From Acidobacteriaceae bacterium (GTDB lineage: Bacteria; Acidobacteriota; Terriglobia; Terriglobales; Acidobacteriaceae): a stretch of 64,000 bases of DNA. The notes under the pieces were generated by a model that was not told the DNA's origin, ran no database searches, and saw only the letters and a list, made by a program, of their open reading frames with translations. This document shows, in pieces, positions 1-64,000 of the stretch (positions within the stretch are counted from its first letter, which is position 1; each line of letters opens with the position of its first letter). The stretch spans positions 1-64,000 of the forward strand of contig JAJPKO010000015.1 of NCBI GenBank assembly GCA_021323655.1. Reading direction: 5' to 3'. Position numbers and translations under genes: made by a program.

Positions 1-46
1 CTTTGGGAGCAGAGGGTCGGGGGTTCGAATCCCTCCGCCCCGACCA
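1..46 (+). tRNA. tRNA-Pro(UGG), 3' part only
   Basis: Only the 3' part of the gene lies in the window. The T loop TTCGAAT sits at 24-30, flanked by a 5-bp T stem (19-23 with 31-35, one G-T pair). The acceptor 3' strand CGCCCCG is at 36-42, then the discriminator A43 and an encoded CCA at 44-46. Counting back gives an anticodon loop at 2-8 with anticodon TGG and G37, as expected for proline. The missing 5' half should begin CGGGGCG. Confidence 0.85.
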
Positions 47-949
47 TCCTTCAACACATTGAACCTGAACCGCTTTAGCCGTATTCGGTTTGAATTCAGC
101 TGGTTCCACGTCTTCCATACAGTTCTTTAGCGTCTATGGAATCAATGCTGTGGAACCTATTTTATGCGAAAGCGGTATCACTGGTATCACCCACCCGATC
201 GATGATTTTGGGTATGAGGTAGGGGCAGCACGCCGACAACTGCCGGAAAGCGTCTGATTGGATAGTCATCGTGGCGCATGCTGGACTGGAAGGAAGAAGC
301 AAGAGCGCTTAGCCGCATCCAGCCCCGAGAACCTATGCTGAACGGACACGCTGAAAACTCCCGTAGACATGCGGTTCCCGCGGCGAATAACTCAACGAAA
401 CTCCCAGCCCTAAATGGAACACTTGCTTGCGCGCATCACGAGCCAGAAAGAACCTGCGCGACGAGCTGATCCAGCGTCCATGATCGGGAGCGAGCCTCCA
501 GTGGACAGCACGCGATATAGTCGCGGATGAACCCTGCAGTCGTTGATTCGACGTGTGTAACACTCTAAACGGAGTGCCGATTCCCGCACGAACGATAGGA
601 GGCCGCTACGTGACCGCAGTCTGAACAGCGATCGATCTGCTTCGAACTGGCTGCGTGGATCCACTGCTCACGCCATTCTGTAGCGAAGATCGCTCCACTT
701 CGTCGCGCTGTCCGCCTTGCGATGTGCGTCATCGAGCGTATCTCGGCTGTCGAGATCCTCCTACGTTCTGCTCCGCCGTTGACCAGGTGTGCCGCATGAC
801 TCCACATCACAAATATCAACGCGATCGACGAACCGTCGATCGCAAGCTTAGAAAGAATCCCTTCTCACCCTCGCGAACGCACACGGCAGAACTCGATGTT
901 CATTCGGCCCCCTTACTATGGGAAGAGACGACCGTTCACTTCCCTGCCC
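47..949. other. intergenic stretch, no gene recognised
   Basis: About 900 bases between the tRNA and the channel gene. Open frames here are short, overlap each other on both strands, lack ribosome binding sites and resemble no family I know. No integrase, insertion sequence or second copy of the tRNA 3' end is visible, so there is no direct support for an island attachment site at this tRNA. Confidence 0.5.
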
Positions 950-1597
950 ATGATCTTGAAGCCGATTCCGATCGACACCTCGACCATCTTCACGATGATT
1001 GACTTTTCCGGGGTGCTTGCGGGCGCCATCGGCGGCGCTCTTGAGGCCAAACAGAACCGCATCTATCATTTCGATTTCGTCGGCGTTCTTGGCCTCGGAA
1101 CCATCTCCGCGCTTGGCGGTGGGATTGCGCGCGATATGTTGCTTCAACATGGGCCGCCGCTCGCCTTCACCGACATTCGTTATCTTCTGATCGCCGTGGT
1201 CGGGGCGTTGATTGGTCTAGTATGCGGTTCGACTCTTGGCGATCGCCTTGCGAAGCCCTTGATTTGGATCGATGCTGCGGCGCTCGGTTTCTTCGCTGTA
1301 GCTGGATCCACGCGAGCGCTCGCTGCGGGGCTGACATTTGTGCCGGCGCTGGTGCTCGGCATCGTAACTGCAGTCGGTGGAGGGTCGCTTCGTGATGTCT
1401 TCAGCGGGCGGTCACCAAAGGTCTTCGAACGTGGCGAGCCGTATGCCGTGGTGGCCGCGTTTGCGTCGGTAGTCTTTCTCGTCTTGGTGAAGCACACTGG
1501 AAACACCAACCTCGCCACCACCCTGGGCCTAGCAGCCGGTTTCAGCCTTCGAGCCGCGGCGCTCGGATTCAAATGGAAGACGCGAGCCGCTCGCTGA
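950..1597 (+). CDS. TRIC-type cation channel family membrane protein (UPF0126)
   Basis: About 215 residues, the usual size of this family, and hydrophobic throughout with roughly seven membrane segments. It has the family's two similar halves, each with a GGG-x-x-RD element: GGGIARD in the first and GGGSLRD in the second. Family knowledge: bacterial TRIC proteins are inner-membrane trimeric channels for monovalent cations. The start is uncertain: methionines at 896, 950 and 995 are all possible and none has a clear Shine-Dalgarno. The conserved part begins around 995-1010, so the upstream residues from 896 look non-native. It appears to be a single-gene unit. Confidence 0.85.
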   Translation: MILKPIPIDTSTIFTMIDFSGVLAGAIGGALEAKQNRIYHFDFVGVLGLGTISALGGGIARDMLLQHGPPLAFTDIRYLLIAVVGALIGLVCGSTLGDRLAKPLIWIDAAALGFFAVAGSTRALAAGLTFVPALVLGIVTAVGGGSLRDVFSGRSPKVFERGEPYAVVAAFASVVFLVLVKHTGNTNLATTLGLAAGFSLRAAALGFKWKTRAAR

Positions 1598-2463
1598 TTG
1601 AGTCACACCGTTCTTGGCGATAATCCGATCCGGTCGACCCTAATGGCTGGGATGAGAACTTGGCTGGTTTGATGAGACCGAGGCCTCTGTCGTCTCCGCC
1701 ATCGTTTCCACGAGCTAGAACGGTTCCAAGATCGAAAGCGGCGAGTTTGGCTGGGAATTGGGGAGGTTGGGATTGTGGAGCAACGGGTTAGGTGTTCCGT
1801 TCCCCGCGAGCCAACACACACTCTCTTTATATATATGCGGCCGGTTGATGCTTAGCACGTCAGCGCTCATCAACGGTTCGATCTTAAGACTCCGCGTTCG
1901 ATGAAACGGTTGAGAAGTGTCTAAGGCGGGAGAGTTCCACCGGTCAGCATGCCGCGAGTAAGAGAGGCTGAGTTCAGCGGATCCCACAGGTGGCGAGGAG
2001 ATGGAAGAATTGGAGGAGGCTTACGAGTTCGGCGAAAGGGAGATATTCGGCGGTTGGCTGTTGTGACCAGGTGCCAATTGCGTGCCAGTGTTGTTTTACG
2101 AGCAGGCGCGATTCTTCATGGAGGAAGTCGATTCCGTTCGCGTACGTGAAGGACCGATGTCCTCGATACGGTCTTGACACCAGTTTCCGTGTTAATTGCC
2201 GTAACGGTTACACCTTGAATGACAGCACTTTGGGAGTCTTCGATGAGGTCGGTGAGAGAAGCTGATGTCGGCTGAGAGTAGCTTCCTAGGTTCTTGAAGT
2301 GAATTGTGTCGCGTCAGTAACAGACGAATCCCAGGATGCGCATGTCTAGGTAGCAGGTTTTCGGATTTCGCCCGGTTTTGCATGCTGAGGCGATTTAGGC
2401 TTCGCAACTTCCGATTCTAGATATATGCGAACAATCGAATATTCTGATATTATCATAAAAACA
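1598..2463. other. intergenic stretch with one decayed gene fragment
   Basis: About 870 bases without an intact gene. The only recognisable coding trace is the Oar-type receptor fragment on the minus strand near 2160-2265, listed separately. The remainder has short unrelated frames and an AT-rich patch (TATATATATG near 1828) that could be a promoter element but has no matching partner box. Confidence 0.5.
2160..2265 (-). pseudogene. remnant of an Oar-type TonB-dependent receptor (carboxypeptidase-regulatory-like domain)
   Basis: Read on the minus strand, the frame through 2171-2240 gives DLIEDSQSAVIQGVTVTAIN followed by TETGVKT. This matches the first strands of the carboxypeptidase-regulatory-like domain that opens Oar-type receptors; the intact receptor at 42737 reads DATGAVIQGATVVATDASTG at the same point. 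The match fades into unrelated sequence after TETGVKT, and there is no intact start or continuation. I read this as a decayed or truncated receptor gene. It is short, so chance similarity cannot be fully excluded. Confidence 0.5.
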
Positions 2464-2808
2464 ATGCCCGACTCACTACGTCGCTTCAAGGCCGATGTAT
2501 TCCAGGCTCTGGGGCACCCAACCCGAATCGCGATCGTCGAGCTGCTTGGAAATCGAGAACTCTCGGCCGGCGACCTGATTGAGGAGCTCGGCATGGAACA
2601 GGCCAACGTCTCGCAGCACCTGGCCGTTCTTCGATCTCGACAACTTGTCGTGAATCGGAAGGCCGGGAACCAGGTCTTCTATTCCGTTCGCGATCCGATC
2701 CTGCTCCAGGTACTTGCCCTGATGCGCAACTATTTTCAAAAACACCTGAACGAAGCGTTGGCCATCCTGGAAGAGATTGACGAATCTCAGGCGGAGAACA
2801 CTAAGTGA
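2464..2808 (+). CDS. ArsR-family winged-helix transcriptional regulator
   Basis: About 114 residues, typical for ArsR regulators. The winged-helix region reads ALGHPTRIAIVELL, then the recognition-helix stretch EELGMEQANVSQHLAVLR and the wing GNQVFYSV. I see no clustered cysteines of the arsenic-sensing type, so the inducer is probably not a thiophilic metal. A start 39 bases upstream (2425) is possible; 2464 fits the family N-terminus better, and neither has a good ribosome binding site. It lies 67 bases upstream of the hyf-like operon in the same direction, so it is the likely regulator, possibly sensing a signal linked to that complex. Confidence 0.85.
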   Translation: MPDSLRRFKADVFQALGHPTRIAIVELLGNRELSAGDLIEELGMEQANVSQHLAVLRSRQLVVNRKAGNQVFYSVRDPILLQVLALMRNYFQKHLNEALAILEEIDESQAENTK

Positions 2809-2875
2809 TGGAGCCACCTCAAGTCTCATCATCGCTATCGTTTCTTTCTGCGCGGAACCATAGAGGAGAATCGGT

Positions 2876-4912
2876 TTGATCGCGCAATTCTGGGGCAATT
2901 TCCTCAGCACTGTTTTCAGCCACCCTCTCGATTCCACGCTCCTAGTTGTGGCATGCTGGCCGCTGATTGCACTCGCGTGTCTCCTGCGCCCGCATAGCAT
3001 CCGCTACGTCGCACGTTTTTTGTTTCTCGTTGGCGCTCTGGTTTGTGTGGCCATGTTCCTATTGGCCGGAACGTTCCTCATCTCCGGACATTCACCCCAG
3101 GTGATGACTCTGCCTCTGGGACTGCCAGATCTCCCCTTCCAGGTGCGTCTCGACGCGCTCTCAGCTTTTTTCTTATTGATTCTGGGCCTGGGGGGGGCTG
3201 GGATATCCACGTTTGCGGCCGGGTATTTTCGAAGTGGCGAAGGCACGGCGCCCGGCTTGCTTAGTCTCCACTACCACTTGTTTCTTGCCAGCATGGCCGT
3301 GGTGATGCTGGCTGACGATGCATACCTTTTCATGGTGGCTTGGGAGACGATGGCCCTGACCTCGTATTTCCTCGTCACATCACAGCATCGGATACCCGAG
3401 ATTCGGCGCGCCGGGTTTCTCTATTTGCTGATGGCGCACATCGGTGCAGTGTGCATTCTGCTGAGCTTCGGGGTCATGCAGGGTGGAAGCTGCCAATTCA
3501 CGTTCGACGCCATGCGCAGCGCATCGCTTGCGCCTTTCTGGGCCACCGTCGCATTCACCCTCGCGCTTCTCGGATTCGGGGCCAAGGCTGGTCTGGTGCC
3601 GATGCATGTCTGGCTGCCTGAAGCACATCCTGCGGCGCCATCACCGGTCTCCGCGATGATGAGTGGCCTGATGCTCAAGACGGCGATCTATGGACTGCTT
3701 CGAGTCACCTTTGATTTGCTCCATGTTCAGTTCTGGCAATGGGGTATTGCCGTGCTCACGTTGGGGCTTTTCTCGGCTCTGTTCGGAGCGATTTTTGCCG
3801 GTGTTCAGACTGACATGAAGCGGCTGCTGGCTTACTCCTCAATCGAAAATATCGGACTGATCTTTACCGGCCTTGGGCTATCAATTTTGTTCGCTGCGAG
3901 CAATCTGCGACTTTTCGCGGCATTGGCGCTCGCAGCTGCTCTGATCCACGCGCTGAACCACTCGCTTTTCAAGAGCATGCTGTTTCTGGCCACTGGTAGC
4001 GTTTTGCATGCGACACGCCAGCGCAGCCTCGGGAAGCTCGGCGGCCTGATTCGGTCGATGCCGTGCGTCGCCGCGCTGGCGCTCATCGGCACGCTGGCCA
4101 TCGCGGGCTTGCCTCCACTCAATGGGTTTGTTTCCGAGTGGCTGCTGCTGCAGTCGTTTCTCTACACACCGCAGCTGCCTCACGCCTTCATTAACATGTT
4201 GATTCCTCTCGGAGCGGCGTCACTGGCTCTGACGGTCGCTCTGGCTGCATATGTCATGGTGAAGTTCTACGGTGTAATCTTCCTCGGGAAGCCGCGCGAG
4301 ACATTGTTGGCGCAGGCTCACGATGCGAATTGGCTGGAACGAATCGGCCTCGCGTGGCTCGCCGCCGGTTGTATCGCGATCGGTGTGCAGCCGCAACTTG
4401 CACTTCATGCCGCGGGGAAAACGACGGGGATGCTTGTGGGACAAACCATCGCTCCAGACCCCTCCGTCTGGCGCATAGCTCCGATTGCACCTGAGCAGGC
4501 TTCATACAGCGGATGGATTTTTCTTGCCGTCATCCTCTGTACCATTGCGGTGACATTTCTGCTGGTGCGCCTGCTGGCTCACGGGCGCGTACGCAGAACC
4601 GCACCATGGGACTGCGGCTATCCGTGGCAAACATCCCGCATGCAGGACACGGCCGAAGGATTCGGCCAACCGATACGTCATATGTTCGGAGCCTTCTTCC
4701 GCATGGAACGCGAACTTCCAGCGCCAACGGACTTGACGCCCCGGTATCGCGTCCACATTGAAGACCGCTTCTGGCGTGCTCTCTACCGACCGATCGCTGC
4801 CGCGGTCCAGCGGTTGGCAGATGCCGTTAGCTTTCTGCAGGGTGGACGCCTCGCGATTTACCTGCTCTTCAGCTTCCTAACGTTACTCGGGCTTCTGGTG
4901 TTCGTGCTATGA
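2876..4912 (+). CDS. hyfB: Hydrogenase-4 subunit B-like proton-antiporter subunit of an Ehr complex
   Basis: 678 residues, matching the roughly 670 of HyfB. It is a polytopic membrane protein of the Mrp/NuoL antiporter family. Ion-path residues are present: the glutamate of AWETMALTSYF, the lysines in GFGAKAGLVPMHVWLPEAHP and SGLMLKTAIYG, the loop DMKRLLAYSSIENIG, and the glutamate in GLPPLNGFVSEW. The start is TTG at 2876, preceded by GAGGAGAA at good spacing. It is the first gene of the operon and overlaps hyfC by four bases. Expected role: an ion-translocating arm of an energy-converting complex. Confidence 0.92.
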   Translation: MIAQFWGNFLSTVFSHPLDSTLLVVACWPLIALACLLRPHSIRYVARFLFLVGALVCVAMFLLAGTFLISGHSPQVMTLPLGLPDLPFQVRLDALSAFFLLILGLGGAGISTFAAGYFRSGEGTAPGLLSLHYHLFLASMAVVMLADDAYLFMVAWETMALTSYFLVTSQHRIPEIRRAGFLYLLMAHIGAVCILLSFGVMQGGSCQFTFDAMRSASLAPFWATVAFTLALLGFGAKAGLVPMHVWLPEAHPAAPSPVSAMMSGLMLKTAIYGLLRVTFDLLHVQFWQWGIAVLTLGLFSALFGAIFAGVQTDMKRLLAYSSIENIGLIFTGLGLSILFAASNLRLFAALALAAALIHALNHSLFKSMLFLATGSVLHATRQRSLGKLGGLIRSMPCVAALALIGTLAIAGLPPLNGFVSEWLLLQSFLYTPQLPHAFINMLIPLGAASLALTVALAAYVMVKFYGVIFLGKPRETLLAQAHDANWLERIGLAWLAAGCIAIGVQPQLALHAAGKTTGMLVGQTIAPDPSVWRIAPIAPEQASYSGWIFLAVILCTIAVTFLLVRLLAHGRVRRTAPWDCGYPWQTSRMQDTAEGFGQPIRHMFGAFFRMERELPAPTDLTPRYRVHIEDRFWRALYRPIAAAVQRLADAVSFLQGGRLAIYLLFSFLTLLGLLVFVL

Positions 4913-5871
4913 GAGGAATCGCGCTTATTTGGCAATTCGGAGAAGTGATTCTCGCAATCGCGCTGGCGCCGCTCTTTTCAGGGTGGATCGCTCAATGCCG
5001 AGCCTGGATGCAGAATCGATCCGCTCCGCCGTTGACGCAGCAATATCGGATGTTGCGCAAATTGTTCAATAAGGACGCTGCACTGGCTGAAGATGCTTCT
5101 CGACTGTTCCGCACCACGCCCTACGTGCTCTTTGGGACCATGGTTTTGGCCGCGGCGATTATCCCTTCCGTTGTGACAGACCTTCCCTTTGCGCACGCTG
5201 CCGACGCTATTGCACTGATCGGGCTTTTTGCCACTGCGAGGGTGTTCCAGGCACTGGCGGCCATGGACATCGGCACTGCCTTTGGAACTCTGGGAGCACG
5301 CCGAGAAATGATGGTCGGCTTTCTTGCCGAGCCGGCTATCCTGATGGTCTTCTTCAATGCATTTCTTCTCTTCGGCACAACGGCTCTCACTGGCCTGGTC
5401 GACAACTACACGACTCATCCTTCGGTGATCGATCCCAGTGTCGTTTTTGCCGCCATCGCATTCACCATGGTTCTGCTTGCCGAGAATGCCCGGATCCCGA
5501 TTGACAATCCCGCCACCCACCTGGAACTCACAATGATCCACGAGGCCATGGTGCTTGAATACTCTGCGCGGCACCTTGCTCTGATCGAATGGGCTTCGAG
5601 CCTCAAACTTTTCAACTATGCCTGCATCGGCCTGGCGCTTTTCCTGCCGTGGGGCATTGCCATTCATGGAGCGCATGTCGGCTCCGTCCTGATTGCGCTT
5701 TTCGCACTGCTGGTCAAGCTTGCATTTTGCGGAGCAGGGCTCGCGCTGATCGAATCCGTTTCTGCCAAATTGCGAATCTTCCGTGCTCCTGAATTCTTGG
5801 CGATGGCGTTTCTGATTGCCGTGCTCGGATTGCTGGTTCACCTTCTTCTCGGAGCGAACGTCAATGCTTAG
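4909..5871 (+). CDS. hyfC: HyfC/NuoH-like membrane subunit of an Ehr complex
   Basis: 320 residues (HyfC and HycD are about 310-315). It belongs to the NuoH/ND1 family that anchors the soluble arm to the membrane arm. The diagnostic stretch is present: RIPIDNPATHLELTMIHEAM followed by VLEYSARHLALIEWA. The ATG overlaps the hyfB stop (ATGA), indicating translational coupling. The following hyfE start lies inside its last codons. An antisense open frame of 352 codons over this gene is a shadow. Confidence 0.92.
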   Translation: MRGIALIWQFGEVILAIALAPLFSGWIAQCRAWMQNRSAPPLTQQYRMLRKLFNKDAALAEDASRLFRTTPYVLFGTMVLAAAIIPSVVTDLPFAHAADAIALIGLFATARVFQALAAMDIGTAFGTLGARREMMVGFLAEPAILMVFFNAFLLFGTTALTGLVDNYTTHPSVIDPSVVFAAIAFTMVLLAENARIPIDNPATHLELTMIHEAMVLEYSARHLALIEWASSLKLFNYACIGLALFLPWGIAIHGAHVGSVLIALFALLVKLAFCGAGLALIESVSAKLRIFRAPEFLAMAFLIAVLGLLVHLLLGANVNA

Positions 5872-6553
5872 ATCTCCTTTGAACGTCCAATTGCTCTCGC
5901 AACTGGACGTCGAATTACTGAAGCTACTGGCGGCGGGTATGCTGCTGATCTCGTTTGCCATGCTATCGACGCGGCGAACGCAGCAACTGATCACTCTGTT
6001 CGCCTGGCAGGGCGCGATCTTGTTTCTCTCGACCACACTGGTCGCGCATGAAGCCAGGCTGACAGAGCTCTATTTTTCCGCCGGGCTCACCCTGATTCTG
6101 AAGGTCATCACTCTGCCTCTGATTTTGCATACCTAGATCAAACGGCTGGGGGCCCAATGGGACAATGAACGACTTGTCAACATTCCGATCACTATGCTGG
6201 TAGGGCTGGTGCTGGTCATCTTCGCTTTTGGCCTCGCTCAGCCGATCAGCCTACTCGCTACGACGATCACCCGACACACCATCGGCATCGCGCTTGCTGT
6301 GATCCTGCTTTCCTTTCTGATGATGATCACGCGACGCAAGGCGGTGACACAGGTGATTGGGTTTCTGGCGATGGAAAACGGCCTCTTCTTCGCGGCAACC
6401 AGCGCCACCTACGGGATGCCGATGGTAATCGAACTAGGCATTGCGCTCGATCTTCTCGTGGCTGTCTTCATCCTCGGAATCTTCTTCTTTCAGATCCGCG
6501 AACAGTTCGACAGTCTCGATCTGCACCACATGGAATCCCTGAGGGAGAAGTAA
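5864..6553 (+). pseudogene. hyfE: hyfE-like membrane subunit interrupted by an in-frame amber codon at 6134-6136
   Basis: A single continuous reading frame runs from ATG 5864 (GGAG just upstream, overlapping the hyfC end) to the stop at 6551-6553. Its 229 codon positions match the roughly 215-230 residues of HyfE/NuoK-like subunits. Both halves align with the family: the first ends LTLILKVITLPLILHT, and the second continues IKRLGAQ and later GFLAMENGLFFAA and ELGIALDLLVAVFI. At 6134-6136 the codon is TAG, so the product would be a 90-residue peptide. A second ORF of 119 codons can start at ATG 6194, in the same frame, but has no Shine-Dalgarno. It could be a nonsense mutation, a sequencing error, suppression, or a subunit split in two. 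Confidence 0.85.
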
Positions 6554-6555
6554 GC

Positions 6556-8007
6556 ATGGAACTCTGGCTGGTCCTGGGAATGCCACTCTTGGGGACATTC
6601 GTGCTCGCTATACTTGGCGCGCGTCGCTATGCCCCTGAAGTCAACGTCGGGGTGAGCCTTGCCACTCTGCTGACGGCGTCTCTCCTCGTCGTGAGAATCA
6701 TCCGCAACGGACCTTTGCTGGTCGGGCGTGAGCAATTCTTTGTGGACCCGTTCAACGTATTTCTGGTTGCGCTGACCGCTTTCGTCGGTCTCACAACCGC
6801 CATCTTTTCACGACCGTACATGCGAATCGAAGAGCATCACGGCCGGCTCAATGCCCGGCGCTTACGCCTTTATCACAGCATGTATCAGCTCTTCATGTTC
6901 GCGATGCTTCTGGCACTGCTCACCAACAACATGGGCATGGTCTGGGTTGCCATGGAGGCGGCTACACTTTCCACCGTTCTGCTTGTCTCGCTTTACAGGA
7001 CCAAAGCCAGCCTCGAAGCCGCGTGGAAATATTTCATCCTGTGCGGCGTGGGCATCGCTCAGGCATTGTTCGGAACAATCCTTCTCTACTTTGCTGCGGA
7101 GCGCACGTTGGGCCGTCAGGGCATGACCGCATTGCTCTGGACGCACCTGAACGCAGCAAAGGCCGATCTCGAACCGACAGTTATGGGCCTCGCATTTGTT
7201 TTCCTGCTGGTTGGATATGGGACCAAGGTGGGATTGGCTCCGCTCCACAACTGGCTGCCCGATGCACACGCCGAAGGCCCAACGCCCGTTTCTGCGGTGC
7301 TCTCCGGCCTTCTCCTAAATGTCGCGCTCTACGCCGTGATCCGTTGCAAGGCGCTGGCTGTTGGCTCCATCGGTCCGATGATGCCAGGCCGGATGCTGAT
7401 GGCATTTGGACTCTTATCCGCGGTCCTGGCGGCATTTTTCCTGTGGAGACAGCGTGACATCAAGCGTCTCTTCGGCTACTCGTCCATCGAGCACATGGGC
7501 ATCATCACATTTGCGTTTGGCCTGGGCGGCCCGGTCGCCAACTTCGCAGCGCTCCTGCACATGACCGTTCACTCCCTCACGAAGTCTTCCATCTTCTTTA
7601 CAGCCGGACATGCCTCTCAAACAGCCGGGACGCAACAAATGGACGGGATCCGCGGCCTGGTTGGAATCAGCCCCACAATCGGTTGGGGCCTGATGCTCGG
7701 ATCTCTGGCGATCCTGGGCATGCCCCCATTCGGTGTGTTCGCAAGTGAATTCCTAATCCTTACGACGGCCATGCGAGAGCATCCGTGGACGACGCCGTTT
7801 CTTCTCATCGCGCTCGGAGTGGCGTTTGCCGGAATCTTCATGAAGGTGCAGCCGATGGCATTTGGCGAGAGCGAGGCGCCCAAGCTGCCGCACTCTCCGG
7901 CCTTAGTGCCCGTGTTCATTCATTTGGCGATGGTCTTGGTATTGGGTCTTTATATTCCACCCGCGCTGGCGGAGTGGTATCGTGCCGCTGCGCGGCTGAT
8001 CGGGTGA
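6556..8007 (+). CDS. hyfF: HyfF/NuoN-M-like proton-antiporter subunit of an Ehr complex
   Basis: 483 residues, close to HyfF (about 526). It is a second Mrp-type antiporter subunit with about 13-14 membrane segments. Key elements: AMEAATLSTVLLVSLY (glutamate), GYGTKVGLAPLHNWLPDAHA (lysine and HxxLP loop), DIKRLFGYSSIEHMGI, and GMPPFGVFASEF. GAGGGAGAAG precedes the ATG. It begins two bases after the hyfE stop. Together with hyfB it would give the complex two candidate ion channels. Confidence 0.92.
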   Translation: MELWLVLGMPLLGTFVLAILGARRYAPEVNVGVSLATLLTASLLVVRIIRNGPLLVGREQFFVDPFNVFLVALTAFVGLTTAIFSRPYMRIEEHHGRLNARRLRLYHSMYQLFMFAMLLALLTNNMGMVWVAMEAATLSTVLLVSLYRTKASLEAAWKYFILCGVGIAQALFGTILLYFAAERTLGRQGMTALLWTHLNAAKADLEPTVMGLAFVFLLVGYGTKVGLAPLHNWLPDAHAEGPTPVSAVLSGLLLNVALYAVIRCKALAVGSIGPMMPGRMLMAFGLLSAVLAAFFLWRQRDIKRLFGYSSIEHMGIITFAFGLGGPVANFAALLHMTVHSLTKSSIFFTAGHASQTAGTQQMDGIRGLVGISPTIGWGLMLGSLAILGMPPFGVFASEFLILTTAMREHPWTTPFLLIALGVAFAGIFMKVQPMAFGESEAPKLPHSPALVPVFIHLAMVLVLGLYIPPALAEWYRAAARLIG

Positions 8008-8011
8008 TTCT

Positions 8012-9556
8012 ATGACTCCGGGGTTCAAAGAGGGAACGAAGACAGTGCCGTCGAACCTGCCATGCAGCCGTAAGCGGGTGGGTGCCGTCGAATGGCGGGA
8101 GATCGCGAAATCGGTGCGTTCCGCCGGCGGGCGCTTGTTCGCCCTCTGGGGAACTGATGATCGAGATCGCGATACCTGCTTTCGCGTGTTTGCCGTCTAC
8201 CTCCATTCGAGTGGCGTCGCCGTCGTCGAACATGAAATGGAGGGTGGAACCAAGCCGACCTATCCAAGCCTCCGTGAGTACTTCCCGAGCGCTTTACGAA
8301 TGGAACGGGCCATCTTCGATTTGCTCGGCATCAAGAGCATCGAACCCGACCATCGCGGATGGCTGCGCCATGGCGGATGGCCTGAAGATGCGTTCCCACT
8401 TCGACGGGACTTTGATTGCAACAATCAATTTGCCGCCGCATCGGCGCCGTACCCCTTTGTTCAGGTTGAAGGAGACGGGGTACACGAGATTCCAGTCGGA
8501 CCGGTACACGCCGGCACCATTGAGCCGGGACATTTCCGATTCTCCGTAGTTGGAGAAAAGGTCCTGCGCCTCGAAGAACGCCTCGGGTATAAGCACAAAG
8601 GGATCGAAAAGCTGTTTGAAACGATGGCCCAAAAAGAAGGCCACAGGCTGGCTGCGCGCATCTCCGGCGACTCTGCAGTCGCGTACTCATGGGCCTACTG
8701 CGCAGCTCTGGAAGCCGCCACTGGCACCATCTGCCCTCATCGCGCAGTTCAACTGCGTGCTCTTGCCCTGGAGCACGAACGGTTGGCCAATCACCTCGGA
8801 GATTTGGGGGCGCTTGGGAATGACGCGGGGTTTGCCTTTGGACTTACCCACTTTGCGCGCATGAAGGAGGATCTGCTACGCACCAACCAGGCGTCTTTTA
8901 GTGCCCGATATCTGATGGATTTCCTTGTGCCGGGCGGTGTGGCATCCGATCTGCCTAATGACGCTCCACGATTGCTCCTCGATCGCTATCGTTCCTTCGA
9001 AGCCGATTTGAACGCCATGCGCAATACCTACGACAATCATGCGGGAGTCCAGGATCGGTTCCGTGAGACCGGAATCTTGTCTCAAGAAACTGCGTACAAT
9101 CTCGATGCCGTCGGTCTGATTGCGCGCGCATCGGGTATTCCTCACGATCTGCGATCGGACTTCCCATGGCCTCCATACGACAAGATGAAGGTCAAAGTCT
9201 CCTCGCAAACCTCAGGGGATGTGGCCGCACGTGTTGCAGTCCGCTTCGACGAGGTGATCGAATCTTTGCGGATTTGCCGCGCGTTGGTTGCGGAACTTCG
9301 CAGCGGCGACATTGCGACCGTTGTCCCGGACGCTGGGCCAGGTCTTCTCGGAATAGGCGCGATTGAAGGCTGGCGTGGTCCCGTGCTCGTCGCTCTTGAA
9401 ACCGGTTCGAACGGAAGCATTCGCAGATGCCACCCCCACGACCCCTCGTGGCAGAACTGGCCGCTAATCGAGTACGCCATTCTCGGAAACCTCGTGCCCG
9501 ACTTCCCCTTAATCAACAAGTCCTTCAACCTGTCCTACAGCGGACACGACCTCTGA
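8012..9556 (+). CDS. hyfG: HyfG-like fused NuoC/NuoD large subunit lacking Ni-Fe ligands (Ehr type)
   Basis: 514 residues. The N-terminal ~130 residues are a NuoC (30-kDa) domain; the rest is the NuoD/[NiFe]-hydrogenase large-subunit fold, for example EPGHFRFSVVGEKVLRLEER and YKHKGIEKLFE. In group 4 hydrogenases the metal is held by a CGIC-type motif and a C-terminal DPCxxC motif. Here the first is SGDS (residues 218-221), and the C-terminus ends SFNLSYSGHDL, putting Ser508 and Gly511 at the expected cysteine positions. All four nickel ligands are therefore absent, as in Ehr complexes and in NuoD. It cannot carry out standard H2 chemistry; its substrate is unknown. Confidence 0.9.
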   Translation: MTPGFKEGTKTVPSNLPCSRKRVGAVEWREIAKSVRSAGGRLFALWGTDDRDRDTCFRVFAVYLHSSGVAVVEHEMEGGTKPTYPSLREYFPSALRMERAIFDLLGIKSIEPDHRGWLRHGGWPEDAFPLRRDFDCNNQFAAASAPYPFVQVEGDGVHEIPVGPVHAGTIEPGHFRFSVVGEKVLRLEERLGYKHKGIEKLFETMAQKEGHRLAARISGDSAVAYSWAYCAALEAATGTICPHRAVQLRALALEHERLANHLGDLGALGNDAGFAFGLTHFARMKEDLLRTNQASFSARYLMDFLVPGGVASDLPNDAPRLLLDRYRSFEADLNAMRNTYDNHAGVQDRFRETGILSQETAYNLDAVGLIARASGIPHDLRSDFPWPPYDKMKVKVSSQTSGDVAARVAVRFDEVIESLRICRALVAELRSGDIATVVPDAGPGLLGIGAIEGWRGPVLVALETGSNGSIRRCHPHDPSWQNWPLIEYAILGNLVPDFPLINKSFNLSYSGHDL

Positions 9557-9563
9557 GGTTCTC

Positions 9564-10073
9564 ATGATCAATACACTCTCGAGGATGATTCGCACGGGCA
9601 TACTCACCGAAGAGGTGCCGCGAGCACCCAAAGCGGATTTGCCCATAGGAAACCTACAAGAGAAGGTCCGCAAAATCCTGGGCCGTGCGCTCTGCATTCG
9701 TCATCTCGACGCCGGTTCCTGCAATGGCTGCGAACTCGAAATACAGGCGCTCAACAATCCGTATTACAACATCGAAGGAATTGGCATAAAGTTCGTGGCG
9801 AGCCCTCGGCACGCGGATCTGCTGCTCGTGACCGGTCCCGTATCCGTGAATATGGAAGAAGCTCTCAAGAGAACCTTCGACGCCGTTCCTGATCCAAAGC
9901 TCGTCGTTGCCGTTGGAGATTGCGGCGCTTGCGGCGGGATCTTCGGCAAGAGCTACGCGAGCCGAGGCGCCGTCGCCGATGTTATTCCGGTCGATCACAC
10001 CGTGAAGGGTTGTCCTCCGTCTCCCCTGGCAATCCTGCAAGCGATCCTCGAAACCATTCAGACAACCGCCTGA
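9564..10073 (+). CDS. hyfI: HyfI/NuoB-like [4Fe-4S] small subunit of an Ehr complex
   Basis: 169 residues. It carries the four cysteines of the N2-type/proximal cluster: Cys53 and Cys56 in SCNGCE, Cys120 in VGDCGACGG, and Cys150 in GCPPSP. It is a peripheral subunit that would sit between HyfG and HyfC. It starts seven bases after hyfG and is the last recognisable subunit of the operon. No NuoI/HyfH-like 2x[4Fe-4S] protein lies between hyfG and hyfI or on either side, so this is the only visible iron-sulfur cluster of the complex. Confidence 0.92.
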   Translation: MINTLSRMIRTGILTEEVPRAPKADLPIGNLQEKVRKILGRALCIRHLDAGSCNGCELEIQALNNPYYNIEGIGIKFVASPRHADLLLVTGPVSVNMEEALKRTFDAVPDPKLVVAVGDCGACGGIFGKSYASRGAVADVIPVDHTVKGCPPSPLAILQAILETIQTTA

Positions 10074-10086
10074 ACGAGCTGCCCTC

Positions 10087-10560
10087 ATGAACAATCGCCC
10101 CATCAATACTCGATCACACCCGGAATCAAGCCGTACCTTGCACGTCGTGGACAAATTGTCATCGAATGGCGAAATTCAAGCCGATCCTTCCGGATCCCGT
10201 CAAAAGACTTGGCTCGGAGTCCTCGTCATCGCACTCATTGGATGTTGCCTTATCGGTCTAGTTGTAAGTAACAGGAAAACAATCGCTGGTGAGCGGCCTT
10301 CGCCGGAGCAAGAGCACATCACAGCTCTTGCGAAGCAAATCTCTTCACTCACTCAGACGGACCTCATCGTATTTCCCGATGGCCGCGTCTGGTATGTACG
10401 TTCTGTCCGCGGCAAGAATTTGGAAGTCGTTGGTTGGGTCGGAGCCAATACCAGGGTTGAAAACATCATCTCGTTTGTTCTGAGGGAGGATCACCTCACA
10501 ATTGTTCACCGCAACGACGCTGCCTGGCCAATCGAAAGGGATAGATTCCTTAACCAATAA
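10087..10560 (+). CDS. hypothetical single-pass membrane protein after the Ehr operon
   Basis: 157 residues. There is one clear membrane segment around residues 42-61 (LGVLVIALIGCCLIGLVV), preceded by about 40 polar residues. After it comes a ~95-residue soluble domain rich in alternating hydrophobic residues, for example LIVFPDGRVWYVRSVRGKNL and NIISFVLREDHLTIVH. I recognise no family. The start is 13 bases after the hyfI stop, so it is probably co-transcribed and may be an accessory or assembly factor of the complex; that role is only inferred from position. Confidence 0.65.
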   Translation: MNNRPINTRSHPESSRTLHVVDKLSSNGEIQADPSGSRQKTWLGVLVIALIGCCLIGLVVSNRKTIAGERPSPEQEHITALAKQISSLTQTDLIVFPDGRVWYVRSVRGKNLEVVGWVGANTRVENIISFVLREDHLTIVHRNDAAWPIERDRFLNQ

Positions 10561-10618
10561 CCAATTCAAGTGGGCTGATCGCTAATTTCGGGTTCGCGAG
10601 ACCGAAGGAGAGAAAGAG

Positions 10619-10813
10619 ATGATCGACCTGAAGACGATTTTGAGTGCGGTGGCGAGAACGTTTGGAATATCGAGCCCGGAGGATCTTCGAAAACAAAAGC
10701 GTATCGCCTCGAAGCCCACTATCTCCCGAGTAGGCGCCACCAACCAGCAGGCCGGCAGCGGACCCGACAGGTCTTCGGACGATCGATCTGCGGGTTCAAG
10801 AGAGAAGCCGTGA
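10619..10813 (+). CDS. small hypothetical protein with a strong ribosome binding site
   Basis: 64 codons, beginning MIDLKTILSAVARTFGI and turning polar and Ser/Gly-rich towards the end. AAGGAGAG lies about eight bases before the ATG, which is the main argument that it is translated. It follows the hypothetical membrane gene by 58 bases on the same strand. I recognise no family. Composition after residue 35 is low in hydrophobic residues, so the C-terminal half is probably disordered if the gene is real. Confidence 0.35.
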   Translation: MIDLKTILSAVARTFGISSPEDLRKQKRIASKPTISRVGATNQQAGSGPDRSSDDRSAGSREKP

Positions 10814-11067
10814 ATTGCGCCGCTACTAAGGAGCGCTTTTTCTAAGCGCCAACTGCGGAGCACTGAAGTGCGAGCTGTTAAAGGGGGCTAATTTCCCGAC
10901 TCTGATCGGTAGGGTTCAGCAAAAACGGCTCAAGGCAACTTCGCTAGCCCGAATAGTTCCCAAGGCCATCCGGAAACCATCACGGCGCGGCGGCGCGGGG
11001 CAGCCTTAACCTAATCGACTCGCCCGCCTGATGCGAGAGTAGAGCGTTGGAGTCCCGCAGTGCGGGA

Positions 11068-11523
11068 CTATACCCACGCACTAGATCGCCATGGTTGGAC
11101 ATCTTCGAGCGCGGTGACTCTGACTTTGAACGCAGAACCAGATCTACCTCTGAGTTCTTCGAGTTTTGCGTCCAGCACATCCAAGCACTCCTTCGGAACA
11201 AAGAGCCAAACGTAAACACGCCAGGTTGATGGCAACTTGCAATTGCAGCGCAGACCGTTTTTGATTACCTCCCAATTTTTCGTCCATGCACCTAGTCGCT
11301 TAATCAATGCATGCAAGCCTTGCGCGAGACCGATCTCGCACAGATACACAGCGTGGTGACGAAAGTCAACAGCGATCGCATCGCAGGACCAGCGGAATCC
11401 GTTCTTCTCTGGATCCTCCTTGAAATCGTTCATTTGAATGCGACAATCCGCGTTTACAAACATGGCGCTATCCGTCTTGAGATATTCCATGACAACACTC
11501 TTGTAGGCGTTCATCAGATTCAT
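11068..11523 (-). CDS. conserved hypothetical protein
   Basis: 151 residues with a well-formed soluble composition: MEYLKTDSAMFVNADCRIQ, CDAIAVDFRHHAVYLCEIG, IKRLGAWTKNWEVI and WRVYVWLFVPKECLDVL. The pattern D-x-x-AVDF followed by YLCEI resembles an acidic-residue beta-strand pair like that of restriction-endonuclease-like folds, but I cannot place it in a named family. Methionines at 11523 and 11514 are alternative starts; neither has a clear Shine-Dalgarno. It stands alone, convergent with nothing obvious. Confidence 0.6.
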   Translation of the reverse strand: MNLMNAYKSVVMEYLKTDSAMFVNADCRIQMNDFKEDPEKNGFRWSCDAIAVDFRHHAVYLCEIGLAQGLHALIKRLGAWTKNWEVIKNGLRCNCKLPSTWRVYVWLFVPKECLDVLDAKLEELRGRSGSAFKVRVTALEDVQPWRSSAWV

Positions 11524-11714
11524 AATGCCGGGATCAGAGGCGCTTCACTCTGTGATCGAGGTCACACTCGTGACGTAGATCACATTGAGTCGTCGTCTAC
11601 ACAGTTATAGTCCCGAAAGGACCTCAGCCTCGGTTCTGACTTCCCGTTCGGTCCTCAGAGCGCACCAGACAAACGCACTTTTGCAAATCCTGACTTTAGA
11701 AAGAGGTGAGTTAG

Positions 11715-12002
11715 GTGTCGAGCGAGGATTCGCAATCCCTTCGCATGGTGATACAGCAACTCAGCGTTTCTCCACCCTCCTCCTATCGCATTGTGGTTTA
11801 CGGAGATGATCAACGACCGCGCCATGCTGAATTCAACAACACACAAATTCTCCTCGATACTCTGCGTGCAGCGATGTTGGACTTTGATCTGTCGAGGCTC
11901 ACGTTCAACCCATTGGAGGAGGGACAAGGATCCATTGTCTTCGCTGGAGAAATGAAACTGAGAGAAATGCAGCTCGCCCTCCTCGGATTGGGTTCGGTCT
12001 GA
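11715..12002 (+). CDS. small hypothetical protein
   Basis: 95 residues starting at GTG 11715, preceded by AAGAGGTGAG at plausible spacing. The chain alternates predicted strands and helices: SYRIVVYGDDQRPRHAEF, TQILLDTLRAAMLDFDL, GSIVFAGEMKLREMQLALLG. It has no signal peptide or membrane segment and I recognise no family. The regular coding pattern and ribosome binding site make it a likely real gene. Confidence 0.5.
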   Translation: MSSEDSQSLRMVIQQLSVSPPSSYRIVVYGDDQRPRHAEFNNTQILLDTLRAAMLDFDLSRLTFNPLEEGQGSIVFAGEMKLREMQLALLGLGSV

Positions 12003-12136
12003 CATGTCGCTCATTTAGCCCTCGTGAAGTTACCTAGCCCGAAAGACGGCCACGCTCAATGGTTCGCCTCCTTGCGCTGCGCTTCTCATATGCGTGGGAG
12101 TCATTGGGGTCAAAAGCATTACAATTCTGATCCGTT

Positions 12137-12919
12137 TCAGTATGTAAACTCTATGAGGCTGTCGGTGCAAAGGAAGCCCGCCCGTTCAAGAGAGCGAAGC
12201 GACGCAGTATTTTCTGCACCACAACCACACACTGGCCGGTATCCCTCACGCAGGCAATGGGCCTTCAAATGAGAAGCAATGTGGGTTCCGATGCCCTGCC
12301 TTCGATGTGCACTTGCCACGACCATCCTGACGTCGACGAAATCCCGACCCGGCAAAATGCGCTGGAAGATCCCGCAACCCACCGCTTGCGATTTGTCTAA
12401 CTCGTAGATGAACATATTGCCAGGCTGGATATAGCCTTGGATCTCGGCACGAGAGTCAAAGAAAGAGTCATGGAACGACTCCACGGCATCAAGGTCGTCT
12501 TCAGTTGCACGTCGAGCAGTAATGTCATCTCTCGGGATAAATTCAACGTCTCTCACGGCTCGGAAGAGACGGCCAACCGTTTTCGTATGCGCCGGCTTGC
12601 TCGAAGCAGCAGTGAGCATCAGGCGGTCGAAGCTCTTGCAGAGCGACTTGGTCACTCGGCAAGTTCGGACCACGATGTCGAATGCTTCTAAGAGAAGTGA
12701 TGTTTCGATGTCGATAACGAAGAACTCCACAAGCGTTTCCGCGTGAATCGTAGCGTAGCCAATCATTCGTTCTTTGTCCCAAAGGACGACAGATCTTCCG
12801 GTTCGAACGAGCCTCTCGACGAAGGATTCCTGCGACTCTGCGAGCGCGGAAAGGTATAGGTGCCGGAAGCCGTCAGGGATCTCCGGCGTGCCTTTTATCT
12901 GAATCGTGTTCCCAGTCAC
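12137..12919 (-). CDS. GNAT-family N-acetyltransferase-like protein
   Basis: About 260 residues from GTG 12919. This start is preferred because AGGGAGGT lies just upstream (12921-12928 on the plus strand read in reverse); the open frame extends further upstream but without family similarity. The C-terminal half is a GNAT domain: TARRATEDDLDAV, then the acetyl-CoA loop VASAHRRQGIGTHIASHLK, then CGCGAENTASLRSLERAGFL. The N-terminal half (WDKERMIGYATIH) looks like a second, degenerate GNAT lobe. Its substrate is unknown. A possible GNAT remnant lies immediately upstream. Confidence 0.8.
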   Translation of the reverse strand: MTGNTIQIKGTPEIPDGFRHLYLSALAESQESFVERLVRTGRSVVLWDKERMIGYATIHAETLVEFFVIDIETSLLLEAFDIVVRTCRVTKSLCKSFDRLMLTAASSKPAHTKTVGRLFRAVRDVEFIPRDDITARRATEDDLDAVESFHDSFFDSRAEIQGYIQPGNMFIYELDKSQAVGCGIFQRILPGRDFVDVRMVVASAHRRQGIGTHIASHLKAHCLREGYRPVCGCGAENTASLRSLERAGFLCTDSLIEFTY

Positions 12920-13014
12920 CGTACCTCCCTCTGATTTGACATTGAGTCTGGCGGGGGAACATGGCGCCGTCCTCGCATGTCGTGAACCTTCTCTGCCTCT
13001 CGACCCCAGTACGT

Positions 13015-13266
13015 TTACAGGCAATGTTCAGTCACTACCAGAACTCCTGTTCGGCAATGCAGAAGGCGAATCAGCATTGCATTGCACCGCTGCACAAACC
13101 CGACTGATTCATAAGGAATCAGCAAAGCATATCCAATCAGCTCATTTCCGATACGGAATAGCACGGTCTGACCAGCTGATGGATTCAACATGAAGCGTTT
13201 GACCGTTACTGGAAACTGGGAGTTCGAACGGGCGGCTTCCTCTTCTCGCAAAGAGCGCGCATCCAT
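13015..13266 (-). pseudogene. possible remnant of a GNAT acetyltransferase
   Basis: The minus-strand frame contains GQTVLFRIGNELIGYALLIP followed by YESVGF, which resembles the central beta-strands of GNAT enzymes (usually written as W-x-x-x-x-G-x-x-VGYA). No acetyl-CoA-binding loop follows, and the sequence turns nonsensical within 20 residues. Frames upstream, up to 13550, do not restore an intact protein. The call rests on one short match. Confidence 0.25.
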
Positions 13267-13552
13267 GCCTCTTTCTTGCCAAGGGCGCTACAGTTCCAAA
13301 TGCATGCTGGAACTCCCTTTTTGTCGCGCAACCACCCTCAACTGCAGACGACACAGCATTAGTTACTCTCAATGTACTACCGGAGTATCTCCACGATCCT
13401 GTTTGCCTAATCGCATCGAGGACCACGAATGTGTCAGGAGAACGCAGTGCTAAGCAAAGCTGAGCCGGTGAACCCCGGCGGAAGCAAACATCGCAAAGAA
13501 AAGATGACCTTCGTAGCAGCCGCATGACAACAAGCCTTCGCTCAATAGGAAG

Positions 13553-14170
13553 CTACTTCGCCGAAAGGTGATTGAGCGCATCCTGTGCAGACAGTCGATC
13601 GCCATGAGAACGGCTGATCTTCTCGAACGATATCGCCCTCTTTTTGTCGAGGATGAATGTCGAGGGATATGCAGTTTCTTGCGCTGCGTCCCAGCGCAGC
13701 CCGTAAAGGTTAGTCACCTTGTAGTCCGGATCTATGACAAGTACGACGTTAGCTGGCAATTCCGTTTGTTTGATTAAAAATTCTCGGGCATTTTGGTCAA
13801 GATCTGCGGGAGGCCCGGGGTAAACAAGCAGGACTCTCGCGCCCCTTGCCGCGAATTCGGAGGCGTGTTCGATGAAGTCATGTACTTGGCGCTCGCAGTA
13901 GGGACATTGATAGCCTGGGAATCCCCGCAATACAACGAGAACGAGATCGTGCCCGCGCTGCATTCGTGACAATTGAATGGTCTTGCCAACCGGAGTCGAA
14001 AGGATAAAATCAGGTGCTTTTGTTCCCACTGCGGGCGTCTCCGCGAATGCACGCGCTCCCACACATAAAGCACAGACAGCGGCGAATGCGAACCGCAACA
14101 CTTTGTTGAAATGAACTCTGGCAGAACCATTGGATCTGCCGGATATGAATCCTGGTGCGTCCACGCTCAT
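13553..14170 (-). CDS. exported peroxiredoxin/AhpC-TSA-like protein
   Basis: 205 residues. A signal peptide is visible (VLRFAFAAVCALCVGARAFA), then the thioredoxin-fold domain: VGTKAPDFILSTPVGK and VVLRGFPGYQCPYCERQVHDF. The CPYC pair sits where peroxiredoxin-like and thioredoxin-like proteins hold their reactive cysteines. Further on, AYPSTFILDK gives the cis-proline loop. AAGGAG precedes the ATG. It probably works in the periplasm in peroxide reduction or thiol exchange. It has no close operon partner. Confidence 0.85.
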   Translation of the reverse strand: MSVDAPGFISGRSNGSARVHFNKVLRFAFAAVCALCVGARAFAETPAVGTKAPDFILSTPVGKTIQLSRMQRGHDLVLVVLRGFPGYQCPYCERQVHDFIEHASEFAARGARVLLVYPGPPADLDQNAREFLIKQTELPANVVLVIDPDYKVTNLYGLRWDAAQETAYPSTFILDKKRAISFEKISRSHGDRLSAQDALNHLSAK

Positions 14171-14391
14171 GCACTCCTTAAGCAGAATGCCAATGTGACG
14201 CGCGAACCTCAGAAAAGGTTACAGCACCTTTCGCACACGACGATCCAAACCGACCCCGGAGGCCGCGGCTCCGTTCCTCAGAGCGGCTCTCTATTCGGTA
14301 TCGAAAAGATCACAATTGTCTAACCGAACATACGGTAACCTATTTTGTCATAGCGGCACATTTGGGAACTTGATCAGCAGAAACGCAACTC

Positions 14392-14775
14392 ATGGTTCAT
14401 AGTTGCAACAAGCTTCCTTTCGTGGTGCTGCAGAGCGTTTGCACTGCTGTGTTGGCCATTAGCGGCCTCAGGTTGCTGATAGGGCCGACCTCTCTCGCGG
14501 CTGCTTCCGTGATTCCAGGCTTTATCTTCTCTATCCACGCGGAGCATGTCCGCTTTCCGATGATAGTCGTAGCTGTTCTCGGGGCGCTCGTAGACCTGTG
14601 TGTAATCCGGAGAATACCTTCGCTTCGGTCGCGTCCGGCGTCAAAATGGAGGTTACAACCTGTCGATTCCAAACAGCACAGATCGGAGACTGCCCAGATT
14701 GCACTATCGATTCTGACACTCGTTCTGGTTCTGACCGAGAGCCTAGCCCACCTTCATCTGCACGGGTCGTTCTGA
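14392..14775 (+). CDS. hypothetical membrane protein
   Basis: 127 residues with about four hydrophobic segments, near residues 8-30, 37-50, 52-72 and 100-118. A positively charged loop (RRIPSLRSRPASKWRLQP) lies between the third and fourth. It ends with the histidine-rich tail HLHLHGSF. I recognise no named family. It is transcribed divergently from the peroxiredoxin-like gene 221 bases away. Confidence 0.55.
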   Translation: MVHSCNKLPFVVLQSVCTAVLAISGLRLLIGPTSLAAASVIPGFIFSIHAEHVRFPMIVVAVLGALVDLCVIRRIPSLRSRPASKWRLQPVDSKQHRSETAQIALSILTLVLVLTESLAHLHLHGSF

Positions 14776-15231
14776 AGTTCTCGACTAGCTTTCCTACTGT
14801 GTCCGTAGCTCAACGTCAAGTCTTGCGAGCAGACGTTCGCTGAACCCGACCGGCAACTCGAAAACGCGATCGTCTGCGAGAATGATGATGTTTCGAGTCG
14901 AATCCAGCATGACGCAGAGTTTGGTCGATACTCGTGAAGACAAATATCGTTGTGAACTGCCCTGTCATCTACACGCCGTTTGGCGGCCTGCTGCCCACTG
15001 CCAAAATCATCGGCGATTACGAGAACCAGAACCGGTAGTTCGTTCTGGGGCATGGAGGCGGCCCGTGAGTGCTGGGGGCACGCTCGGGCCGTTCTCCTCG
15101 TAACGCTTGACAGATCTCGCTGGCACTTTTGCTCAGCCCGAGAGGAAGCGTGTAGATGCGTCATCGAGCGATTCGACCCTTCGCCGAAGCGCTCGCGCGA
15201 GTGACCGATCTATCGATATGGGTGTTCAAGC
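14776..15231. other. intergenic stretch with a short coding trace
   Basis: No full gene. On the minus strand, 14794-14910 reads as 38 codons, with LADDRVFELPVGFSERLLAR in the middle. The composition is protein-like, but there is no ribosome binding site and the frame is closed upstream by a stop, so it may be the tail of a decayed gene. The rest, up to the end of the TetR gene, holds nothing I can support. Confidence 0.3.
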
Positions 15232-15807
15232 TCATCGTTTTCGGCGTTGGTCTCGGTGCGGCGGAAGCTCACGAAGCAGCGCTTTTGCAGACGCTAACAG
15301 GGGTATCTCCTTAGAAGGCCCGTAAACCAAGCGTCCGGAGAGCGCTCCGTCAATCAGGATGAGCAACTGCGCCGCTACCGCCTTTCTGTCGACATCAAGC
15401 GGCTTGAATAATTCGGTCAGATACGCAAGCATCTTGTTCTTGTGCCCAATCACCCGGCAGTGGAAGGGATGAGCCGGGTCTGGATATTCCGAAGCCACTC
15501 TGAGGAACGGACAGCCTATGGTTTGAGGCTGGTTGACCAAGCGATGGATTCTCACGAGAGCCTCCTCAATATCTTTGGGCTGTTCCGGATCGAACAGGTA
15601 TTTCCAGAATGACTGGTCGCGGTTCTCGAGATAGGCGAGAACGAGCGCGTCCTTGCTTTCGAAATGCCGGTAGAAGGTCGCCTTCGCCACTTCAGAGAGC
15701 GCCATGATTTTCTCGGTACCCGTAGCGCGAATTCCTTCGTTGTAGAAAAGTTGGTCAGCGACTTTCACGATCCTCATTCGCGGCTCGGAGTTCTGAGAAC
15801 TGTCCAT
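15232..15807 (-). CDS. TetR-family transcriptional regulator
   Basis: 191 residues from ATG 15807. The N-terminal helix-turn-helix reads ADQLFYNEGIRATGTEKIM and then AKATFYRHFESKDALVLAYL, the typical TetR pattern. The C-terminal ligand domain has GCPFLRVASEYPDPAHPFH and is of the TetR_C type seen in YcdC/AcrR-like proteins. The open frame extends upstream to 15918, but that part is regulatory DNA: two palindromes lie at 15821-15844 and 15859-15882, so the start at 15807 is the sensible one. It is very likely autoregulated through these sites. Confidence 0.9.
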   Translation of the reverse strand: MDSSQNSEPRMRIVKVADQLFYNEGIRATGTEKIMALSEVAKATFYRHFESKDALVLAYLENRDQSFWKYLFDPEQPKDIEEALVRIHRLVNQPQTIGCPFLRVASEYPDPAHPFHCRVIGHKNKMLAYLTELFKPLDVDRKAVAAQLLILIDGALSGRLVYGPSKEIPLLASAKALLRELPPHRDQRRKR

Positions 15808-15820
15808 ACCTAATCTTGAC

Positions 15821-15844
15821 AATAGACAGACATCTCTGTCTATT
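15821..15844. promoter_or_regulatory. near-perfect palindrome, probable TetR operator 1
   Basis: A 24-base inverted repeat with half-site AATAGACAGACA; the other half differs at one position. It ends 14 bases upstream of the TetR start codon and shares its TAGACAGAC core with the second palindrome. This is the arrangement expected for autorepression. Confidence 0.75.
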
Positions 15845-15858
15845 CTTTTAAGAAACGA

Positions 15859-15882
15859 TGTAGACAGACCGGTCTGTCTACA
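15859..15882. promoter_or_regulatory. perfect 24-bp palindrome, probable TetR operator 2
   Basis: Half-site TGTAGACAGACC followed directly by its exact reverse complement. Its centre is 38 bases from the centre of operator 1. It lies between the TetR gene and the plus-strand direction leading to the DoxX-type gene, so it may control both. Confidence 0.8.
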
Positions 15883-16200
15883 TTCCATAATCCAAGGATC
15901 GAGAAATGATGTACTCACAAAAATGGCCGAAACGAAAACGTCTCTTCATGCCACTCAGTGCGGATAGTGTCCCGCACAATCCCGCCCTCACCTCGAGAAT
16001 GTCAGGAAATCTTGAAATTCGTCTCCGGTCTCTGTGAAGTATTTGCCAAGCGGCTACCTTCCGCGTGAGGAATTGTTTGAAAACAACACTCATTCCGAGT
16101 TCTCTTGACTACATAATCTCGGTGCCGAAGGGCACTTGAGGACGGGAATTCCGCATTCATCAGGAACATTAGACCAAGGCTCAAGGAGGGGCCACACATC
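15883..16200. other. leader between the operators and the DoxX-type gene
   Basis: It contains a 43-codon plus-strand frame from ATG 15906 to TGA 16037, beginning MMYSQKWPKRKRLFMPLS and preceded by AAGGATCGAGAA. The peptide resembles nothing known and may be the start of a decayed TetR-controlled gene. Nothing else is supported here. Confidence 0.3.
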
Positions 16201-16635
16201 GTGTCACGCCTGGTTCAGATACTTTCAGTATTCCTGGGAATCCTCATGTTCATGTTCGGATTTTTGAAGTTTTTCGCGCCAATCAACGGCTGGTTCGAAG
16301 TTCAAATTCAGCAAAGCCATTTACCGCACGCGACGGTGCTGGTCGGCAAATTGGCGGAAATGGCGACCGGAGCTCTGTTCCTCCTGTCCCGATTCAGTTC
16401 TTCGAAGCAACAACGGGAGTACCAAATATTGTTCGTTGCGTGTTCAAGCCTTGTATTTGAGATGCTTGTTGCACTCTACGTTCACGTTCAACCGCGGGTG
16501 CCACCTGGAGTCCTACCCCTTGGCATCAAAGCTCCTGTGCTGCCCCTCTTCGTTCTCGTTCTTGGGGTGGTGACAGCTTTGGTGGCTAGGAAGCAAAAAC
16601 AGTCATCCAATCGGGATCTCAGATCAAGTGAATAA
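16201..16635 (+). CDS. DoxX-like small membrane protein
   Basis: 144 residues starting at GTG 16201, with AAGGAGGGG upstream. Four hydrophobic segments are seen: residues 3-23 (VQILSVFLGILMFMFGFLKF), 40-58, 72-93 and 107-127. The first segment with FGFLKFFAP, and the overall four-helix plan, match DoxX/DoxX-like proteins. Their molecular role is poorly defined; some act with thiol or quinone redox partners. The nearest regulator is the TetR gene with its palindromic operators 320 bases upstream, so it is a candidate target. Confidence 0.7.
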   Translation: MSRLVQILSVFLGILMFMFGFLKFFAPINGWFEVQIQQSHLPHATVLVGKLAEMATGALFLLSRFSSSKQQREYQILFVACSSLVFEMLVALYVHVQPRVPPGVLPLGIKAPVLPLFVLVLGVVTALVARKQKQSSNRDLRSSE

Positions 16636-16781
16636 CCGCTCTTGGCGAACAAAGCGGTCGAGGCAACCGCGCGCCCTACGTTCGGCGAATTTGAGGGGTT
16701 CCTTTTTAGTGAAAGACGAGTGAAGGGAATTGTGCTTGGATCATCGCCCACCCAGGATCGGAATACAACTTGTGAAGGCGG

Positions 16782-18569
16782 TTACGCGGTTTCAGCTCCG
16801 GTCACATTCGAGTTCGACCAATAATTCTCTTCTCGCACGTACGCCTTGATAGTTGCCAAGGGCCGTTGGACTGAATCTGCGGGGCGAATAGCATAGGAAC
16901 CGACTGCAGCCGGGACGATAAATGTCTCTCCATAATGAATTGTCATGGGCGGAAAGGCGTCAGTCGGGCTCTCCACAATCGCTGCCTTTCCTTCTACAAG
17001 ATTAAGCACGTTCAGATTTCCCTTGGTGTCATGCTCGACGGTTTTAGTGAACCAATGACGCCGCGTCTCGATGAATTCAAGCGGGTGCAAACCGGTTTTC
17101 TCCTCCCGCCACCCATCCCCTTCAGCAAGTGTGCTTTGCTGGTCGAGAAGTTGCTCGCGGACCCATTGAGTCGTGCGGTCCCACTGAATGCTCTTAAGAC
17201 CATGCTCGAGGTGAATAGGCCGCGGACGGCCATCGAGACCGAAGCGGCCCCAATCCCAAAGCTTAAACGTGAAAATATACGGCGTCGCGCTTATTTCCAG
17301 CACAACAACACTTCGGCCCGAGCAATGAATTGTTCCGGCCGGGATAAGAAAATGCGCATGCTTGCGGGCTGGCCATCGATTCACGTATCGCTCCGAAGCA
17401 AAGGGAGGCCCGCCTGTCTGCGCCACGCGAAGGTCTTCCGCCATATTTGCCGGTTCTATTCCTTCCTGAAGCCCGAGGTAAACCGTTGCATCGGGAGCAG
17501 CATCGAGAATGTAATAGCTTTCATCTTGGGTATAGAACAGGCCGAATTGTTCCTGCATGAACTGGCGTGGCGGGTGCACCTGCAGGGACAAATTGCCGCC
17601 CTCCATCGTGTCCAGAAAGTCAAACCGGATTGGAAACTCGGCTCCAAATTGCTTAACCACGTCGGCGCCCAGTAGGTGGATCGGGTAATGATGTACAAGC
17701 ATGAGCGCAGGAGTCTCAAACTCACGCGCGCCGAACTTCAGGATGAGGCTGTTCTCTTCCGGAACGCAATCGAAGCACCACGCATAATTCACCGGGCCAT
17801 CTGGCAAATCGAACATGCGGCGCATCCATTGACCACCCCACGGTCCCGGATCGAAAAACGGAACAACACGGAAAGGTCGCCGACTGACAGCTTCCAGCGC
17901 TCGACGAAATTGCTGTCCGTGGAGCATTGCTGGACGATCAGGTACGTTCCCGTCAATCCAGTAGTCAACCCGCTCATACAGCTCATTTTTGCGGCGATCG
18001 GCAACACGCCAATCCAGGAAGAACGCACGCTTGTATAACGCTGTCGGGGACACCCCGACATTGTCCAAACCAAGATTCGGGAGCTCGCCCCGGCGCTGCC
18101 GCCTTTGAATTTCCCAGCGTGTTATATCGACGTAAATCAAGAGGTCCCAATGAGGCATCAACAACGTGGCGCCAGTGCCGATAACGACGACTCGCCGCGC
18201 TGAGGCTTCTATTTTTTCCCGAGTAACTTCGAGCTTCGCAGGATCAAAGAATTCTCTGAGATCATGCGATTCCATGCGAGCGAAGATAGGATCATCGCCC
18301 AGCATCGTTGCGAATTTCTCTTCAAGGTAATCTGCCGAGAACAACGCTCGCTCGCTCTCAAGGATCATCGCTGGTCCGAACACGGCTACCAGCTCACGCA
18401 GCAGCGCCGATTGCTTCACTCCGGGATAGCATTCAATTGCAATGCGGCCGGCGAGCGTCGCGCCCACTTGCAACTCCTTCCTGATCTCCTCCCATCCGAA
18501 GGCGAGGTCTTCCGCTGAATCCGATACCTTAACGCCGGGGCGTTTGTCGTAGGTTGATTTGCTGTTCAA
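16782..18569 (-). CDS. class I mannose-6-phosphate isomerase with N-terminal kinase-like domain
   Basis: About 595 residues from TTG 18569 (NSKSTYDKRPGVKV); a longer frame from TTG 18668 overlaps the upstream stop but its extra residues look non-native. Numbering below is from 18668. Residues ~60-230 resemble a nucleoside-kinase P-loop fold whose Walker A is degenerate (ECYPGVKQS), followed by VVVIGTGATLL and LLIYVDITRWEIQRR. Residues ~290-600 are the cupin-type isomerase, with zinc ligands in QVHP (363-366), Glu383 of QDESYYIL and His448 of PAGTIHCSG. It should interconvert mannose-6-P and fructose-6-P or act on a related sugar phosphate. It follows ino1 and is probably co-transcribed. Confidence 0.82.
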   Translation of the reverse strand: MNSKSTYDKRPGVKVSDSAEDLAFGWEEIRKELQVGATLAGRIAIECYPGVKQSALLRELVAVFGPAMILESERALFSADYLEEKFATMLGDDPIFARMESHDLREFFDPAKLEVTREKIEASARRVVVIGTGATLLMPHWDLLIYVDITRWEIQRRQRRGELPNLGLDNVGVSPTALYKRAFFLDWRVADRRKNELYERVDYWIDGNVPDRPAMLHGQQFRRALEAVSRRPFRVVPFFDPGPWGGQWMRRMFDLPDGPVNYAWCFDCVPEENSLILKFGAREFETPALMLVHHYPIHLLGADVVKQFGAEFPIRFDFLDTMEGGNLSLQVHPPRQFMQEQFGLFYTQDESYYILDAAPDATVYLGLQEGIEPANMAEDLRVAQTGGPPFASERYVNRWPARKHAHFLIPAGTIHCSGRSVVVLEISATPYIFTFKLWDWGRFGLDGRPRPIHLEHGLKSIQWDRTTQWVREQLLDQQSTLAEGDGWREEKTGLHPLEFIETRRHWFTKTVEHDTKGNLNVLNLVEGKAAIVESPTDAFPPMTIHYGETFIVPAAVGSYAIRPADSVQRPLATIKAYVREENYWSNSNVTGAETA

Positions 18570-18664
18570 TGCTCGCCTGACCGGTAGAATTCGTCCCAAA
18601 CTTCGATTGCATTTCAGGGAAGCCGCCTTCAGTAAAACAGAACGGCCCAATGTCCAACGTAACT

Positions 18665-20005
18665 TCAATCGTAGTATTCGAGGCCGAGGTGGGTGATGAG
18701 GTCGGCGCCCATGATGTGGCGGAGAGTGTTCTTGAGCTTCATGGACTGAATGAACAGGTCGTGCTCAGGGTAGAGGCCCTCTCGAGTCTGAGGGGACTTC
18801 AGATAGAAGCTCAGCCACTCCTGGATGCCGATATTCTTGAGCGACGCCGTTCGCTGGGCCAGGTCGAGGAAAAGCACCAGGTCGAGCGCAATCGGCGCGG
18901 CCAGGATGGAATCGCGGCAAAGGAAGTCCACCTTGATCTGCATCGGGTAGCCAAGCCAGCCGAAGATGTCGATGTTGTCCCAGCCTTCCTTGTTGTCTCC
19001 ACGGGGCGGGTAGTAGTTGATGCGGACCTTGTGGAAGATGTCCTTGTAAAGATCGGGGTAGAGCTCAGGCTGGAAGATGTATTCAAGCGACCCGAGCTTT
19101 GATTCCTCTTTGGTCTTGAACGATTCTGGATCGTCCAGGACCTCGCCGTCGCGATTCCCAAGAATGTTCGTCGAGTACCAACCGGAGACACCAAGAAGCC
19201 GCGCTTTGAAAGCCGGCGCAAGTACTGTCTTCATGAAGGTCTGGCCGGTCTTGAAGTCCTTGCCGCAGATCGGCGCGCCGTTCTTCTTCGACAGTTCGAT
19301 CATCGCCGGAACGTCTACCGTCAGGTTCGGCGCGCCGTTGGCGAAGGGTACGCCCTCGCTGAGCGCGGCGTAAGCGTAAATCTGCGATGGCGCGATGCCA
19401 GGATCGTTGGACTCGAGCCCCTTCTCAAATGCCGCGATCGACGCATGAACCGTAGTGGGCTCCAGAAAGATTTCCGTCGACCCGCACCAGATCATCACCA
19501 CACGATCGACCGTCTTCCGAAATGCCTGGATGTCTGCGCGAACCTGATCCGCCAGATCCTTCTTGTTCTTGCCTTTCTTCACATGCGTGCCATGAAGCCG
19601 CTTGACGTAGTACTGATCGAAGACCGCGGGTAAGGGCTTAATGGTCTCGAGATATGGCCTGAGCTGATCGAGCGTCTCTTTGTCGAGAACCTTCGCGTGG
19701 GCCGCGCTTTCATACACGTTATCTTCGAAGATGTCCCAGCCGGTGAAGACGATGTCGTTGAGGTTGGCGAGAGGAACGAAGTCTTTCACCAGCGGCGATT
19801 TGTTATCAGTGCGCTTGCCGAGGCGGATGGTGCCCATTTGCGTGAGAGAGCCGATCGGCTTGGCAAGGCCGCGGCGGACGGCTTCAACACCGGCGATCAT
19901 GGTGGTTGCAACGGCGCCGAGTCCCACGACCATTACGCCCAGCCTGCCCTTGGCCGATTCTGGCTTGGCCACATTGTCACTCTTATTGCCCAATCCATTC
20001 TTCAT
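18665..20005 (-). CDS. ino1: inositol-3-phosphate synthase (myo-inositol-1-phosphate synthase)
   Basis: 446 residues. The NAD-binding Rossmann start reads LGVMVVGLGAVATTMIAGVE. Further family elements are WCGSTEIFLEPTTVH, FANGAPNLTVDVPAM, CGKDFKTGQTFMKTVLAP, SWYSTNILGNRDGEVL-like GVSGWYSTNILGNRDGEVL, and the late DFLCRDSILAAPIALDLVLF. It makes inositol-3-phosphate from glucose-6-phosphate with NAD. It lies directly upstream of the mannose-6-phosphate isomerase-like gene, so the pair suggests an inositol/mannose phosphate branch for lipid or solute synthesis. Confidence 0.95.
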   Translation of the reverse strand: MKNGLGNKSDNVAKPESAKGRLGVMVVGLGAVATTMIAGVEAVRRGLAKPIGSLTQMGTIRLGKRTDNKSPLVKDFVPLANLNDIVFTGWDIFEDNVYESAAHAKVLDKETLDQLRPYLETIKPLPAVFDQYYVKRLHGTHVKKGKNKKDLADQVRADIQAFRKTVDRVVMIWCGSTEIFLEPTTVHASIAAFEKGLESNDPGIAPSQIYAYAALSEGVPFANGAPNLTVDVPAMIELSKKNGAPICGKDFKTGQTFMKTVLAPAFKARLLGVSGWYSTNILGNRDGEVLDDPESFKTKEESKLGSLEYIFQPELYPDLYKDIFHKVRINYYPPRGDNKEGWDNIDIFGWLGYPMQIKVDFLCRDSILAAPIALDLVLFLDLAQRTASLKNIGIQEWLSFYLKSPQTREGLYPEHDLFIQSMKLKNTLRHIMGADLITHLGLEYYD

Positions 20006-21607
20006 TCCTTAATCTTCCCTTCCCCTCTTTCATAGGTCACAAGAATCCCTAGGCCCGGACAACCAACCCGCAAGCACGGGTCTATTTTGACTCGTGCGAT
20101 CGAATTTGACGATTGTTCTAGGAGACTGGCATGGAGGCTATCCAGACCAGAAACGCTGCGGGCCATCATGGCATGCGCAAGTTCGGATCGAAATCAATAC
20201 TCCATGCTCACTATCTTGTTCAATGTTAAGCATAATGGGTGAAAACGATCCGAGAACTGCAGATCATCCCACGATCATCAACGGCGAGGAATCGATAACG
20301 ATAAAAAATCCCCCTTCCTCATCAGGAGGAAGGGGGGTAGGAGGCCACACGAGCATTGGACAAATGCTCATGCACCGAAGGCGATGCCAGATACCTCGTT
20401 CTGCGCTCTTACGATTCGTCTTCATATCGTTCTTCCCACGAGAACGGGGTCGGTATCGCCAATTCCTACAAGCTCGACAAACGAACCTCAAAAACGATGT
20501 TCGCCAGCGGCTTGCTTGATTATTTCATCCCACTGTCACGATGTATCAGGAGTGCTAAACATCGAATTTGTCCACCCCGGTAGAGCCGCATTGGTTTCGA
20601 CGTGCCTGTGGTTTCCGCGACGCGCGTCCACGGTCAGCTACCGAGCCGCTTATGCTCGAATGGCAGAAATAGTTGTTGGGGAGAAGAGGCGTCAACACAG
20701 AATTTCTCCATTACGGCTTCCGGTCTATGGCGCACTACGGGCAGTTCTCTCCACTTCAGGCAAACCACCTTCTTCTACACGGACGCAAGCCTCTCTTAGA
20801 CTGATCCTCTGAATCGCACTCGCAATCAACTACGAAAGAAGTGAGAATCTAAATAATTGATCCAACGCATCTTATGCGGCTATGAGCGTATAGATTGCCT
20901 CGTTTCGCCTGCCATTATGGGAGATGGTTTCGATTCACTTTGTGTCCGGTTCAGCGTGAATGGATCAGCTGGGACGACCTAAGTTTTACTGCGCGAAAAT
21001 GCGCCATCACCTCTCGATTTCACGGAGCAATATGGAAGGCTCTATGAGATATTTCGACCGATGAAACAAGCGAGCAGCTCCCGCGAGGCGAGCACTGTCT
21101 ATCCGACCTGAGCGTTGCTGCATAACATGGGCCCCTCATGCGGAAGCAACTCGGCTGCTATCGAACCGTCCGGTCGTCGCCAATTATTTCGACTCGTGCT
21201 TGAGCGGGACACCACGCTGAGATTTACGCGAAAAGTCGTTCCTAGATTCCGTCGCGTGCCGCCGTTGAACGAACACGGCTTAAACACCTGTCAGTTTCAA
21301 AGCGCAAACTTCGCAGCATGCGATCAAGTTTTATTCCGTGAGCTTTCCGCTTTCGTCTTCGAGCTGACTGCGATCGAACTATGCCGCCGACAGACCCATT
21401 GCCGTCTTCCTACTAAGCGCAAATATTCGTCGTACATGCTGGATGAACAGCTCCATCCATAGTGGGGCATTATTCGTCGTCGTTCGAGGGAGAGTTCCGG
21501 ATAGCCTCGATGTCTAGTTCGAAACACTTGAGGTTTTCGCTTACGTCCACATAGGCGTGCCTTTAGAATGATCTGCCTGAGTTTGGACCTTCAGGGAGAG
21601 TGGCGCT
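20006..21607. other. 1.6-kb stretch without a recognisable gene
   Basis: Open frames on both strands are under 145 codons, mutually overlapping, and without ribosome binding sites or family resemblance. The one clear structure is the hairpin at 20301-20336. This is the longest unexplained stretch of the window, possibly an old gene lost by decay or an untranslated RNA locus. Confidence 0.5.
20301..20336 (-). terminator. Rho-independent terminator, minus strand
   Basis: An 11-bp perfect stem (CCCCCTTCCTC at 20310-20320 with its complement at 20326-20336) and a five-base loop. On the minus strand it is followed by A then six T (20303-20308). It would end transcription coming from above 20336, where no gene is recognised, or shield ino1 from read-through. 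Confidence 0.75.
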
Positions 21608-22786
21608 TTGGGACTGCTTTGCGAAGAGACACAGTGGAAGGGTCGCGATGCGTTACGGATCACGAACGGAATCCTGGAACTGATCTCGCTATTAGAGGGA
21701 GGCCACCTAACGTGCTTTCGGTTCATTGAACCCAATGGAGAACCCTCCTACAATGTCCTATGGGAGGCACCTTGGGAACTTCGTGGCTTGAATGAAGCTT
21801 GGAACAACCAGGCCTCTCTGCAATATGGCCCTTTGGCAACCGGCAAATTCCTTGCCGGATATACCGGGCACGCACTTTGTCTCGACTATTTCGGAGACCC
21901 TGACCCGAAACAGGCAGTCTCGGGGCTGGGACTTCATGGAGAGGCTGCAGTTAGACGCTGGTATGTGGCAGGATGCGATATTTCGACTCACCTGCACTGC
22001 AGGCTGGCAGTGAACCTGCCTATTGCCCACCTGAGATTGGAAAGAAATATTCAAATCCAAGAGCGGCAGAGTGTCATCTACGTCCAAGAACATCTATACA
22101 ACGAACGCGATACGGAGACTCATTGCAATTGGGTCCAACACGTCACATTCGGCTCTCCATTCTTGTCCCGAAACACCGCCACTGTGCTGGCTTCCGCCAC
22201 GTCTGGAGCGACTTCACACCTGGGCTACGGCGGCAAATCGCTGCTTCCGGTCAGTCATCCATTTACATGGCCTTTTGTGCAGTTGGGTCCCGGAAGCAAT
22301 CGTGCCGATCTAAGGACGCCTTTCGCTCGCGATGGCAAAGGTTTTCTTCTTGGCATGGCGTTAGATCCCAGCCGTGAAATTGAATTTCTACTGGCGATCA
22401 ATTGGTCACTTCGCTTGGGCGTGGGCTATTTCTTCCGGAGGGACAGTTTTCCTTGGATGACAGTGTGGGAAGAAAACTGCTCGCGGCAGGAGGAGCCATG
22501 GAAAGGAACTACGCGCGCCCGCGGAATGGAGTTTGGGACCGTACCGCTGCCCCGAACCGCCGGCGAAACATTCCCTTACGAAAGCTTCAGCAATGCCCCG
22601 ACAGGACTCAGTATTCCCGCACATGAAAAAAGGACAGCCCCTTACATCATGGCTCTTTTTCAAGTACCCAAAGGAATGCGCGCGATCGAAGATGTGGTTC
22701 TTCGCGGCGACACTCTTAGCATCTGCGCTGAGGGAGAAATCCTCCTCTCAATTCCTGCACGGGATTGCGAGGCATTTCTCTCATAA
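21608..22786 (+). CDS. aldose-1-epimerase/mutarotase-like protein
   Basis: 392 residues from TTG 21608, with GGGAGAG upstream. The protein has the layout of the galactose-mutarotase superfamily: GGHLTCFRFIEP near the start, then NVLWEAPWEL, GLHGEAAVRRWYVAG (the Gly-x-His-Gly-Glu element typical of the fold), NWVQHVTFGSPFL and WENCSRQEEPW-like VWEENCSRQEEPW. It probably binds and may epimerise a free sugar in the cytoplasm. It converges with the RhaT-like gene, ending two bases apart, and likely belongs to the sugar cluster. The exact substrate is unknown. Confidence 0.7.
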   Translation: MGLLCEETQWKGRDALRITNGILELISLLEGGHLTCFRFIEPNGEPSYNVLWEAPWELRGLNEAWNNQASLQYGPLATGKFLAGYTGHALCLDYFGDPDPKQAVSGLGLHGEAAVRRWYVAGCDISTHLHCRLAVNLPIAHLRLERNIQIQERQSVIYVQEHLYNERDTETHCNWVQHVTFGSPFLSRNTATVLASATSGATSHLGYGGKSLLPVSHPFTWPFVQLGPGSNRADLRTPFARDGKGFLLGMALDPSREIEFLLAINWSLRLGVGYFFRRDSFPWMTVWEENCSRQEEPWKGTTRARGMEFGTVPLPRTAGETFPYESFSNAPTGLSIPAHEKRTAPYIMALFQVPKGMRAIEDVVLRGDTLSICAEGEILLSIPARDCEAFLS

Positions 22787-22787
22787 C

Positions 22788-23801
22788 CTAGCGCTGGAGA
22801 TCCGCTCCCAGGATGAAGATGGAGATCACCAGTGTCCCTACGCCTAACAACTGCGTGGTGAGAGGCAAACTTCCACTTCGCCTCCATTCTCCGGTCAGGA
22901 TTCCCAGAAAGCTCGCGACGATCACAATCATCGACATGAAAACAGACCATCCGACGGATGTTCCCAGAAGCCCGATTTGGAACACTGCGACTCCGTAGAG
23001 CAGCACGCTTCCGAACCAGAGTGCGCCCATTACCAGAGCAAGGAACCAGTTGCCGCCTCCAGATCCTTTGAAATTCCGGCCGCTCGAATTCTTCCTGAAA
23101 AGATAAAGACAGTAGAGCAAATTAGGAATCGCTCCGGCCGAAAGGAGCGGCAGCCAAATGGCACTGCTGGCATTCACGCGGGATGCCCCGTAGTAAGCGG
23201 CGAGCGAACTCAGGGTTGTCCCGAAAGCAAACCCTATGTTCAACAGGGCAGCTCCGCATCCACAGAGTATTGCGAGGATCAATCCTGGTGCAGTTCTACT
23301 CCGCCGTTCTTCCCGAACGCGAGCTTCAGCTCGTTCGCGCATCATGCCAGCAACCGCACAGATGAGGACTCCGAGCAGTACAGCCATTATGCCCAGCAGC
23401 AACATGGATCCGGCGTGCGTACGGAGTCGGTCGGAATTGAGATGAAGCATAGGGATTGCTGCTCCTACCGCAGCGGAAGTCCCCAAGACAAGGGAGAAGG
23501 TCAGCGCAATGCCAATCTGCTCAGCCGCAACACCGAAGAAGATCTGAGATACGCCCCAGCCCGCACCGAACGCCACGACTCTGAACAACTCCCCGGCGGG
23601 CGACATGCGATATACCGTTGTTATTTCAGGAATGGTTGAAAACGCCACAGCCGCCGGGAGGACTATCAGAGCAAAAATTGTCCAGAGCAGCCAGGTATTT
23701 TCCCAGGCCCAATTCCGCATAAATTTCATGGGAAGTGTGAAACTCGCGTTCATCCCGCCCGCGAGCACGAGAAGCGCCAATCCTGATGCTGAGTGGTTCA
23801 T
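22788..23801 (-). CDS. RhaT-like L-rhamnose/H+ symporter family permease
   Basis: 337 residues with about ten membrane segments. The N-terminus reads LLVLAGGMNASFTLPMKFMR and WAWENTWLLWTIFALIVLP, the RhaT family signature; the end has FMSMIVIVASFLGILTGEW. AGGAG precedes the ATG. The start overlaps the kinase stop by four bases, so permease and kinase are translationally coupled. It imports a sugar by proton symport; rhamnose is only one possibility, since no rhamnose isomerase or RhaB/RhaD is adjacent. Confidence 0.88.
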   Translation of the reverse strand: MNHSASGLALLVLAGGMNASFTLPMKFMRNWAWENTWLLWTIFALIVLPAAVAFSTIPEITTVYRMSPAGELFRVVAFGAGWGVSQIFFGVAAEQIGIALTFSLVLGTSAAVGAAIPMLHLNSDRLRTHAGSMLLLGIMAVLLGVLICAVAGMMRERAEARVREERRSRTAPGLILAILCGCGAALLNIGFAFGTTLSSLAAYYGASRVNASSAIWLPLLSAGAIPNLLYCLYLFRKNSSGRNFKGSGGGNWFLALVMGALWFGSVLLYGVAVFQIGLLGTSVGWSVFMSMIVIVASFLGILTGEWRRSGSLPLTTQLLGVGTLVISIFILGADLQR

Positions 23802-24829
23802 AAAGGAGCTCCTGCTTCCGCCTCTGGTCTTGTCTTTGCTATTCCCTCTGGAACTGCCACGATCCGTGATTGAATCTCTTGCAACAGCAAGGCTCCATCC
23901 GATTCCGTGAGCCTGGCCTCAAGAAACCGAACCACTTGATCGAGAGTGGGAAGTGCGTCCCACCCCCGACTCTCGCCGCCTGCAGCGACTGCTTTAAGGG
24001 CAGCCGCTGCAGATGCAAACGGAATAGCCTGTTCTACTGTGAGCCCGCGCGCAACCGCCAATCCAAAAGCACCATGGAAGGTGTCGCCACATCCATTGGT
24101 GTCAAATACGTCGACCTCAAAAGCCGGGAAGTGTCGTACATCCTGGTCACACTTGGAGCTGCAATAGCACCCCCTCGCAGAGTCGGTTACAACAGTCGCT
24201 TGACGCCCCACTTGTGCTAGAACTGCGCAGGCTTCCGACGGATTTGGTGCTCTCGTGGCCCAGAGGGCCCATGCACGGGGCACTATAAGGTAATCAGTGA
24301 GCGTGGCAAGTTCCTTAGCGGATTCCGTACAGCCCTCGATATCTCCCAAAACAGGGACACCGAGGCCTCGGGCCTTTTCCGCCACAGGGACAAGTGAAGG
24401 TTCCGTAATATGGTCGAGAAGAATAAGGCTCGCTGATTGGATCAGGCTGGCAGGTAAATTTTCGGGCGAAATTGGTTTATAGAGTGTCGCGTCATAAAAC
24501 ACATTACGGTGCCCCAAACCGTCGACCAAGATCGTGCTATGGTATGGCCCTCCGGACGTGTCTCTTACGATATGCGAGACATCGGCATGGTGATGAAGTA
24601 GCGCAGATTTGATGAAAGCAGACAGCTCGTTGTCGCCAAACCGCGCCACATAGGCTGCACGTCCCCCGAGAGACCCTACTGCTGCGATCGCTGTACAGGC
24701 AGGTCCACCGCCCTGACGCGTCTTACCAGCGGTCGGAATCTTACAGTCTACAGGCGGATATTCTGAAATGTAGATCAGGTCATCAACCGCCGCGATCCCG
24801 ATACCCAACACATCTAGACAATTACTCAT
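23798..24829 (-). CDS. PfkB-family carbohydrate kinase
   Basis: About 343 residues from ATG 24829, where the family similarity begins (LDVLGIGIAAVDDLIYI). A frame start at 24904 overlapping the aldolase stop is also possible. The sugar-binding region has TRQGGGPACTAIAAVGSLGG and AARFGDN-like YVARFGDNEL. The C-terminal signature is DTNGCGDTFHGAFGLAVA, with the catalytic aspartate in GCGD and a cysteine in place of the usual alanine of GAGD. It sits between a LacD-like aldolase gene and a sugar permease, so it most likely phosphorylates a ketose at C1 or C6 for aldol cleavage. Confidence 0.88.
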   Translation of the reverse strand: MSNCLDVLGIGIAAVDDLIYISEYPPVDCKIPTAGKTRQGGGPACTAIAAVGSLGGRAAYVARFGDNELSAFIKSALLHHHADVSHIVRDTSGGPYHSTILVDGLGHRNVFYDATLYKPISPENLPASLIQSASLILLDHITEPSLVPVAEKARGLGVPVLGDIEGCTESAKELATLTDYLIVPRAWALWATRAPNPSEACAVLAQVGRQATVVTDSARGCYCSSKCDQDVRHFPAFEVDVFDTNGCGDTFHGAFGLAVARGLTVEQAIPFASAAAALKAVAAGGESRGWDALPTLDQVVRFLEARLTESDGALLLQEIQSRIVAVPEGIAKTRPEAEAGAPL

Positions 24830-24900
24830 ATGTACGCTCGCCCAAGCACTGAAACAATCGCTTATGTTCCCCTTGTTTCGCAGGGTCTGTTGGCCGAACC

Positions 24901-25926
24901 TCATCCACTCGCGTACGTTGCAACACCGGTAGTCAGTTCAAGGTCGGCTTGCAAACCGCGGTGGGCGGCTATTCCTAATTTTTGGAGTGCGGCATGATAG
25001 CCCCTCACAGCCTCATTGGGAAGAAGCTGATCGTCGGCCACTAAGCGTAGGTATTCGACGAACGACAGCTGATGCTCTGCGGCGTTGATCTTTCTGCCGA
25101 AGAGCGCAACGCGTGCGCCATAGCGTTTTGCCTCATAAATCAGGGCAAACGCGTCGTGTGTTGTACCCGCGGAGCCGCCTAAGACGCCCACTACAAGGGA
25201 AGAATCGTATCCGCACAGTTCTTCCAGAGCCCGTGGGCCGGCGTAAGGAATCTTGAGAAAGCGCGGCCTCGATGCTGAAGGTATCCCCGCCAAGAGCCGA
25301 ACAATATGATCATTCACAAAGAACGGGATTTCTTCGGGCGGGATCCCGTGGTCCTTGGCTGGAACATTCGGATGGAAGACTTCGAGAAAGTGATCAAAAC
25401 CCTTTGCCTCCGCCTCGAGGCGGAAAGCTTTGTACGCTTCCATCACTCGCAGATCTCTGTCTGGATCATTGTTAAACGTGACGGAATAAAGCCCCAGGTT
25501 CACTCCTGAGCGGAGTTCGTTTTGATTTGCCGGATATTTCGCTGACTGTAGGTGATCGATAGTGGCTGTCGCAAATGGCTGGGAAGGCGATTGAGGATAT
25601 CTGCCGCTGCGAACGATGTGGATATCGGTGGCATCATTCGCGCGCGCGGCCGGAGTGACTCCAGAAGAATCGAAGATTCTCTCCTGGATCGCAAGCACCT
25701 CTGAGGTACTAGCTGACATCAGCATGATGTCAACCATTTCCTGAGAGACGACTTGACGCATCTCCTCTCGATATTCCTCAACTGATCGAGGCTTCCCATT
25801 CAGTTTCCTGCCTGTGGCAGCGATACCGAAGGCCATATCCGCGTCTTTGGCGTCCGCAAGGATAAACTCCGGTCCAGTTGGGTTCTTCTTGAGCGCTTCT
25901 AGCTTTATATCGAGGGTCTTTTTCAC
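24901..25926 (-). CDS. class I aldolase of the LacD/YihT-like TIM-barrel type
   Basis: 341 residues from GTG 25926, chosen because CCGGAGAAAC lies just upstream; an extended frame runs to 26001. It has (beta/alpha)8 spacing, with Lys225 in PRFLKIPYAGPRAL as the likely Schiff-base lysine. Earlier strands include DHFLEVFHPNVP and SLVVGVLGGSAGTT, and the phosphate-site end reads ARVALFGRKINAAEHQLSF. It should cleave a phosphorylated ketose into dihydroxyacetone phosphate and an aldehyde. It is the first gene of the kinase-permease operon and divergent from the IclR-type fusion regulator. The substrate is not identifiable from sequence. Confidence 0.72.
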   Translation of the reverse strand: MKKTLDIKLEALKKNPTGPEFILADAKDADMAFGIAATGRKLNGKPRSVEEYREEMRQVVSQEMVDIMLMSASTSEVLAIQERIFDSSGVTPAARANDATDIHIVRSGRYPQSPSQPFATATIDHLQSAKYPANQNELRSGVNLGLYSVTFNNDPDRDLRVMEAYKAFRLEAEAKGFDHFLEVFHPNVPAKDHGIPPEEIPFFVNDHIVRLLAGIPSASRPRFLKIPYAGPRALEELCGYDSSLVVGVLGGSAGTTHDAFALIYEAKRYGARVALFGRKINAAEHQLSFVEYLRLVADDQLLPNEAVRGYHAALQKLGIAAHRGLQADLELTTGVATYASG

Positions 25927-26221
25927 GTTTCTCCGGAAAAACGTTACGCAAGAGGCCAACGCACACTTCAACTCCGGGGGAGAGAGCCGCGGCAGCAGCA
26001 ACTATGCAGGCGCGCTGCCACCCAGAAGTACTCCTTCGAATGAGGAGAATATCTGTGCTTCGGCGGAACCGCGAAGCAGAAATCCGGCGTGGGTCGGAGG
26101 TTTTATTCCGTAAAATTTCCAATGGCATCCAAGCTAGCAATTCGCCGCTGTTCCAGCGAAGAAATGCGCTGATTTACTCAAGATTGCCAGAACACCTTCC
26201 TCCGAGTTAGTATTTTGCCCC
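25927..26221. promoter_or_regulatory. divergent regulator/operon intergenic region
   Basis: 295 bases between the aldolase start and the regulator start, which must hold both promoters. A short inverted repeat GCTTCG...CGAAGC (26057-26062 with 26072-26077) is a candidate operator. Its arms are only six bases, so support is weak. Confidence 0.3.
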
Positions 26222-27397
26222 ATGAAATCACGAGTAAGCGCGCTACCGTCCACGAGGCGCTGTTACACGATACGCGCCGTCGCACGCGCAGCGGCTACGC
26301 TAAAGGCGTTTTCATCGTCGGCAGAAGTGCTGTCATTGACGACCGTTGTTGAACGCACGCAGCTCGATAAAGGAACTGTCTTTCGACTTCTCGAAACCCT
26401 GGTGGAGGCAGGACTCATTATCCGGGCCGGCAAACACGGATATCAGTCCGCTTTACAGCCAATTCGCACCAAACGATTTCGGATTGGGTATGCTTCGCAG
26501 AGCAATTTGCTGGCGTTCACAGGGATCGTCACCGACAGTTTGCTCAGCGCGGCGAGCCGAGCAGATATAGAGCTTGTCGTGCTCAACAACCAGTTCAGTC
26601 CTCGGATAGCGCTCGAAAACGCAAAACGCTTCGTAGAGGAGAAAGTTGATCTCGTCGTTGATTCTCAAATCAACATAAACATTGCCTCGCAGATCGGTTC
26701 GACATTTTTAGACGCAGGGATTCCATTTATCGCAGTCGACATTCCCCATCCAGGAAGCTTCTACTTTGGGGCCGATAACTATAAGGCAGGACGGATTGCC
26801 GGACGGCACCTTGCGCGCTGGGCGTTGAAGCACTGGCAGGGTGAAGTCGAACAAGTCATCTCACTCGGCGTAGACGCGGCGGGACCCCTTTTGAATAGCC
26901 GCCTGACCGGAATGTTTGACGGCTTAAACGAAATCTGGCCTGAAGGAAGAAATGTCGCAACATGTCACTACGACACCAAGGGAGGCCAGTTCGACGCAAC
27001 TCTGGACACGATCCGGAAGCATCTTCGACGGCGCAAGGTTCGTCGTGTCCTGGTGGGCGCCGTGAACGATACGACAGCCCTCGCAGCCCTCCAAGGGTTT
27101 CGGGAGGTCGGGCTTGAGCAGGAGTGCGCAATCGTGGGCCAAGATGCGAATGTTGACGCACGGCAAGAAATGAGGCGCCCCTCAACCAGGCTTCTCGGCT
27201 CAGTGGCTTACTTTCCCGAAACTTACGGTGCTCAAATCATTAAGCTCGCAATCGAAATTCTGGAGAAGAAACCCACTCCTCCAGCAGTATTCACCCAACA
27301 CGAACTCGTGACCCCACAGAATGTCGACAAAATCTATCCCAATGACGCATGGATTCTTACCGGAGCGAAGCTTACAACGGGTCGGTCCAGACGATGA
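26222..27397 (+). CDS. IclR-type HTH fused to a periplasmic sugar-binding-protein domain, transcriptional regulator
   Basis: 391 residues. Residues ~15-75 form an IclR winged helix: AVARAAATLKAFSSSAEVLS then LDKGTVFRLLETLVEAGLII. Residues ~82-380 are not the IclR ligand domain but a periplasmic-binding-protein fold like that of LacI regulators and RbsB: FRIGYASQSNLLAFTGIVTD, VDLVVDSQININIASQIGS, FIAVDIPHPGSFYFGADNY, AGRIAGRHLARWAL and VLVGAVNDTTALAALQGF. It is divergent from the aldolase-kinase-permease operon, which it probably controls in response to a free sugar. The domain pairing is unusual. Confidence 0.85.
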   Translation: MKSRVSALPSTRRCYTIRAVARAAATLKAFSSSAEVLSLTTVVERTQLDKGTVFRLLETLVEAGLIIRAGKHGYQSALQPIRTKRFRIGYASQSNLLAFTGIVTDSLLSAASRADIELVVLNNQFSPRIALENAKRFVEEKVDLVVDSQININIASQIGSTFLDAGIPFIAVDIPHPGSFYFGADNYKAGRIAGRHLARWALKHWQGEVEQVISLGVDAAGPLLNSRLTGMFDGLNEIWPEGRNVATCHYDTKGGQFDATLDTIRKHLRRRKVRRVLVGAVNDTTALAALQGFREVGLEQECAIVGQDANVDARQEMRRPSTRLLGSVAYFPETYGAQIIKLAIEILEKKPTPPAVFTQHELVTPQNVDKIYPNDAWILTGAKLTTGRSRR

Positions 27398-27415
27398 TCC
27401 TCTCCGCAGAGGAAT

Positions 27416-27862
27416 TCAAGGAGCGAAGCACCGCATCAAGAAATGTACGCGATCTCGCCCACCGATATCGCCAGCTTCGTTTTGTGACCTGAATGCAACG
27501 GTGAGGTCAGTTAGGCCAGGCTTCAGAAGTGTGATCCGTAATTCCCGTAACTCTTCCGGCCATCCTTTCAACGGCTCGGGGTGAAAATCTAAAGAAGCCT
27601 CCGCAGGCACATTGCCGACGAGCTCCGCCTCTAACCGAGAAGTTACGAACCCCTGATTTTGCACCCTTACCACGAGGACAGCAGGCTGTCCGCAGGCAAC
27701 AAGACGCGGCAATACTCCTCCTAGTGCAACGCTTACTCGTGCTTCCGGATTGATGTTGAGCAGGATGGGAGGATCTGTAGGGGCGGGTGCCGTATGCACG
27801 TGCTGGCAGACGCTAGCGATCGGCGAGATCACGAGCGTGATGGCAAACGCTCGTTTGTACAT
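27416..27862 (-). CDS. hypothetical exported protein
   Basis: 148 residues from ATG 27862. GAGGAGG overlaps the end of the upstream gene, and the start is one base after its stop, so the two are coupled. The signal peptide is KRAFAITLVISPIASVC. The mature part looks like a small Ig-like beta-sandwich: LVACGQPAVLVVRVQNQGFV and ELRITLLKPGLTDLTVAF. It has no named family that I recognise. Its coupling to the CehA/McbA-like gene suggests a periplasmic partner of that enzyme. Confidence 0.65.
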   Translation of the reverse strand: MYKRAFAITLVISPIASVCQHVHTAPAPTDPPILLNINPEARVSVALGGVLPRLVACGQPAVLVVRVQNQGFVTSRLEAELVGNVPAEASLDFHPEPLKGWPEELRELRITLLKPGLTDLTVAFRSQNEAGDIGGRDRVHFLMRCFAP

Positions 27863-27863
27863 C

Positions 27864-30239
27864 TCACGCCTCCTCGCATTGCTCGATAATCGCTTCATAC
27901 ATTTTTCGCGCGTGATCGTAACCTTCCATGGCCTCGTGCCGTTCGCTCTCTCGGATGAACGGGGACTTTACCTCCCATAATTTGTCAACGCAGGCGCGGC
28001 ACCATTCGGCGCTTCGCTTCGAAACCCGAATCGGTTTCCTCGCCACTGACACGAATACTGGTTGGGTGTGCGAAGAGGGTAAAATGCGCAGAGCCACCCA
28101 GGAACTGCGAGTCAGATTCGCATTGAAGCTCAAGGGGCGCGGCGTTCCGTCAGCCAGAATTGTTGCACGGTCCACGGCCACTCCGTTAACGATCAGATCT
28201 ACAGGCACGTCGCGTGTTTTTCCGATTCGCGCACGTTCCAGATGCCACGTGGGGCTCATTACGTGAATTGGCGATGCGAGGTATTTGTCGATGTGCGGGT
28301 CTCTCTCAGGATCTAGTCTTGCTGCAATAAGGGCTTCGACCTTGACGATGCCTGGTCCGTTAAGATCAACATCGCGCTCCCCACTGGGCCGACCATTCAC
28401 TTTGAAATCCAGGAAATGACTGCGGCCGTCTCCCCAGTAAAGGCGCCCTTCCTTGAGTCCGTGAATCCACTCTTCATACCCCGCGTCGTTCGTTGGGCGG
28501 CGATCGAGCCGAACATAACTCCGTCCGACCCCGACGCGCTCACCAGTAATGCATGGATAATCGGTTTCGCCAACCATTACCAGCCGGTAACCGCAGTTGA
28601 GCATGTGATACCAAGCGTTCAATTCCGCCGCAGGATGCGTATCGCAACCGGAGAGAAAGTCGCAAACTCCGTGTGTCACATCGACGATGGCCTCTTGAGT
28701 CCCGATGCCGTCCATCGGCGGAATTTCGTAGTTTGGAAGCGTGGTTGCATCGACGATCATCCCATTGCCGCAATGAGCATATCCAGTCACGGCGCCTTGC
28801 GCATGTGCCCACTTTAAGATTGGAAGATTCCATGACGGCCATTCTTGGATCAGTTTGGTGCCCGGGTAGTCCTGATCCCGAAGTCGAAGCAGAACCAAGT
28901 GCCCGTTCACGCTCGAAGGGAAACCTGATACCTCTACGTCGTAACGAAGAAGGCTTTCGGAGTCTTCCGACGTTGATTGCGGTTGCAAACTCGCGTGAAC
29001 TGCCGTCTGGATGTCGGGATGTTCCAGGCTTGCTGCCGGGCTGATAGCCCGCCCGTTGAAGAACTGCTTCTGGTAGTACCAGCTCGGTCCCCATGAAAGC
29101 ACATCCCCGATGGACAAACCTTCGCCTCGGACGTGACGAATCATTGTTTCGGGCGAGACGCCTTCCGTCGGGTGGTCATAGTGCAGGCAGCCGCCAGCGT
29201 GAATATGGGTGTCACCTGAATACCAACCCCAATTGGCTGGATCGATCCACCGTTTTAGATGAATCTGAATATGCCTTTGTCCCCGACCAATCGTCACTTT
29301 CTGAATATCCGTCAGATACTCAGGACCTCGTTTGCTTTCAATCGTGTACTGTCCATCTGGCAATCGCACCGTTTCGCCATCGGCGCGATAAACCTGAGGA
29401 TGAAAGAACATATCCGGTGCCAGGCGCATTCCTTGCAACGGATACACACGGGATTGATCATCTCGGATGATCAAAGAGGCCATGCATCCGGCACCGTTGG
29501 CGTCTAAGACGCTGAGGACCACATCGTACGAAGGCAGGCATTGAAAGGTCAGATGAGTACCTCTCCCTGGAAACTCCTTCGCCGCCCATCCCTCTGACGT
29601 AGTGTAGGCGTTGAGAGCAGTTTCGTGCTCTCCTCGATTGCGGCTATAGAGCTGGACGACACGATATTCCACGGCTGCCCCTGATAACGTGGGACCGAGC
29701 GGGGGCGCCTCATACATCGAGCTGCTCAACCAAGCCTCCTCGAGATAAGGACCCATGTTGATCGTATCCGGGACTCCAGCGCGGGACGCGCCGGTCCCGG
29801 ATGACATAACCAATGGAAACGCACTCTCAACGGTGAGTCTGGCGTTGGTGCCGGATTTGTTGGACACGCGAACAAGAAACGGCCTCCATCCTTGTTCAAC
29901 CAAGATCTTTTGAGCTCCTCCGGCTGTGACCTCTGCAAATCCATCCGGTTCTGTCACAATTCGCACAAGCGTATATTGATCGAGGATCTTCTCTGTTGCT
30001 TCAACAGCAGCGGAGTCGCTTTGTCGGGCCAGGGTGATAATTTGTTCTGCATCTTCGCTCCGGATGGGGGCACCAAGACGCGCAAGAACTTCAACCGCCC
30101 GATCAACAGCAGCAAAATAGGGTTGGGGTGGAACCGGCGCAATTGGCGATTCAAAAGCGTGGCAAAGGTGAACTCCGGTAAAAGCACCGCCCAGAGCCAA
30201 GAAGTGTCGGCGCGTAACCCTTGCTTTAAAGGCAGACAT
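27864..30239 (-). CDS. CehA/McbA-family metallohydrolase domain protein, Tat-exported
   Basis: 791 residues from ATG 30239 (GGGGGAA upstream); the longer frame to 30341 is less likely. The N-terminus has a Tat signal, TRRHFLALGGAF. From about residue 343 a PHP/CehA-like domain begins: YSGDTHIHAGG, then GDVLSWGPSWYY, AVTGYAHCGNGM, SGCDTHPAAELNAWYHMLNC, MVGETDYPC and LYWGDGRSHF. These His/Asp/Glu motifs are the metal ligands of the family. Family members hydrolyse esters and phosphodiesters, but many have unknown substrates. It lies just after the GH38-like gene, so it may act on the same glycan. Confidence 0.75.
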   Translation of the reverse strand: MSAFKARVTRRHFLALGGAFTGVHLCHAFESPIAPVPPQPYFAAVDRAVEVLARLGAPIRSEDAEQIITLARQSDSAAVEATEKILDQYTLVRIVTEPDGFAEVTAGGAQKILVEQGWRPFLVRVSNKSGTNARLTVESAFPLVMSSGTGASRAGVPDTINMGPYLEEAWLSSSMYEAPPLGPTLSGAAVEYRVVQLYSRNRGEHETALNAYTTSEGWAAKEFPGRGTHLTFQCLPSYDVVLSVLDANGAGCMASLIIRDDQSRVYPLQGMRLAPDMFFHPQVYRADGETVRLPDGQYTIESKRGPEYLTDIQKVTIGRGQRHIQIHLKRWIDPANWGWYSGDTHIHAGGCLHYDHPTEGVSPETMIRHVRGEGLSIGDVLSWGPSWYYQKQFFNGRAISPAASLEHPDIQTAVHASLQPQSTSEDSESLLRYDVEVSGFPSSVNGHLVLLRLRDQDYPGTKLIQEWPSWNLPILKWAHAQGAVTGYAHCGNGMIVDATTLPNYEIPPMDGIGTQEAIVDVTHGVCDFLSGCDTHPAAELNAWYHMLNCGYRLVMVGETDYPCITGERVGVGRSYVRLDRRPTNDAGYEEWIHGLKEGRLYWGDGRSHFLDFKVNGRPSGERDVDLNGPGIVKVEALIAARLDPERDPHIDKYLASPIHVMSPTWHLERARIGKTRDVPVDLIVNGVAVDRATILADGTPRPLSFNANLTRSSWVALRILPSSHTQPVFVSVARKPIRVSKRSAEWCRACVDKLWEVKSPFIRESERHEAMEGYDHARKMYEAIIEQCEEA

Positions 30240-30353
30240 CCGAATTCCCCCAGTCCAAACCAAATCAGAGAACATGAGGACGAAAGTCCAACCAACGGCT
30301 ATCCACCCGCTGCATCGAAGAGGAACAGCACTGCCACTCATAGAATGCAGAGC

Positions 30354-33300
30354 TCATTTGTGTCCTCTTAGGATTCGCAACGTGAGAATCTCGTGCGGAT
30401 GGACGGCGAGTTGGATATGGCCATCTTTTGTAGCGAATATCGGCTCCTTGCCTCTCTCCACTGCGTCCGTCTTCCATACTTGATCAATATCGAGAAATGG
30501 GATCCGGATGGTCGCAGCGCGCTCCGCTCCTGCAAGATCAAGAAGACGCAGAATCGTCCCATTTCCATCTTCGGCCGGCTTCCAGGTTTCCACAAAAAGG
30601 TTGGAATCGGAACTCTCTAGAAAGCTCCCTTCTTCATCGCTCCATTGGCCGGAGGGCGTGTCACCGTTCACGTGCGGTGAGGAAACTTCCGTTCCACTCG
30701 GTTCGCCCGACGTTGAAGAACTCAAAGCTTTGTCTTGGCTCATCACCACGTCTGCTTCGAGCGGCGTAATCTCTTCCCAACCCATTCGACTCAGGTCTGC
30801 CGCATGGGTTACGGCCGCGCTTGTCAAGACGTAGCGAAAGGTAAAGTGCCCTCCCTGGCCGGCTCGATAGTTCGTGTTCCAATAGTTATTCATCACATAA
30901 GAGAAGATGGTTCCGTTCCTATTTTCAAATTTCTCAGGCCACTCTCCGCGGTTAATATCGCCCAAGGTCACGAGCGGCGCATCGAGCGGCATCACAGTTG
31001 CCGAGAGACCATCCTGTTGAGCAGAGATCCAATGCTGGACCGAGAACCACTCATGCCCCGCTCCGGGATAGGTGTCCTTCGCAGGATCCACAACACCGTT
31101 TTGCACCTCGTACTGAAATTGCGGCTGGTTGAATGCGAAGGGAAAGGCGAAGTAGACAGCCTCCTTGCTGTATACATTTTCCTTCTCGACGTCTTCATTG
31201 ATCTCAATTTTCTTCGCGCCATTGAACACGCGAATTTCCGATCTAATCGAGGGCGTGTTCAAATCCGTGCTCTCCAAAACTGCGACCTCTTCCTGAGCAG
31301 AACGCTTGATAGAGACAAGCCGCCCGCCCATAGCAGGATGAGTTTCGAGGTTCGGCGCAGGCGAAATGCGACTGTACCCGACAACAGAATTCGGTTCCTT
31401 GTCGCCTCCCGTAACATAGAGGTATTGCGCGAACCGATATGGGCTGTCCTGGCTGACCAGTTCCCTTTTCAGCTCCTTGTCGTAGATGCTCCGAATAGAA
31501 CCAGAGTGAGGATCGAATTGAATTCGATAATACCGGCTTTCGATAGACGCATTCTCATCCTCGAAAAGAGGAGTTTGCTTGGTCTTTGAAGGCCGCGTCA
31601 AGTACACCCTGTAGCCCACTCCAGGAACATCTTGGGCTTCGAACCTCACGCGAACGAATTCACTCCCCGCCGAAAGAATTCTGAATGGCACGGTCGCTCC
31701 AGTAGCCTTATCCACGATCTCATCGGATTTCTTCAGATCGACGGAAACGAATCCACTCCGTTTCCAACTGAGGGTATTGAACACAATCACACTACCCGGC
31801 GGCGCTGGAATTGCGTCCGCCAGGTTGGCCATTGCACGCTTGGTTATAAAGTCAGCTTGAGATGCGGCGTTGACTGCAAAGTGCTCCTTGAATGAGGATT
31901 GCTCGATCGCCTCCTGGCTTTCCGGGTCAGTTACGCTGTTCCAGGAATCGAAGGTATGCTCGTCCATAAGGATCATGTTGGTCCACATGTGATCCAACTC
32001 TTCGGGATTCGACTTAAGTTGGGAGTTGACCTGCGCTGCCAGCGTATCGAGCTTCTCGGCGCTCAGACCGCGAGCCTCATTCCAGCGCTCCATTGCCACG
32101 TATCGAGCATCGGATGCAACGCCATCTTCCCAGTAGGGTCCTCCGTCTCCCCGGATCGTGGGAATCGTGTCGCCAAACTGCCCTGCGATTGTTTCCAAAG
32201 CCTCATGAAAGCCAGCGTATTGCAGATGAGGATAGGCATACTCTTGATTCCACCTCTCAACAAACTCTGCCTGTTGCGGAAATAGATCTGTATTTTCTAT
32301 TTGAGTTCCGAAAAGCAAGGTAGCATTCGCACGATAGTCTAAGCCGTCATACATCTGAAGAAACAGCGGTAAGGTATCATGCCCTGCGGCAAGAACAGGA
32401 GGAAGGCCAAAAAGCATCTGCATGTGAAGATAAGAGCGCGAATACCATAGCAATACTTTGCTTCCGTCCGGCCCGATCCACCATGTCGGCGAGTGCTCAT
32501 TGAGACGCCCTTGGAATAGGACCGGCGCGCGATAATTGTCGCTTGCAGCTGCGAGGTATGGAATTCCGGCTGCAGCAAGAATGGAGGCATAGGACCATGA
32601 GTAGGAAGGAACATCGGTGATGTTCGCATAATTCAAGGGTGAACCGTATTGCGCGCTGATCCTGGCGCTTGGATATAGCGAGCGGATCAGTACTTCAGCT
32701 CCGGAGGTACCAGTGAGCAAATTGGCATACTGGGCTGGAACGAATATTTGGCGTTTCTGAACCGCAGTGATCAGACGTTTCTTCTGCTCATCGGATGCGG
32801 TCGCAAAAAACTGCTCGAGAATCCATTCCCCATCCAGACTGAAGCGAAAATCCGGATGTCTCGAGACCATATCCAAAGCCTCGCCGATGGCACGCGTCTG
32901 AATCGCAGCCACCTTGGCTTGGTAATCGGAATAGCCGACATCAAGGTGGATATGAGGAACAACAAACACCGTCCACTGCTTGGCAGGGCTGATTTCAGTC
33001 CTGTAATGCTGCTTCCGCCCCCCATTCTCGAAGGTCAGGCTTGCGTTGCTCTTAACGTCAAAGACGTCGACCCAGAAGCTCAGTTTCTCATCGCCAAAGT
33101 CATAGTCATCTTGTGGAGCAGCAGTGTATTTCCTCTGCGCAATGGTCAGCTCAGCGCGGCCTTTTTCGAAGACTTTCTCCTGGTGTCGAATAAATGCATC
33201 GACCTCTTCCCGTAGATTGCCATCCTCACGGCGAAAGAATACGGTGGGCATGAGTTGCACTGCAGGAGTCGAATCCCTGGCTTCCCCACGAATACTGTCG

Positions 33301-33905
33301 AGTTCAATGGCGTCATAATTCAACCTGGCGTCTGGAACCTTCTCTGAAGCCTGCTCCACAACTTCGAACGTGATCGTGTTTGTCCCAGAATGGAGGTGCT
33401 TTCCGGAGAAAGTAAACTCTACATCTGCTGCGGAATATGCGGGATCAAACGAATCCCACTGGTCGCCGTTGCTGTAGTCAAGACGGGGATGAAGATAGAA
33501 CATCCCACGCTTATCATTAATGCCAATCTTTAGAGCCGGTACGCTTGCACTCTCCACGAGGACCGCAACGTGGAGTTCATACTCCGCTGCGGGCGAACCA
33601 GGCAAGGTGAATGAGACTGATCGGGCCGCATTCGAGGGCGTTGACAGTTTCGCCTTCTCGTTAGAAGCGAGTACCGCTGGCTGCTCACTGAACCAGTCTT
33701 TGGCAGTCGTGCTCTGTGAAACGACGAAGTCGACGTTATGCTTGGGGGCGCCAGAGGAGAACTCACGCGAAGATCGATCAAACGCACCGATCTGGAAGAC
33801 TGCTTTCCGTAAATCACCGGATCCGGACTCGGCAAAGAGCGACCCAGCAGCCAAAACAACCAAAAGCATACTCAACAACAAGTCTTTCTTTCGACCGAGA
33901 GTCAT
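30354..33905 (-). CDS. exported GH38-like glycoside hydrolase with N-terminal carbohydrate-binding-like module
   Basis: 1183 residues. Signal peptide near residues 8-25 (LLLSMLLVVLAAGSLFA); AGGAGAG precedes the ATG. Residues ~33-205 resemble the C-terminal binding module of rhamnogalacturonan lyases: FQIGAFDRSSREF, GDQWDSFDPAYSAADVEFTF and SGTNTITFEV. The GH38 N-terminal catalytic domain begins ~315 with VVPHIHLDVGYSD (metal-binding His/Asp), and later MDEHTFDSWNSV. The C-terminal half is the beta-rich GH38 part (VIVFNTLSWKRSGFVSVDL). It probably removes alpha-mannose or a similar residue in the periplasm; the nucleophile could not be fixed by eye. Confidence 0.78.
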   Translation of the reverse strand: MTLGRKKDLLLSMLLVVLAAGSLFAESGSGDLRKAVFQIGAFDRSSREFSSGAPKHNVDFVVSQSTTAKDWFSEQPAVLASNEKAKLSTPSNAARSVSFTLPGSPAAEYELHVAVLVESASVPALKIGINDKRGMFYLHPRLDYSNGDQWDSFDPAYSAADVEFTFSGKHLHSGTNTITFEVVEQASEKVPDARLNYDAIELDSIRGEARDSTPAVQLMPTVFFRREDGNLREEVDAFIRHQEKVFEKGRAELTIAQRKYTAAPQDDYDFGDEKLSFWVDVFDVKSNASLTFENGGRKQHYRTEISPAKQWTVFVVPHIHLDVGYSDYQAKVAAIQTRAIGEALDMVSRHPDFRFSLDGEWILEQFFATASDEQKKRLITAVQKRQIFVPAQYANLLTGTSGAEVLIRSLYPSARISAQYGSPLNYANITDVPSYSWSYASILAAAGIPYLAAASDNYRAPVLFQGRLNEHSPTWWIGPDGSKVLLWYSRSYLHMQMLFGLPPVLAAGHDTLPLFLQMYDGLDYRANATLLFGTQIENTDLFPQQAEFVERWNQEYAYPHLQYAGFHEALETIAGQFGDTIPTIRGDGGPYWEDGVASDARYVAMERWNEARGLSAEKLDTLAAQVNSQLKSNPEELDHMWTNMILMDEHTFDSWNSVTDPESQEAIEQSSFKEHFAVNAASQADFITKRAMANLADAIPAPPGSVIVFNTLSWKRSGFVSVDLKKSDEIVDKATGATVPFRILSAGSEFVRVRFEAQDVPGVGYRVYLTRPSKTKQTPLFEDENASIESRYYRIQFDPHSGSIRSIYDKELKRELVSQDSPYRFAQYLYVTGGDKEPNSVVGYSRISPAPNLETHPAMGGRLVSIKRSAQEEVAVLESTDLNTPSIRSEIRVFNGAKKIEINEDVEKENVYSKEAVYFAFPFAFNQPQFQYEVQNGVVDPAKDTYPGAGHEWFSVQHWISAQQDGLSATVMPLDAPLVTLGDINRGEWPEKFENRNGTIFSYVMNNYWNTNYRAGQGGHFTFRYVLTSAAVTHAADLSRMGWEEITPLEADVVMSQDKALSSSTSGEPSGTEVSSPHVNGDTPSGQWSDEEGSFLESSDSNLFVETWKPAEDGNGTILRLLDLAGAERAATIRIPFLDIDQVWKTDAVERGKEPIFATKDGHIQLAVHPHEILTLRILRGHK

Positions 33906-33954
33906 CTCTGCTCTCTCCTTTCACAAACAACACGCGCTCTCGGCATCTGCCAAC

Positions 33955-35295
33955 TTAGTGATTGTGGAATGGCATTTTCAGAGCTTCGAGGCCTTGCCAT
34001 TGCGTCAATGCCGGGCGGTAGGCCCAGAACATTTCGCTGCAGTCGGCACGATCGAAGAGTTGCTTCATCGCCCGAGTTGGACGTACCGCGTCCGGATTCA
34101 GATAGAATGCACCCCACTCACCTATCAACATCGGTATCCCGGCTTGATGGGAGAACCGCCGGTCACGATCGAAACTGAGCCTGATTCGATCCATGCTCAT
34201 CAAATCGAGAAGTGGAGTATCCACCACGATGTCGTAGACGTGCGGTGCATAGGCTTGTTGAGAATCACGCTTGCCTCCTTCATCAACAAATGGAGAAATG
34301 GCGGTTCTGATACCAAGATTTGCGGACATGTTTGGCTCAAGGAACAGGATGTGACGGCTGTCCACCTGTCGAATTGCTTTGCCTACCTTCTCGTACATTG
34401 GCATCAACTGCAATCGATCAAACTCCTGCATGCCGGGCTCGCCAGCCTGCAGCATGGATTTGAACACCCTCATGGAGCGCATCCACGATATGATCGTCCT
34501 TCGGCCCTCGGAAGTAGCTTCCATCCTGATCAGTTCTTCCGGGGACGGATGCGGGGTGTGCCCGTCCTTGGCTAAGAGTGCCGACAAACGCGTAAGCATT
34601 GCGAGCTCTAGCCTGGCTGCCTTACGGCCGGGGAAGGGCTCATTCATGAGATCGTAGCCAAGGACTGCGGGCTCGTCTCGAAAACGTCTCGCGACAAACC
34701 GCCAGGCTTCCGCATAATGATCTTGAAGCCCCTCACCATCTGGACCGGGGCTATTGTCCCAGAAGTGATCCAGCGCCGCTTGAACGTCCTCGCTGATGTA
34801 GTAGGCATCGTTCCAGTCGCTGACTTGCGCGTGCGGCCTTCCGTCGTCGAGCGTAGCCCACGGTGGTGCCCCATCGCCGAATCGAACACTGTACAGGTCC
34901 TGATGCATGTCGAGTAGCACGTAGAGTCCCTGCTGCTTGGCTTTATAAACAAGATCGGCGATCCGATCGAGATAAGCCTTATCGAAATGTCCAGGCTGCG
35001 GTTCCAGCCCGTCCCAAAAGATGCATAGCCGAACGGCATTCATACCCCAGCCGCGGATCTGAGCCAAATCGGCAGATGAGATGTTTTCGGTGTATCCCTG
35101 ATCTTTGGATTTATTGCATATGTTGATTCCGTGGAAACTGATTGGCTTCCCGCTCGGATCGAGAAACTCAGTTCCGGAGACGATGGCCGTACTAGTTCCC
35201 CGTTGGACACCTGAATCCTGTTGCGCTGGCACAAGAGGAGCCGCGACACCGCTAGCGAAAGCGAGCAGAGAGAATACGAGAAAGCAACGCCACAT
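33955..35295 (-). CDS. exported GH5 enzyme of the endoglycoceramidase-like type
   Basis: 446 residues with a signal peptide (FLVFSLLAFASGVAAPLV). It is a clan GH-A barrel: SFHGINICNKS, WGMNAVRLCIFWDGLEP, YVLLDMHQDLYSVRFGDGAP (very typical of endoglycoceramidase-like GH5), GYDLMNEPFPG with the acid/base Glu, and PMLIGEWGAF with the nucleophile Glu. The gene is upstream of the GH38-like gene by about 50 bases in the same direction. It probably cleaves a beta-glycosidic bond in a glycolipid or glucan; substrate specificity is not readable. Confidence 0.88.
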   Translation of the reverse strand: MWRCFLVFSLLAFASGVAAPLVPAQQDSGVQRGTSTAIVSGTEFLDPSGKPISFHGINICNKSKDQGYTENISSADLAQIRGWGMNAVRLCIFWDGLEPQPGHFDKAYLDRIADLVYKAKQQGLYVLLDMHQDLYSVRFGDGAPPWATLDDGRPHAQVSDWNDAYYISEDVQAALDHFWDNSPGPDGEGLQDHYAEAWRFVARRFRDEPAVLGYDLMNEPFPGRKAARLELAMLTRLSALLAKDGHTPHPSPEELIRMEATSEGRRTIISWMRSMRVFKSMLQAGEPGMQEFDRLQLMPMYEKVGKAIRQVDSRHILFLEPNMSANLGIRTAISPFVDEGGKRDSQQAYAPHVYDIVVDTPLLDLMSMDRIRLSFDRDRRFSHQAGIPMLIGEWGAFYLNPDAVRPTRAMKQLFDRADCSEMFWAYRPALTQWQGLEALKMPFHNH

Positions 35296-35435
35296 CGACT
35301 CGACCTTTCATTGCTGAATAACTTTACGCGACCGCGAACGCTGTCCGACGGCTAGACCCTGTAAAGGTGCGCCATCCTAGGCCCGCTGGGGCGGGCGATC
35401 GCGAAGGCCGGATCAGAATTCAAGCAGTCAGCAAC

Positions 35436-36647
35436 CTAGAGTACCTGTTTTGCTATCGTCATCAGTTGCATATTCGAGCTGCCCTCGTAGATCTTTCCGA
35501 TCTTGGCGTCACGATAGTATTTCTCGGCGGGATAGTCGCGGACGAAGCCATTGCCTCCAAAGATCTCTACACAGTTGCTTGCAACGCGCTCGGCCACATT
35601 TGAGGCGAATAACTTGCACATCGCCGCCTCCCGGACATACGATTGGCCAGCATCTTTCAATCGTGCTGCGTTGTAAACCATCAGCTTTGCGGACTCGATT
35701 TCCGTCGCCATCCCGGCCAGCGCAAACTGTACAGCCTGAAATTCGGCGATCGGTTTCCCGAACTGTCGGCGTTCCTTTGCATATTTAGCCGCATGAGCCC
35801 ATGCTCCTTCGGCGAGCCCCAGCATCTGCGCACCGATGCCGATTCGTCCCTCGTTTAGCGTCTCGATCGCGATCTTGTATCCTTTCCCTTCCTCTCCGAG
35901 AAGGTTCGCCGCGGGAATCACGCAATTGTCAAACAGCAGCTCGCACGTACTGCTTGCTCGGATACCCATCTTGTCTTCCTTTCGCCCCACGGAGAACCCA
36001 GCCATGCCCTTCTCGACAAGGAACGCCGTGATCCCTCGATATCCCACCGCAGGATCGAGTGTCGCAAACACAAGGAACAATTCCGCCTCACGCGCATTCG
36101 AGATCCAGAGCTTGCGTCCATTCAACCGATAACCTCCGCAGGGATGCCTATCGACCGGCAAGATCTCTCTGGGCTGATGATGCGGCAGGTTCACCTTTTC
36201 CGCGCTCGTCGTCAGCGCAAAGGCGTCCGATCCGGAGCCGGCCTCGCTCAGCGCATAGGCGCCCACCGTTCCACGGGCCAGCTTCGAGAGCCATTCGGCT
36301 TTCTGCTCTTCGCGCGCCCAACGCTGCAGCGCATTCGCGACCAATGTGTTTTGCACATCCACAAGCACCGCAACCGCGGGGTCAACCGTGGCAATCGCCT
36401 CGACTGCCAGAACGGCGTCAAAGAAGCTTCCGCCTGCGCCGCCCAGCGACTCAGGAATCTCGATCCCCATCAGCCCAAGTTCAAACAGCTTGTTCACGAG
36501 TCCAGGCGCAAACCGCTGTTCGTCGTCCATCGTACGCACCGCGGGCGCAATCGTCTCCTGAGCGAACTTCCGCACCGTCGCGAAAAACAATTGTTCTTCT
36601 TCACTCAGCGTGGTCAGTGGAAAATGGAAATCACACTTGTGTGACAA
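35436..36647 (-). CDS. acyl-CoA dehydrogenase
   Basis: About 403 residues from TTG 36647, chosen because AGGAGGT lies just upstream at good spacing; the frame also permits TTG 36677. The three-domain acyl-CoA dehydrogenase fold is clear: LGLMGIEIPESLGGAGGSF, YALSEAGSGSDAFALTTSAE, MGIRASSTCELLFDNC, GRIGIGAQMLGLAEGA and ERRQFGKPIAEFQAVQF. The catalytic Glu is in KIYEGSSNMQLM. It uses FAD and passes electrons to ETF. It lies about 120 bases downstream of the aldehyde dehydrogenase. Confidence 0.93.
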   Translation of the reverse strand: MSHKCDFHFPLTTLSEEEQLFFATVRKFAQETIAPAVRTMDDEQRFAPGLVNKLFELGLMGIEIPESLGGAGGSFFDAVLAVEAIATVDPAVAVLVDVQNTLVANALQRWAREEQKAEWLSKLARGTVGAYALSEAGSGSDAFALTTSAEKVNLPHHQPREILPVDRHPCGGYRLNGRKLWISNAREAELFLVFATLDPAVGYRGITAFLVEKGMAGFSVGRKEDKMGIRASSTCELLFDNCVIPAANLLGEEGKGYKIAIETLNEGRIGIGAQMLGLAEGAWAHAAKYAKERRQFGKPIAEFQAVQFALAGMATEIESAKLMVYNAARLKDAGQSYVREAAMCKLFASNVAERVASNCVEIFGGNGFVRDYPAEKYYRDAKIGKIYEGSSNMQLMTIAKQVL

Positions 36648-36767
36648 AGAAATCAGTACCTCCTGCGGCGAGTGCAAAGAATGAACGGGCAGAGTAGGTG
36701 CCCCATTCTTCCGTTTCTGGAATTTGGGACATTAACATGCTGGTAAAGAAGTCTGGCGGTCGTAAAT

Positions 36768-38237
36768 CTAGCTCAGAGGGCGAGCAATCGTCTGAGAGCG
36801 AAGGTAGTCGTAGAATGTCTCTGGGCTGTTTACACCGCCTCCCATGCCACTGAGATTGATGCCGCCGTATGGTAAGCCATAGGCAAACAGATTATGTGCG
36901 TTGATCCAATTGTTCCCTGCCGCGAGTCGTTCAGCCACACGGTTAGCCCGGGAAAGATCGGAACTCCAGACGCTGTTGGCAAGTCCATACGGGATTCCGT
37001 TGATCGTCGCAATTGCCGCCTCTTCATCTCTAAACCGCAGCAAATAGGCACACGGCCCGAAGATCTCTTCGCGGCAGCAAACGTTGTCGTCTCTTCCTTC
37101 CAGCAGCGCAGGTGAGACATAGAATCCGTTGCCTGCTCCGTCAGGAGAGACAGTTCCGCCGTTCAGGATGGTCCCAGCGCCTTCTCTTCTGCCCCGCTCA
37201 AGATATCCGAGTACGCGTTTGCGCTGCGCCTCACTCACGAGTGGCCCCATTTGGGTTTCGCGATTTAGTCCTGGCCCCACCTTGGTTCCCTTGAGCGTTT
37301 CGGTCACCTTATTTACAAAGCGATCGTAGATTGCGTCTTGGATCATCCATCGAGTCGCTGTGCAGCAAACCTGCCCGGTGTTTAACGTGATGGCACCTGC
37401 AAGCTGGGTGGCAACAGTATCGACGTCGACATCGTCGAAGACAACCGCCGCGCCTTTGCCTCCGAGCTCAAGCTTGCAGGGAATGAGATTGCGGCCGCTC
37501 TGTTCTCCCACCGCTCTCCCCACCTCGGGGGATCCGGTGAATGACATCCGCTTGATTCGGGTGCTGGATGAAAGTGCAACCCCGGCTTCATTTCCCTTCC
37601 CGACCACAACGTTGAATACTCCCGGCGGCAAGCCTGCTTCCGCGGCAATCTGCGCAGCGTAGAGAGTGGTCAGTGGTGTAATCTCAGAGGGTTTTACGAC
37701 GACCGTATTCCCCGCCGCAAGCGCTGGGGCAATACCCCAACATAGGAGCGTAAACGGGAAGTTCCACGGGAAAATAAAGCCACATACGCCATAAGGAACA
37801 CGCCAGGTGCGCGCTTCAAAAGCCTTCACATGCAGAGGAATGCTGTAATCTACTTGCCTAGACAGATCAGCGAAATAGCGAAAGCATTCAATGCCGAAAG
37901 GGATGTCAAATCCTTCCGCAGCTCCGACTGGCTTGCCAACGTCGAGCGACTCGAGTTGAGCAAGTTCGGCAGAATGTTTCTCAAGTTCCTCCGCGAAGCG
38001 GTGCAGCAAACGCGCTCGATTTTCAGGCGATAAGCTTGCCCAAGCGGGAAAGGCTCGCTCTGCAGCAGAAATTGCGATATCGATCTCTCTTGCTCGGCCC
38101 ATCGCAACTTCAGCAAGGATCGAGCCATCCGATGGGTTTATGACTTTCTCTGTTTGCGTCGCAACCTGCTCATTAATGGTGTTCCCGAGTCGCTGCGCGA
38201 GGAACTTTCGCACATTGGGGTGCAGTTCAGTTTGCAT
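36768..38237 (-). CDS. aldehyde dehydrogenase, betaine-aldehyde-dehydrogenase-like
   Basis: 489 residues, with GGAGGT before the ATG. Key elements: FIFPWNFPFTLLCWGIAPAL, VVKPSEITPLTTLYAA, MSFTGSPEVGRAVGE, LELGGKGAAVVFDD (general-base Glu about 257) and NTGQVCCTATRW (nucleophile Cys about 291). It oxidises an aldehyde to the acid with NAD(P). The betaine label is by overall resemblance; its neighbours (isomerase, FAD/Fe-S dehydrogenase, acyl-CoA dehydrogenase) do not point to choline. Confidence 0.92.
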   Translation of the reverse strand: MQTELHPNVRKFLAQRLGNTINEQVATQTEKVINPSDGSILAEVAMGRAREIDIAISAAERAFPAWASLSPENRARLLHRFAEELEKHSAELAQLESLDVGKPVGAAEGFDIPFGIECFRYFADLSRQVDYSIPLHVKAFEARTWRVPYGVCGFIFPWNFPFTLLCWGIAPALAAGNTVVVKPSEITPLTTLYAAQIAAEAGLPPGVFNVVVGKGNEAGVALSSSTRIKRMSFTGSPEVGRAVGEQSGRNLIPCKLELGGKGAAVVFDDVDVDTVATQLAGAITLNTGQVCCTATRWMIQDAIYDRFVNKVTETLKGTKVGPGLNRETQMGPLVSEAQRKRVLGYLERGRREGAGTILNGGTVSPDGAGNGFYVSPALLEGRDDNVCCREEIFGPCAYLLRFRDEEAAIATINGIPYGLANSVWSSDLSRANRVAERLAAGNNWINAHNLFAYGLPYGGINLSGMGGGVNSPETFYDYLRSQTIARPLS

Positions 38238-38335
38238 GACAACCTCCTTGGACTACCTTGCGAGAGATGCATGTCGGAATTCTCTTCGCGATTTTCAACT
38301 TGCTGCGATCTTGCCCACGGATTCGAAACCCGCCT

Positions 38336-41230
38336 TCATGACGTGTTTCCATCGGGACAGCAATCATCAGGGCGTGATGCGCAGTCAAGCAAATGAAGAA
38401 ATGACCGATACGGTCTCCCGGTGGCGCGAGTCATACCGATTTCGCAGGTGCGGCTACTCGAGAAATACCCATCATGCTTTTGCTGATTCGCCTGCAAAGC
38501 CTCCAACCGAGTAGCTGACGCGGTCAGTTCAGGGAATAAAAATCCGCGATCGCCGGCGAATGCGCAGCAACCCGCATCGCGCGGAACTAGCACATCTTCG
38601 CTGCACGCCTTCGCGATACGGACCAGCTTGGCGGTAAGGTCCATCTTGACTGCCGAACATACGGGATGCAGCACTACTGAATGCGCTTTGCGGCAGATCC
38701 TGAGCTTGGGCACTAACCAATCATGTGCAAACTCGATAGAGTCGATGATGGACAGTTTGTCGAATTCGGTTTGGGCTTGGGGGCTCAAGTACGGTCGGGC
38801 AGTTTTGAGGCCGTACGAACACGGACTGTTGTCGACCACGATCGGTACTCTTCCTTCTCGGGACCAGCGAAAGAGATTATGAATGGTGCGCTCGACTGTG
38901 ACTCGGTGCGCCACAGTAAACCCCTTCGAGCTAAACGGGACACCGCAGCAACTCCCCGTTGAATCCGGTATCACGAGATTCACGCCGGCGCGATCCGCGA
39001 GAGCGATCAGCGTTTCTATGAGGTTGGTCTTCGTTTGTTCTCCGGGTGCGCCGCCCATAATGCGAGAAATGCAAGTGACGAAGTAGACCGCATCCGCATT
39101 GTTCCAGGTGCGGCTGGGGATAGGCCCCCTCCGGGATTCTGGCATCTCCGCACACCACTGCCAGAACGCCTCATCTGCTACTGCCCTGAATATTCTGTCC
39201 AGAACGTGCGTGATTCCGCTCATGCAGCCCGAGCCACAGAGTTTACTCACCGCATGCCCCGCTGCAAGCGAGAAACGCGCTAGACGCTCAGTAAGCACCA
39301 TCTTTTTGGCAAGAACAATCGCAATGCGATTCGCGAAAGCGGAATGGCGCAGCTGCCGAAATCGCTTGGTTAAATTGCCCGTATCAATGCCAACAGGGCA
39401 ATCGATAGCGCACATGCCATCAACAGCACAAGTATCAAGGACCATATACGGGAAGTCTTGTTCCAATGCAGCGTACATCGCACGATCGGAACGTGGGTTC
39501 TTCGATCTCTCCATCTCCCGCCGAACAACGATTCGCTGGCGTGGAGTGAGTGTCAGATCCCTGCTTGGACATTTTGGTTCGCAGTACCCGCATTCGATGC
39601 ACTTGTCGATCTCATCTTCAACCTGAGGCAAATCTTTGAGATTCGAAATATGAGCTTCCGGGTCGGAATTGAGGATGACTCCGGGGTTGAGCAGATTCTC
39701 AGGATCGACCAATCGCTTGAGGTGTCGCATCGCGGCATAAGCTTCGCTACCCCATTCTGTTTCAACGAAGGGAGCCATATTGCGACCGGTGCCGTGTTCC
39801 GCCTTAAGTGCACCTTGATATTTCGTCACAACAAGATGCACCAGGTCATCGATGAAGCGCCGATAGCGCGATATCTCTTCTTCGGTGTTGAAGCCCTGCG
39901 AAATAACAAAGTGAAGATTGCCGTCTTTGGCATGGCCGAAGATGATCGCATTGTCGTATCCGTGCGTAGCAAACAAGCGCCTCAGGCCTATCGCTGCATC
40001 AGCCAGGTGATCGATGGGAAAGGCTACGTCTTCGATAATGACAGTGGTCCCAGCGGCTCGCGCCGCTCCTACGGACGGGAATAGCCCTTTGCGAATATGC
40101 CACAGTCGTTCTCGCTCCGTAGGGTCATAGGTGAACATCGGTTCATGCAGAAGGTTCAACTGACCCAGTGACGCTTGGACATCGTCGGCCTTTTCTTTCG
40201 ACTCTCTGCCGTTGGCAGATTGAAATTCCGCCAGAAGAGCGCAAGCCTCCCCTGGCAGTTGCCGAACGTGTGCCGGCACTCCTGGCTTCTCTTGAACTGA
40301 GCGCAACGCAGCTCGATCCATTAGTTCTAGCGCAGTTGCACCAACGTCGCGCAGCGGCGCGATGGCTGCACAGGCCGAATGAAGATCCGGAAACAGCAAC
40401 AACCCGGTATACTTTGCCGGCAGTTCTTCGATCGTTTCCAGAACAGCTTCTGCAATGAAACCTAATGTCCCTTCAGCGCCGATCAGCAGATGACTGAAGA
40501 TATCGACTGGCGTGGAATAATCCAGGAACGCGTTTAACGAGTAGCCTACGGTATTCTTCATGCGGTATTTTGATCGAATTCGCTCTACCAGTACCGCATC
40601 TGCCACCAAATGTTCTCTGATTTCGAGCAGACCACTTGTAAGCCTCGGTTCCAACTCTATGAATCTTGTATTCGCATCCGGCGAAGCAGTGTCAATCAAT
40701 GTGCCCGAGGGCAGCAGGAAGGTCAGAGAACGCACGGTGTGATACGCGTTGTGCGCGACTCCACAGCACATTCCACTTGCGTTGTTGGAAAGAATTCCAC
40801 CGATTTGTGCAACTTGCATGGATGCGGGATCGGGACCGATTTTGACGCCATATGGTCGCAGGAGATTATTCGCCTGCTGCCCTGTCAACCCGGACTGCGC
40901 ACGCAGGGCCCGTCCATTCTCTTCCACCTTGCCTTTTCGCCAATACCGGCTGACGTCGACCAAAATGCCGTCGGTTATTGACTGACCTGAAAGGCTGGTC
41001 CCGCCCGCTCGAAACGTCAGAGGGATCCTGGTTTCGCGACTGAATCCGAATAGGTCGCGCACTTCCTGTATATTGAGGGGCTGGACGACAGCCTGCGGAA
41101 TTTGCCTGTAGAAGCTGGCGTCAGAAGCGAAGGCGATCCTGTCGATGGCCCGCGTGAGAATGCGCGCGGGCTCCATGAAAAGGCCCAATTGAAGAGCAAT
41201 CTCTTTCGAACTAAGACCAAGGCTTTGCAT
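38336..41230 (-). CDS. FAD-linked oxidase / Fe-S / CCG-domain dehydrogenase (D-lactate or glycolate type)
   Basis: About 964 residues from ATG 41230 (AGGA upstream; TTG 41233 is adjacent). The N-terminal FAD_binding_4 domain includes PLTFRAGGTSLSGQSITDG and GPDPASMQVAQIGGILSNNA. Then comes the FAD-oxidase C domain (FGHAKDGNLHFVIS, KAEHGTGRNMAPF). A ferredoxin-like domain follows with CIECGYCEPKCPSRDL and a second set, CAVDGMCAIDCPVG. The C-terminal CCG domain has STGSCCGVPFSSKG and AGCCAFAGDRG. This Dld/YdiJ-like plan oxidises a 2-hydroxy acid and feeds electrons to the respiratory chain. It lies 66 bases downstream of the lyxose isomerase gene. Confidence 0.9.
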   Translation of the reverse strand: MQSLGLSSKEIALQLGLFMEPARILTRAIDRIAFASDASFYRQIPQAVVQPLNIQEVRDLFGFSRETRIPLTFRAGGTSLSGQSITDGILVDVSRYWRKGKVEENGRALRAQSGLTGQQANNLLRPYGVKIGPDPASMQVAQIGGILSNNASGMCCGVAHNAYHTVRSLTFLLPSGTLIDTASPDANTRFIELEPRLTSGLLEIREHLVADAVLVERIRSKYRMKNTVGYSLNAFLDYSTPVDIFSHLLIGAEGTLGFIAEAVLETIEELPAKYTGLLLFPDLHSACAAIAPLRDVGATALELMDRAALRSVQEKPGVPAHVRQLPGEACALLAEFQSANGRESKEKADDVQASLGQLNLLHEPMFTYDPTERERLWHIRKGLFPSVGAARAAGTTVIIEDVAFPIDHLADAAIGLRRLFATHGYDNAIIFGHAKDGNLHFVISQGFNTEEEISRYRRFIDDLVHLVVTKYQGALKAEHGTGRNMAPFVETEWGSEAYAAMRHLKRLVDPENLLNPGVILNSDPEAHISNLKDLPQVEDEIDKCIECGYCEPKCPSRDLTLTPRQRIVVRREMERSKNPRSDRAMYAALEQDFPYMVLDTCAVDGMCAIDCPVGIDTGNLTKRFRQLRHSAFANRIAIVLAKKMVLTERLARFSLAAGHAVSKLCGSGCMSGITHVLDRIFRAVADEAFWQWCAEMPESRRGPIPSRTWNNADAVYFVTCISRIMGGAPGEQTKTNLIETLIALADRAGVNLVIPDSTGSCCGVPFSSKGFTVAHRVTVERTIHNLFRWSREGRVPIVVDNSPCSYGLKTARPYLSPQAQTEFDKLSIIDSIEFAHDWLVPKLRICRKAHSVVLHPVCSAVKMDLTAKLVRIAKACSEDVLVPRDAGCCAFAGDRGFLFPELTASATRLEALQANQQKHDGYFSSSRTCEIGMTRATGRPYRSFLHLLDCASRPDDCCPDGNTS

Positions 41231-41296
41231 CAACGATCCTCTGCAGTTTGAGCGGCTCTTACCTAAACTCCCGCCTTCTTTTCACTACTCGGCGAC

Positions 41297-41977
41297 TCAG
41301 AGCTTCGGGTATTCATTACAGAGGACGCGCAGAGGGGCTTCATCCTCGGTAATCTCCGGGTATCTTGGAAGCGGTTCCTTGAAGTAGTTGTCTGTATCGT
41401 CATCGTTTCGGGAAGAGACTTCTCCAATGAGCGCGTCACCGTCTACCGCATAGAACATGTGATAGAGATAAGGCGTCATCGTGATCGATTCGCCGGGACC
41501 AAGAATGATTGTTTGACCAGGCTCGACCTGACGTTTGATCCCATCACAGCTGACAGAAACTGGACCATCTGCGAATTCGCCGTCCTTGGTGCGACCGTAC
41601 AGCTGCACTGCCAATCGGCCTGCCCTCTTGCCGCCCCTATTAATGATGTCTTCGGTTTTACGGACATGGTAGTGGAATGGAGTGACTTGGTTCTCCCGAA
41701 CAAACATGATCTTTTCCGCATAAGGTTTGGAGGCGCCATTGGCAGATACTGAGCCATTACGCAGCGTAAACAAGGTGAGACCAAGGGTCTCGAAATGTCC
41801 TGAGTTGAAATCCGTGATATCCCATCCAAGCCTACAATTGCGAACATCGTCAGCTTCGGCGCCAGATCTGGTCCAGGCGTCCGGTGTCCAATCAGCAAAT
41901 GGAGGCAAGTAAAATGAGTGCGTCGAGAAGAATGCGCTCGCTTCTGCAATGTATCTGTTGATGCTGGATCGCTTCAT
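41297..41977 (-). CDS. D-lyxose/D-mannose isomerase (D-lyxose ketol-isomerase family)
   Basis: 226 residues; AAAGGAAA precedes the ATG. It is a cupin fold with the family's signature: GWDITDFNSGHFETLGLTLF, KPYAEKIMFVRENQVTPFHY and VRKTEDIINRGG. The metal ligands are the two histidines of FHYH, the Glu of KTEDII and the His of YLYHMFYA; the end reads LRVLCNEYPKL. The enzyme interconverts D-lyxose/D-xylulose or D-mannose/D-fructose. It is the first gene of the minus-strand run that continues into the FAD/Fe-S dehydrogenase. Confidence 0.9.
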   Translation of the reverse strand: MKRSSINRYIAEASAFFSTHSFYLPPFADWTPDAWTRSGAEADDVRNCRLGWDITDFNSGHFETLGLTLFTLRNGSVSANGASKPYAEKIMFVRENQVTPFHYHVRKTEDIINRGGKRAGRLAVQLYGRTKDGEFADGPVSVSCDGIKRQVEPGQTIILGPGESITMTPYLYHMFYAVDGDALIGEVSSRNDDDTDNYFKEPLPRYPEITEDEAPLRVLCNEYPKL

Positions 41978-42736
41978 TCAATTTCCTTTTCGACATCATC
42001 GTCTCTGGCTTCTGGTCTGATAGCGGAACCTCAGAGCAGAACGCTGCGGTTTTTTGTGAGCGTTAAGAGCTAATGCCTGCAAGCCGCTCGCCGCCCTTGC
42101 GAGCAGATGATTATGCAAACGTAGAGGATTCTAGGAAACCAGTTGGTGAAAGCAGACAGTATTCTGAAAGCAGAGAATTGGTTTTATCTGATGCAACGAA
42201 ACTGATGCGCAGGTTGGGCTCCTGTAACAGGCCCGAACGGGGGGTTGTTCAACCATTGAATTGAAGCGAAGTGGAGCTCGCATGTGTACGCAATTTTTTG
42301 GGTCACTGCTGAGCAGAAGGTCTGCTCGAGGACTTGCGAATCAACCTGCACCTTCGCAGGAGAATCCCCCTCCATCTTCGCCCAAACAGAGGCTGTCTCC
42401 GGGTTGCGTGCATTGTTCTCAAGTCCTCGCCGGAGACTGTTCGCTGGCATTCCAGAACATCTTCAATGTCCGATTGCGCAAAACCGCCATTTGAGTACGA
42501 GAACGTGATGCCAACGGGGACCGCCCAGAGGGGATCATTGACTTCCGACGCGAGGTTGCACCAGATGAAACTCTCCCCTTGCTTCGTGATTTCCCTCGCC
42601 TTTCATTGTCTCCTTACCTAGACTCCGCTCCGATTTCAATCCGAATCGTATGGCTGCGAGGAACCCCGAGATTGGAACGTCCTGGACATACGCCGCTGTA
42701 CCTGACTGCAAGAAAAGAGAGGCCGGAGGTACTTGT
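41978..42736. other. intergenic region between divergent isomerase and receptor genes
   Basis: About 760 bases that must hold the promoters of both the isomerase run (minus) and the Oar-type receptor (plus). Short frames such as 42184-42450 lack family similarity and ribosome binding sites. I see no clear palindromic operator. Confidence 0.45.
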
Positions 42737-45700
42737 ATGAATTGTTTTCCCACTAGATTGCTCCTGATGACGTTGGCAATTCTCACCCTATCTGTGAGTT
42801 CGTTTGCACAATCAACCGGTGCCCTGGTTGGTACCGTTCACGACGCAACTGGTGCTGTGATTCAAGGCGCAACTGTTGTGGCCACCGACGCTTCAACGGG
42901 AATATCTACGCAGACGGTCACCAACGCGAGCGGGGATTACGCGTTTCCGAGCCTGGCCACCGGAACCTACAAGGTAGCCATCACCGCGAACGGCTTCAAG
43001 CAACTAGCTGTCGAACAGATCGAGGTTCACGTCGCCACCACGATTCGTCAGGATGCGGCGATGTCGCCGGGAAGCGTCTCAACCAATGTTGAGGTGGTCA
43101 GCTCGACCCCCCTGCTTGACACAGAGACGGCGGAGATCGGGCAATTGGTAGAGGCAGGCCAGATCGCAGAGCTGCCCCTGAACGGCCGAAACGTTTATGA
43201 CCTGCTGAAGCTCACCGCTGGCGCTGAATCCAGGGCAAACAACGACAGCAGTGGGGGTTACAACGGTTATGTAGGCCGCACGCGGCCTACCATCGCCGGA
43301 GAACGGGCCGGCTACACGGTCTTCCGCATGGATGGTCTCAACATCAACACAGAGGGACTTCCTCAAGCAGCCATAACCCCCAATGTGGATGCCGTTCAGG
43401 AGTTCCGATCGATTACGCAGTTGGGGTCTGCCGCCGATTCTGGCCCTGGTTCCGTGTATGTCAATCTGAAGTCCGGCACAAACAAGTTTCACGGCACCGC
43501 CTATGACTTCCTGCGAAACAATGTCCTCGATGCGGAGCCGTATTTCCAGCAGAAGATCGTGAATGCGCCCGGCTACAAATTCCAAGGGGAGCAATTGCGC
43601 TACAACCAGTTCGGCGGCACGCTGGGCGGGCCGATCTGGAAGAATCGCACCTTCTTTATGGGCAGTTCCCAAATCTTCCGCTCGACCGATTCAAAGCAGT
43701 ATCGCGATATTTTCCCGACGTCCGCCATGCTGAAGGGCGACTTCTCTGGTTTGGATCCGTATACGGGCAAGAACTTTGGGCCAGTCTATGTGCCGGGCAG
43801 CTTTGGCACGCAGACCTTCCCTGGTAATCAGGTCCCAATCTCTTCCACAATAGCGCAAACGCTCCTCCCGATCGCTTACCGGGCGTCCAATTGCGATGCC
43901 TGCCTCTCTCTCGGTTTTAACTTTGTGGGAACACAGCCGAGCTTTAACAACGATACGCAGACCATCGCGAAGATTGAGCATCACCTGAGCGATAAGGACC
44001 AGATCTCCGGTTTTTATGTCAGAGATTATGGGACCAATACAAATTCTCCATTTCCAATTCAATATTGGGCCCAAGACATGTTTACGAACCGGAATGTTGT
44101 GGGCCTGCGTGAGACACACGCATTCACCCCCAATCTACTCAATACCTTTAACGTAGGTTATGTGCGCTTCCATCAGAAACAGTATCCCGAATCTAACGCC
44201 AACGGGAAATTGTCGTTCAACCAGAATATGCCCTACAACTTATCGCAGTTGGGCCCTGGCCCGGTGATCTCTCCGGGCCCTGCATACACAATTGCACCAT
44301 TCATTGTCTTCAACGATACGGAATGGAGCTATGACTACAACGACAATTTGAATTGGTCACACGGACCCCACAACATTTCCGCAGGATTTGAGGCAGAACG
44401 CGATGACAGTCTCTACGCTGAGAATTGGAATGCATTACTTGTCTATTCTGACGGCTTGGGAGGATTAGGATTCACTAACTACGCATTTTCTGATTTCTTA
44501 ACTGGATACCCATTTATTGGGTCAACCAATCAAGGAACAGGGGCTACACCTGGAGTGAAGCGCACCATCTATTCGGCCTACTTCCAGGATGATTGGAAGA
44601 TTGCGCCTCGGTTGACCGTCGATATTGGGCTTCGCTATGAGCTTCCTGAAAGATGGCGGGACGTCAGCTCTCCCAAATACAACCGCTTGGGGACATTGGA
44701 CACCAGCGCGGCCAGCGTGGCGAACGGCGGTCAATTTCTGATTGCCGGCTCATCGAGCGTCTATATTCCAGGACAGGGTGTCGTTCAGGGGACGGGCCAT
44801 GCCGTTCCCGATGGGCTGCAAAAGGCACAACTCACAAACTTTCAGCCAAGAGTCGGTTTGGCGTTCCGTCCATTCTCAGACAACAAAACGGTGGTTCGGG
44901 CTGGAGCCGGCGTCTATTACGCGCTCGCCGACGAGCAGACCGTCGTCTTTGAAATGGAGACGCCACCATGGCAATACGCGTATACGTATGTTAATTATCA
45001 GGAGCTTTTTGGCGGGCAATTTCTAAAGGACACCGATTTATTCCCGGTGGGAAGCATAACGGGTGCGGGAACTGGACAAAAGGGAATCAACCCGAACAAT
45101 GTGGACGGTCGCTCCTATCAGTGGTCGCTGAGCGTGGAAAGGCAGCTTGGCAGGAACTATATGGCATCGGCGGAATATGTTGGAAACGAGGACGCGCATC
45201 TGCCGACCGTGGTCTATGTCAACCAGCCGGCACTACCCGATGCGACTCAGCTTGCGGCATTGCAGGCCAATCCCGCAAGCGATTCCGTAGCGGCACAGCA
45301 AAGGGCGCCATTTGCGAGCGTCACCCCTGGTTATCAGTATCTGGATAGCGTGGGAACGTCGTCGTATAACGCCCTCTATTTGACGGCCTCCGGGCAGTTG
45401 ACCAAGGGCTTCACGCTTTCAGGCAGCTATGTGTGGTCCAAGGTGTTGGATGAGGCGTCCTCAGAGGATGTGGCCACCGACTATAAGCCTGATCTTGGGT
45501 TTGACAGAAGCCTTGCAATTTTCGATCACCGGCATCGCCTCGTAGCCAGTTGGGTTTACGACCTGCCCTTCGGCGACACAGTATTGCACACCGACAACCG
45601 GGTTCTGAAACAAATCATCTCCGGATGGGAATCCACCGGAATTGCTACCTTTGAGTCTGGATTCCCCTACTCCGTGGCATCGGGTGTCGATACGGCGTTT

Positions 45701-46114
45701 CTCGGTGCCGGCAGCACCTACGCGACTTTGACGGGCCCCTTGGTGCACAGCGATATTCGCAAAACCGATGGCATCTACCTTACGCCGCAAAATTTGAGCC
45801 TGCCGCCCTGGGGTCAGGTGGGAACCGGACGGCGTAATCAGTTCATTGGACCCGGAGTGAACAACTTCGACCTCGGGTTTATGAAGAACTTCAGCATACG
45901 GGAAGGCTTGAAACTCCAGATTCGCGGAGAAATGTTCAACGCCTTCAATCACGGTCAGTTCTATCTTGGATCGCAGGCGCTTGCACAATCAATGTCCGCG
46001 CCGACAGGCGGCGAGACAACACCAACTGTCACCTATACGCCGGCTTCGCGGTTTGGCCGTGTGAGCGCGGCAGATAGCCGTATTGCCCAGGTTGCGGCCA
46101 AGCTGATTTTCTAG
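42737..46114 (+). CDS. Oar-type TonB-dependent receptor with carboxypeptidase-regulatory-like domain
   Basis: 1125 residues from ATG 42737 (GGAGGT upstream); the open frame begins earlier at 42650 without family match. Signal peptide: LLLMTLAILTLSVSSFA. Then the carboxypeptidase-regulatory-like domain, STGALVGTVHDATGAVIQGA and SGDYAFPSLATGTYKV. The plug domain has ELPLNGRNVYDLLKLTAG and MDGLNINTEG. A long beta-barrel ends with FNAFNHGQFYLGS. This outer-membrane family is expanded in Acidobacteria and is thought to import oligosaccharides or other large nutrients with TonB. It heads the run of exported hydrolases to its right. Confidence 0.93.
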   Translation: MNCFPTRLLLMTLAILTLSVSSFAQSTGALVGTVHDATGAVIQGATVVATDASTGISTQTVTNASGDYAFPSLATGTYKVAITANGFKQLAVEQIEVHVATTIRQDAAMSPGSVSTNVEVVSSTPLLDTETAEIGQLVEAGQIAELPLNGRNVYDLLKLTAGAESRANNDSSGGYNGYVGRTRPTIAGERAGYTVFRMDGLNINTEGLPQAAITPNVDAVQEFRSITQLGSAADSGPGSVYVNLKSGTNKFHGTAYDFLRNNVLDAEPYFQQKIVNAPGYKFQGEQLRYNQFGGTLGGPIWKNRTFFMGSSQIFRSTDSKQYRDIFPTSAMLKGDFSGLDPYTGKNFGPVYVPGSFGTQTFPGNQVPISSTIAQTLLPIAYRASNCDACLSLGFNFVGTQPSFNNDTQTIAKIEHHLSDKDQISGFYVRDYGTNTNSPFPIQYWAQDMFTNRNVVGLRETHAFTPNLLNTFNVGYVRFHQKQYPESNANGKLSFNQNMPYNLSQLGPGPVISPGPAYTIAPFIVFNDTEWSYDYNDNLNWSHGPHNISAGFEAERDDSLYAENWNALLVYSDGLGGLGFTNYAFSDFLTGYPFIGSTNQGTGATPGVKRTIYSAYFQDDWKIAPRLTVDIGLRYELPERWRDVSSPKYNRLGTLDTSAASVANGGQFLIAGSSSVYIPGQGVVQGTGHAVPDGLQKAQLTNFQPRVGLAFRPFSDNKTVVRAGAGVYYALADEQTVVFEMETPPWQYAYTYVNYQELFGGQFLKDTDLFPVGSITGAGTGQKGINPNNVDGRSYQWSLSVERQLGRNYMASAEYVGNEDAHLPTVVYVNQPALPDATQLAALQANPASDSVAAQQRAPFASVTPGYQYLDSVGTSSYNALYLTASGQLTKGFTLSGSYVWSKVLDEASSEDVATDYKPDLGFDRSLAIFDHRHRLVASWVYDLPFGDTVLHTDNRVLKQIISGWESTGIATFESGFPYSVASGVDTAFLGAGSTYATLTGPLVHSDIRKTDGIYLTPQNLSLPPWGQVGTGRRNQFIGPGVNNFDLGFMKNFSIREGLKLQIRGEMFNAFNHGQFYLGSQALAQSMSAPTGGETTPTVTYTPASRFGRVSAADSRIAQVAAKLIF

Positions 46115-46125
46115 CAAGCAGTCTG

Positions 46126-46172
46126 TGTCTCGCCTTTGCACCGACTATCTGCAACGCTGCAAAGGCGGGACA
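46126..46172 (+). terminator. long hairpin just after the receptor gene
   Basis: A 15-bp stem (46126-46140 with 46158-46172, one G-T pair) and a 17-base loop, beginning 12 bases after the receptor stop. There is no T run after it, so it may be a 3'-stabilising or processing structure between the receptor and downstream hydrolase genes rather than a simple terminator. Confidence 0.5.
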
Positions 46173-46349
46173 CCCCAGAGCTTTCACAGCATTCGGGATC
46201 GTCGCTACGCTCGATCCGAGACTCCGCTGCACGACGGATCGGATTCTTCCCGAAGGATACGATGCCTACCTGATCGGGATTTGTGAAGGATCAGCAATAT
46301 AGCGGACGCGGCAGGCGGGCCTGAGAAAGGTCGACATAATCGAACGGGT

Positions 46350-47963
46350 ATGAGCACAACAAGAAGAACCTTCATCTTGAGAAGCGCCTTGAGCGGAGCA
46401 TTCACTCTCGCTTCCCCCGAGCTGATTAAAGGGACGCCCGCCTCCGGCCAAGAATCCAATCCTAGGAATTCCCGTGACGGCGAGACTGATCCGGCCGTTC
46501 CCGTGAAAGTCCATATAGAGGCAGCAAATCCACTTCGCATTATGCGTGGCGGGATCGGCGCATCGTTTCACACAATCAGCACCACCCTGCCAGGCGCAAG
46601 GCCGAACGGGAGTTCCTGGTCAGGCAGCGCCTGGGGCGGCAATCCCGGTCCCGAGGACGACGAGCACTGGAAAGAGCTGTTTCGGCATGCGGAATGGTTG
46701 GGAATGAACTGGTGTCGAGTGGAACTCGAACAGCGGATGTATGAGCCGGAACGACGCACATTCGACTGGGACAACGGCGAGATTCGTGTTCTATACCGAA
46801 TCCTGGATTGGGCAGAAGACCGCAAGATCGACGTGTTTCTGCAACAGATGTGGGCAGACGTTGCATGGAACGCGTATCCGGGCAATGCGGAAGATCCAAT
46901 TCGTCGACTGCGCAGCGCACCATATTCCCTACCAGAATGGGCTTACGGCATCGGAGAACTCACCGATCATCTGGTACGGGAAAAGAGATATACCTGCATC
47001 CGCTGGTTGTCGGTTGCCAACGAACCGGGTTACGACAGTTTCTCCTGGTGGCAAGACTCCAATATGAAGTCGGCACCATTCAGCAACGCCTTCAAAGCAG
47101 TGCGTGAGGAACTCGACAGACGAAAACTGCCTCTCCCGCTTTCGGGTCCAGATCGGACCGACTTGCCAAAGCTCAATCCGGCAGAGATAGACTTCGACGA
47201 CTACATTGGAGCTTATGATCTCCACTCATATGACGCAGTATTCGACTCGATGGGGTGGGGATACAGTCTGATTGAAGCTGAACGCCGTATGGGCGAATGG
47301 GCCGAGTGGGCACACGCGAGGAATAAGCCGTTCTTCCTTTCTGAGTTCGGAACTATGGCGTATGGAAGGGGACACAATGATGCGGGACCGGCCTGTTACC
47401 AATCGGGACTCAAGAACGCATCGTTGGTCGTGCGCGGGATCAATGCCGGGGTCGATGGATTCAATCGCTGGAGCTTTACGAACCGCGGAGACCTCGACGG
47501 GCAATGGCAATTGGTGCGCACATGGGACACCGCCAAGAACCAACTGCTCGACACGTTCTCTCCCCAGCCGAACGCCTATTATCAATTCGCGATGCTCTCG
47601 CGTTTCCTTCCCAAATATTCAGCAGTATTGGCTACACGCGTCGAGTCGCCGTACCTCGAGGAGGATCGAAAGTTTGTAGCCACCTCGCTTCGCACCCCGA
47701 AAGGAAATCTAACCATAATCTTGGTGAACGAAAGTCATCAAGCAGCCGACCTGACTCTTGCGTGCGCCGGATTGTCTACGACAGTGCGCATGCAGCGCTA
47801 TGAGATCACTAAGGAGGATGAGAACAGAGGTGATGTGGATCTTCGCCCAAAGAGCAGCCTTGACCTCAGCGACACGCTCTCTGTGCGCGTTGAGCCGATG
47901 AGCATTGTTGTGTATTCGACCTACTCCCTCAACTCGAGCGATCCAGGTCTAGTTGTTGAATAG
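46350..47963 (+). CDS. Tat-exported clan GH-A glycoside hydrolase
   Basis: 537 residues. Tat-like signal TTRRTFILRSAL at the N-terminus. The barrel holds LGMNWCRVELEQRMYEP, KIDVFLQQMWADVAWN, LSVANEPG with the likely acid/base Glu225, GAYDLHSYDAVFD and PFFLSEFGT with the likely nucleophile Glu332. The C-terminal ~100 residues form a beta-sandwich (TIILVNESHQAADLTL). The family could be GH39-, GH30- or GH5-related; I cannot fix it. Its position next to the receptor suggests it trims a glycan imported by it. Confidence 0.78.
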   Translation: MSTTRRTFILRSALSGAFTLASPELIKGTPASGQESNPRNSRDGETDPAVPVKVHIEAANPLRIMRGGIGASFHTISTTLPGARPNGSSWSGSAWGGNPGPEDDEHWKELFRHAEWLGMNWCRVELEQRMYEPERRTFDWDNGEIRVLYRILDWAEDRKIDVFLQQMWADVAWNAYPGNAEDPIRRLRSAPYSLPEWAYGIGELTDHLVREKRYTCIRWLSVANEPGYDSFSWWQDSNMKSAPFSNAFKAVREELDRRKLPLPLSGPDRTDLPKLNPAEIDFDDYIGAYDLHSYDAVFDSMGWGYSLIEAERRMGEWAEWAHARNKPFFLSEFGTMAYGRGHNDAGPACYQSGLKNASLVVRGINAGVDGFNRWSFTNRGDLDGQWQLVRTWDTAKNQLLDTFSPQPNAYYQFAMLSRFLPKYSAVLATRVESPYLEEDRKFVATSLRTPKGNLTIILVNESHQAADLTLACAGLSTTVRMQRYEITKEDENRGDVDLRPKSSLDLSDTLSVRVEPMSIVVYSTYSLNSSDPGLVVE

Positions 47964-48142
47964 ACGCAGAAGGGTAGGACTCAATTCTCCGAGAGGCCGT
48001 CGCGTTGAGTCGATTCGCGTGAAGCCAAGGCGAAGGTCTATGCTTTTGGCGTCGCCACAGAGTATGAATCATTGGCTCGCTCATTGAAGGAGTTCTAGCG
48101 TCTGTTTTCTTTTGTATTACCAATTCTTGAGGAGCGCACATC

Positions 48143-49897
48143 ATGCGATTGCACCACTCATGCGTTTTCGTAATACTTGCCGCCCAAGCCTTGGGGGCAA
48201 GTGTGTATGCGAGCGAGAAGTATAGCGTCAAGATTGAGACCAACGTTGCAATGACGACCCGGGACGGTATTACGCTGCGGGCGGACATCTATCGCCCCGA
48301 AGCACCCGGGAAATTTCCCGTGATCCTGCAACGAACGCCCTACGATAAGCGCAACGACGTCTCAACTGGGATGAGTTTCGCCTCTCATGGATTCGTCTTC
48401 ATCGATCAGGACGTCCGGGGCCGCAATGGGTCGGAGGGTGATTGGTATCCCTTCAAATTCGAATCGCACGACGGCTACGACGCGGTGGAATGGGCTGCCG
48501 GCTTGCCCTACTCCGACGGGAAGGTGGGCTTGTACGGCGGGTCCTATGTGGGAGCGACGCAGATGCTTGCAGCCATCGCTTCGCCACCACATCTGGTTGG
48601 GTTCATGCCCTTCGTAACAGCAACCGATTACCACGAAGACTGGGCTTATCAGGGTGGAGCGTTTCAACAACTCCTTGCGCAGGCCTGGAGCAGCGCCCTC
48701 GCGCTGGACGGGCTGACCCGTCGAACTGCTGGCTCTGCTCTGCCGACCCACTGGGACTTGATGCATTCCCCTGTGGACTACCCGCTGTTGGATCCGGGCA
48801 AGACCACTGCCGATCTCGCCAAGTATTACTTCGACTGGATCGACCATCCTACCGACGATGAGTATTGGAAGCAATGGTCGATCCAACGAAATTTTGACAA
48901 GATTCGCGTTCCCGCGCTCGTAGTTGGTGGATGGTACGACCTGTTTCAGGACGGCTCCCTTCGGACCTACATGGGAATCCGGAGCAACGGCGGGACAGAG
49001 GAAGCACGGAAAAACACGCGCTTAGTTATGATTGCTGGCGGCCATGCCGGAATGTCTCCGAAGATCGGCGATGTCGATTTTGGCAAGAAGTCGGGCCTCG
49101 ATCTTACCGGGCTCGCCATCCAGTGGTACAACTACTTACTTAAGGGAATTGATGACGGAATTTCTAAGCAGCCGCAAGTCCGGCTTTTCGTCATGGGGAA
49201 GAACGAATGGCGTGACGAGAATGATTGGCCGCTAGCGCGTGCGAAGAGTTCCTCCTACTATTTGCATTCCCATGGGAAGGCGAACACCCTTAGCGGCGAT
49301 GGCTCACTGAGCGCGACACTTCCAGAATCCGAACCATCCGATCAGTATGTCTATGATCCCGACCAACCGGTACCCACGCGGGGAGGCGTGGTGCTGGGGG
49401 ACACCGCTCACTATCCGCCCGGCCCTCTTGACCAGCGGGCGATTGAGTCCCGTCCCGACGTGCTCGTGTACACAACCCCGGCGTTCAAGCAGGACGTCGA
49501 GGTGACGGGGCATGTTGAACTAGACCTCTACGTCAGTTCTTCGGCGGTCGATACGGACTTCGTGGGCAAACTGATTGACGTGTGGCCCGATGGTCGCGCG
49601 GAGAATCTCACCGACGGAATCTTGCGCGCTCGTTACAGGGCTTCGATGGAAGAGTCTGAGTTGATGAATCCCGGAGAAGTATACAAACTGAAGATTGATC
49701 TCTGGTCCACTTCCAATGTGTTTCTCACTGGTCACAAATTGCGGCTGGAGATCGAGAGTAGTAACTTCCCTCGCTTCGACCGGAATCTGAATAACGGACT
49801 CAACCCGGAAACCACTACATCGGCTATCAAAGCCACCAATATGATCTATCACGACAAAGCGCATCCCTCCGCCTTGATTCTTCCAGTGATTCCCTAG
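48143..49897 (+). CDS. exported CocE/NonD-family hydrolase (peptidase S15-like)
   Basis: 584 residues with a signal peptide (FVILAAQALGASVYA) and GAGGAGC before the ATG. The alpha/beta-hydrolase part begins TRDGITLRADIYRPE and has LQRTPYDKR, GLYGGSYVGATQML with the nucleophile Ser, and GGWYDLFQDGSLRTY with the acid Asp. The C-terminal jelly-roll domain has VEVTGHVELDLYVSSSAVDT. The family includes cocaine esterase, glutaryl-acylase and X-Pro dipeptidyl-peptidase. In this context an acyl-esterase on a decorated glycan is plausible but unproven. Confidence 0.9.
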   Translation: MRLHHSCVFVILAAQALGASVYASEKYSVKIETNVAMTTRDGITLRADIYRPEAPGKFPVILQRTPYDKRNDVSTGMSFASHGFVFIDQDVRGRNGSEGDWYPFKFESHDGYDAVEWAAGLPYSDGKVGLYGGSYVGATQMLAAIASPPHLVGFMPFVTATDYHEDWAYQGGAFQQLLAQAWSSALALDGLTRRTAGSALPTHWDLMHSPVDYPLLDPGKTTADLAKYYFDWIDHPTDDEYWKQWSIQRNFDKIRVPALVVGGWYDLFQDGSLRTYMGIRSNGGTEEARKNTRLVMIAGGHAGMSPKIGDVDFGKKSGLDLTGLAIQWYNYLLKGIDDGISKQPQVRLFVMGKNEWRDENDWPLARAKSSSYYLHSHGKANTLSGDGSLSATLPESEPSDQYVYDPDQPVPTRGGVVLGDTAHYPPGPLDQRAIESRPDVLVYTTPAFKQDVEVTGHVELDLYVSSSAVDTDFVGKLIDVWPDGRAENLTDGILRARYRASMEESELMNPGEVYKLKIDLWSTSNVFLTGHKLRLEIESSNFPRFDRNLNNGLNPETTTSAIKATNMIYHDKAHPSALILPVIP

Positions 49898-50084
49898 GAG
49901 CGTAATCGTGTAGTCGCTTCATACAGTCCTGGGCGGTTCTTCGTGGGTGGACCAGTTGAACCGCTCAAATGCGAGTCGCAGCCTGCATACGCGCCTCTGG
50001 ATTGTCCGGGCTTTGGAAACTAGAACGTCATTCTCGAGTGGCAACTACCTGAGGCTCAACAGCAAGCAAGATTCGATCAAGTCG

Positions 50085-51365
50085 ATGGCGAAAAGAAATC
50101 AAGAGCGCGAACCAGGTATCACTCGCAGGGAGATGTTGCGATCCTTGATCGGTTCGATCGGCTTTGCCGCCTTACCGCGTGCTTACGGAGAAGAGACTGC
50201 ATCGGAAGTGGAGGATTCTTCCATGCGGCCTCGCAACCGAAACCCTCGCTGGTACGGATTCAATCTGCTCGAGTACTTCTCCACCGATCCTGACTGGATG
50301 AAGTATTTCCCGTACCGGAATGATGGAGCGTTCCGCGAAGACGATTTCCGCTGGATGAGGGACTGGGGGTTCAATTTCGCGCGTCTGCCGATGGACTACC
50401 GCTTCTGGACCGACACGAACAATCCCTTGAAGGTCGATGAACGGAAGTTAGAGCCAATCGATCGGGCGATTCGGTTAGGTGAGCTATACGGGATCCATAT
50501 CGATATTTGTCTGCACAGGGCGCCTGGGTTTTGCATCTTGGACAGTCTTGATCCTTTGGTGACCGGCATTCAGGTCACCCCTGAAAGGACGGACTTGTTT
50601 ACCGATCCGTACACGCTAGATGCTTTCGTCTTTCAGTGGACGGTTTTCGCGAAGAGATATAAAGGAATCTCAAGCAATCATCTGAGCTTTAACCTCCTAA
50701 ATGAACCGAAGACGTTTACTACTCCCTCAAAGCAAGTGCACGGCACCCAGAAGGCAGACGACTCGCGCGGATCAGTGGGGCAGAAGAGCCCAGAAGACGG
50801 TGCGAGGAACTATGTAAGGATTGCTCATGCCGCAATCGACAGTATCCGAACTGTCGACCCCGACCGCTTGATTGTCCTTGACGGTATCAACGTTGCCACC
50901 GAACCGCTTTTAGACCTTGCCTCCACAAACAATACTGTTCAAAGTGCACATCACTACTATCCTCAGACGCTGACGTTCTATCAGGCTGAATGGGCACGCG
51001 GCGAGAAACAACTCGACGCTGTGCCATCCTGGCCGCTTGAGGATAGCCGGCATGGGATTGTGGCCAACCGGGAAACAATGGAGACCTTCTTTCATGCTTG
51101 GCGCAAAGCGGCGAGAAGAGGAATTTCACTTCATTGTGGCGAAATGGGTTGCTACAAACACGTTCCGTCCCGAGTCGCTTTGGCGTGGTTCGGGGATGCT
51201 CTCGACGTTCTGGGTGAGTTGGAAGCTGGTTGGGCCCTCTGGAACTTTCGTGGGCCCTTCGGGGTTCTCGACACAAAACGCCCAGAGACGAAATACGAGG
51301 ACTGGTACGGCCATCAACTAGATCGGACGCTTCTGAATCTACTTCAAAAGAAGAAGAAGGAGTAG
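50085..51365 (+). CDS. Tat-exported GH5-family glycoside hydrolase
   Basis: About 426 residues from ATG 50085, where the Tat signal begins (GITRREMLRSLIGSIGFA); the open frame goes back to 49947. Barrel elements: GFNLLEYFSTDPDW, DWGFNFARLPMDYRFW, IHIDICLHRAPGFC, LSFNLLNEPKTF with the acid/base Glu, SAHHYYPQTLTFYQ and SLHCGEMGCYKH with the nucleophile Glu. It is a cellulase-family GH5, probably acting on a beta-linked polysaccharide in the periplasm. No strong Shine-Dalgarno is visible for this start. Confidence 0.85.
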   Translation: MAKRNQEREPGITRREMLRSLIGSIGFAALPRAYGEETASEVEDSSMRPRNRNPRWYGFNLLEYFSTDPDWMKYFPYRNDGAFREDDFRWMRDWGFNFARLPMDYRFWTDTNNPLKVDERKLEPIDRAIRLGELYGIHIDICLHRAPGFCILDSLDPLVTGIQVTPERTDLFTDPYTLDAFVFQWTVFAKRYKGISSNHLSFNLLNEPKTFTTPSKQVHGTQKADDSRGSVGQKSPEDGARNYVRIAHAAIDSIRTVDPDRLIVLDGINVATEPLLDLASTNNTVQSAHHYYPQTLTFYQAEWARGEKQLDAVPSWPLEDSRHGIVANRETMETFFHAWRKAARRGISLHCGEMGCYKHVPSRVALAWFGDALDVLGELEAGWALWNFRGPFGVLDTKRPETKYEDWYGHQLDRTLLNLLQKKKKE

Positions 51366-51439
51366 AGATCCTGTTCTCCGCAGTCGATCGAGATTTGTGC
51401 AATCCGAGCAGTTCACAGTGAAGGAGATTCAACCACACG

Positions 51440-53332
51440 ATGACCACACAAGGAAGGTGGAGTTCCAACAAAAGAGGGCTCCTTCTGTTCAGAGCAGTTC
51501 TCTATATCCTGTTTCTCGTTTGTCCCGCCATTGGTTTTTCCGAAAGCTCGACTCTCCCTGCCATGGAGAAAAAGAGTCAAGCAGATCGAGTCATTCCCAA
51601 TCCCGGGGACCGGTATTGGTGGGTCCAAATCGACTATATGAAACCGGGCGAGAATGGGGCTGCCAGCGCGCCCTGGACAGACGCGGATTTTGCCTCTTTC
51701 GCTCAAGCGGGGCTGAATGGTGCGGAGATCAACCTGGTGTGGGGCAGCATTGAGCCGCGCCGGAATGACTATGACTTCGCGCTGCTCGACAGCTATTTAA
51801 ATTCGGCTGCAAAGGCACATATCCGGCTTTATTTGATCTTTTGGCAGAGCGTCTGGGCAGAAGCACCGCCTAAGGTCACGGGAAAGAACCCCCCGTCGTG
51901 GGTCACGGGACGCGACCTGACCAGCGAAGGTATGACTACAAACGAACCCTCCTGGTGGGATAAGGACTCGCGCCAGGCGTATTTCGATTACATTTGCCGG
52001 ACGATAGAGCACGTAAATAGCAATCCGGGCTTTGGCGGGTTGTTCGTCAACTACGGATGGCTGGATGCGATGTGGGGGCCCCGGAATTACAAGGGCGCAG
52101 GTCTGGAACCGACCCGTGGAATCGCGGGCTATGCTCCGGCGGATATTGAGGAGTTTCACCTCTGGTTGCCACGCAACTACAAAACCCTTGCTGCTTTTAA
52201 CCAACAGTGGCATGCCACTTATACCGACTGGAGCCAAGTTCCAGCGGCCAAGCCGGGCGAACCGCTGTTCTCCGTCTATCAAAGATTTCGGTACTACAGC
52301 GTCCTTCAAACTTACGACGAGATATCGCGTCTAGTGCGGGCTCGGACCAAGGCTCCAATGCTTTATTACTGGGGCGGGATGATAGGGGGAGATTCGACCG
52401 GGGCCGGCGTGATGATGAATTCCCCGGATATTTTCTTCAAGACTGCTAAACGCTACAACGCCATCGTGGTGCTGGACGACGCGGATTATACGGGGCTTTC
52501 ACTGGTCTTCGGCAGTCTCGCCCGCTCCTACCAAGTACCCCTCTTTCTGGAGTGGACACCTCAGAGCACCGACATGACTGAGGAAACGGCTAGATGGCTC
52601 GGCCATATGGCCATGGGAGCACCAAACGAGATTGGTGCGGATTTCTTCCTCTATCCGCCGCCGAAAGAGCCAAAAGGATGGGCCGATGCCTGGCCGAAGT
52701 TCCAAGCCTGGCACGCCACAATAGCACAAATCCGGGGCAATACCCCGGAACAGCCGGTGGCGATTCTCATCCCGATGAAGAAGATCATGTTCGGCTCGGA
52801 TTTGAACGCACTCTCCGGGTGGGAGGTGCGACTAGGCAACTTCTGGCGAACTCACCATGTGATGCCCCACTTCATTACCGACGAGCAGGTGACAGACGGA
52901 AACGTGGACCTGCGGCAGTTCAAAGCTGTAGTGGACTTGGGCAACGAACGCGCAGATCTGCCAGAGTTGACTGCGTACGCCAAGAAACATCCAGTTCTCA
53001 AGAGTCTCGACGAGGCGCTTCCTCTGCTGAAACCGTATGTGACGCTGGATCCAACTTACGATTCTCTGGAGGTAACGCCTGTCGTGGACGGAAAATCGGT
53101 GTGGCTCACCTTCGCCAATTGCAGCAATGACAAGGCATACGCCGGAGCGGTGATTTTCGATCCCCAGGCCGTGGACCTGAAATCGACGGACTTCGATGTA
53201 ATGCTCGTCAAAGAAGGACAAAGCATCTCCGCCAGCCGCACGAACGATGGAAAGATTCAATGGCAAATCAATCTGCCTCCAGCGGGGTTTGAGGTGGTCA
53301 GCCTTAGCCCTCGCAAATCCAAGTTGCCTTAA
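51440..53332 (+). CDS. exported GH42-like beta-galactosidase-family protein
   Basis: 630 residues with a signal peptide (LLLFRAVLYILFLVCPAIGF). The barrel resembles GH42: FAQAGLNGAEINLVWGSIEP, HIRLYLIFWQSVWAEAPP, YICRTIEHVN and FHLWLPRNYKTLAAFNQQW (very GH42-like). Where GH42 enzymes have the acid/base Glu in an NE-Y-G motif, this protein reads FVNYGWLDAMWG, with no Glu. The nucleophile region may be LFLEWTPQST. It might be a diverged enzyme with a relocated acid/base or a binding protein. A GAAGGAGA element lies 12 bases before the ATG. Confidence 0.72.
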   Translation: MTTQGRWSSNKRGLLLFRAVLYILFLVCPAIGFSESSTLPAMEKKSQADRVIPNPGDRYWWVQIDYMKPGENGAASAPWTDADFASFAQAGLNGAEINLVWGSIEPRRNDYDFALLDSYLNSAAKAHIRLYLIFWQSVWAEAPPKVTGKNPPSWVTGRDLTSEGMTTNEPSWWDKDSRQAYFDYICRTIEHVNSNPGFGGLFVNYGWLDAMWGPRNYKGAGLEPTRGIAGYAPADIEEFHLWLPRNYKTLAAFNQQWHATYTDWSQVPAAKPGEPLFSVYQRFRYYSVLQTYDEISRLVRARTKAPMLYYWGGMIGGDSTGAGVMMNSPDIFFKTAKRYNAIVVLDDADYTGLSLVFGSLARSYQVPLFLEWTPQSTDMTEETARWLGHMAMGAPNEIGADFFLYPPPKEPKGWADAWPKFQAWHATIAQIRGNTPEQPVAILIPMKKIMFGSDLNALSGWEVRLGNFWRTHHVMPHFITDEQVTDGNVDLRQFKAVVDLGNERADLPELTAYAKKHPVLKSLDEALPLLKPYVTLDPTYDSLEVTPVVDGKSVWLTFANCSNDKAYAGAVIFDPQAVDLKSTDFDVMLVKEGQSISASRTNDGKIQWQINLPPAGFEVVSLSPRKSKLP

Positions 53333-53352
53333 AGACAGAAAGGATTGCCCAC

Positions 53353-54690
53353 ATGGCCAAAAGGATCGCTTGCGCTCCAGCGCAGACCATCTCCGCAGAA
53401 CGGGCCGCGGCTTTCGTCGAATCCGGCATGTGGCTCGATTACGGATTTGGACTCGGTCAACCGGACGAGTTCGATCTAGCGCTCGCCAAACGAAAGGAGG
53501 AACTCGAAAATGTGAAGATCCGCTCCTGCCTATCGATGAGGCCGCGAGCGGTGGCGGAGGTTGATGGGGGAAGCAATCGCTTCTTTCTATTTAGCTGGCA
53601 CTTCTCAGGCTGTGACCGCCAGAGACACGACGCCGGACGATGCCACTACTTGCCGATCAACCTAGGCGAGGTACCGGACTACTACCGTCGCTTTCTGCCC
53701 CCGGTGGACATCGCTATCTTGAAGACATGCCCGATGGACGAGAACGGCTACTTCAACTTTAGCGCCGCCAACGTCTGGCATCGCGCACTCGTGGAAACCG
53801 CGAGGATGGTCATCGTCGAGGTGAGCCCGGCGCTGCCCTACGTCTACGGAGACGAGAACGGCGTCCACTTCAGCGAGGTGGACTACCTCGTAGAAGGCAA
53901 TCACGAACCGGCGCCGGAGCTACCCAATCCTCAGCCGACCGAGATCGACCGCGCCGTCGCCCGGCTTATCGCCGGCGAAATCGAAGACGGCGCCTGCCTG
54001 CAGATTGGTATTGGCGGTATGCCGAACGCGGTTTGTGCGCTAATGCTCGAAAGCGGTGTCCGCGATCTTGGCGTGCACACTGAGATGCTGACCAACGGCA
54101 TTGGGGACCTGTATAAAGCCGGCCGCATCACCGGCACCAGAAAGACGCTCGATCGTGGCAAGATCGTCTACACTTTTTCGCTCGGTTCGAGCGCCCTATA
54201 CGACCTCGCCAATCGCAACTCGGACCTGTGCTGCAGGCAGGCAGACTATACGAACTCGCCACACATCATCATGCAGAACGACCGTGTCGTCTCCATCAAC
54301 AACACGACACAGGTTGATCTGCAAGGACAGGCAGCATCCGAGTCGGACGGCCACCGCCATATCAGCGGCACCGGTGGGCAACTTCAATTCGTGCGTGGCG
54401 CATATGCGTCAAAGGGAGGCAAGTCCTTCATCTGTCTCTCATCCACCTATTGCAAACGGGGTGAGCGCCGCAGCCGAATCGTACTCAACCTGACTCCAGG
54501 GAATATCGTCACCACGCCGCGCTCCGATGTGATGTACGTCGTCACCGAATACGGCATGGTCAATCTGAAAGGTAAGTCAGTACCCGAGCGTGCTCAAGGG
54601 CTCATCTCAATCGCTCACCCGGATTTTCGCGAAGATCTTGAGCAACAGGCATATGAGCATCGCTTGATTCCCCATGGCGTCTCGTTCTGA
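53353..54690 (+). CDS. acetyl-CoA hydrolase/transferase family CoA-transferase
   Basis: 445 residues, AAAGGA upstream. It resembles 4-hydroxybutyrate or butyryl-CoA:acetate CoA-transferases: HYLPINLGEVPDYYRR, DIAILKTCPMDENGYFNF, GACLQIGIGGMPNAV, DLGVHTEMLTNGIGDL (catalytic Glu in HTEM), SINNTTQVDLQGQAASES and VRGAYASKGGKSF. It moves CoA between short-chain carboxylates in the cytoplasm. It begins 20 bases after the GH42-like gene. Its metabolic link to the glycan genes is unclear. Confidence 0.92.
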   Translation: MAKRIACAPAQTISAERAAAFVESGMWLDYGFGLGQPDEFDLALAKRKEELENVKIRSCLSMRPRAVAEVDGGSNRFFLFSWHFSGCDRQRHDAGRCHYLPINLGEVPDYYRRFLPPVDIAILKTCPMDENGYFNFSAANVWHRALVETARMVIVEVSPALPYVYGDENGVHFSEVDYLVEGNHEPAPELPNPQPTEIDRAVARLIAGEIEDGACLQIGIGGMPNAVCALMLESGVRDLGVHTEMLTNGIGDLYKAGRITGTRKTLDRGKIVYTFSLGSSALYDLANRNSDLCCRQADYTNSPHIIMQNDRVVSINNTTQVDLQGQAASESDGHRHISGTGGQLQFVRGAYASKGGKSFICLSSTYCKRGERRSRIVLNLTPGNIVTTPRSDVMYVVTEYGMVNLKGKSVPERAQGLISIAHPDFREDLEQQAYEHRLIPHGVSF

Positions 54691-54803
54691 GACAGGTAGT
54701 TCTTTGAAGTTGGGAACGGGACGATTGTCCAGAGGCAGCGGATGTTTGTTTCTATCGAATCAAATAGCGATGTCAATGAGAATTGCAGGGAGGATTTGTG
54801 ATT

Positions 54804-55784
54804 GTGAATCGGAAATTGGCCCATCATCTTCGGCGAATTGTGCTGCTGCTTCTGGCTTTTTTATCCATTCTTCCCGGCGTCGGCACGCAGAATGGAATAG
54901 CCCAGAACAAGCCCGACTTTCGCCGTATTGAGGACGTGATTTACGGCCGCAAGGCTGGAATGGCACTGACACTTGATGTCTTTCAGCCTCAGAATTCAAA
55001 CGGTTATGGAGTCATTTTTGTCGTCGATGGTGCGTGGTTCTCGGCTCATGATCCAACGCCTAACAGACCTTCTGTCCAACCTGACGCTTATGAAAACCTG
55101 CTTCATCGCGGATATACCGTCTTTGCCGTAGTACCTAGTTCCCAGCCGGAGTTCACGATACCTCAAATAATTCCAGATCTTCGCCGCGCTGTGCGATTCA
55201 TTCGTCACAACGCGGCGCAATACGATGTCAAGCCAGATCATCTGGGAATCGTGGGCATCAGCGCCGGAGGTCAACTGACGCTGATGATCGCCACGCAAGG
55301 CGAGAAAGGTAAATCGGATGCGGGCGATCCCGTCGAACGGGAAGACAGTTCAGTCCAGGCGGTGGTGTGTTTCTTTCCGCCCACGGACTTTCTGAATTGG
55401 GGTGGTCCCGGCATCGATGGCGTCGGACAGCAATCGCTGGCCCCGTTGCGCGCCGCATTCGGCTCGCGCGCGGATACCGAAGCGGGCAGGCAGGCATTGG
55501 GGCGGGAGATCTCGCCGATCTATTACATCACTTCGCATTTGCCTCCAACCCTCATCATCCATGGCGACGTGGATCAGCTCGTTCCCTTGCAGCAGTCGGA
55601 AACGTACGTCCAGAAGGCGCGGGAGGCCGGTGCTCCGCAGGTACAGCTCGTCGTGCGAAAAGGAAAGGGGCACGGATGGGCAGGGTTCTGGGACTCTAAA
55701 GAAGACACGCAGCTCTATCTCGACTGGCTCGATCACAACCTGCGTGGAATCGTGAATGGCAATGCAGGCGACGGAAAGAAATGA
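54804..55784 (+). CDS. exported alpha/beta-hydrolase, BD-FAE/carboxylesterase-like
   Basis: About 326 residues from GTG 54804, chosen because GGGAGGA (54788-54794) lies nine bases upstream; the open frame begins at TTG 54783, inside which that Shine-Dalgarno would fall. Signal peptide: RIVLLLLAFLSILPGVGT. Catalytic triad: Ser in GIVGISAGGQLTL, Asp in IIHGDVDQLVP and His in GKGHGWAGF. It is likely a periplasmic esterase removing acyl groups from glycans. It follows the CoA-transferase by about 110 bases. Confidence 0.87.
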   Translation: MNRKLAHHLRRIVLLLLAFLSILPGVGTQNGIAQNKPDFRRIEDVIYGRKAGMALTLDVFQPQNSNGYGVIFVVDGAWFSAHDPTPNRPSVQPDAYENLLHRGYTVFAVVPSSQPEFTIPQIIPDLRRAVRFIRHNAAQYDVKPDHLGIVGISAGGQLTLMIATQGEKGKSDAGDPVEREDSSVQAVVCFFPPTDFLNWGGPGIDGVGQQSLAPLRAAFGSRADTEAGRQALGREISPIYYITSHLPPTLIIHGDVDQLVPLQQSETYVQKAREAGAPQVQLVVRKGKGHGWAGFWDSKEDTQLYLDWLDHNLRGIVNGNAGDGKK

Positions 55785-55898
55785 CATTTCCAGTAGAGGC
55801 CCATCGACCCGGAATCGCTCCCGTACCATAAGGCGACCATCTACTGTCGATTAGGGTGAGCAGAGCAGCGCGTCACAAGGAACCGCGTTGGCAAACTG

Positions 55899-57566
55899 AT
55901 GTCGGAGATTGGAATCTTGAAACGCCGCGACCTCATTAAGCTGTCTCCATTAGCAATGGTGGGCGCAGTGGGCTATGTCTCTGTTGCCGACGCGCAAACC
56001 GAGCACCATGTGGCCGCAGCTTTCTACGATGTGCGAGATTTTGGCGCGAGTGGTGACGGGAAAACCATCGACACGGTGTCCATCAATAGAGCCATCGAAG
56101 TGATCTCCTCAAACGGTGGCGGAACCCTGGTCTTCCCTGCCGGCACCTACATCTGCTTCACGATTCGCCTCAGGTCTTACGTCGATCTCTATCTCTCTCG
56201 TGGTGTCACGATCGTAGCTGCTGATTCGCCCAAGCGCGGCGAGCATACTGGATACAACGGCGGAACCTACGACGCTGCAGAGTCCGACACTCCTTGGACC
56301 CCCTACCAGGACTACGGCCACAACCATTGGCGCAATTCCCTCTTTTATGCGGAGGATCAGCATGACTTCTCGGTTTTGGGTCCCGGCTTGATTTACGGCA
56401 AAGGCCTCTCCCACGGCTCAGCTGAGATTCCAAGCGGCTACTATCCGTTCGTAGCCGAGCAGCCCGGTGTCGGCAACAAGGCATTCGGTCTCAAAAGCTG
56501 CCATAACGTAATCCTCCGTGACTTCGCCATCTTGAAGGGCGGTCACTTCGCGGTACTTGCCACCGGCGTCGATAATCTCATCATCGACAATCTCCTGATA
56601 GATACTGATCGCGACGGCCTTGACATTGATTGTTGTCGCAATGTGCGTATTTCCAACTGCACCGTCAACTCGCCGTGGGACGACGGCATCTGCCCTAAGT
56701 CCAGCTACGCGCTGGGCTATCCCCGTGCAACCGAGAATGTGACCGTCTCCAATAACTTCGTCTGTGGCTGCTACGAAATAGGAAGCGTTGTCGCAGATAC
56801 TTGGAAGAGATTTCCCGACGATGCTCGCGTGCCGCGTCAGGGACGAATCAAGTGTGGTACTGAATCCAACGGTGGGTTCCGCAACATCACAATCTCCGGA
56901 AATGTCATCGAGGGATGCAAGGGTATCTCACTTGAAAGCTCGGATGGCGCCTTACTCGAGGACATTAGCATCACCGGCAACACGATGCGCGATATCGTTG
57001 ACGCACCGCTCTTCCTGCGCCTAAACCGTCGCAACCGAAACCCGAAAGAGACCCTCCGCTTCGGGACCGTGCGTCGAATCCTTGTCTCGAACCTTGTAAG
57101 CCACAACTCTGCTTCGTCCACGGCCCCAGTCTTTTCGGGAATCCGGTCCAACCTCATTGAGGATGTCAAACTATCCAACTGCTATTTCGGACACGAAGGG
57201 TTACCCGCAAAGATGCGCGTTGGCTGGGGCGAGAGCGTAGCCCCGATGCCGGCTTGGCAAAGCATTCATGTCCCCGAATTGGAGGCCTCTTATCCCGAAT
57301 TGCTCCAGTTCGGCCCGACGCCTTCTCACGGTTTCTTTATCCGACATCTGCGCAATCTCGAAATGTCGCACATTGAGATCGCTCCGGCCAACCAAGACCC
57401 GCGACCAGCCTTTTGGCTCGAAGATGTGCACCGTGCAGACTTCTTCGCCATTACAGCCCCGCATCAATCCAACTTTTCCCTGCACGATGTCCAGGACTTT
57501 CGCCTCGCCTGGTCGCGCGCTGCCAAAGATATAAGTCTTCTCAATGCTAACGATCAGATCGTGTAA
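55899..57566 (+). CDS. exported GH28-like right-handed beta-helix glycosidase
   Basis: 555 residues. It has a Tat-like N-terminus, LKRRDLIKLSPLAMVGAVG. After it comes the pectin-enzyme opening YDVRDFGASGDGKTIDT and then parallel beta-helix coils. GH28 acid residues are visible at ~235-262: LLIDTDRDGLDID and SPWDDGI. It probably hydrolyses galacturonan or rhamnogalacturonan-like chains in the periplasm. Later coils (NGGFRNITISGNVIEGCKG) are intact, so the enzyme appears complete. Confidence 0.85.
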   Translation: MSEIGILKRRDLIKLSPLAMVGAVGYVSVADAQTEHHVAAAFYDVRDFGASGDGKTIDTVSINRAIEVISSNGGGTLVFPAGTYICFTIRLRSYVDLYLSRGVTIVAADSPKRGEHTGYNGGTYDAAESDTPWTPYQDYGHNHWRNSLFYAEDQHDFSVLGPGLIYGKGLSHGSAEIPSGYYPFVAEQPGVGNKAFGLKSCHNVILRDFAILKGGHFAVLATGVDNLIIDNLLIDTDRDGLDIDCCRNVRISNCTVNSPWDDGICPKSSYALGYPRATENVTVSNNFVCGCYEIGSVVADTWKRFPDDARVPRQGRIKCGTESNGGFRNITISGNVIEGCKGISLESSDGALLEDISITGNTMRDIVDAPLFLRLNRRNRNPKETLRFGTVRRILVSNLVSHNSASSTAPVFSGIRSNLIEDVKLSNCYFGHEGLPAKMRVGWGESVAPMPAWQSIHVPELEASYPELLQFGPTPSHGFFIRHLRNLEMSHIEIAPANQDPRPAFWLEDVHRADFFAITAPHQSNFSLHDVQDFRLAWSRAAKDISLLNANDQIV

Positions 57567-57931
57567 TCAACTTCGCACCAGGTCGTGCATTGCGCGGCCC
57601 GTCGCTTCTTCGATGACCAACTGTGAGAAAAAGGAGATCGTCCACTTCCTGCGATCGTCGCTAGTCTCTGGACGGTAGATTTTTCAGACGTGTGTTCGAA
57701 CAGCGCCCTCAATGCACGAGCTAACCCATGATCAGCAAGTGTGGCCATCCACTGAATCGGTAATTCCTTTTTCTCGACCTTTCTTCGGGGCAGAAGGACA
57801 AAAGACTGCTGAAGCAACGCTTCTGTGAGCGCGCGGGTCCCGAGGCGAGGTCGAGCAGATTCGGCGAGGAGAATGACGAACTGATCGCGAAGACGTCCCG
57901 GCCCATCGAAATGTTCCGGTGCGGATGTCAC
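57567..57931 (-). pseudogene. remnant of an AraC-family transcriptional regulator
   Basis: The minus-strand frame gives RLRDQFVILLAESARPRLGT, then LADHGLARALRALFEHTSEK and VQRLATIAGSGRSPFSHSW. This aligns with the linker and first helix-turn-helix of AraC regulators with a cupin N-terminus, which usually read like ALxxxHxxPxxPWTVxxLAxxAGMSRSxFxxxF. The frame then breaks off, and the second helix-turn-helix and the N-terminal cupin are missing. It is therefore a decayed gene, perhaps once paired with the neighbouring quinone reductase. Confidence 0.55.
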
Positions 57932-58222
57932 TGGAGGTGAAGGCTCCCACCCAACTCCCCTCCTTATCCTTCAAGGCATCGAATACTCCGAACGTGGCAT
58001 GCGAAACTTTGAACGCAAACCAGTTGGTCAATGCCCGCATCTGTTTGGACGAGTGGGCGCGCTGATTGAAGGAGCGCTTTCACTTCCGCTTCTTTGCCCG
58101 GCCCTCGATCATTTAGAAGCAGATGGCGTTCAAAGGTTACAGAGCCTGTTCAGGGAACTACATGCCTGAATCCGCAAAAGTCGTGGTTCCAGGATCCGGG
58201 CACCTGAAAAGATCGCGGCTGC
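57932..58222. other. intergenic stretch, no gene recognised
   Basis: About 290 bases between the AraC remnant and the quinone reductase stop. Frames here do not restore the missing AraC N-terminus convincingly, and no structured element is evident. Confidence 0.4.
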
Positions 58223-58987
58223 TCAGGCTACATGAGCAGGCAGTCCGGAAATCTCCGGCGCAATGTGATCGGCGAGTGTATGCCTGTCCGGGTAATCTCC
58301 TCCGTTCTGGCGCCTGAAACGCGTTGGTTCCTCAATAAACAGACGTTTCAATCGCTCCCCTAGAGCAGATTTTGCAGCACAGAGGCCGGCCTCGTCGAGA
58401 AACATAGCGGCATGAACTGCGAAGATGGGAAGCACTTCCATTCCTGGATAGAAAAGCGCTCCATGCGTAAGCGGAAACAGTAGTTGATCCAGGGGCCCGT
58501 TGATTCCTCTTGGGCCATAATCCGCTTCGGAGCCTCCTGTGGTCACTGAAACGAACGCTCGCTTTCCCGATAGAATTCCCTCGCCAAAACGATAGGCATT
58601 AGTACCATCTTTGTAGCCGTAAGCAAATCGATACGCATAGACACGTTCGATCCAACCCTTGAGGATCGCCGGTACACCGTACCACCAGAGTGGGAACTGG
58701 AAGACGATTGCATCGGCCCAAAGAAGCTTTTCTTGCTCGACTGCGACGTCCTTCGCTTGTGTCCCGGTCGTGTAGGCTTCTCCCGAAGCAAACACAACAT
58801 TTAAGGGCGAAGAGTCTGAATGTGAGGGGAAGTCCTCTGCATCCACAACGGCCTTCCATTTCATCAAATAGAGATCCGAGACTTGCAGCTCATGACCTTC
58901 CTCTTTGAGAATCTTAAGTGCATGGTCTTTGAGGGTTCCGTTCAGTGAGGACGGAGTCGGATGCGCGTAGACGATCAGTACTTTCAC
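58223..58987 (-). CDS. flavodoxin-fold NAD(P)H:quinone oxidoreductase (NQO1/MdaB-like)
   Basis: About 254 residues from GTG 58987, preferred because CAGGAG lies eight bases upstream; the frame runs on to 59062. The flavodoxin-like fold is clear: KVLIVYAHPTPSSLNGTLKD, ADAIVFQFPLWWYGVPAILK and GWIERVYAYRFAYGY (FMN/FAD and substrate loops), and KRAFVSVTTGG. It reduces quinones by two electrons, protecting against redox cycling. It is divergent from an HxlR regulator 127 bases away, the usual arrangement for quinone- or electrophile-responsive control. Confidence 0.9.
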   Translation of the reverse strand: MKVLIVYAHPTPSSLNGTLKDHALKILKEEGHELQVSDLYLMKWKAVVDAEDFPSHSDSSPLNVVFASGEAYTTGTQAKDVAVEQEKLLWADAIVFQFPLWWYGVPAILKGWIERVYAYRFAYGYKDGTNAYRFGEGILSGKRAFVSVTTGGSEADYGPRGINGPLDQLLFPLTHGALFYPGMEVLPIFAVHAAMFLDEAGLCAAKSALGERLKRLFIEEPTRFRRQNGGDYPDRHTLADHIAPEISGLPAHVA

Positions 58988-59114
58988 TGGTATGCTCCTG
59001 AAACAAGTAAATGTATAAGTGGCATCATGGGTGATTAGTTTTAAAATGACAAGTAGGCACATTTTTTGTCTATAGGATATTTATGATACTAATATACAAA
59101 CAAAGGATTTGAGA
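58988..59114. promoter_or_regulatory. divergent promoter region, quinone reductase / HxlR
   Basis: 127 bases, AT-rich (TAGGATATTTATGATACTAATATAC around 59073-59097), between two divergent start codons. HxlR-type regulators bind AT-rich inverted repeats in such regions, so this is the likely operator-promoter of both genes. No long perfect palindrome is visible. Confidence 0.5.
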
Positions 59115-59519
59115 ATGAAGGCAAATGACTACGGATGTCCGTATGGATGCCCTGTAGAAGCGGCGTTAGATGTCGTTGGTGGCCGGTGGAAGGCAGTTAT
59201 TCTGTTCCATTTGCTGGATGGAACAAAGCGATTCGGCGACTTGAGGCGATTTCTTTCAAAGGTGACGCAGCGGATGCTAACGTTGCAACTTCGACAACTC
59301 GAGGAAGATGGCGTGATCAGCCGCAAGGTCTACGCTGAGGTTCCTCCGCGGGTCGAATATTCGCTGACCGAATTTGGCCGCACTCTTGAACCGATCCTTC
59401 AGGCCATGCTCGAATGGGGCGAGGTATATGAGAAGAGAATCGAGACTGGTGTGTCAAGAAACCGCCGATCGCCTCAAGTCAAGGGCCCTTTGTATCCGGC
59501 CTCCGACCGGCGGCTGTAA
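59115..59519 (+). CDS. HxlR-family winged-helix regulator
   Basis: 134 residues from ATG 59115, with AAGGA nine bases upstream. The family pattern is complete: CPVEAALDVVGGRWKAVILFHL, LRRFLSKVTQRMLTLQLRQL, EEDGVISRKVYAEVPPRVEYSL and LQAMLEWGEVYEKR. The cysteines of YGCPYGCPV near the N-terminus could be the redox or quinone-sensing site, as in HypR/YodB-like members. It probably represses the divergent quinone reductase until electrophile or quinone stress. Confidence 0.92.
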   Translation: MKANDYGCPYGCPVEAALDVVGGRWKAVILFHLLDGTKRFGDLRRFLSKVTQRMLTLQLRQLEEDGVISRKVYAEVPPRVEYSLTEFGRTLEPILQAMLEWGEVYEKRIETGVSRNRRSPQVKGPLYPASDRRL

Positions 59520-59617
59520 ATCCAAACTTCGGGAGTCCATGCGACTATAGCCGAACTGCCGCCGCGCGCTGTCCAGCGGAATACGCGGGGGAATTCGGGG
59601 CAAAATACCCTTCACGT

Positions 59618-59941
59618 TCACCTTCGTACTTGGCGCCATGTAGAGATACCGGATTCCCGCTCCCGCCAGATTCTGCGCCAATTCCATCGTATAGTTTCTT
59701 CGATATTTCGCCTCGGCAGACATAAGTCGGATGGAATGCCGTACTCCATCCCAGCATGCCAGCTTGCTCCGATGCCGGAGATTACCACTGCGTTTGGCCT
59801 CCGCAGGATCTCTACAGCTCGTTCGAGAGCCGGACCGCCGCCATTTAGCGTGGACGATAAAGAAGCATTAAGCTGAGCTGGTTGTTTGAGAATATCGTTG
59901 AAGAGCCGGGTCTCCGAAGCTATGGTGAGCGTTAGCCCCAT
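59618..59941 (-). pseudogene. truncated SIS-domain sugar isomerase remnant
   Basis: The frame begins MGLTLTIASETRLFNDILKQ and contains ERAVEILRRPNAVVISGIGA then SWHAGMEYG, matching the first strand and loop of SIS (sugar isomerase) domains. After ~75 residues the similarity is lost and the frame ends with IRWNWRRIWRERES, an unlikely composition. A complete SIS protein has 300 or more residues. It follows the ROK kinase by 57 bases, so it probably once completed an operon for an amino- or N-acyl sugar. Confidence 0.5.
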
Positions 59942-59998
59942 CCGTTTTCCCCTCCTCCAATCTTTTTTTGCGATGTGGCATATAGCGGGCTTCCAGAC

Positions 59999-60913
59999 TC
60001 ATCTTTTATGCCTGAGCAGCCATGCCTGAGCTGCGCCTAGCAGTACAGAGTCTTGTCCCAGCGAAGCCGAAGCGATTCTGGTCTTCTTTGACGGAACCTG
60101 TGTGCAAATATCACGGATCACTTGGCGGGCAATATCCATGAACAGCGGGCCGCTCTTCATTATTCCTCCCCCCAATGCAATCTTGTCCGGAGCAAAAATT
60201 GTTATGAGATTTGCCAGTCCAAGCCCGATGTAATATCCTTCGCGCTCCACGCACCGAATGGCAAGGACATCTCCAAGTTTTGCAGCTTCGCAAATCTCCG
60301 AAGCAGTCGCATTTGGTGCATCCGGTTGTTGCTCGCGCATCCACCGCGTCATAGCAGGACCGCTGGCTAGGCTTTCCCAGCATCCTCGTGCTCCGCAGTA
60401 ACAGGGCCGACCCGAGTCGTCAAGCACCTGATGGCCAATCTCCGGATGTGCCCCGTCAACGCCGCGATAGAGATGCCCGCCGAAGAGAATTCCTCCTCCA
60501 ATGCCCGTGCTGATTGTGACGTAGATGAAAGTTCCGTCCGAAGCGTCCGAGCCCCAACGAGCTTCGCCAAGAGCGGCCGCATCGGCATCGTTCTCGACCA
60601 CCACTGGCAAATTCATCCCGGCCTCAAGCTCGACGAGCAAGTTGCCTCCCTGCCAGCTCGGCAGAGTGCCGACCTCTTCTATCACACCGGTCGTCGGACT
60701 TAACGGCCCAGGGCAGCCAACTCCGATGCCTTTGAATTGCAAACCTTCGGCGGAGATGGCGCGCAGCATTTCGATGATTCGCTGCATGGCATTGTGAAAA
60801 CCCTTTTCGGGTTCAGTCTTGCATTCATGGCGAGCGAGAATCGCGCCGTCTTCCCGGACTGCTCCGACCGCAATCTTTGTTCCGCCAATGTCGACAGATC
60901 CAACAGTGATCAT
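59999..60913 (-). CDS. ROK-family sugar kinase
   Basis: 304 residues. The ATP loop reads SVDIGGTKIAVGAV. The catalytic Asp is in VENDADAAALGEAR. The substrate and zinc region has DGAHPEIGHQ and the zinc cluster CYCGARGCWE. The late helix has IALGGGIMKSGPLF. ROK enzymes phosphorylate glucose, N-acetylglucosamine, N-acetylmannosamine or allose. The adjacent SIS remnant and SGNH esterase suggest an acylated or amino sugar. Confidence 0.92.
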   Translation of the reverse strand: MITVGSVDIGGTKIAVGAVREDGAILARHECKTEPEKGFHNAMQRIIEMLRAISAEGLQFKGIGVGCPGPLSPTTGVIEEVGTLPSWQGGNLLVELEAGMNLPVVVENDADAAALGEARWGSDASDGTFIYVTISTGIGGGILFGGHLYRGVDGAHPEIGHQVLDDSGRPCYCGARGCWESLASGPAMTRWMREQQPDAPNATASEICEAAKLGDVLAIRCVEREGYYIGLGLANLITIFAPDKIALGGGIMKSGPLFMDIARQVIRDICTQVPSKKTRIASASLGQDSVLLGAAQAWLLRHKR

Positions 60914-61034
60914 GCGAGGCCTTCTATAGTCCCTGCCAGGACGAGTTCACAGCGAGAGGAGGGTTATCGACGAGTCCACAGCAATGATTTGCCAGACGGA
61001 GCTTCGATGCGGTGAGATACGGTCACAATTGGCC

Positions 61035-62144
61035 TCATCTCAACCCGAGCACCTTCGCGATTCTGTTCGCTAAGCCCTCCGCCATCCATTGAAAGCCGAG
61101 ATCGTTCGGATGCACGCCGTCGACGAGGCCATCCCCACGAGATGGGCCGATGAGGTCAGTACCTTCTACTATCTCCAGATTTCTGTCGCCATTCGCGATT
61201 CGGTGTCCGGCAACCTGCCGTATCACAGAGCGCATTCCATCCAGGTCCGCATCCCGGGACCACGATTCATGCGACGAATAAATTGGAGTCATTACCAGAA
61301 TTGGCGTATCTGGGTGCTTACTTCGGATTATCTCGACGAACGGTCCATATACCGTTTTCAGGGATTCAACTGTTGCGTTGTTCTGTGCGAAGTCCAGGAC
61401 AAAGCAGGCGGCGTCAATATCTGCGACTGTCCGGGCTACCGCCGGTTCGCCTTTCCCATTTCCGGAAAACCCAAGATTGACAAAATCCACATTGAGCAAG
61501 CGACCCAATATGCCTTCATAGCTCATACCCGGTCGACTGGCGCTTGCACCTTGCGTGATTGAGGTGCCGTAAAAGACGATTGGCTTGCTGATCGCGAAGG
61601 GTTTGGCCGCCTGAGGTTCCGCTTCTGCATTAATGCCGATCCCCACCACCTTCACCGGGGAATAAAGCGGCAAATACAAGGTGATGTCGCGGACCACCAT
61701 AGGTTCGTTTTCGTAGAAAACATGTTCTTCAGGAAGACCAAGTTTAGTATCGCGCCCGGCAACTGCAGTATCACGATATATGCCGTCTATATAAAGATCC
61801 ACTCCTGTTTGCCCGAAGGCATGCATATTCGCCATATCAGGCGGTCCGGGGTATTTCAGGCGAATTGCGAGCACAGTCGAGTTGGTCCGAAAACGGATCC
61901 GCCCACCGCTTGGCGACTGTGCGAGGTCCCACACCTCTTTGCGATAGCTATCCTTCAGTCTTATGGGCAACCTGGATAAGTGGTCTCCGCTTTCGGCGTA
62001 CCATGGCAACCCATCGATCTCGATCTGAGCATCGGGAATCGAGATCCACTTTAGCTTCGGCGAAGCCGAGTCCTGCCCCGATTGAGCGCGTGAGATTCCC
62101 GTGAAGGCAAATAGCAGGGCGAACAAAGCAATAGTTCTTCTCAC
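61035..62144 (-). CDS. exported SGNH/GDSL-type hydrolase (carbohydrate esterase-like)
   Basis: About 369 residues from GTG 62144, the start of an obvious signal peptide (RRTIALFALLFAFTGISRA); the frame extends to 62222. An N-terminal beta-sandwich (GLPWYAESGDHLSRLP, GGRIRFRTNSTVLAIRL, VDLYIDGIYRDT) precedes the SGNH domain. Catalytic Ser is in VFYGTSITQGAS; block II is VNLGFSGNGKGE; block III DFAQNN; Asp/His are in LVDGVHPNDLG. It probably removes acetyl or other acyl groups from a glycan outside the cytoplasm. It is upstream of the ROK kinase in the same direction. Confidence 0.88.
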   Translation of the reverse strand: MRRTIALFALLFAFTGISRAQSGQDSASPKLKWISIPDAQIEIDGLPWYAESGDHLSRLPIRLKDSYRKEVWDLAQSPSGGRIRFRTNSTVLAIRLKYPGPPDMANMHAFGQTGVDLYIDGIYRDTAVAGRDTKLGLPEEHVFYENEPMVVRDITLYLPLYSPVKVVGIGINAEAEPQAAKPFAISKPIVFYGTSITQGASASRPGMSYEGILGRLLNVDFVNLGFSGNGKGEPAVARTVADIDAACFVLDFAQNNATVESLKTVYGPFVEIIRSKHPDTPILVMTPIYSSHESWSRDADLDGMRSVIRQVAGHRIANGDRNLEIVEGTDLIGPSRGDGLVDGVHPNDLGFQWMAEGLANRIAKVLGLR

Positions 62145-62786
62145 GTTTGGCCGTCTTCTTTGGATTAGACCAAGATCGAGATCTTTGATCTGAAACTGAT
62201 TCTTCTTGCGAGAAACACACATGTAAAGAATAAAAGCCTATCGCTAAAGACAAACTGTCCTATCTGTCGAACAGAACTAACTGTCAACCAGCGACTCACG
62301 CCCGACTCAACAGATCCGAAGTCGGAACAATTAGGGTGAGATCGGCTGCAGCGCGCCACCAGCGGCATGGATGTTAGCTTTTGAACCCCCGACACAGGGT
62401 CATGAATTCGAGGCGCCGTGGACGGCAACCTATCTCGCCGATAACGAATGAACCCACGGTAGCCGATACCGATCGGAAAAACGATTGAAGCCTTCCGGCA
62501 GCGCTGTTCCTCAGCCCAAGACCGTGCGTCCCTGGGGCGAGCGCTCGCCGGAATTCTTCAGTGCAGTTGAAAATCAATGCGCCGCCCCATCCACTGAACA
62601 TGGTCTGATACGCCATTTTGGCCTCGCGGCTAACAGCGCGAATGCGAGCAACGACGACCGCACACTTTTCCACCTCGAGCGGCAGTCGAGAAACGGCGGC
62701 GCCTGCAGCCAGGCCCATGATCAGCGTTCGTCGGTCATATGCACATACTATGATCACATGTTGAAGGTCCATGAACCCTGCTGGCC
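62145..62786. other. intergenic stretch, no supported gene
   Basis: About 640 bases. A minus-strand frame of 132 codons at 62374-62772 and a plus-strand frame over the same bases are present. Neither shows a family pattern or a ribosome binding site, so I do not call them genes. Confidence 0.45.
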
Positions 62787-64000
62787 TCAGTCTCTGCCGT
62801 TTTCACCACGTGTCCGCGAATAACAATCAGCGGCATTGAAAGATCCGCCAATCAGAAGCTTGCGCTTGGCCCAGCAGAGTTGGGAAGGTATGTCGTTGAC
62901 GTGCCCTGAATCATCGCCAAACGACGCCTGTCCGCCAAATACGTCAGGACCGATGGGCGGCCACGCCTCATCTTTGGGGAACCAGTCAGGCCGGTGCGAG
63001 TAGTAGAAGGAGCCGGGTAACGTATGGCGGTTTGGTACGGTCACATTCGACGGTATCTCCGACGCATTCCATTCGACATCCTTGTTGAAGTAATCATAAT
63101 TGCCCCAGCGAAGCAAGGTGCCCCCGACATTCGGATCAGGGTAGCTACTGACGCCGGGAGGATAGGAACCATCGTAGGGCGACAAGCTGCAATTTCCTAT
63201 ATTGGGATTTCCAATCTGATAAATGCTATAGAAACCAGGCGAGTCGCTATCGTAGAAATCTTGGCAGCCTTCGTACCCCAAAGGGGCGACAATGCTGTTT
63301 CCAAGCACGTTCCCAACAAAGCTGTAATCGTAGGCCCCACGGAGCAGTCGGATGGTGTCTCCAACATTGTTGCCGTAGTTTGGCGCCCCATTGCGGTTCA
63401 AGCCGAGAAAGAAATTGCGGAACGCCAGGCCGTATCCGGAACCGCCCCAGTACCCGTCCGCGCCGTACATCTCGCCGACATTGCCCTCATAGAGATTCAG
63501 TAAATTGGCGTCTCCATGATTGTCGTCAAACGTCCATGTCACGACATAGGAATCGGAGCCATTCGCATTCGTGAGTCCTGTCCCGGCAGAACCATAGGAG
63601 TAGTTGTATCCAACAACCCCTCCTGACGAGGAATTCTCGGCTTGTATACCGGGAAAGAGTTTCCACAAAATATTGTTTTCGACCTTCCAGTCGGAATTCA
63701 CGCCAAGATCCGTCGAAGTGTATAGCCTGAATCCGGGCGTCCCATAGATATCGATGCCGCCGTTATCGGAGCCACCGGTTTGGGACTCGTGGAAGTAGGA
63801 ATCCCGGATTTCGAAATTGACGGTGCCTATCGCCACGAGATGATAACCGTACGCATCGTAGGACTCGACGCCCTTCACCCAGCAGCTATCGCAAAACTGG
63901 ATTTGCGCACTGAAGTGGCCATACACGTCCAGAGGTTCCGAGTGGTCGAGTTTGAGGTCTTCAACCCCGGACCGGATAATCGGTGTCCTGAATGTGCCTT
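62787..64000 (-). CDS. right-handed parallel beta-helix protein, partial (5' end beyond window)
   Basis: The reading frame stays open to the last base, giving about 400 residues of the C-terminal part. The sequence has repeated Asn/Gly-rich coils typical of pectate-lyase-like beta-helices: RNLRSGVED-like IRSGVEDLKLDHS, WVKGVESYDAYGYHLVAIGT, FEIRDSYFHESQTGGSDNGG and GIDIYGTPGFRLYTST. The stop is at 62787-62789. The end (CWAKRKLLIGGSFNAADCYS) has two cysteines that may form a disulfide. It probably binds or cleaves a polysaccharide outside the cytoplasm; the catalytic residues lie outside what can be judged here. Confidence 0.75.
   Translation of the reverse strand, partial: GTFRTPIIRSGVEDLKLDHSEPLDVYGHFSAQIQFCDSCWVKGVESYDAYGYHLVAIGTVNFEIRDSYFHESQTGGSDNGGIDIYGTPGFRLYTSTDLGVNSDWKVENNILWKLFPGIQAENSSSGGVVGYNYSYGSAGTGLTNANGSDSYVVTWTFDDNHGDANLLNLYEGNVGEMYGADGYWGGSGYGLAFRNFFLGLNRNGAPNYGNNVGDTIRLLRGAYDYSFVGNVLGNSIVAPLGYEGCQDFYDSDSPGFYSIYQIGNPNIGNCSLSPYDGSYPPGVSSYPDPNVGGTLLRWGNYDYFNKDVEWNASEIPSNVTVPNRHTLPGSFYYSHRPDWFPKDEAWPPIGPDVFGGQASFGDDSGHVNDIPSQLCWAKRKLLIGGSFNAADCYSRTRGENGRD

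Follow-up and report, generated by a model that had tools for sequence, protein, structure and literature searches.

An Ehr-type membrane complex without nickel-iron ligands in an Acidobacteriaceae bacterium, its conserved replacement pocket, four-cysteine relatives and fluoride-linked sister branch

Complexes that resemble group 4 [NiFe]-hydrogenases and lack the ligands of the Ni-Fe centre are called "Ehr" in the excerpts available of two papers (PMC10284858, PMC6349859), a name that serves as a negative label. Excerpts on Mycobacterium tuberculosis describe a "hyc" operon, Rv0081-Rv0087, made up of a regulator, two oxidoreductase genes, hycD, hycP, hycQ and hycE (PMC6901956, PMC3087520); one of them (PMC6901956) names Rv0081 as the regulator of rv0082-rv0087, a putative hydrogenase operon, and places Rv0081 itself in the hypoxic DosR regulon. 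"Formate hydrogen lyase" genes have been described behind fluoride riboswitches (PMC2864571, PMC11139923, both in excerpt). Here we analyse a related operon, preceded by a gene for an ArsR-type regulator, in the window, a stretch of 64,000 nucleotides from an Acidobacteriaceae bacterium (contig JAJPKO010000015.1, positions 1 to 64,000); a literature search for a tested function of this ArsR-type complex found none. Its sequence suggests descent from H2-making enzymes and makes it very unlikely to be a hydrogenase, because the residues that hold the Ni-Fe centre are absent. The interest of the complex lies in a conserved replacement pocket, in relatives that keep all four cysteines, and in a fluoride-linked sister branch.

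The large subunit, which is HyfG-like, is encoded by a real and complete open reading frame at 8012-9556 (514 aa, ATG start; this and all other window features given below are on the plus strand). Pfam places Complex1_30kDa at residues 26-138 and Complex1_49kDa at 273-436 of the same chain, so the fusion of NuoC and NuoD parts is real. The closest solved relative by sequence is HycE of Escherichia coli (7z0s, E 1.6e-57), and MbsL (6u8y) is another match among solved structures. In the alignment with HycE, SGDS (residues 218-221, at 8663-8674) falls on CGIC and NLSYSG (506-511) falls on DPCYSC; the chain ends with NLSYSGHDL (506-514, at 9527-9553) where hydrogenases have DPCxxCTDR. The CGIC and DPCLSC motifs of MbhL (6cfw) share those columns in a profile alignment. 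Ligand positions C1 to C4 are occupied by S218, S221, S508 and G511, and none of the protein's own cysteines (18, 56, 136, 230, 241, 422 and 473) is at a ligand position. The first-pass annotation had read all four Ni-Fe cysteines as replaced, with SGDS for CGIC and the C-terminal DPCxxC gone, and had described the NuoC fusion as intact; the motif alignment, run with HycE, MbhL and NuoD rows, agrees on each replacement, and the 30-kDa domain agrees on the fusion.

Two ways in which the ligands might have been overlooked were rejected. Substitute cysteines elsewhere in the chain are not apparent, as no column reaches 90% Cys across the 91 aligned sequences of the window's close kin. Misalignment of the two motifs (L1 and L2) can be dismissed since three relatives with all four cysteines (L164-L166) align without gaps to SGDS and NKSFNLSYSGHDL, which confirms the motif alignment. 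An AlphaFold model of the large subunit, built from a 55-row alignment (A1), has a mean pLDDT of 82.7 and a pTM of 0.88, with values below 50 for residues 147-193 and 510-514. Its best Foldseek match is HycE (7z0s_E, TM 0.89/0.86), which VIA-align superposes over 505 residues with Z 41.8 and rmsd 3.2; the model also resembles the 49 kDa subunits of complex I (Z 37-38).

The operon has the order ArsR-HyfB-C-E-F-G-I. HyfB (2876-4912, 678 aa) and HyfF (6556-8007, 483 aa) are proton-channel subunits, like NuoL/M and NuoL/M/N respectively, which score as NCBIfam hydrogenase 4 subunits B (850 bits, cut-off 667) and F (845 bits, cut-off 543). HyfC (4909-5871, 320 aa) is NuoH-like (Pfam NADHdh, 2.1e-29), with four acidic residues conserved in the family. 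HyfI (9564-10073, 169 aa) is the NuoB-like small subunit (Pfam Oxidored_q6, 3e-29), and its Cys 53, 56, 120 and 150 are the four cysteines of one [4Fe-4S] site. These four are kept in all 86 small subunits found among the window's close kin and in all 10 of a more distant type. The channel residues are likewise kept among the close kin. Numbered as in the second operon copy of the same genome (L008) and counted over rows that are long enough, HyfF E134/K224/K343/E398 are present in 82/82, HyfC E192/E206/E212/E217 in 71/71, and HyfB K234/K363/E418 in 70/70 with E154 in 69/70. They are more uniform in the Cys-less family than in the HycE-type comparison set.

The hyfE gene (5864-6553, with 5864 a chosen start) is split by a single in-frame TAG at 6134-6136 into open halves at 5864-6136 and 6194-6553; an ATG at 6194, downstream of the stop, could restart the second half. 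A tblastn search with the intact 221-aa HyfE of the second operon copy, on contig C32, gave one HSP covering residues 10-221 at 84% identity with one stop. As the match runs in a single frame with one TAG, the change is a substitution, and a frameshift was rejected. A recent mutation or a sequence error could account for the stop, or the split may be tolerated.

A scan of species genomes returned at least 584 relatives among 595 candidate stretches; the best 80, which were kept and are 51-77% identical, come from Acidobacteriota, Gammaproteobacteria and Betaproteobacteria. These 80, together with plasmid records and genomes of the window's family, supplied 120 large subunits for alignment. Type A comprises the window's close kin (91 rows, 86 distinct in the NuoD part), type M more distant kin (10 rows, six from the window's family and others from Rhizobium, Azospirillum and Rhodococcus plasmids), type F a sister type (6 rows, with four more, L160-L163, added later) and type H the HycE-type proteins (10 rows, assigned by best match before motifs were examined); three NuoD rows were included. 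All four ligand cysteines are present in 10/10 H-type rows and in none of the ten M-type or six F-type rows. In the 86 distinct A-type sequences, C1 is Ser, Cys or Ala in 68, 14 and 4 cases, C2 is Ser in 83 and Thr in 3, C3 is never Cys, and C4 is Gly in 86/86 (the masked, out-of-frame tail of one A-type row, L026, is uninformative at the C-terminus). A-type sequences thus have at most one of the four ligand cysteines, always C1 when present, and not a single row of type A, M or F carries a pair of them. The lone Cys at the first L1 position (CGDS) was seen in L021, L028, L029, L032, L036-L038, L040, L041, L045, L051, L060, L062 and L073. A Cys one place after C4 occurs in 6/6 F rows and 6/10 M rows and is absent from the four later F rows, and one place before C3 in 3/10 M rows.

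The residues that stand in place of the ligands are themselves conserved in A-type proteins, with G219, D220 and G511 in 86/86 and K503 and N506 in 85/86, so the region looks like a rebuilt pocket rather than the product of erosion. Because dS was high, our dN/dS values are rough: HyfG gave 0.10-0.12 against its nearest copies (two comparisons, the third being saturated) and the other subunits gave 0.02-0.08, including those downstream of the hyfE stop. No DNA-level relative was matched in E. coli genomes. As far as sequence can tell, the family is widespread, conserved and under constraint.

A tree was built from 61 rows after removal of the L1 columns and the L2 tail. Cys-less rows account for 48 of them (32 from the 91 of type A, plus every M and F row) and form one branch with support 100/100, separate from the HycE-type rows. 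We examined a further 18 loci, which came from the 21 next-best places of a phylum search that used the F type as query. Three of these, L164-L166, have all four cysteines within the NKSF context, with CGVC or CGAC at L1 and NKSFELCYSCTDR or NKSFELCYACTDR at L2, and their gene layout is alike (B-C-E-F-G-I, hyfE not being located in L165). They are placed inside the otherwise Cys-less clade, beside A and M (whole clade 100/100, inner branch 87/84). With four-Cys rows inside this clade (87/84), loss of the Ni-Fe ligands may have occurred repeatedly, yet the AU test does not reject a single clade made up of every Cys-less row (p 0.159). The idea that ligand loss caused the short C-terminus found no support. 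The window protein lacks the C-terminal extension and ends at D513-L514; the chains of L164-L166, L105 and L126, which keep all four cysteines, stop at that position too and have no extension, so its absence is not decisive. The first-pass annotation had called the complex an Ehr complex and not a hydrogenase. Its Cys-less motifs and the position of the large subunit outside the HycE-type enzymes, in a 100/100 clade found with the ligand columns excluded, bear this out for an alignment that has the named Ehr references (Geobacter, Mbx, Nitrospira) outside it. The operon-level departures from hydrogenase 4 and the stop in hyfE go beyond that annotation.

The genome carries three Cys-less complexes. 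Besides the window copy, a complete ArsR-HyfB-C-E-F-G-I operon with all subunits intact lies on contig C32 (L008 2571-10201), and its equally Cys-less large subunit is 66% identical to that of the window. The third, on contig C46 (L007 6399-14314), is of the sister type and has the order C-E-F-G-I-B directly behind a fluoride riboswitch. Pfam domains near it include enolase, a dynamin-family GTPase, CrcB, two DUF190 proteins and a universal stress protein; genes like these neighbours are annotated on Burkholderia plasmids. On C46, four matches to the riboswitch exceed the cut-off and one falls short of it, and C65 of this genome has one that barely exceeds it. The window has no match at the gathering score, and a fluoride riboswitch for its operon was rejected.

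The link between sister type and riboswitch extends beyond this genome. A fluoride riboswitch (RF01734) lies directly upstream of hyfC, on the same strand and within about 260 bases, in 12/12 sister-type loci examined. It is above the gathering score in eleven (L007, L104, L117, L118, L123, L160-L163, L211 and L212, the hyfC start of L212 being taken from a tblastn match beginning at HyfC residue 9) and below it in L120 (28.0 bits, cut-off 34, E 4.4e-5). The 38 loci of other types that were scanned, 10 A-type loci among them (the window, L008, L106 and seven more), gave no match at the gathering score, though some of the stretches (L167, for example) miss the operon start. The large subunits of all 12 sister-type loci lack the four cysteines, and in L007, L104 and L211 the complex sits among fluoride-resistance genes. 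The fourth cluster Cys of the small subunit is lost in 3/6 F rows and kept in L131-L134 of the same subtype; it is Asn (GNPPPP) in L007 (8544-9299), L120 and L123. What the fluoride literature calls "formate hydrogenlyase" probably corresponds to these sister-type operons. By sequence, the riboswitch-linked operons sampled here encode Cys-less complexes, and it is very unlikely that they encode formate hydrogenlyase; a limited literature search found no statement that equates the two.

The accessory gene HypD, which is required for making Ni-Fe centres, is absent from 14 of the 31 genomes sampled for Cys-less complexes (6/19 and 8/12), although in draft genomes absence can reflect missed sequence. 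In three of the 19, motifs were determined afterwards and are Cys-less. HypD is present in 3/3 genomes with the four-Cys form (G104, G191 and G332, which hold L164, L165 and L166, respectively). The same three genomes also carry a relative with a Cys-less C-terminal motif (L216-L218); if they are included, the HypD-less count becomes 14/34. HypD does occur in the genome from which the window comes, and another hydrogenase may be encoded there.

The gene upstream of the window operon (2425-2808, 127 aa, no Cys) encodes an ArsR/SmtB-family regulator (NCBIfam NF033788, 89.7 bits, cut-off 55) and ends 67 bases 5' of hyfB. Among solved structures it is nearest to Rv0081 of M. tuberculosis (6jmi, E 2.6e-19), with the next match at 9.3e-12. 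Of the 94 A-type and M-type loci, 26 (20 A, 6 M) have kin of this regulator immediately upstream of the operon, and proteobacterial A-type loci are not among them; a 27th, in L068, is not upstream. By analogy with Rv0081, the regulator would control the window operon in response to a stress signal. The largest clusters of flanking ORFs across the 94 loci are the ArsR kin (27), a short ORF (18) and a long ORF that is MetG-like by eye (11). The short ORF, found in proteobacterial loci, lies just 5' of hyfB and mostly on the opposite strand (in L029, L034, L036, L038 and L041, for example, at about 4.5-4.8 kb), in the place that ArsR occupies in Acidobacteriota. It is possibly another regulator; one member looks ribbon-helix-helix-like by eye. 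In two Rhizobium plasmids a DUF4365 gene follows hyfI by 12 bases (L100 11050-12090, L107 11077-12090).

The surroundings of the 94 loci give no sign of a substrate, a carrier or a redox partner, and when flanking ORFs within 6 kb, where many flanks are cut, were clustered in search of a conserved partner, no ferredoxin or dehydrogenase gene was noticed repeatedly. HycB- or HycF-like ORFs were found neither in the first 20 kb of the window nor in 19 kb around the C32 operon. An ORF that matches HycB, HycF, HycI or HypD best occurs in just one of the 94 loci, L113 (type M), and none has a HycI-like ORF. Nor does the operon include an input module for NADH or F420.

We propose, at a probability of roughly one in two, that this is a six-subunit membrane ion-translocating complex, derived from group 4 [NiFe]-hydrogenases, that has no Ni-Fe centre, neither makes nor oxidises H2 and couples redox chemistry to proton movement. 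What the sequence itself offers is the absence of the ligands, one [4Fe-4S] site, retained proton-channel residues and purifying selection. In the proposed mechanism, the HyfI cluster would exchange electrons with a substrate or carrier other than H2 in a HyfG pocket formed by S218-G219-D220-S221, N502-K503-S504-F505-N506-L507-S508-Y509 and D513, and this exchange would drive, or be driven by, proton movement through HyfC, HyfF and HyfB. The donor or acceptor would dock directly at HyfI/HyfG, because the operon has no ferredoxin-type subunit. As there is only one cluster site, the redox role is something we infer. The place of the Cys-less rows in the tree, the HypD pattern, the conserved pocket and the HycE-like fold of the model also speak for the proposal. 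The lack of a visible partner gene, the missing fourth cluster Cys in 3/6 F rows, the stop in hyfE, the low pLDDT of two segments of the model and the caveats on the HypD counts are points against it.

The main rival is a machine without redox chemistry, in which HyfG and HyfI would be structural or sensory and protons, or a coupled ion, would be moved under acid-type stress. Mrp antiporters move ions without redox subunits, and several observations point the same way: channel residues kept more uniformly than in the HycE-type set, a single remaining cluster site in type A, and a sister branch that lies under fluoride riboswitches, sits among fluoride-resistance genes in three loci and has dropped one cluster Cys in half of its six rows. 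However, the retention of all four cluster cysteines in 86/86 A-type small subunits is hard to explain without redox chemistry, the pocket is strictly conserved, and none of the ten A-type loci scanned has the riboswitch at the gathering score; we regard this rival as somewhat unlikely. A complex I-like quinone reductase or quinol oxidase, with quinone bound in the HyfG pocket as in NuoD, would fit the predicted likeness of the fold to the 49 kDa subunits and the NuoH-like HyfC with its conserved acidic residues. This is made less likely by the alignment, in which His38 and Tyr87 of Nqo4, which we take to be quinone-site residues, fall on I170 and G219 of the window protein, and the operon lacks an NADH or F420 input module; we consider a quinone enzyme improbable.

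Less probable again is a decaying relic of hydrogenase 4. The stop in hyfE and the second, intact Cys-less operon elsewhere in the genome could suggest such a relic, but dN/dS of 0.02-0.12 in all subunits, including those past the stop, and conservation throughout the family in Acidobacteriota and Proteobacteria argue against it, and decay was rejected as the explanation of the Cys loss on the low dN/dS. A working hydrogenase that uses Ser, Asp or other metal ligands is hardly credible. In its favour are the Cys at C1 in 14/86 distinct A-type sequences, the Cys next to C4 in the original F rows and 6/10 M rows, though not in the four later F rows, and D220 and D513, which are invariant or nearly so. 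Against it, two ligand cysteines never occur together in an A, M or F row, C4 is Gly in every A-type sequence, HypD is absent from 14/31 genomes, and the HycI protease and C-terminal extension are missing; we know of no [NiFe] enzyme that lacks its four (seleno)cysteines. Redox-coupled proton movement is the reading we prefer.

We also speculate that the Cys-less complexes as a whole might be stress-induced ion machines, the F type serving in fluoride stress and the ArsR branch in another stress, in which the Ni-Fe site gave way to a new pocket and redox coupling was weakened or given up. This is a tentative possibility; if it is true, the weakening would be tied to a proximal cluster ligand that some F-branch members have lost. 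The family poses a standing question on the line between hydrogenases and complex I, for which the four-Cys relatives with a like gene layout reveal the residues that differ and the riboswitch-linked sister branch supplies an inducer and a phenotype for testing. The sister branch also suggests that papers on fluoride stress apply the name "formate hydrogenlyase" to something other than a hydrogenase.

Labels matter in this context. NCBIfam equivalogs name HyfB and HyfF "hydrogenase 4 subunit B/F", above cut-off, and on a Rhizobium plasmid RefSeq gives the membrane subunits as hydrogenase 4 and the large subunit as NADH-quinone oxidoreductase subunit C. The first-pass warning that annotation as hydrogenase 4 would be wrong holds for the membrane subunits; in the Rhizobium record the large subunit received the other label. 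"Hydrogenase 4" or NADH dehydrogenase labels on such operons can mislead claims about H2 metabolism.

Set beside the known systems, the window complex is by its sequence of the Ehr type, a kind already known: the large subunit is group 4-like without CxxC ligands, and the membrane subunits are NuoH-like and Mrp/NuoL-like with channel residues. The Ehr of Nitrospira (PMC10284858, PMC12542776), according to excerpts, is also group 4-like without CxxC and related to complex I and Ech; compared with that description, the window operon has a minimal set of six subunits plus ArsR, without a ferredoxin or formate dehydrogenase subunit. With formate hydrogenlyase-1 (HycE, 7z0s) and hydrogenase-4 of E. 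coli it shares the fold, the NuoC fusion and membrane subunits of the HycC/HycD kind (HyfB/C/E/F), but the E. coli cluster has the four Ni-Fe cysteines, HycB/HycF, HycI and the C-terminal extension, all of which the window lacks. In E. coli, Pantoea and Azospirillum, the hydrogenase clusters include ferredoxin-type subunits together with HycI and hyp genes. The complex thus departs from group 4 [NiFe]-hydrogenases (Hyc/Hyf) in its cysteine ligands, in the extension with HycI, in HycB/HycF and in its place in the tree. With complex I it shares the NuoD/Nqo4 fold and the NuoC-NuoD-NuoB-NuoH core, while the quinone-site residues and the NADH module are missing. It resembles the M. tuberculosis Rv0081-Rv0087 operon, as described in excerpts, in having an Rv0081-like regulator next to it. 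A Rhodococcus plasmid carries an actinobacterial operon (L099) that is Cys-less too (SGDT / NLSYAGNDL), with the small subunit gene first rather than last as in the window. The fluoride-linked "formate hydrogen lyase", as represented by the loci sampled here rather than by the papers' own, is a Cys-less sister type with six like subunits that differs from the window's complex in its order (C-E-F-G-I-B), in having a riboswitch in place of ArsR and in its pocket motif.
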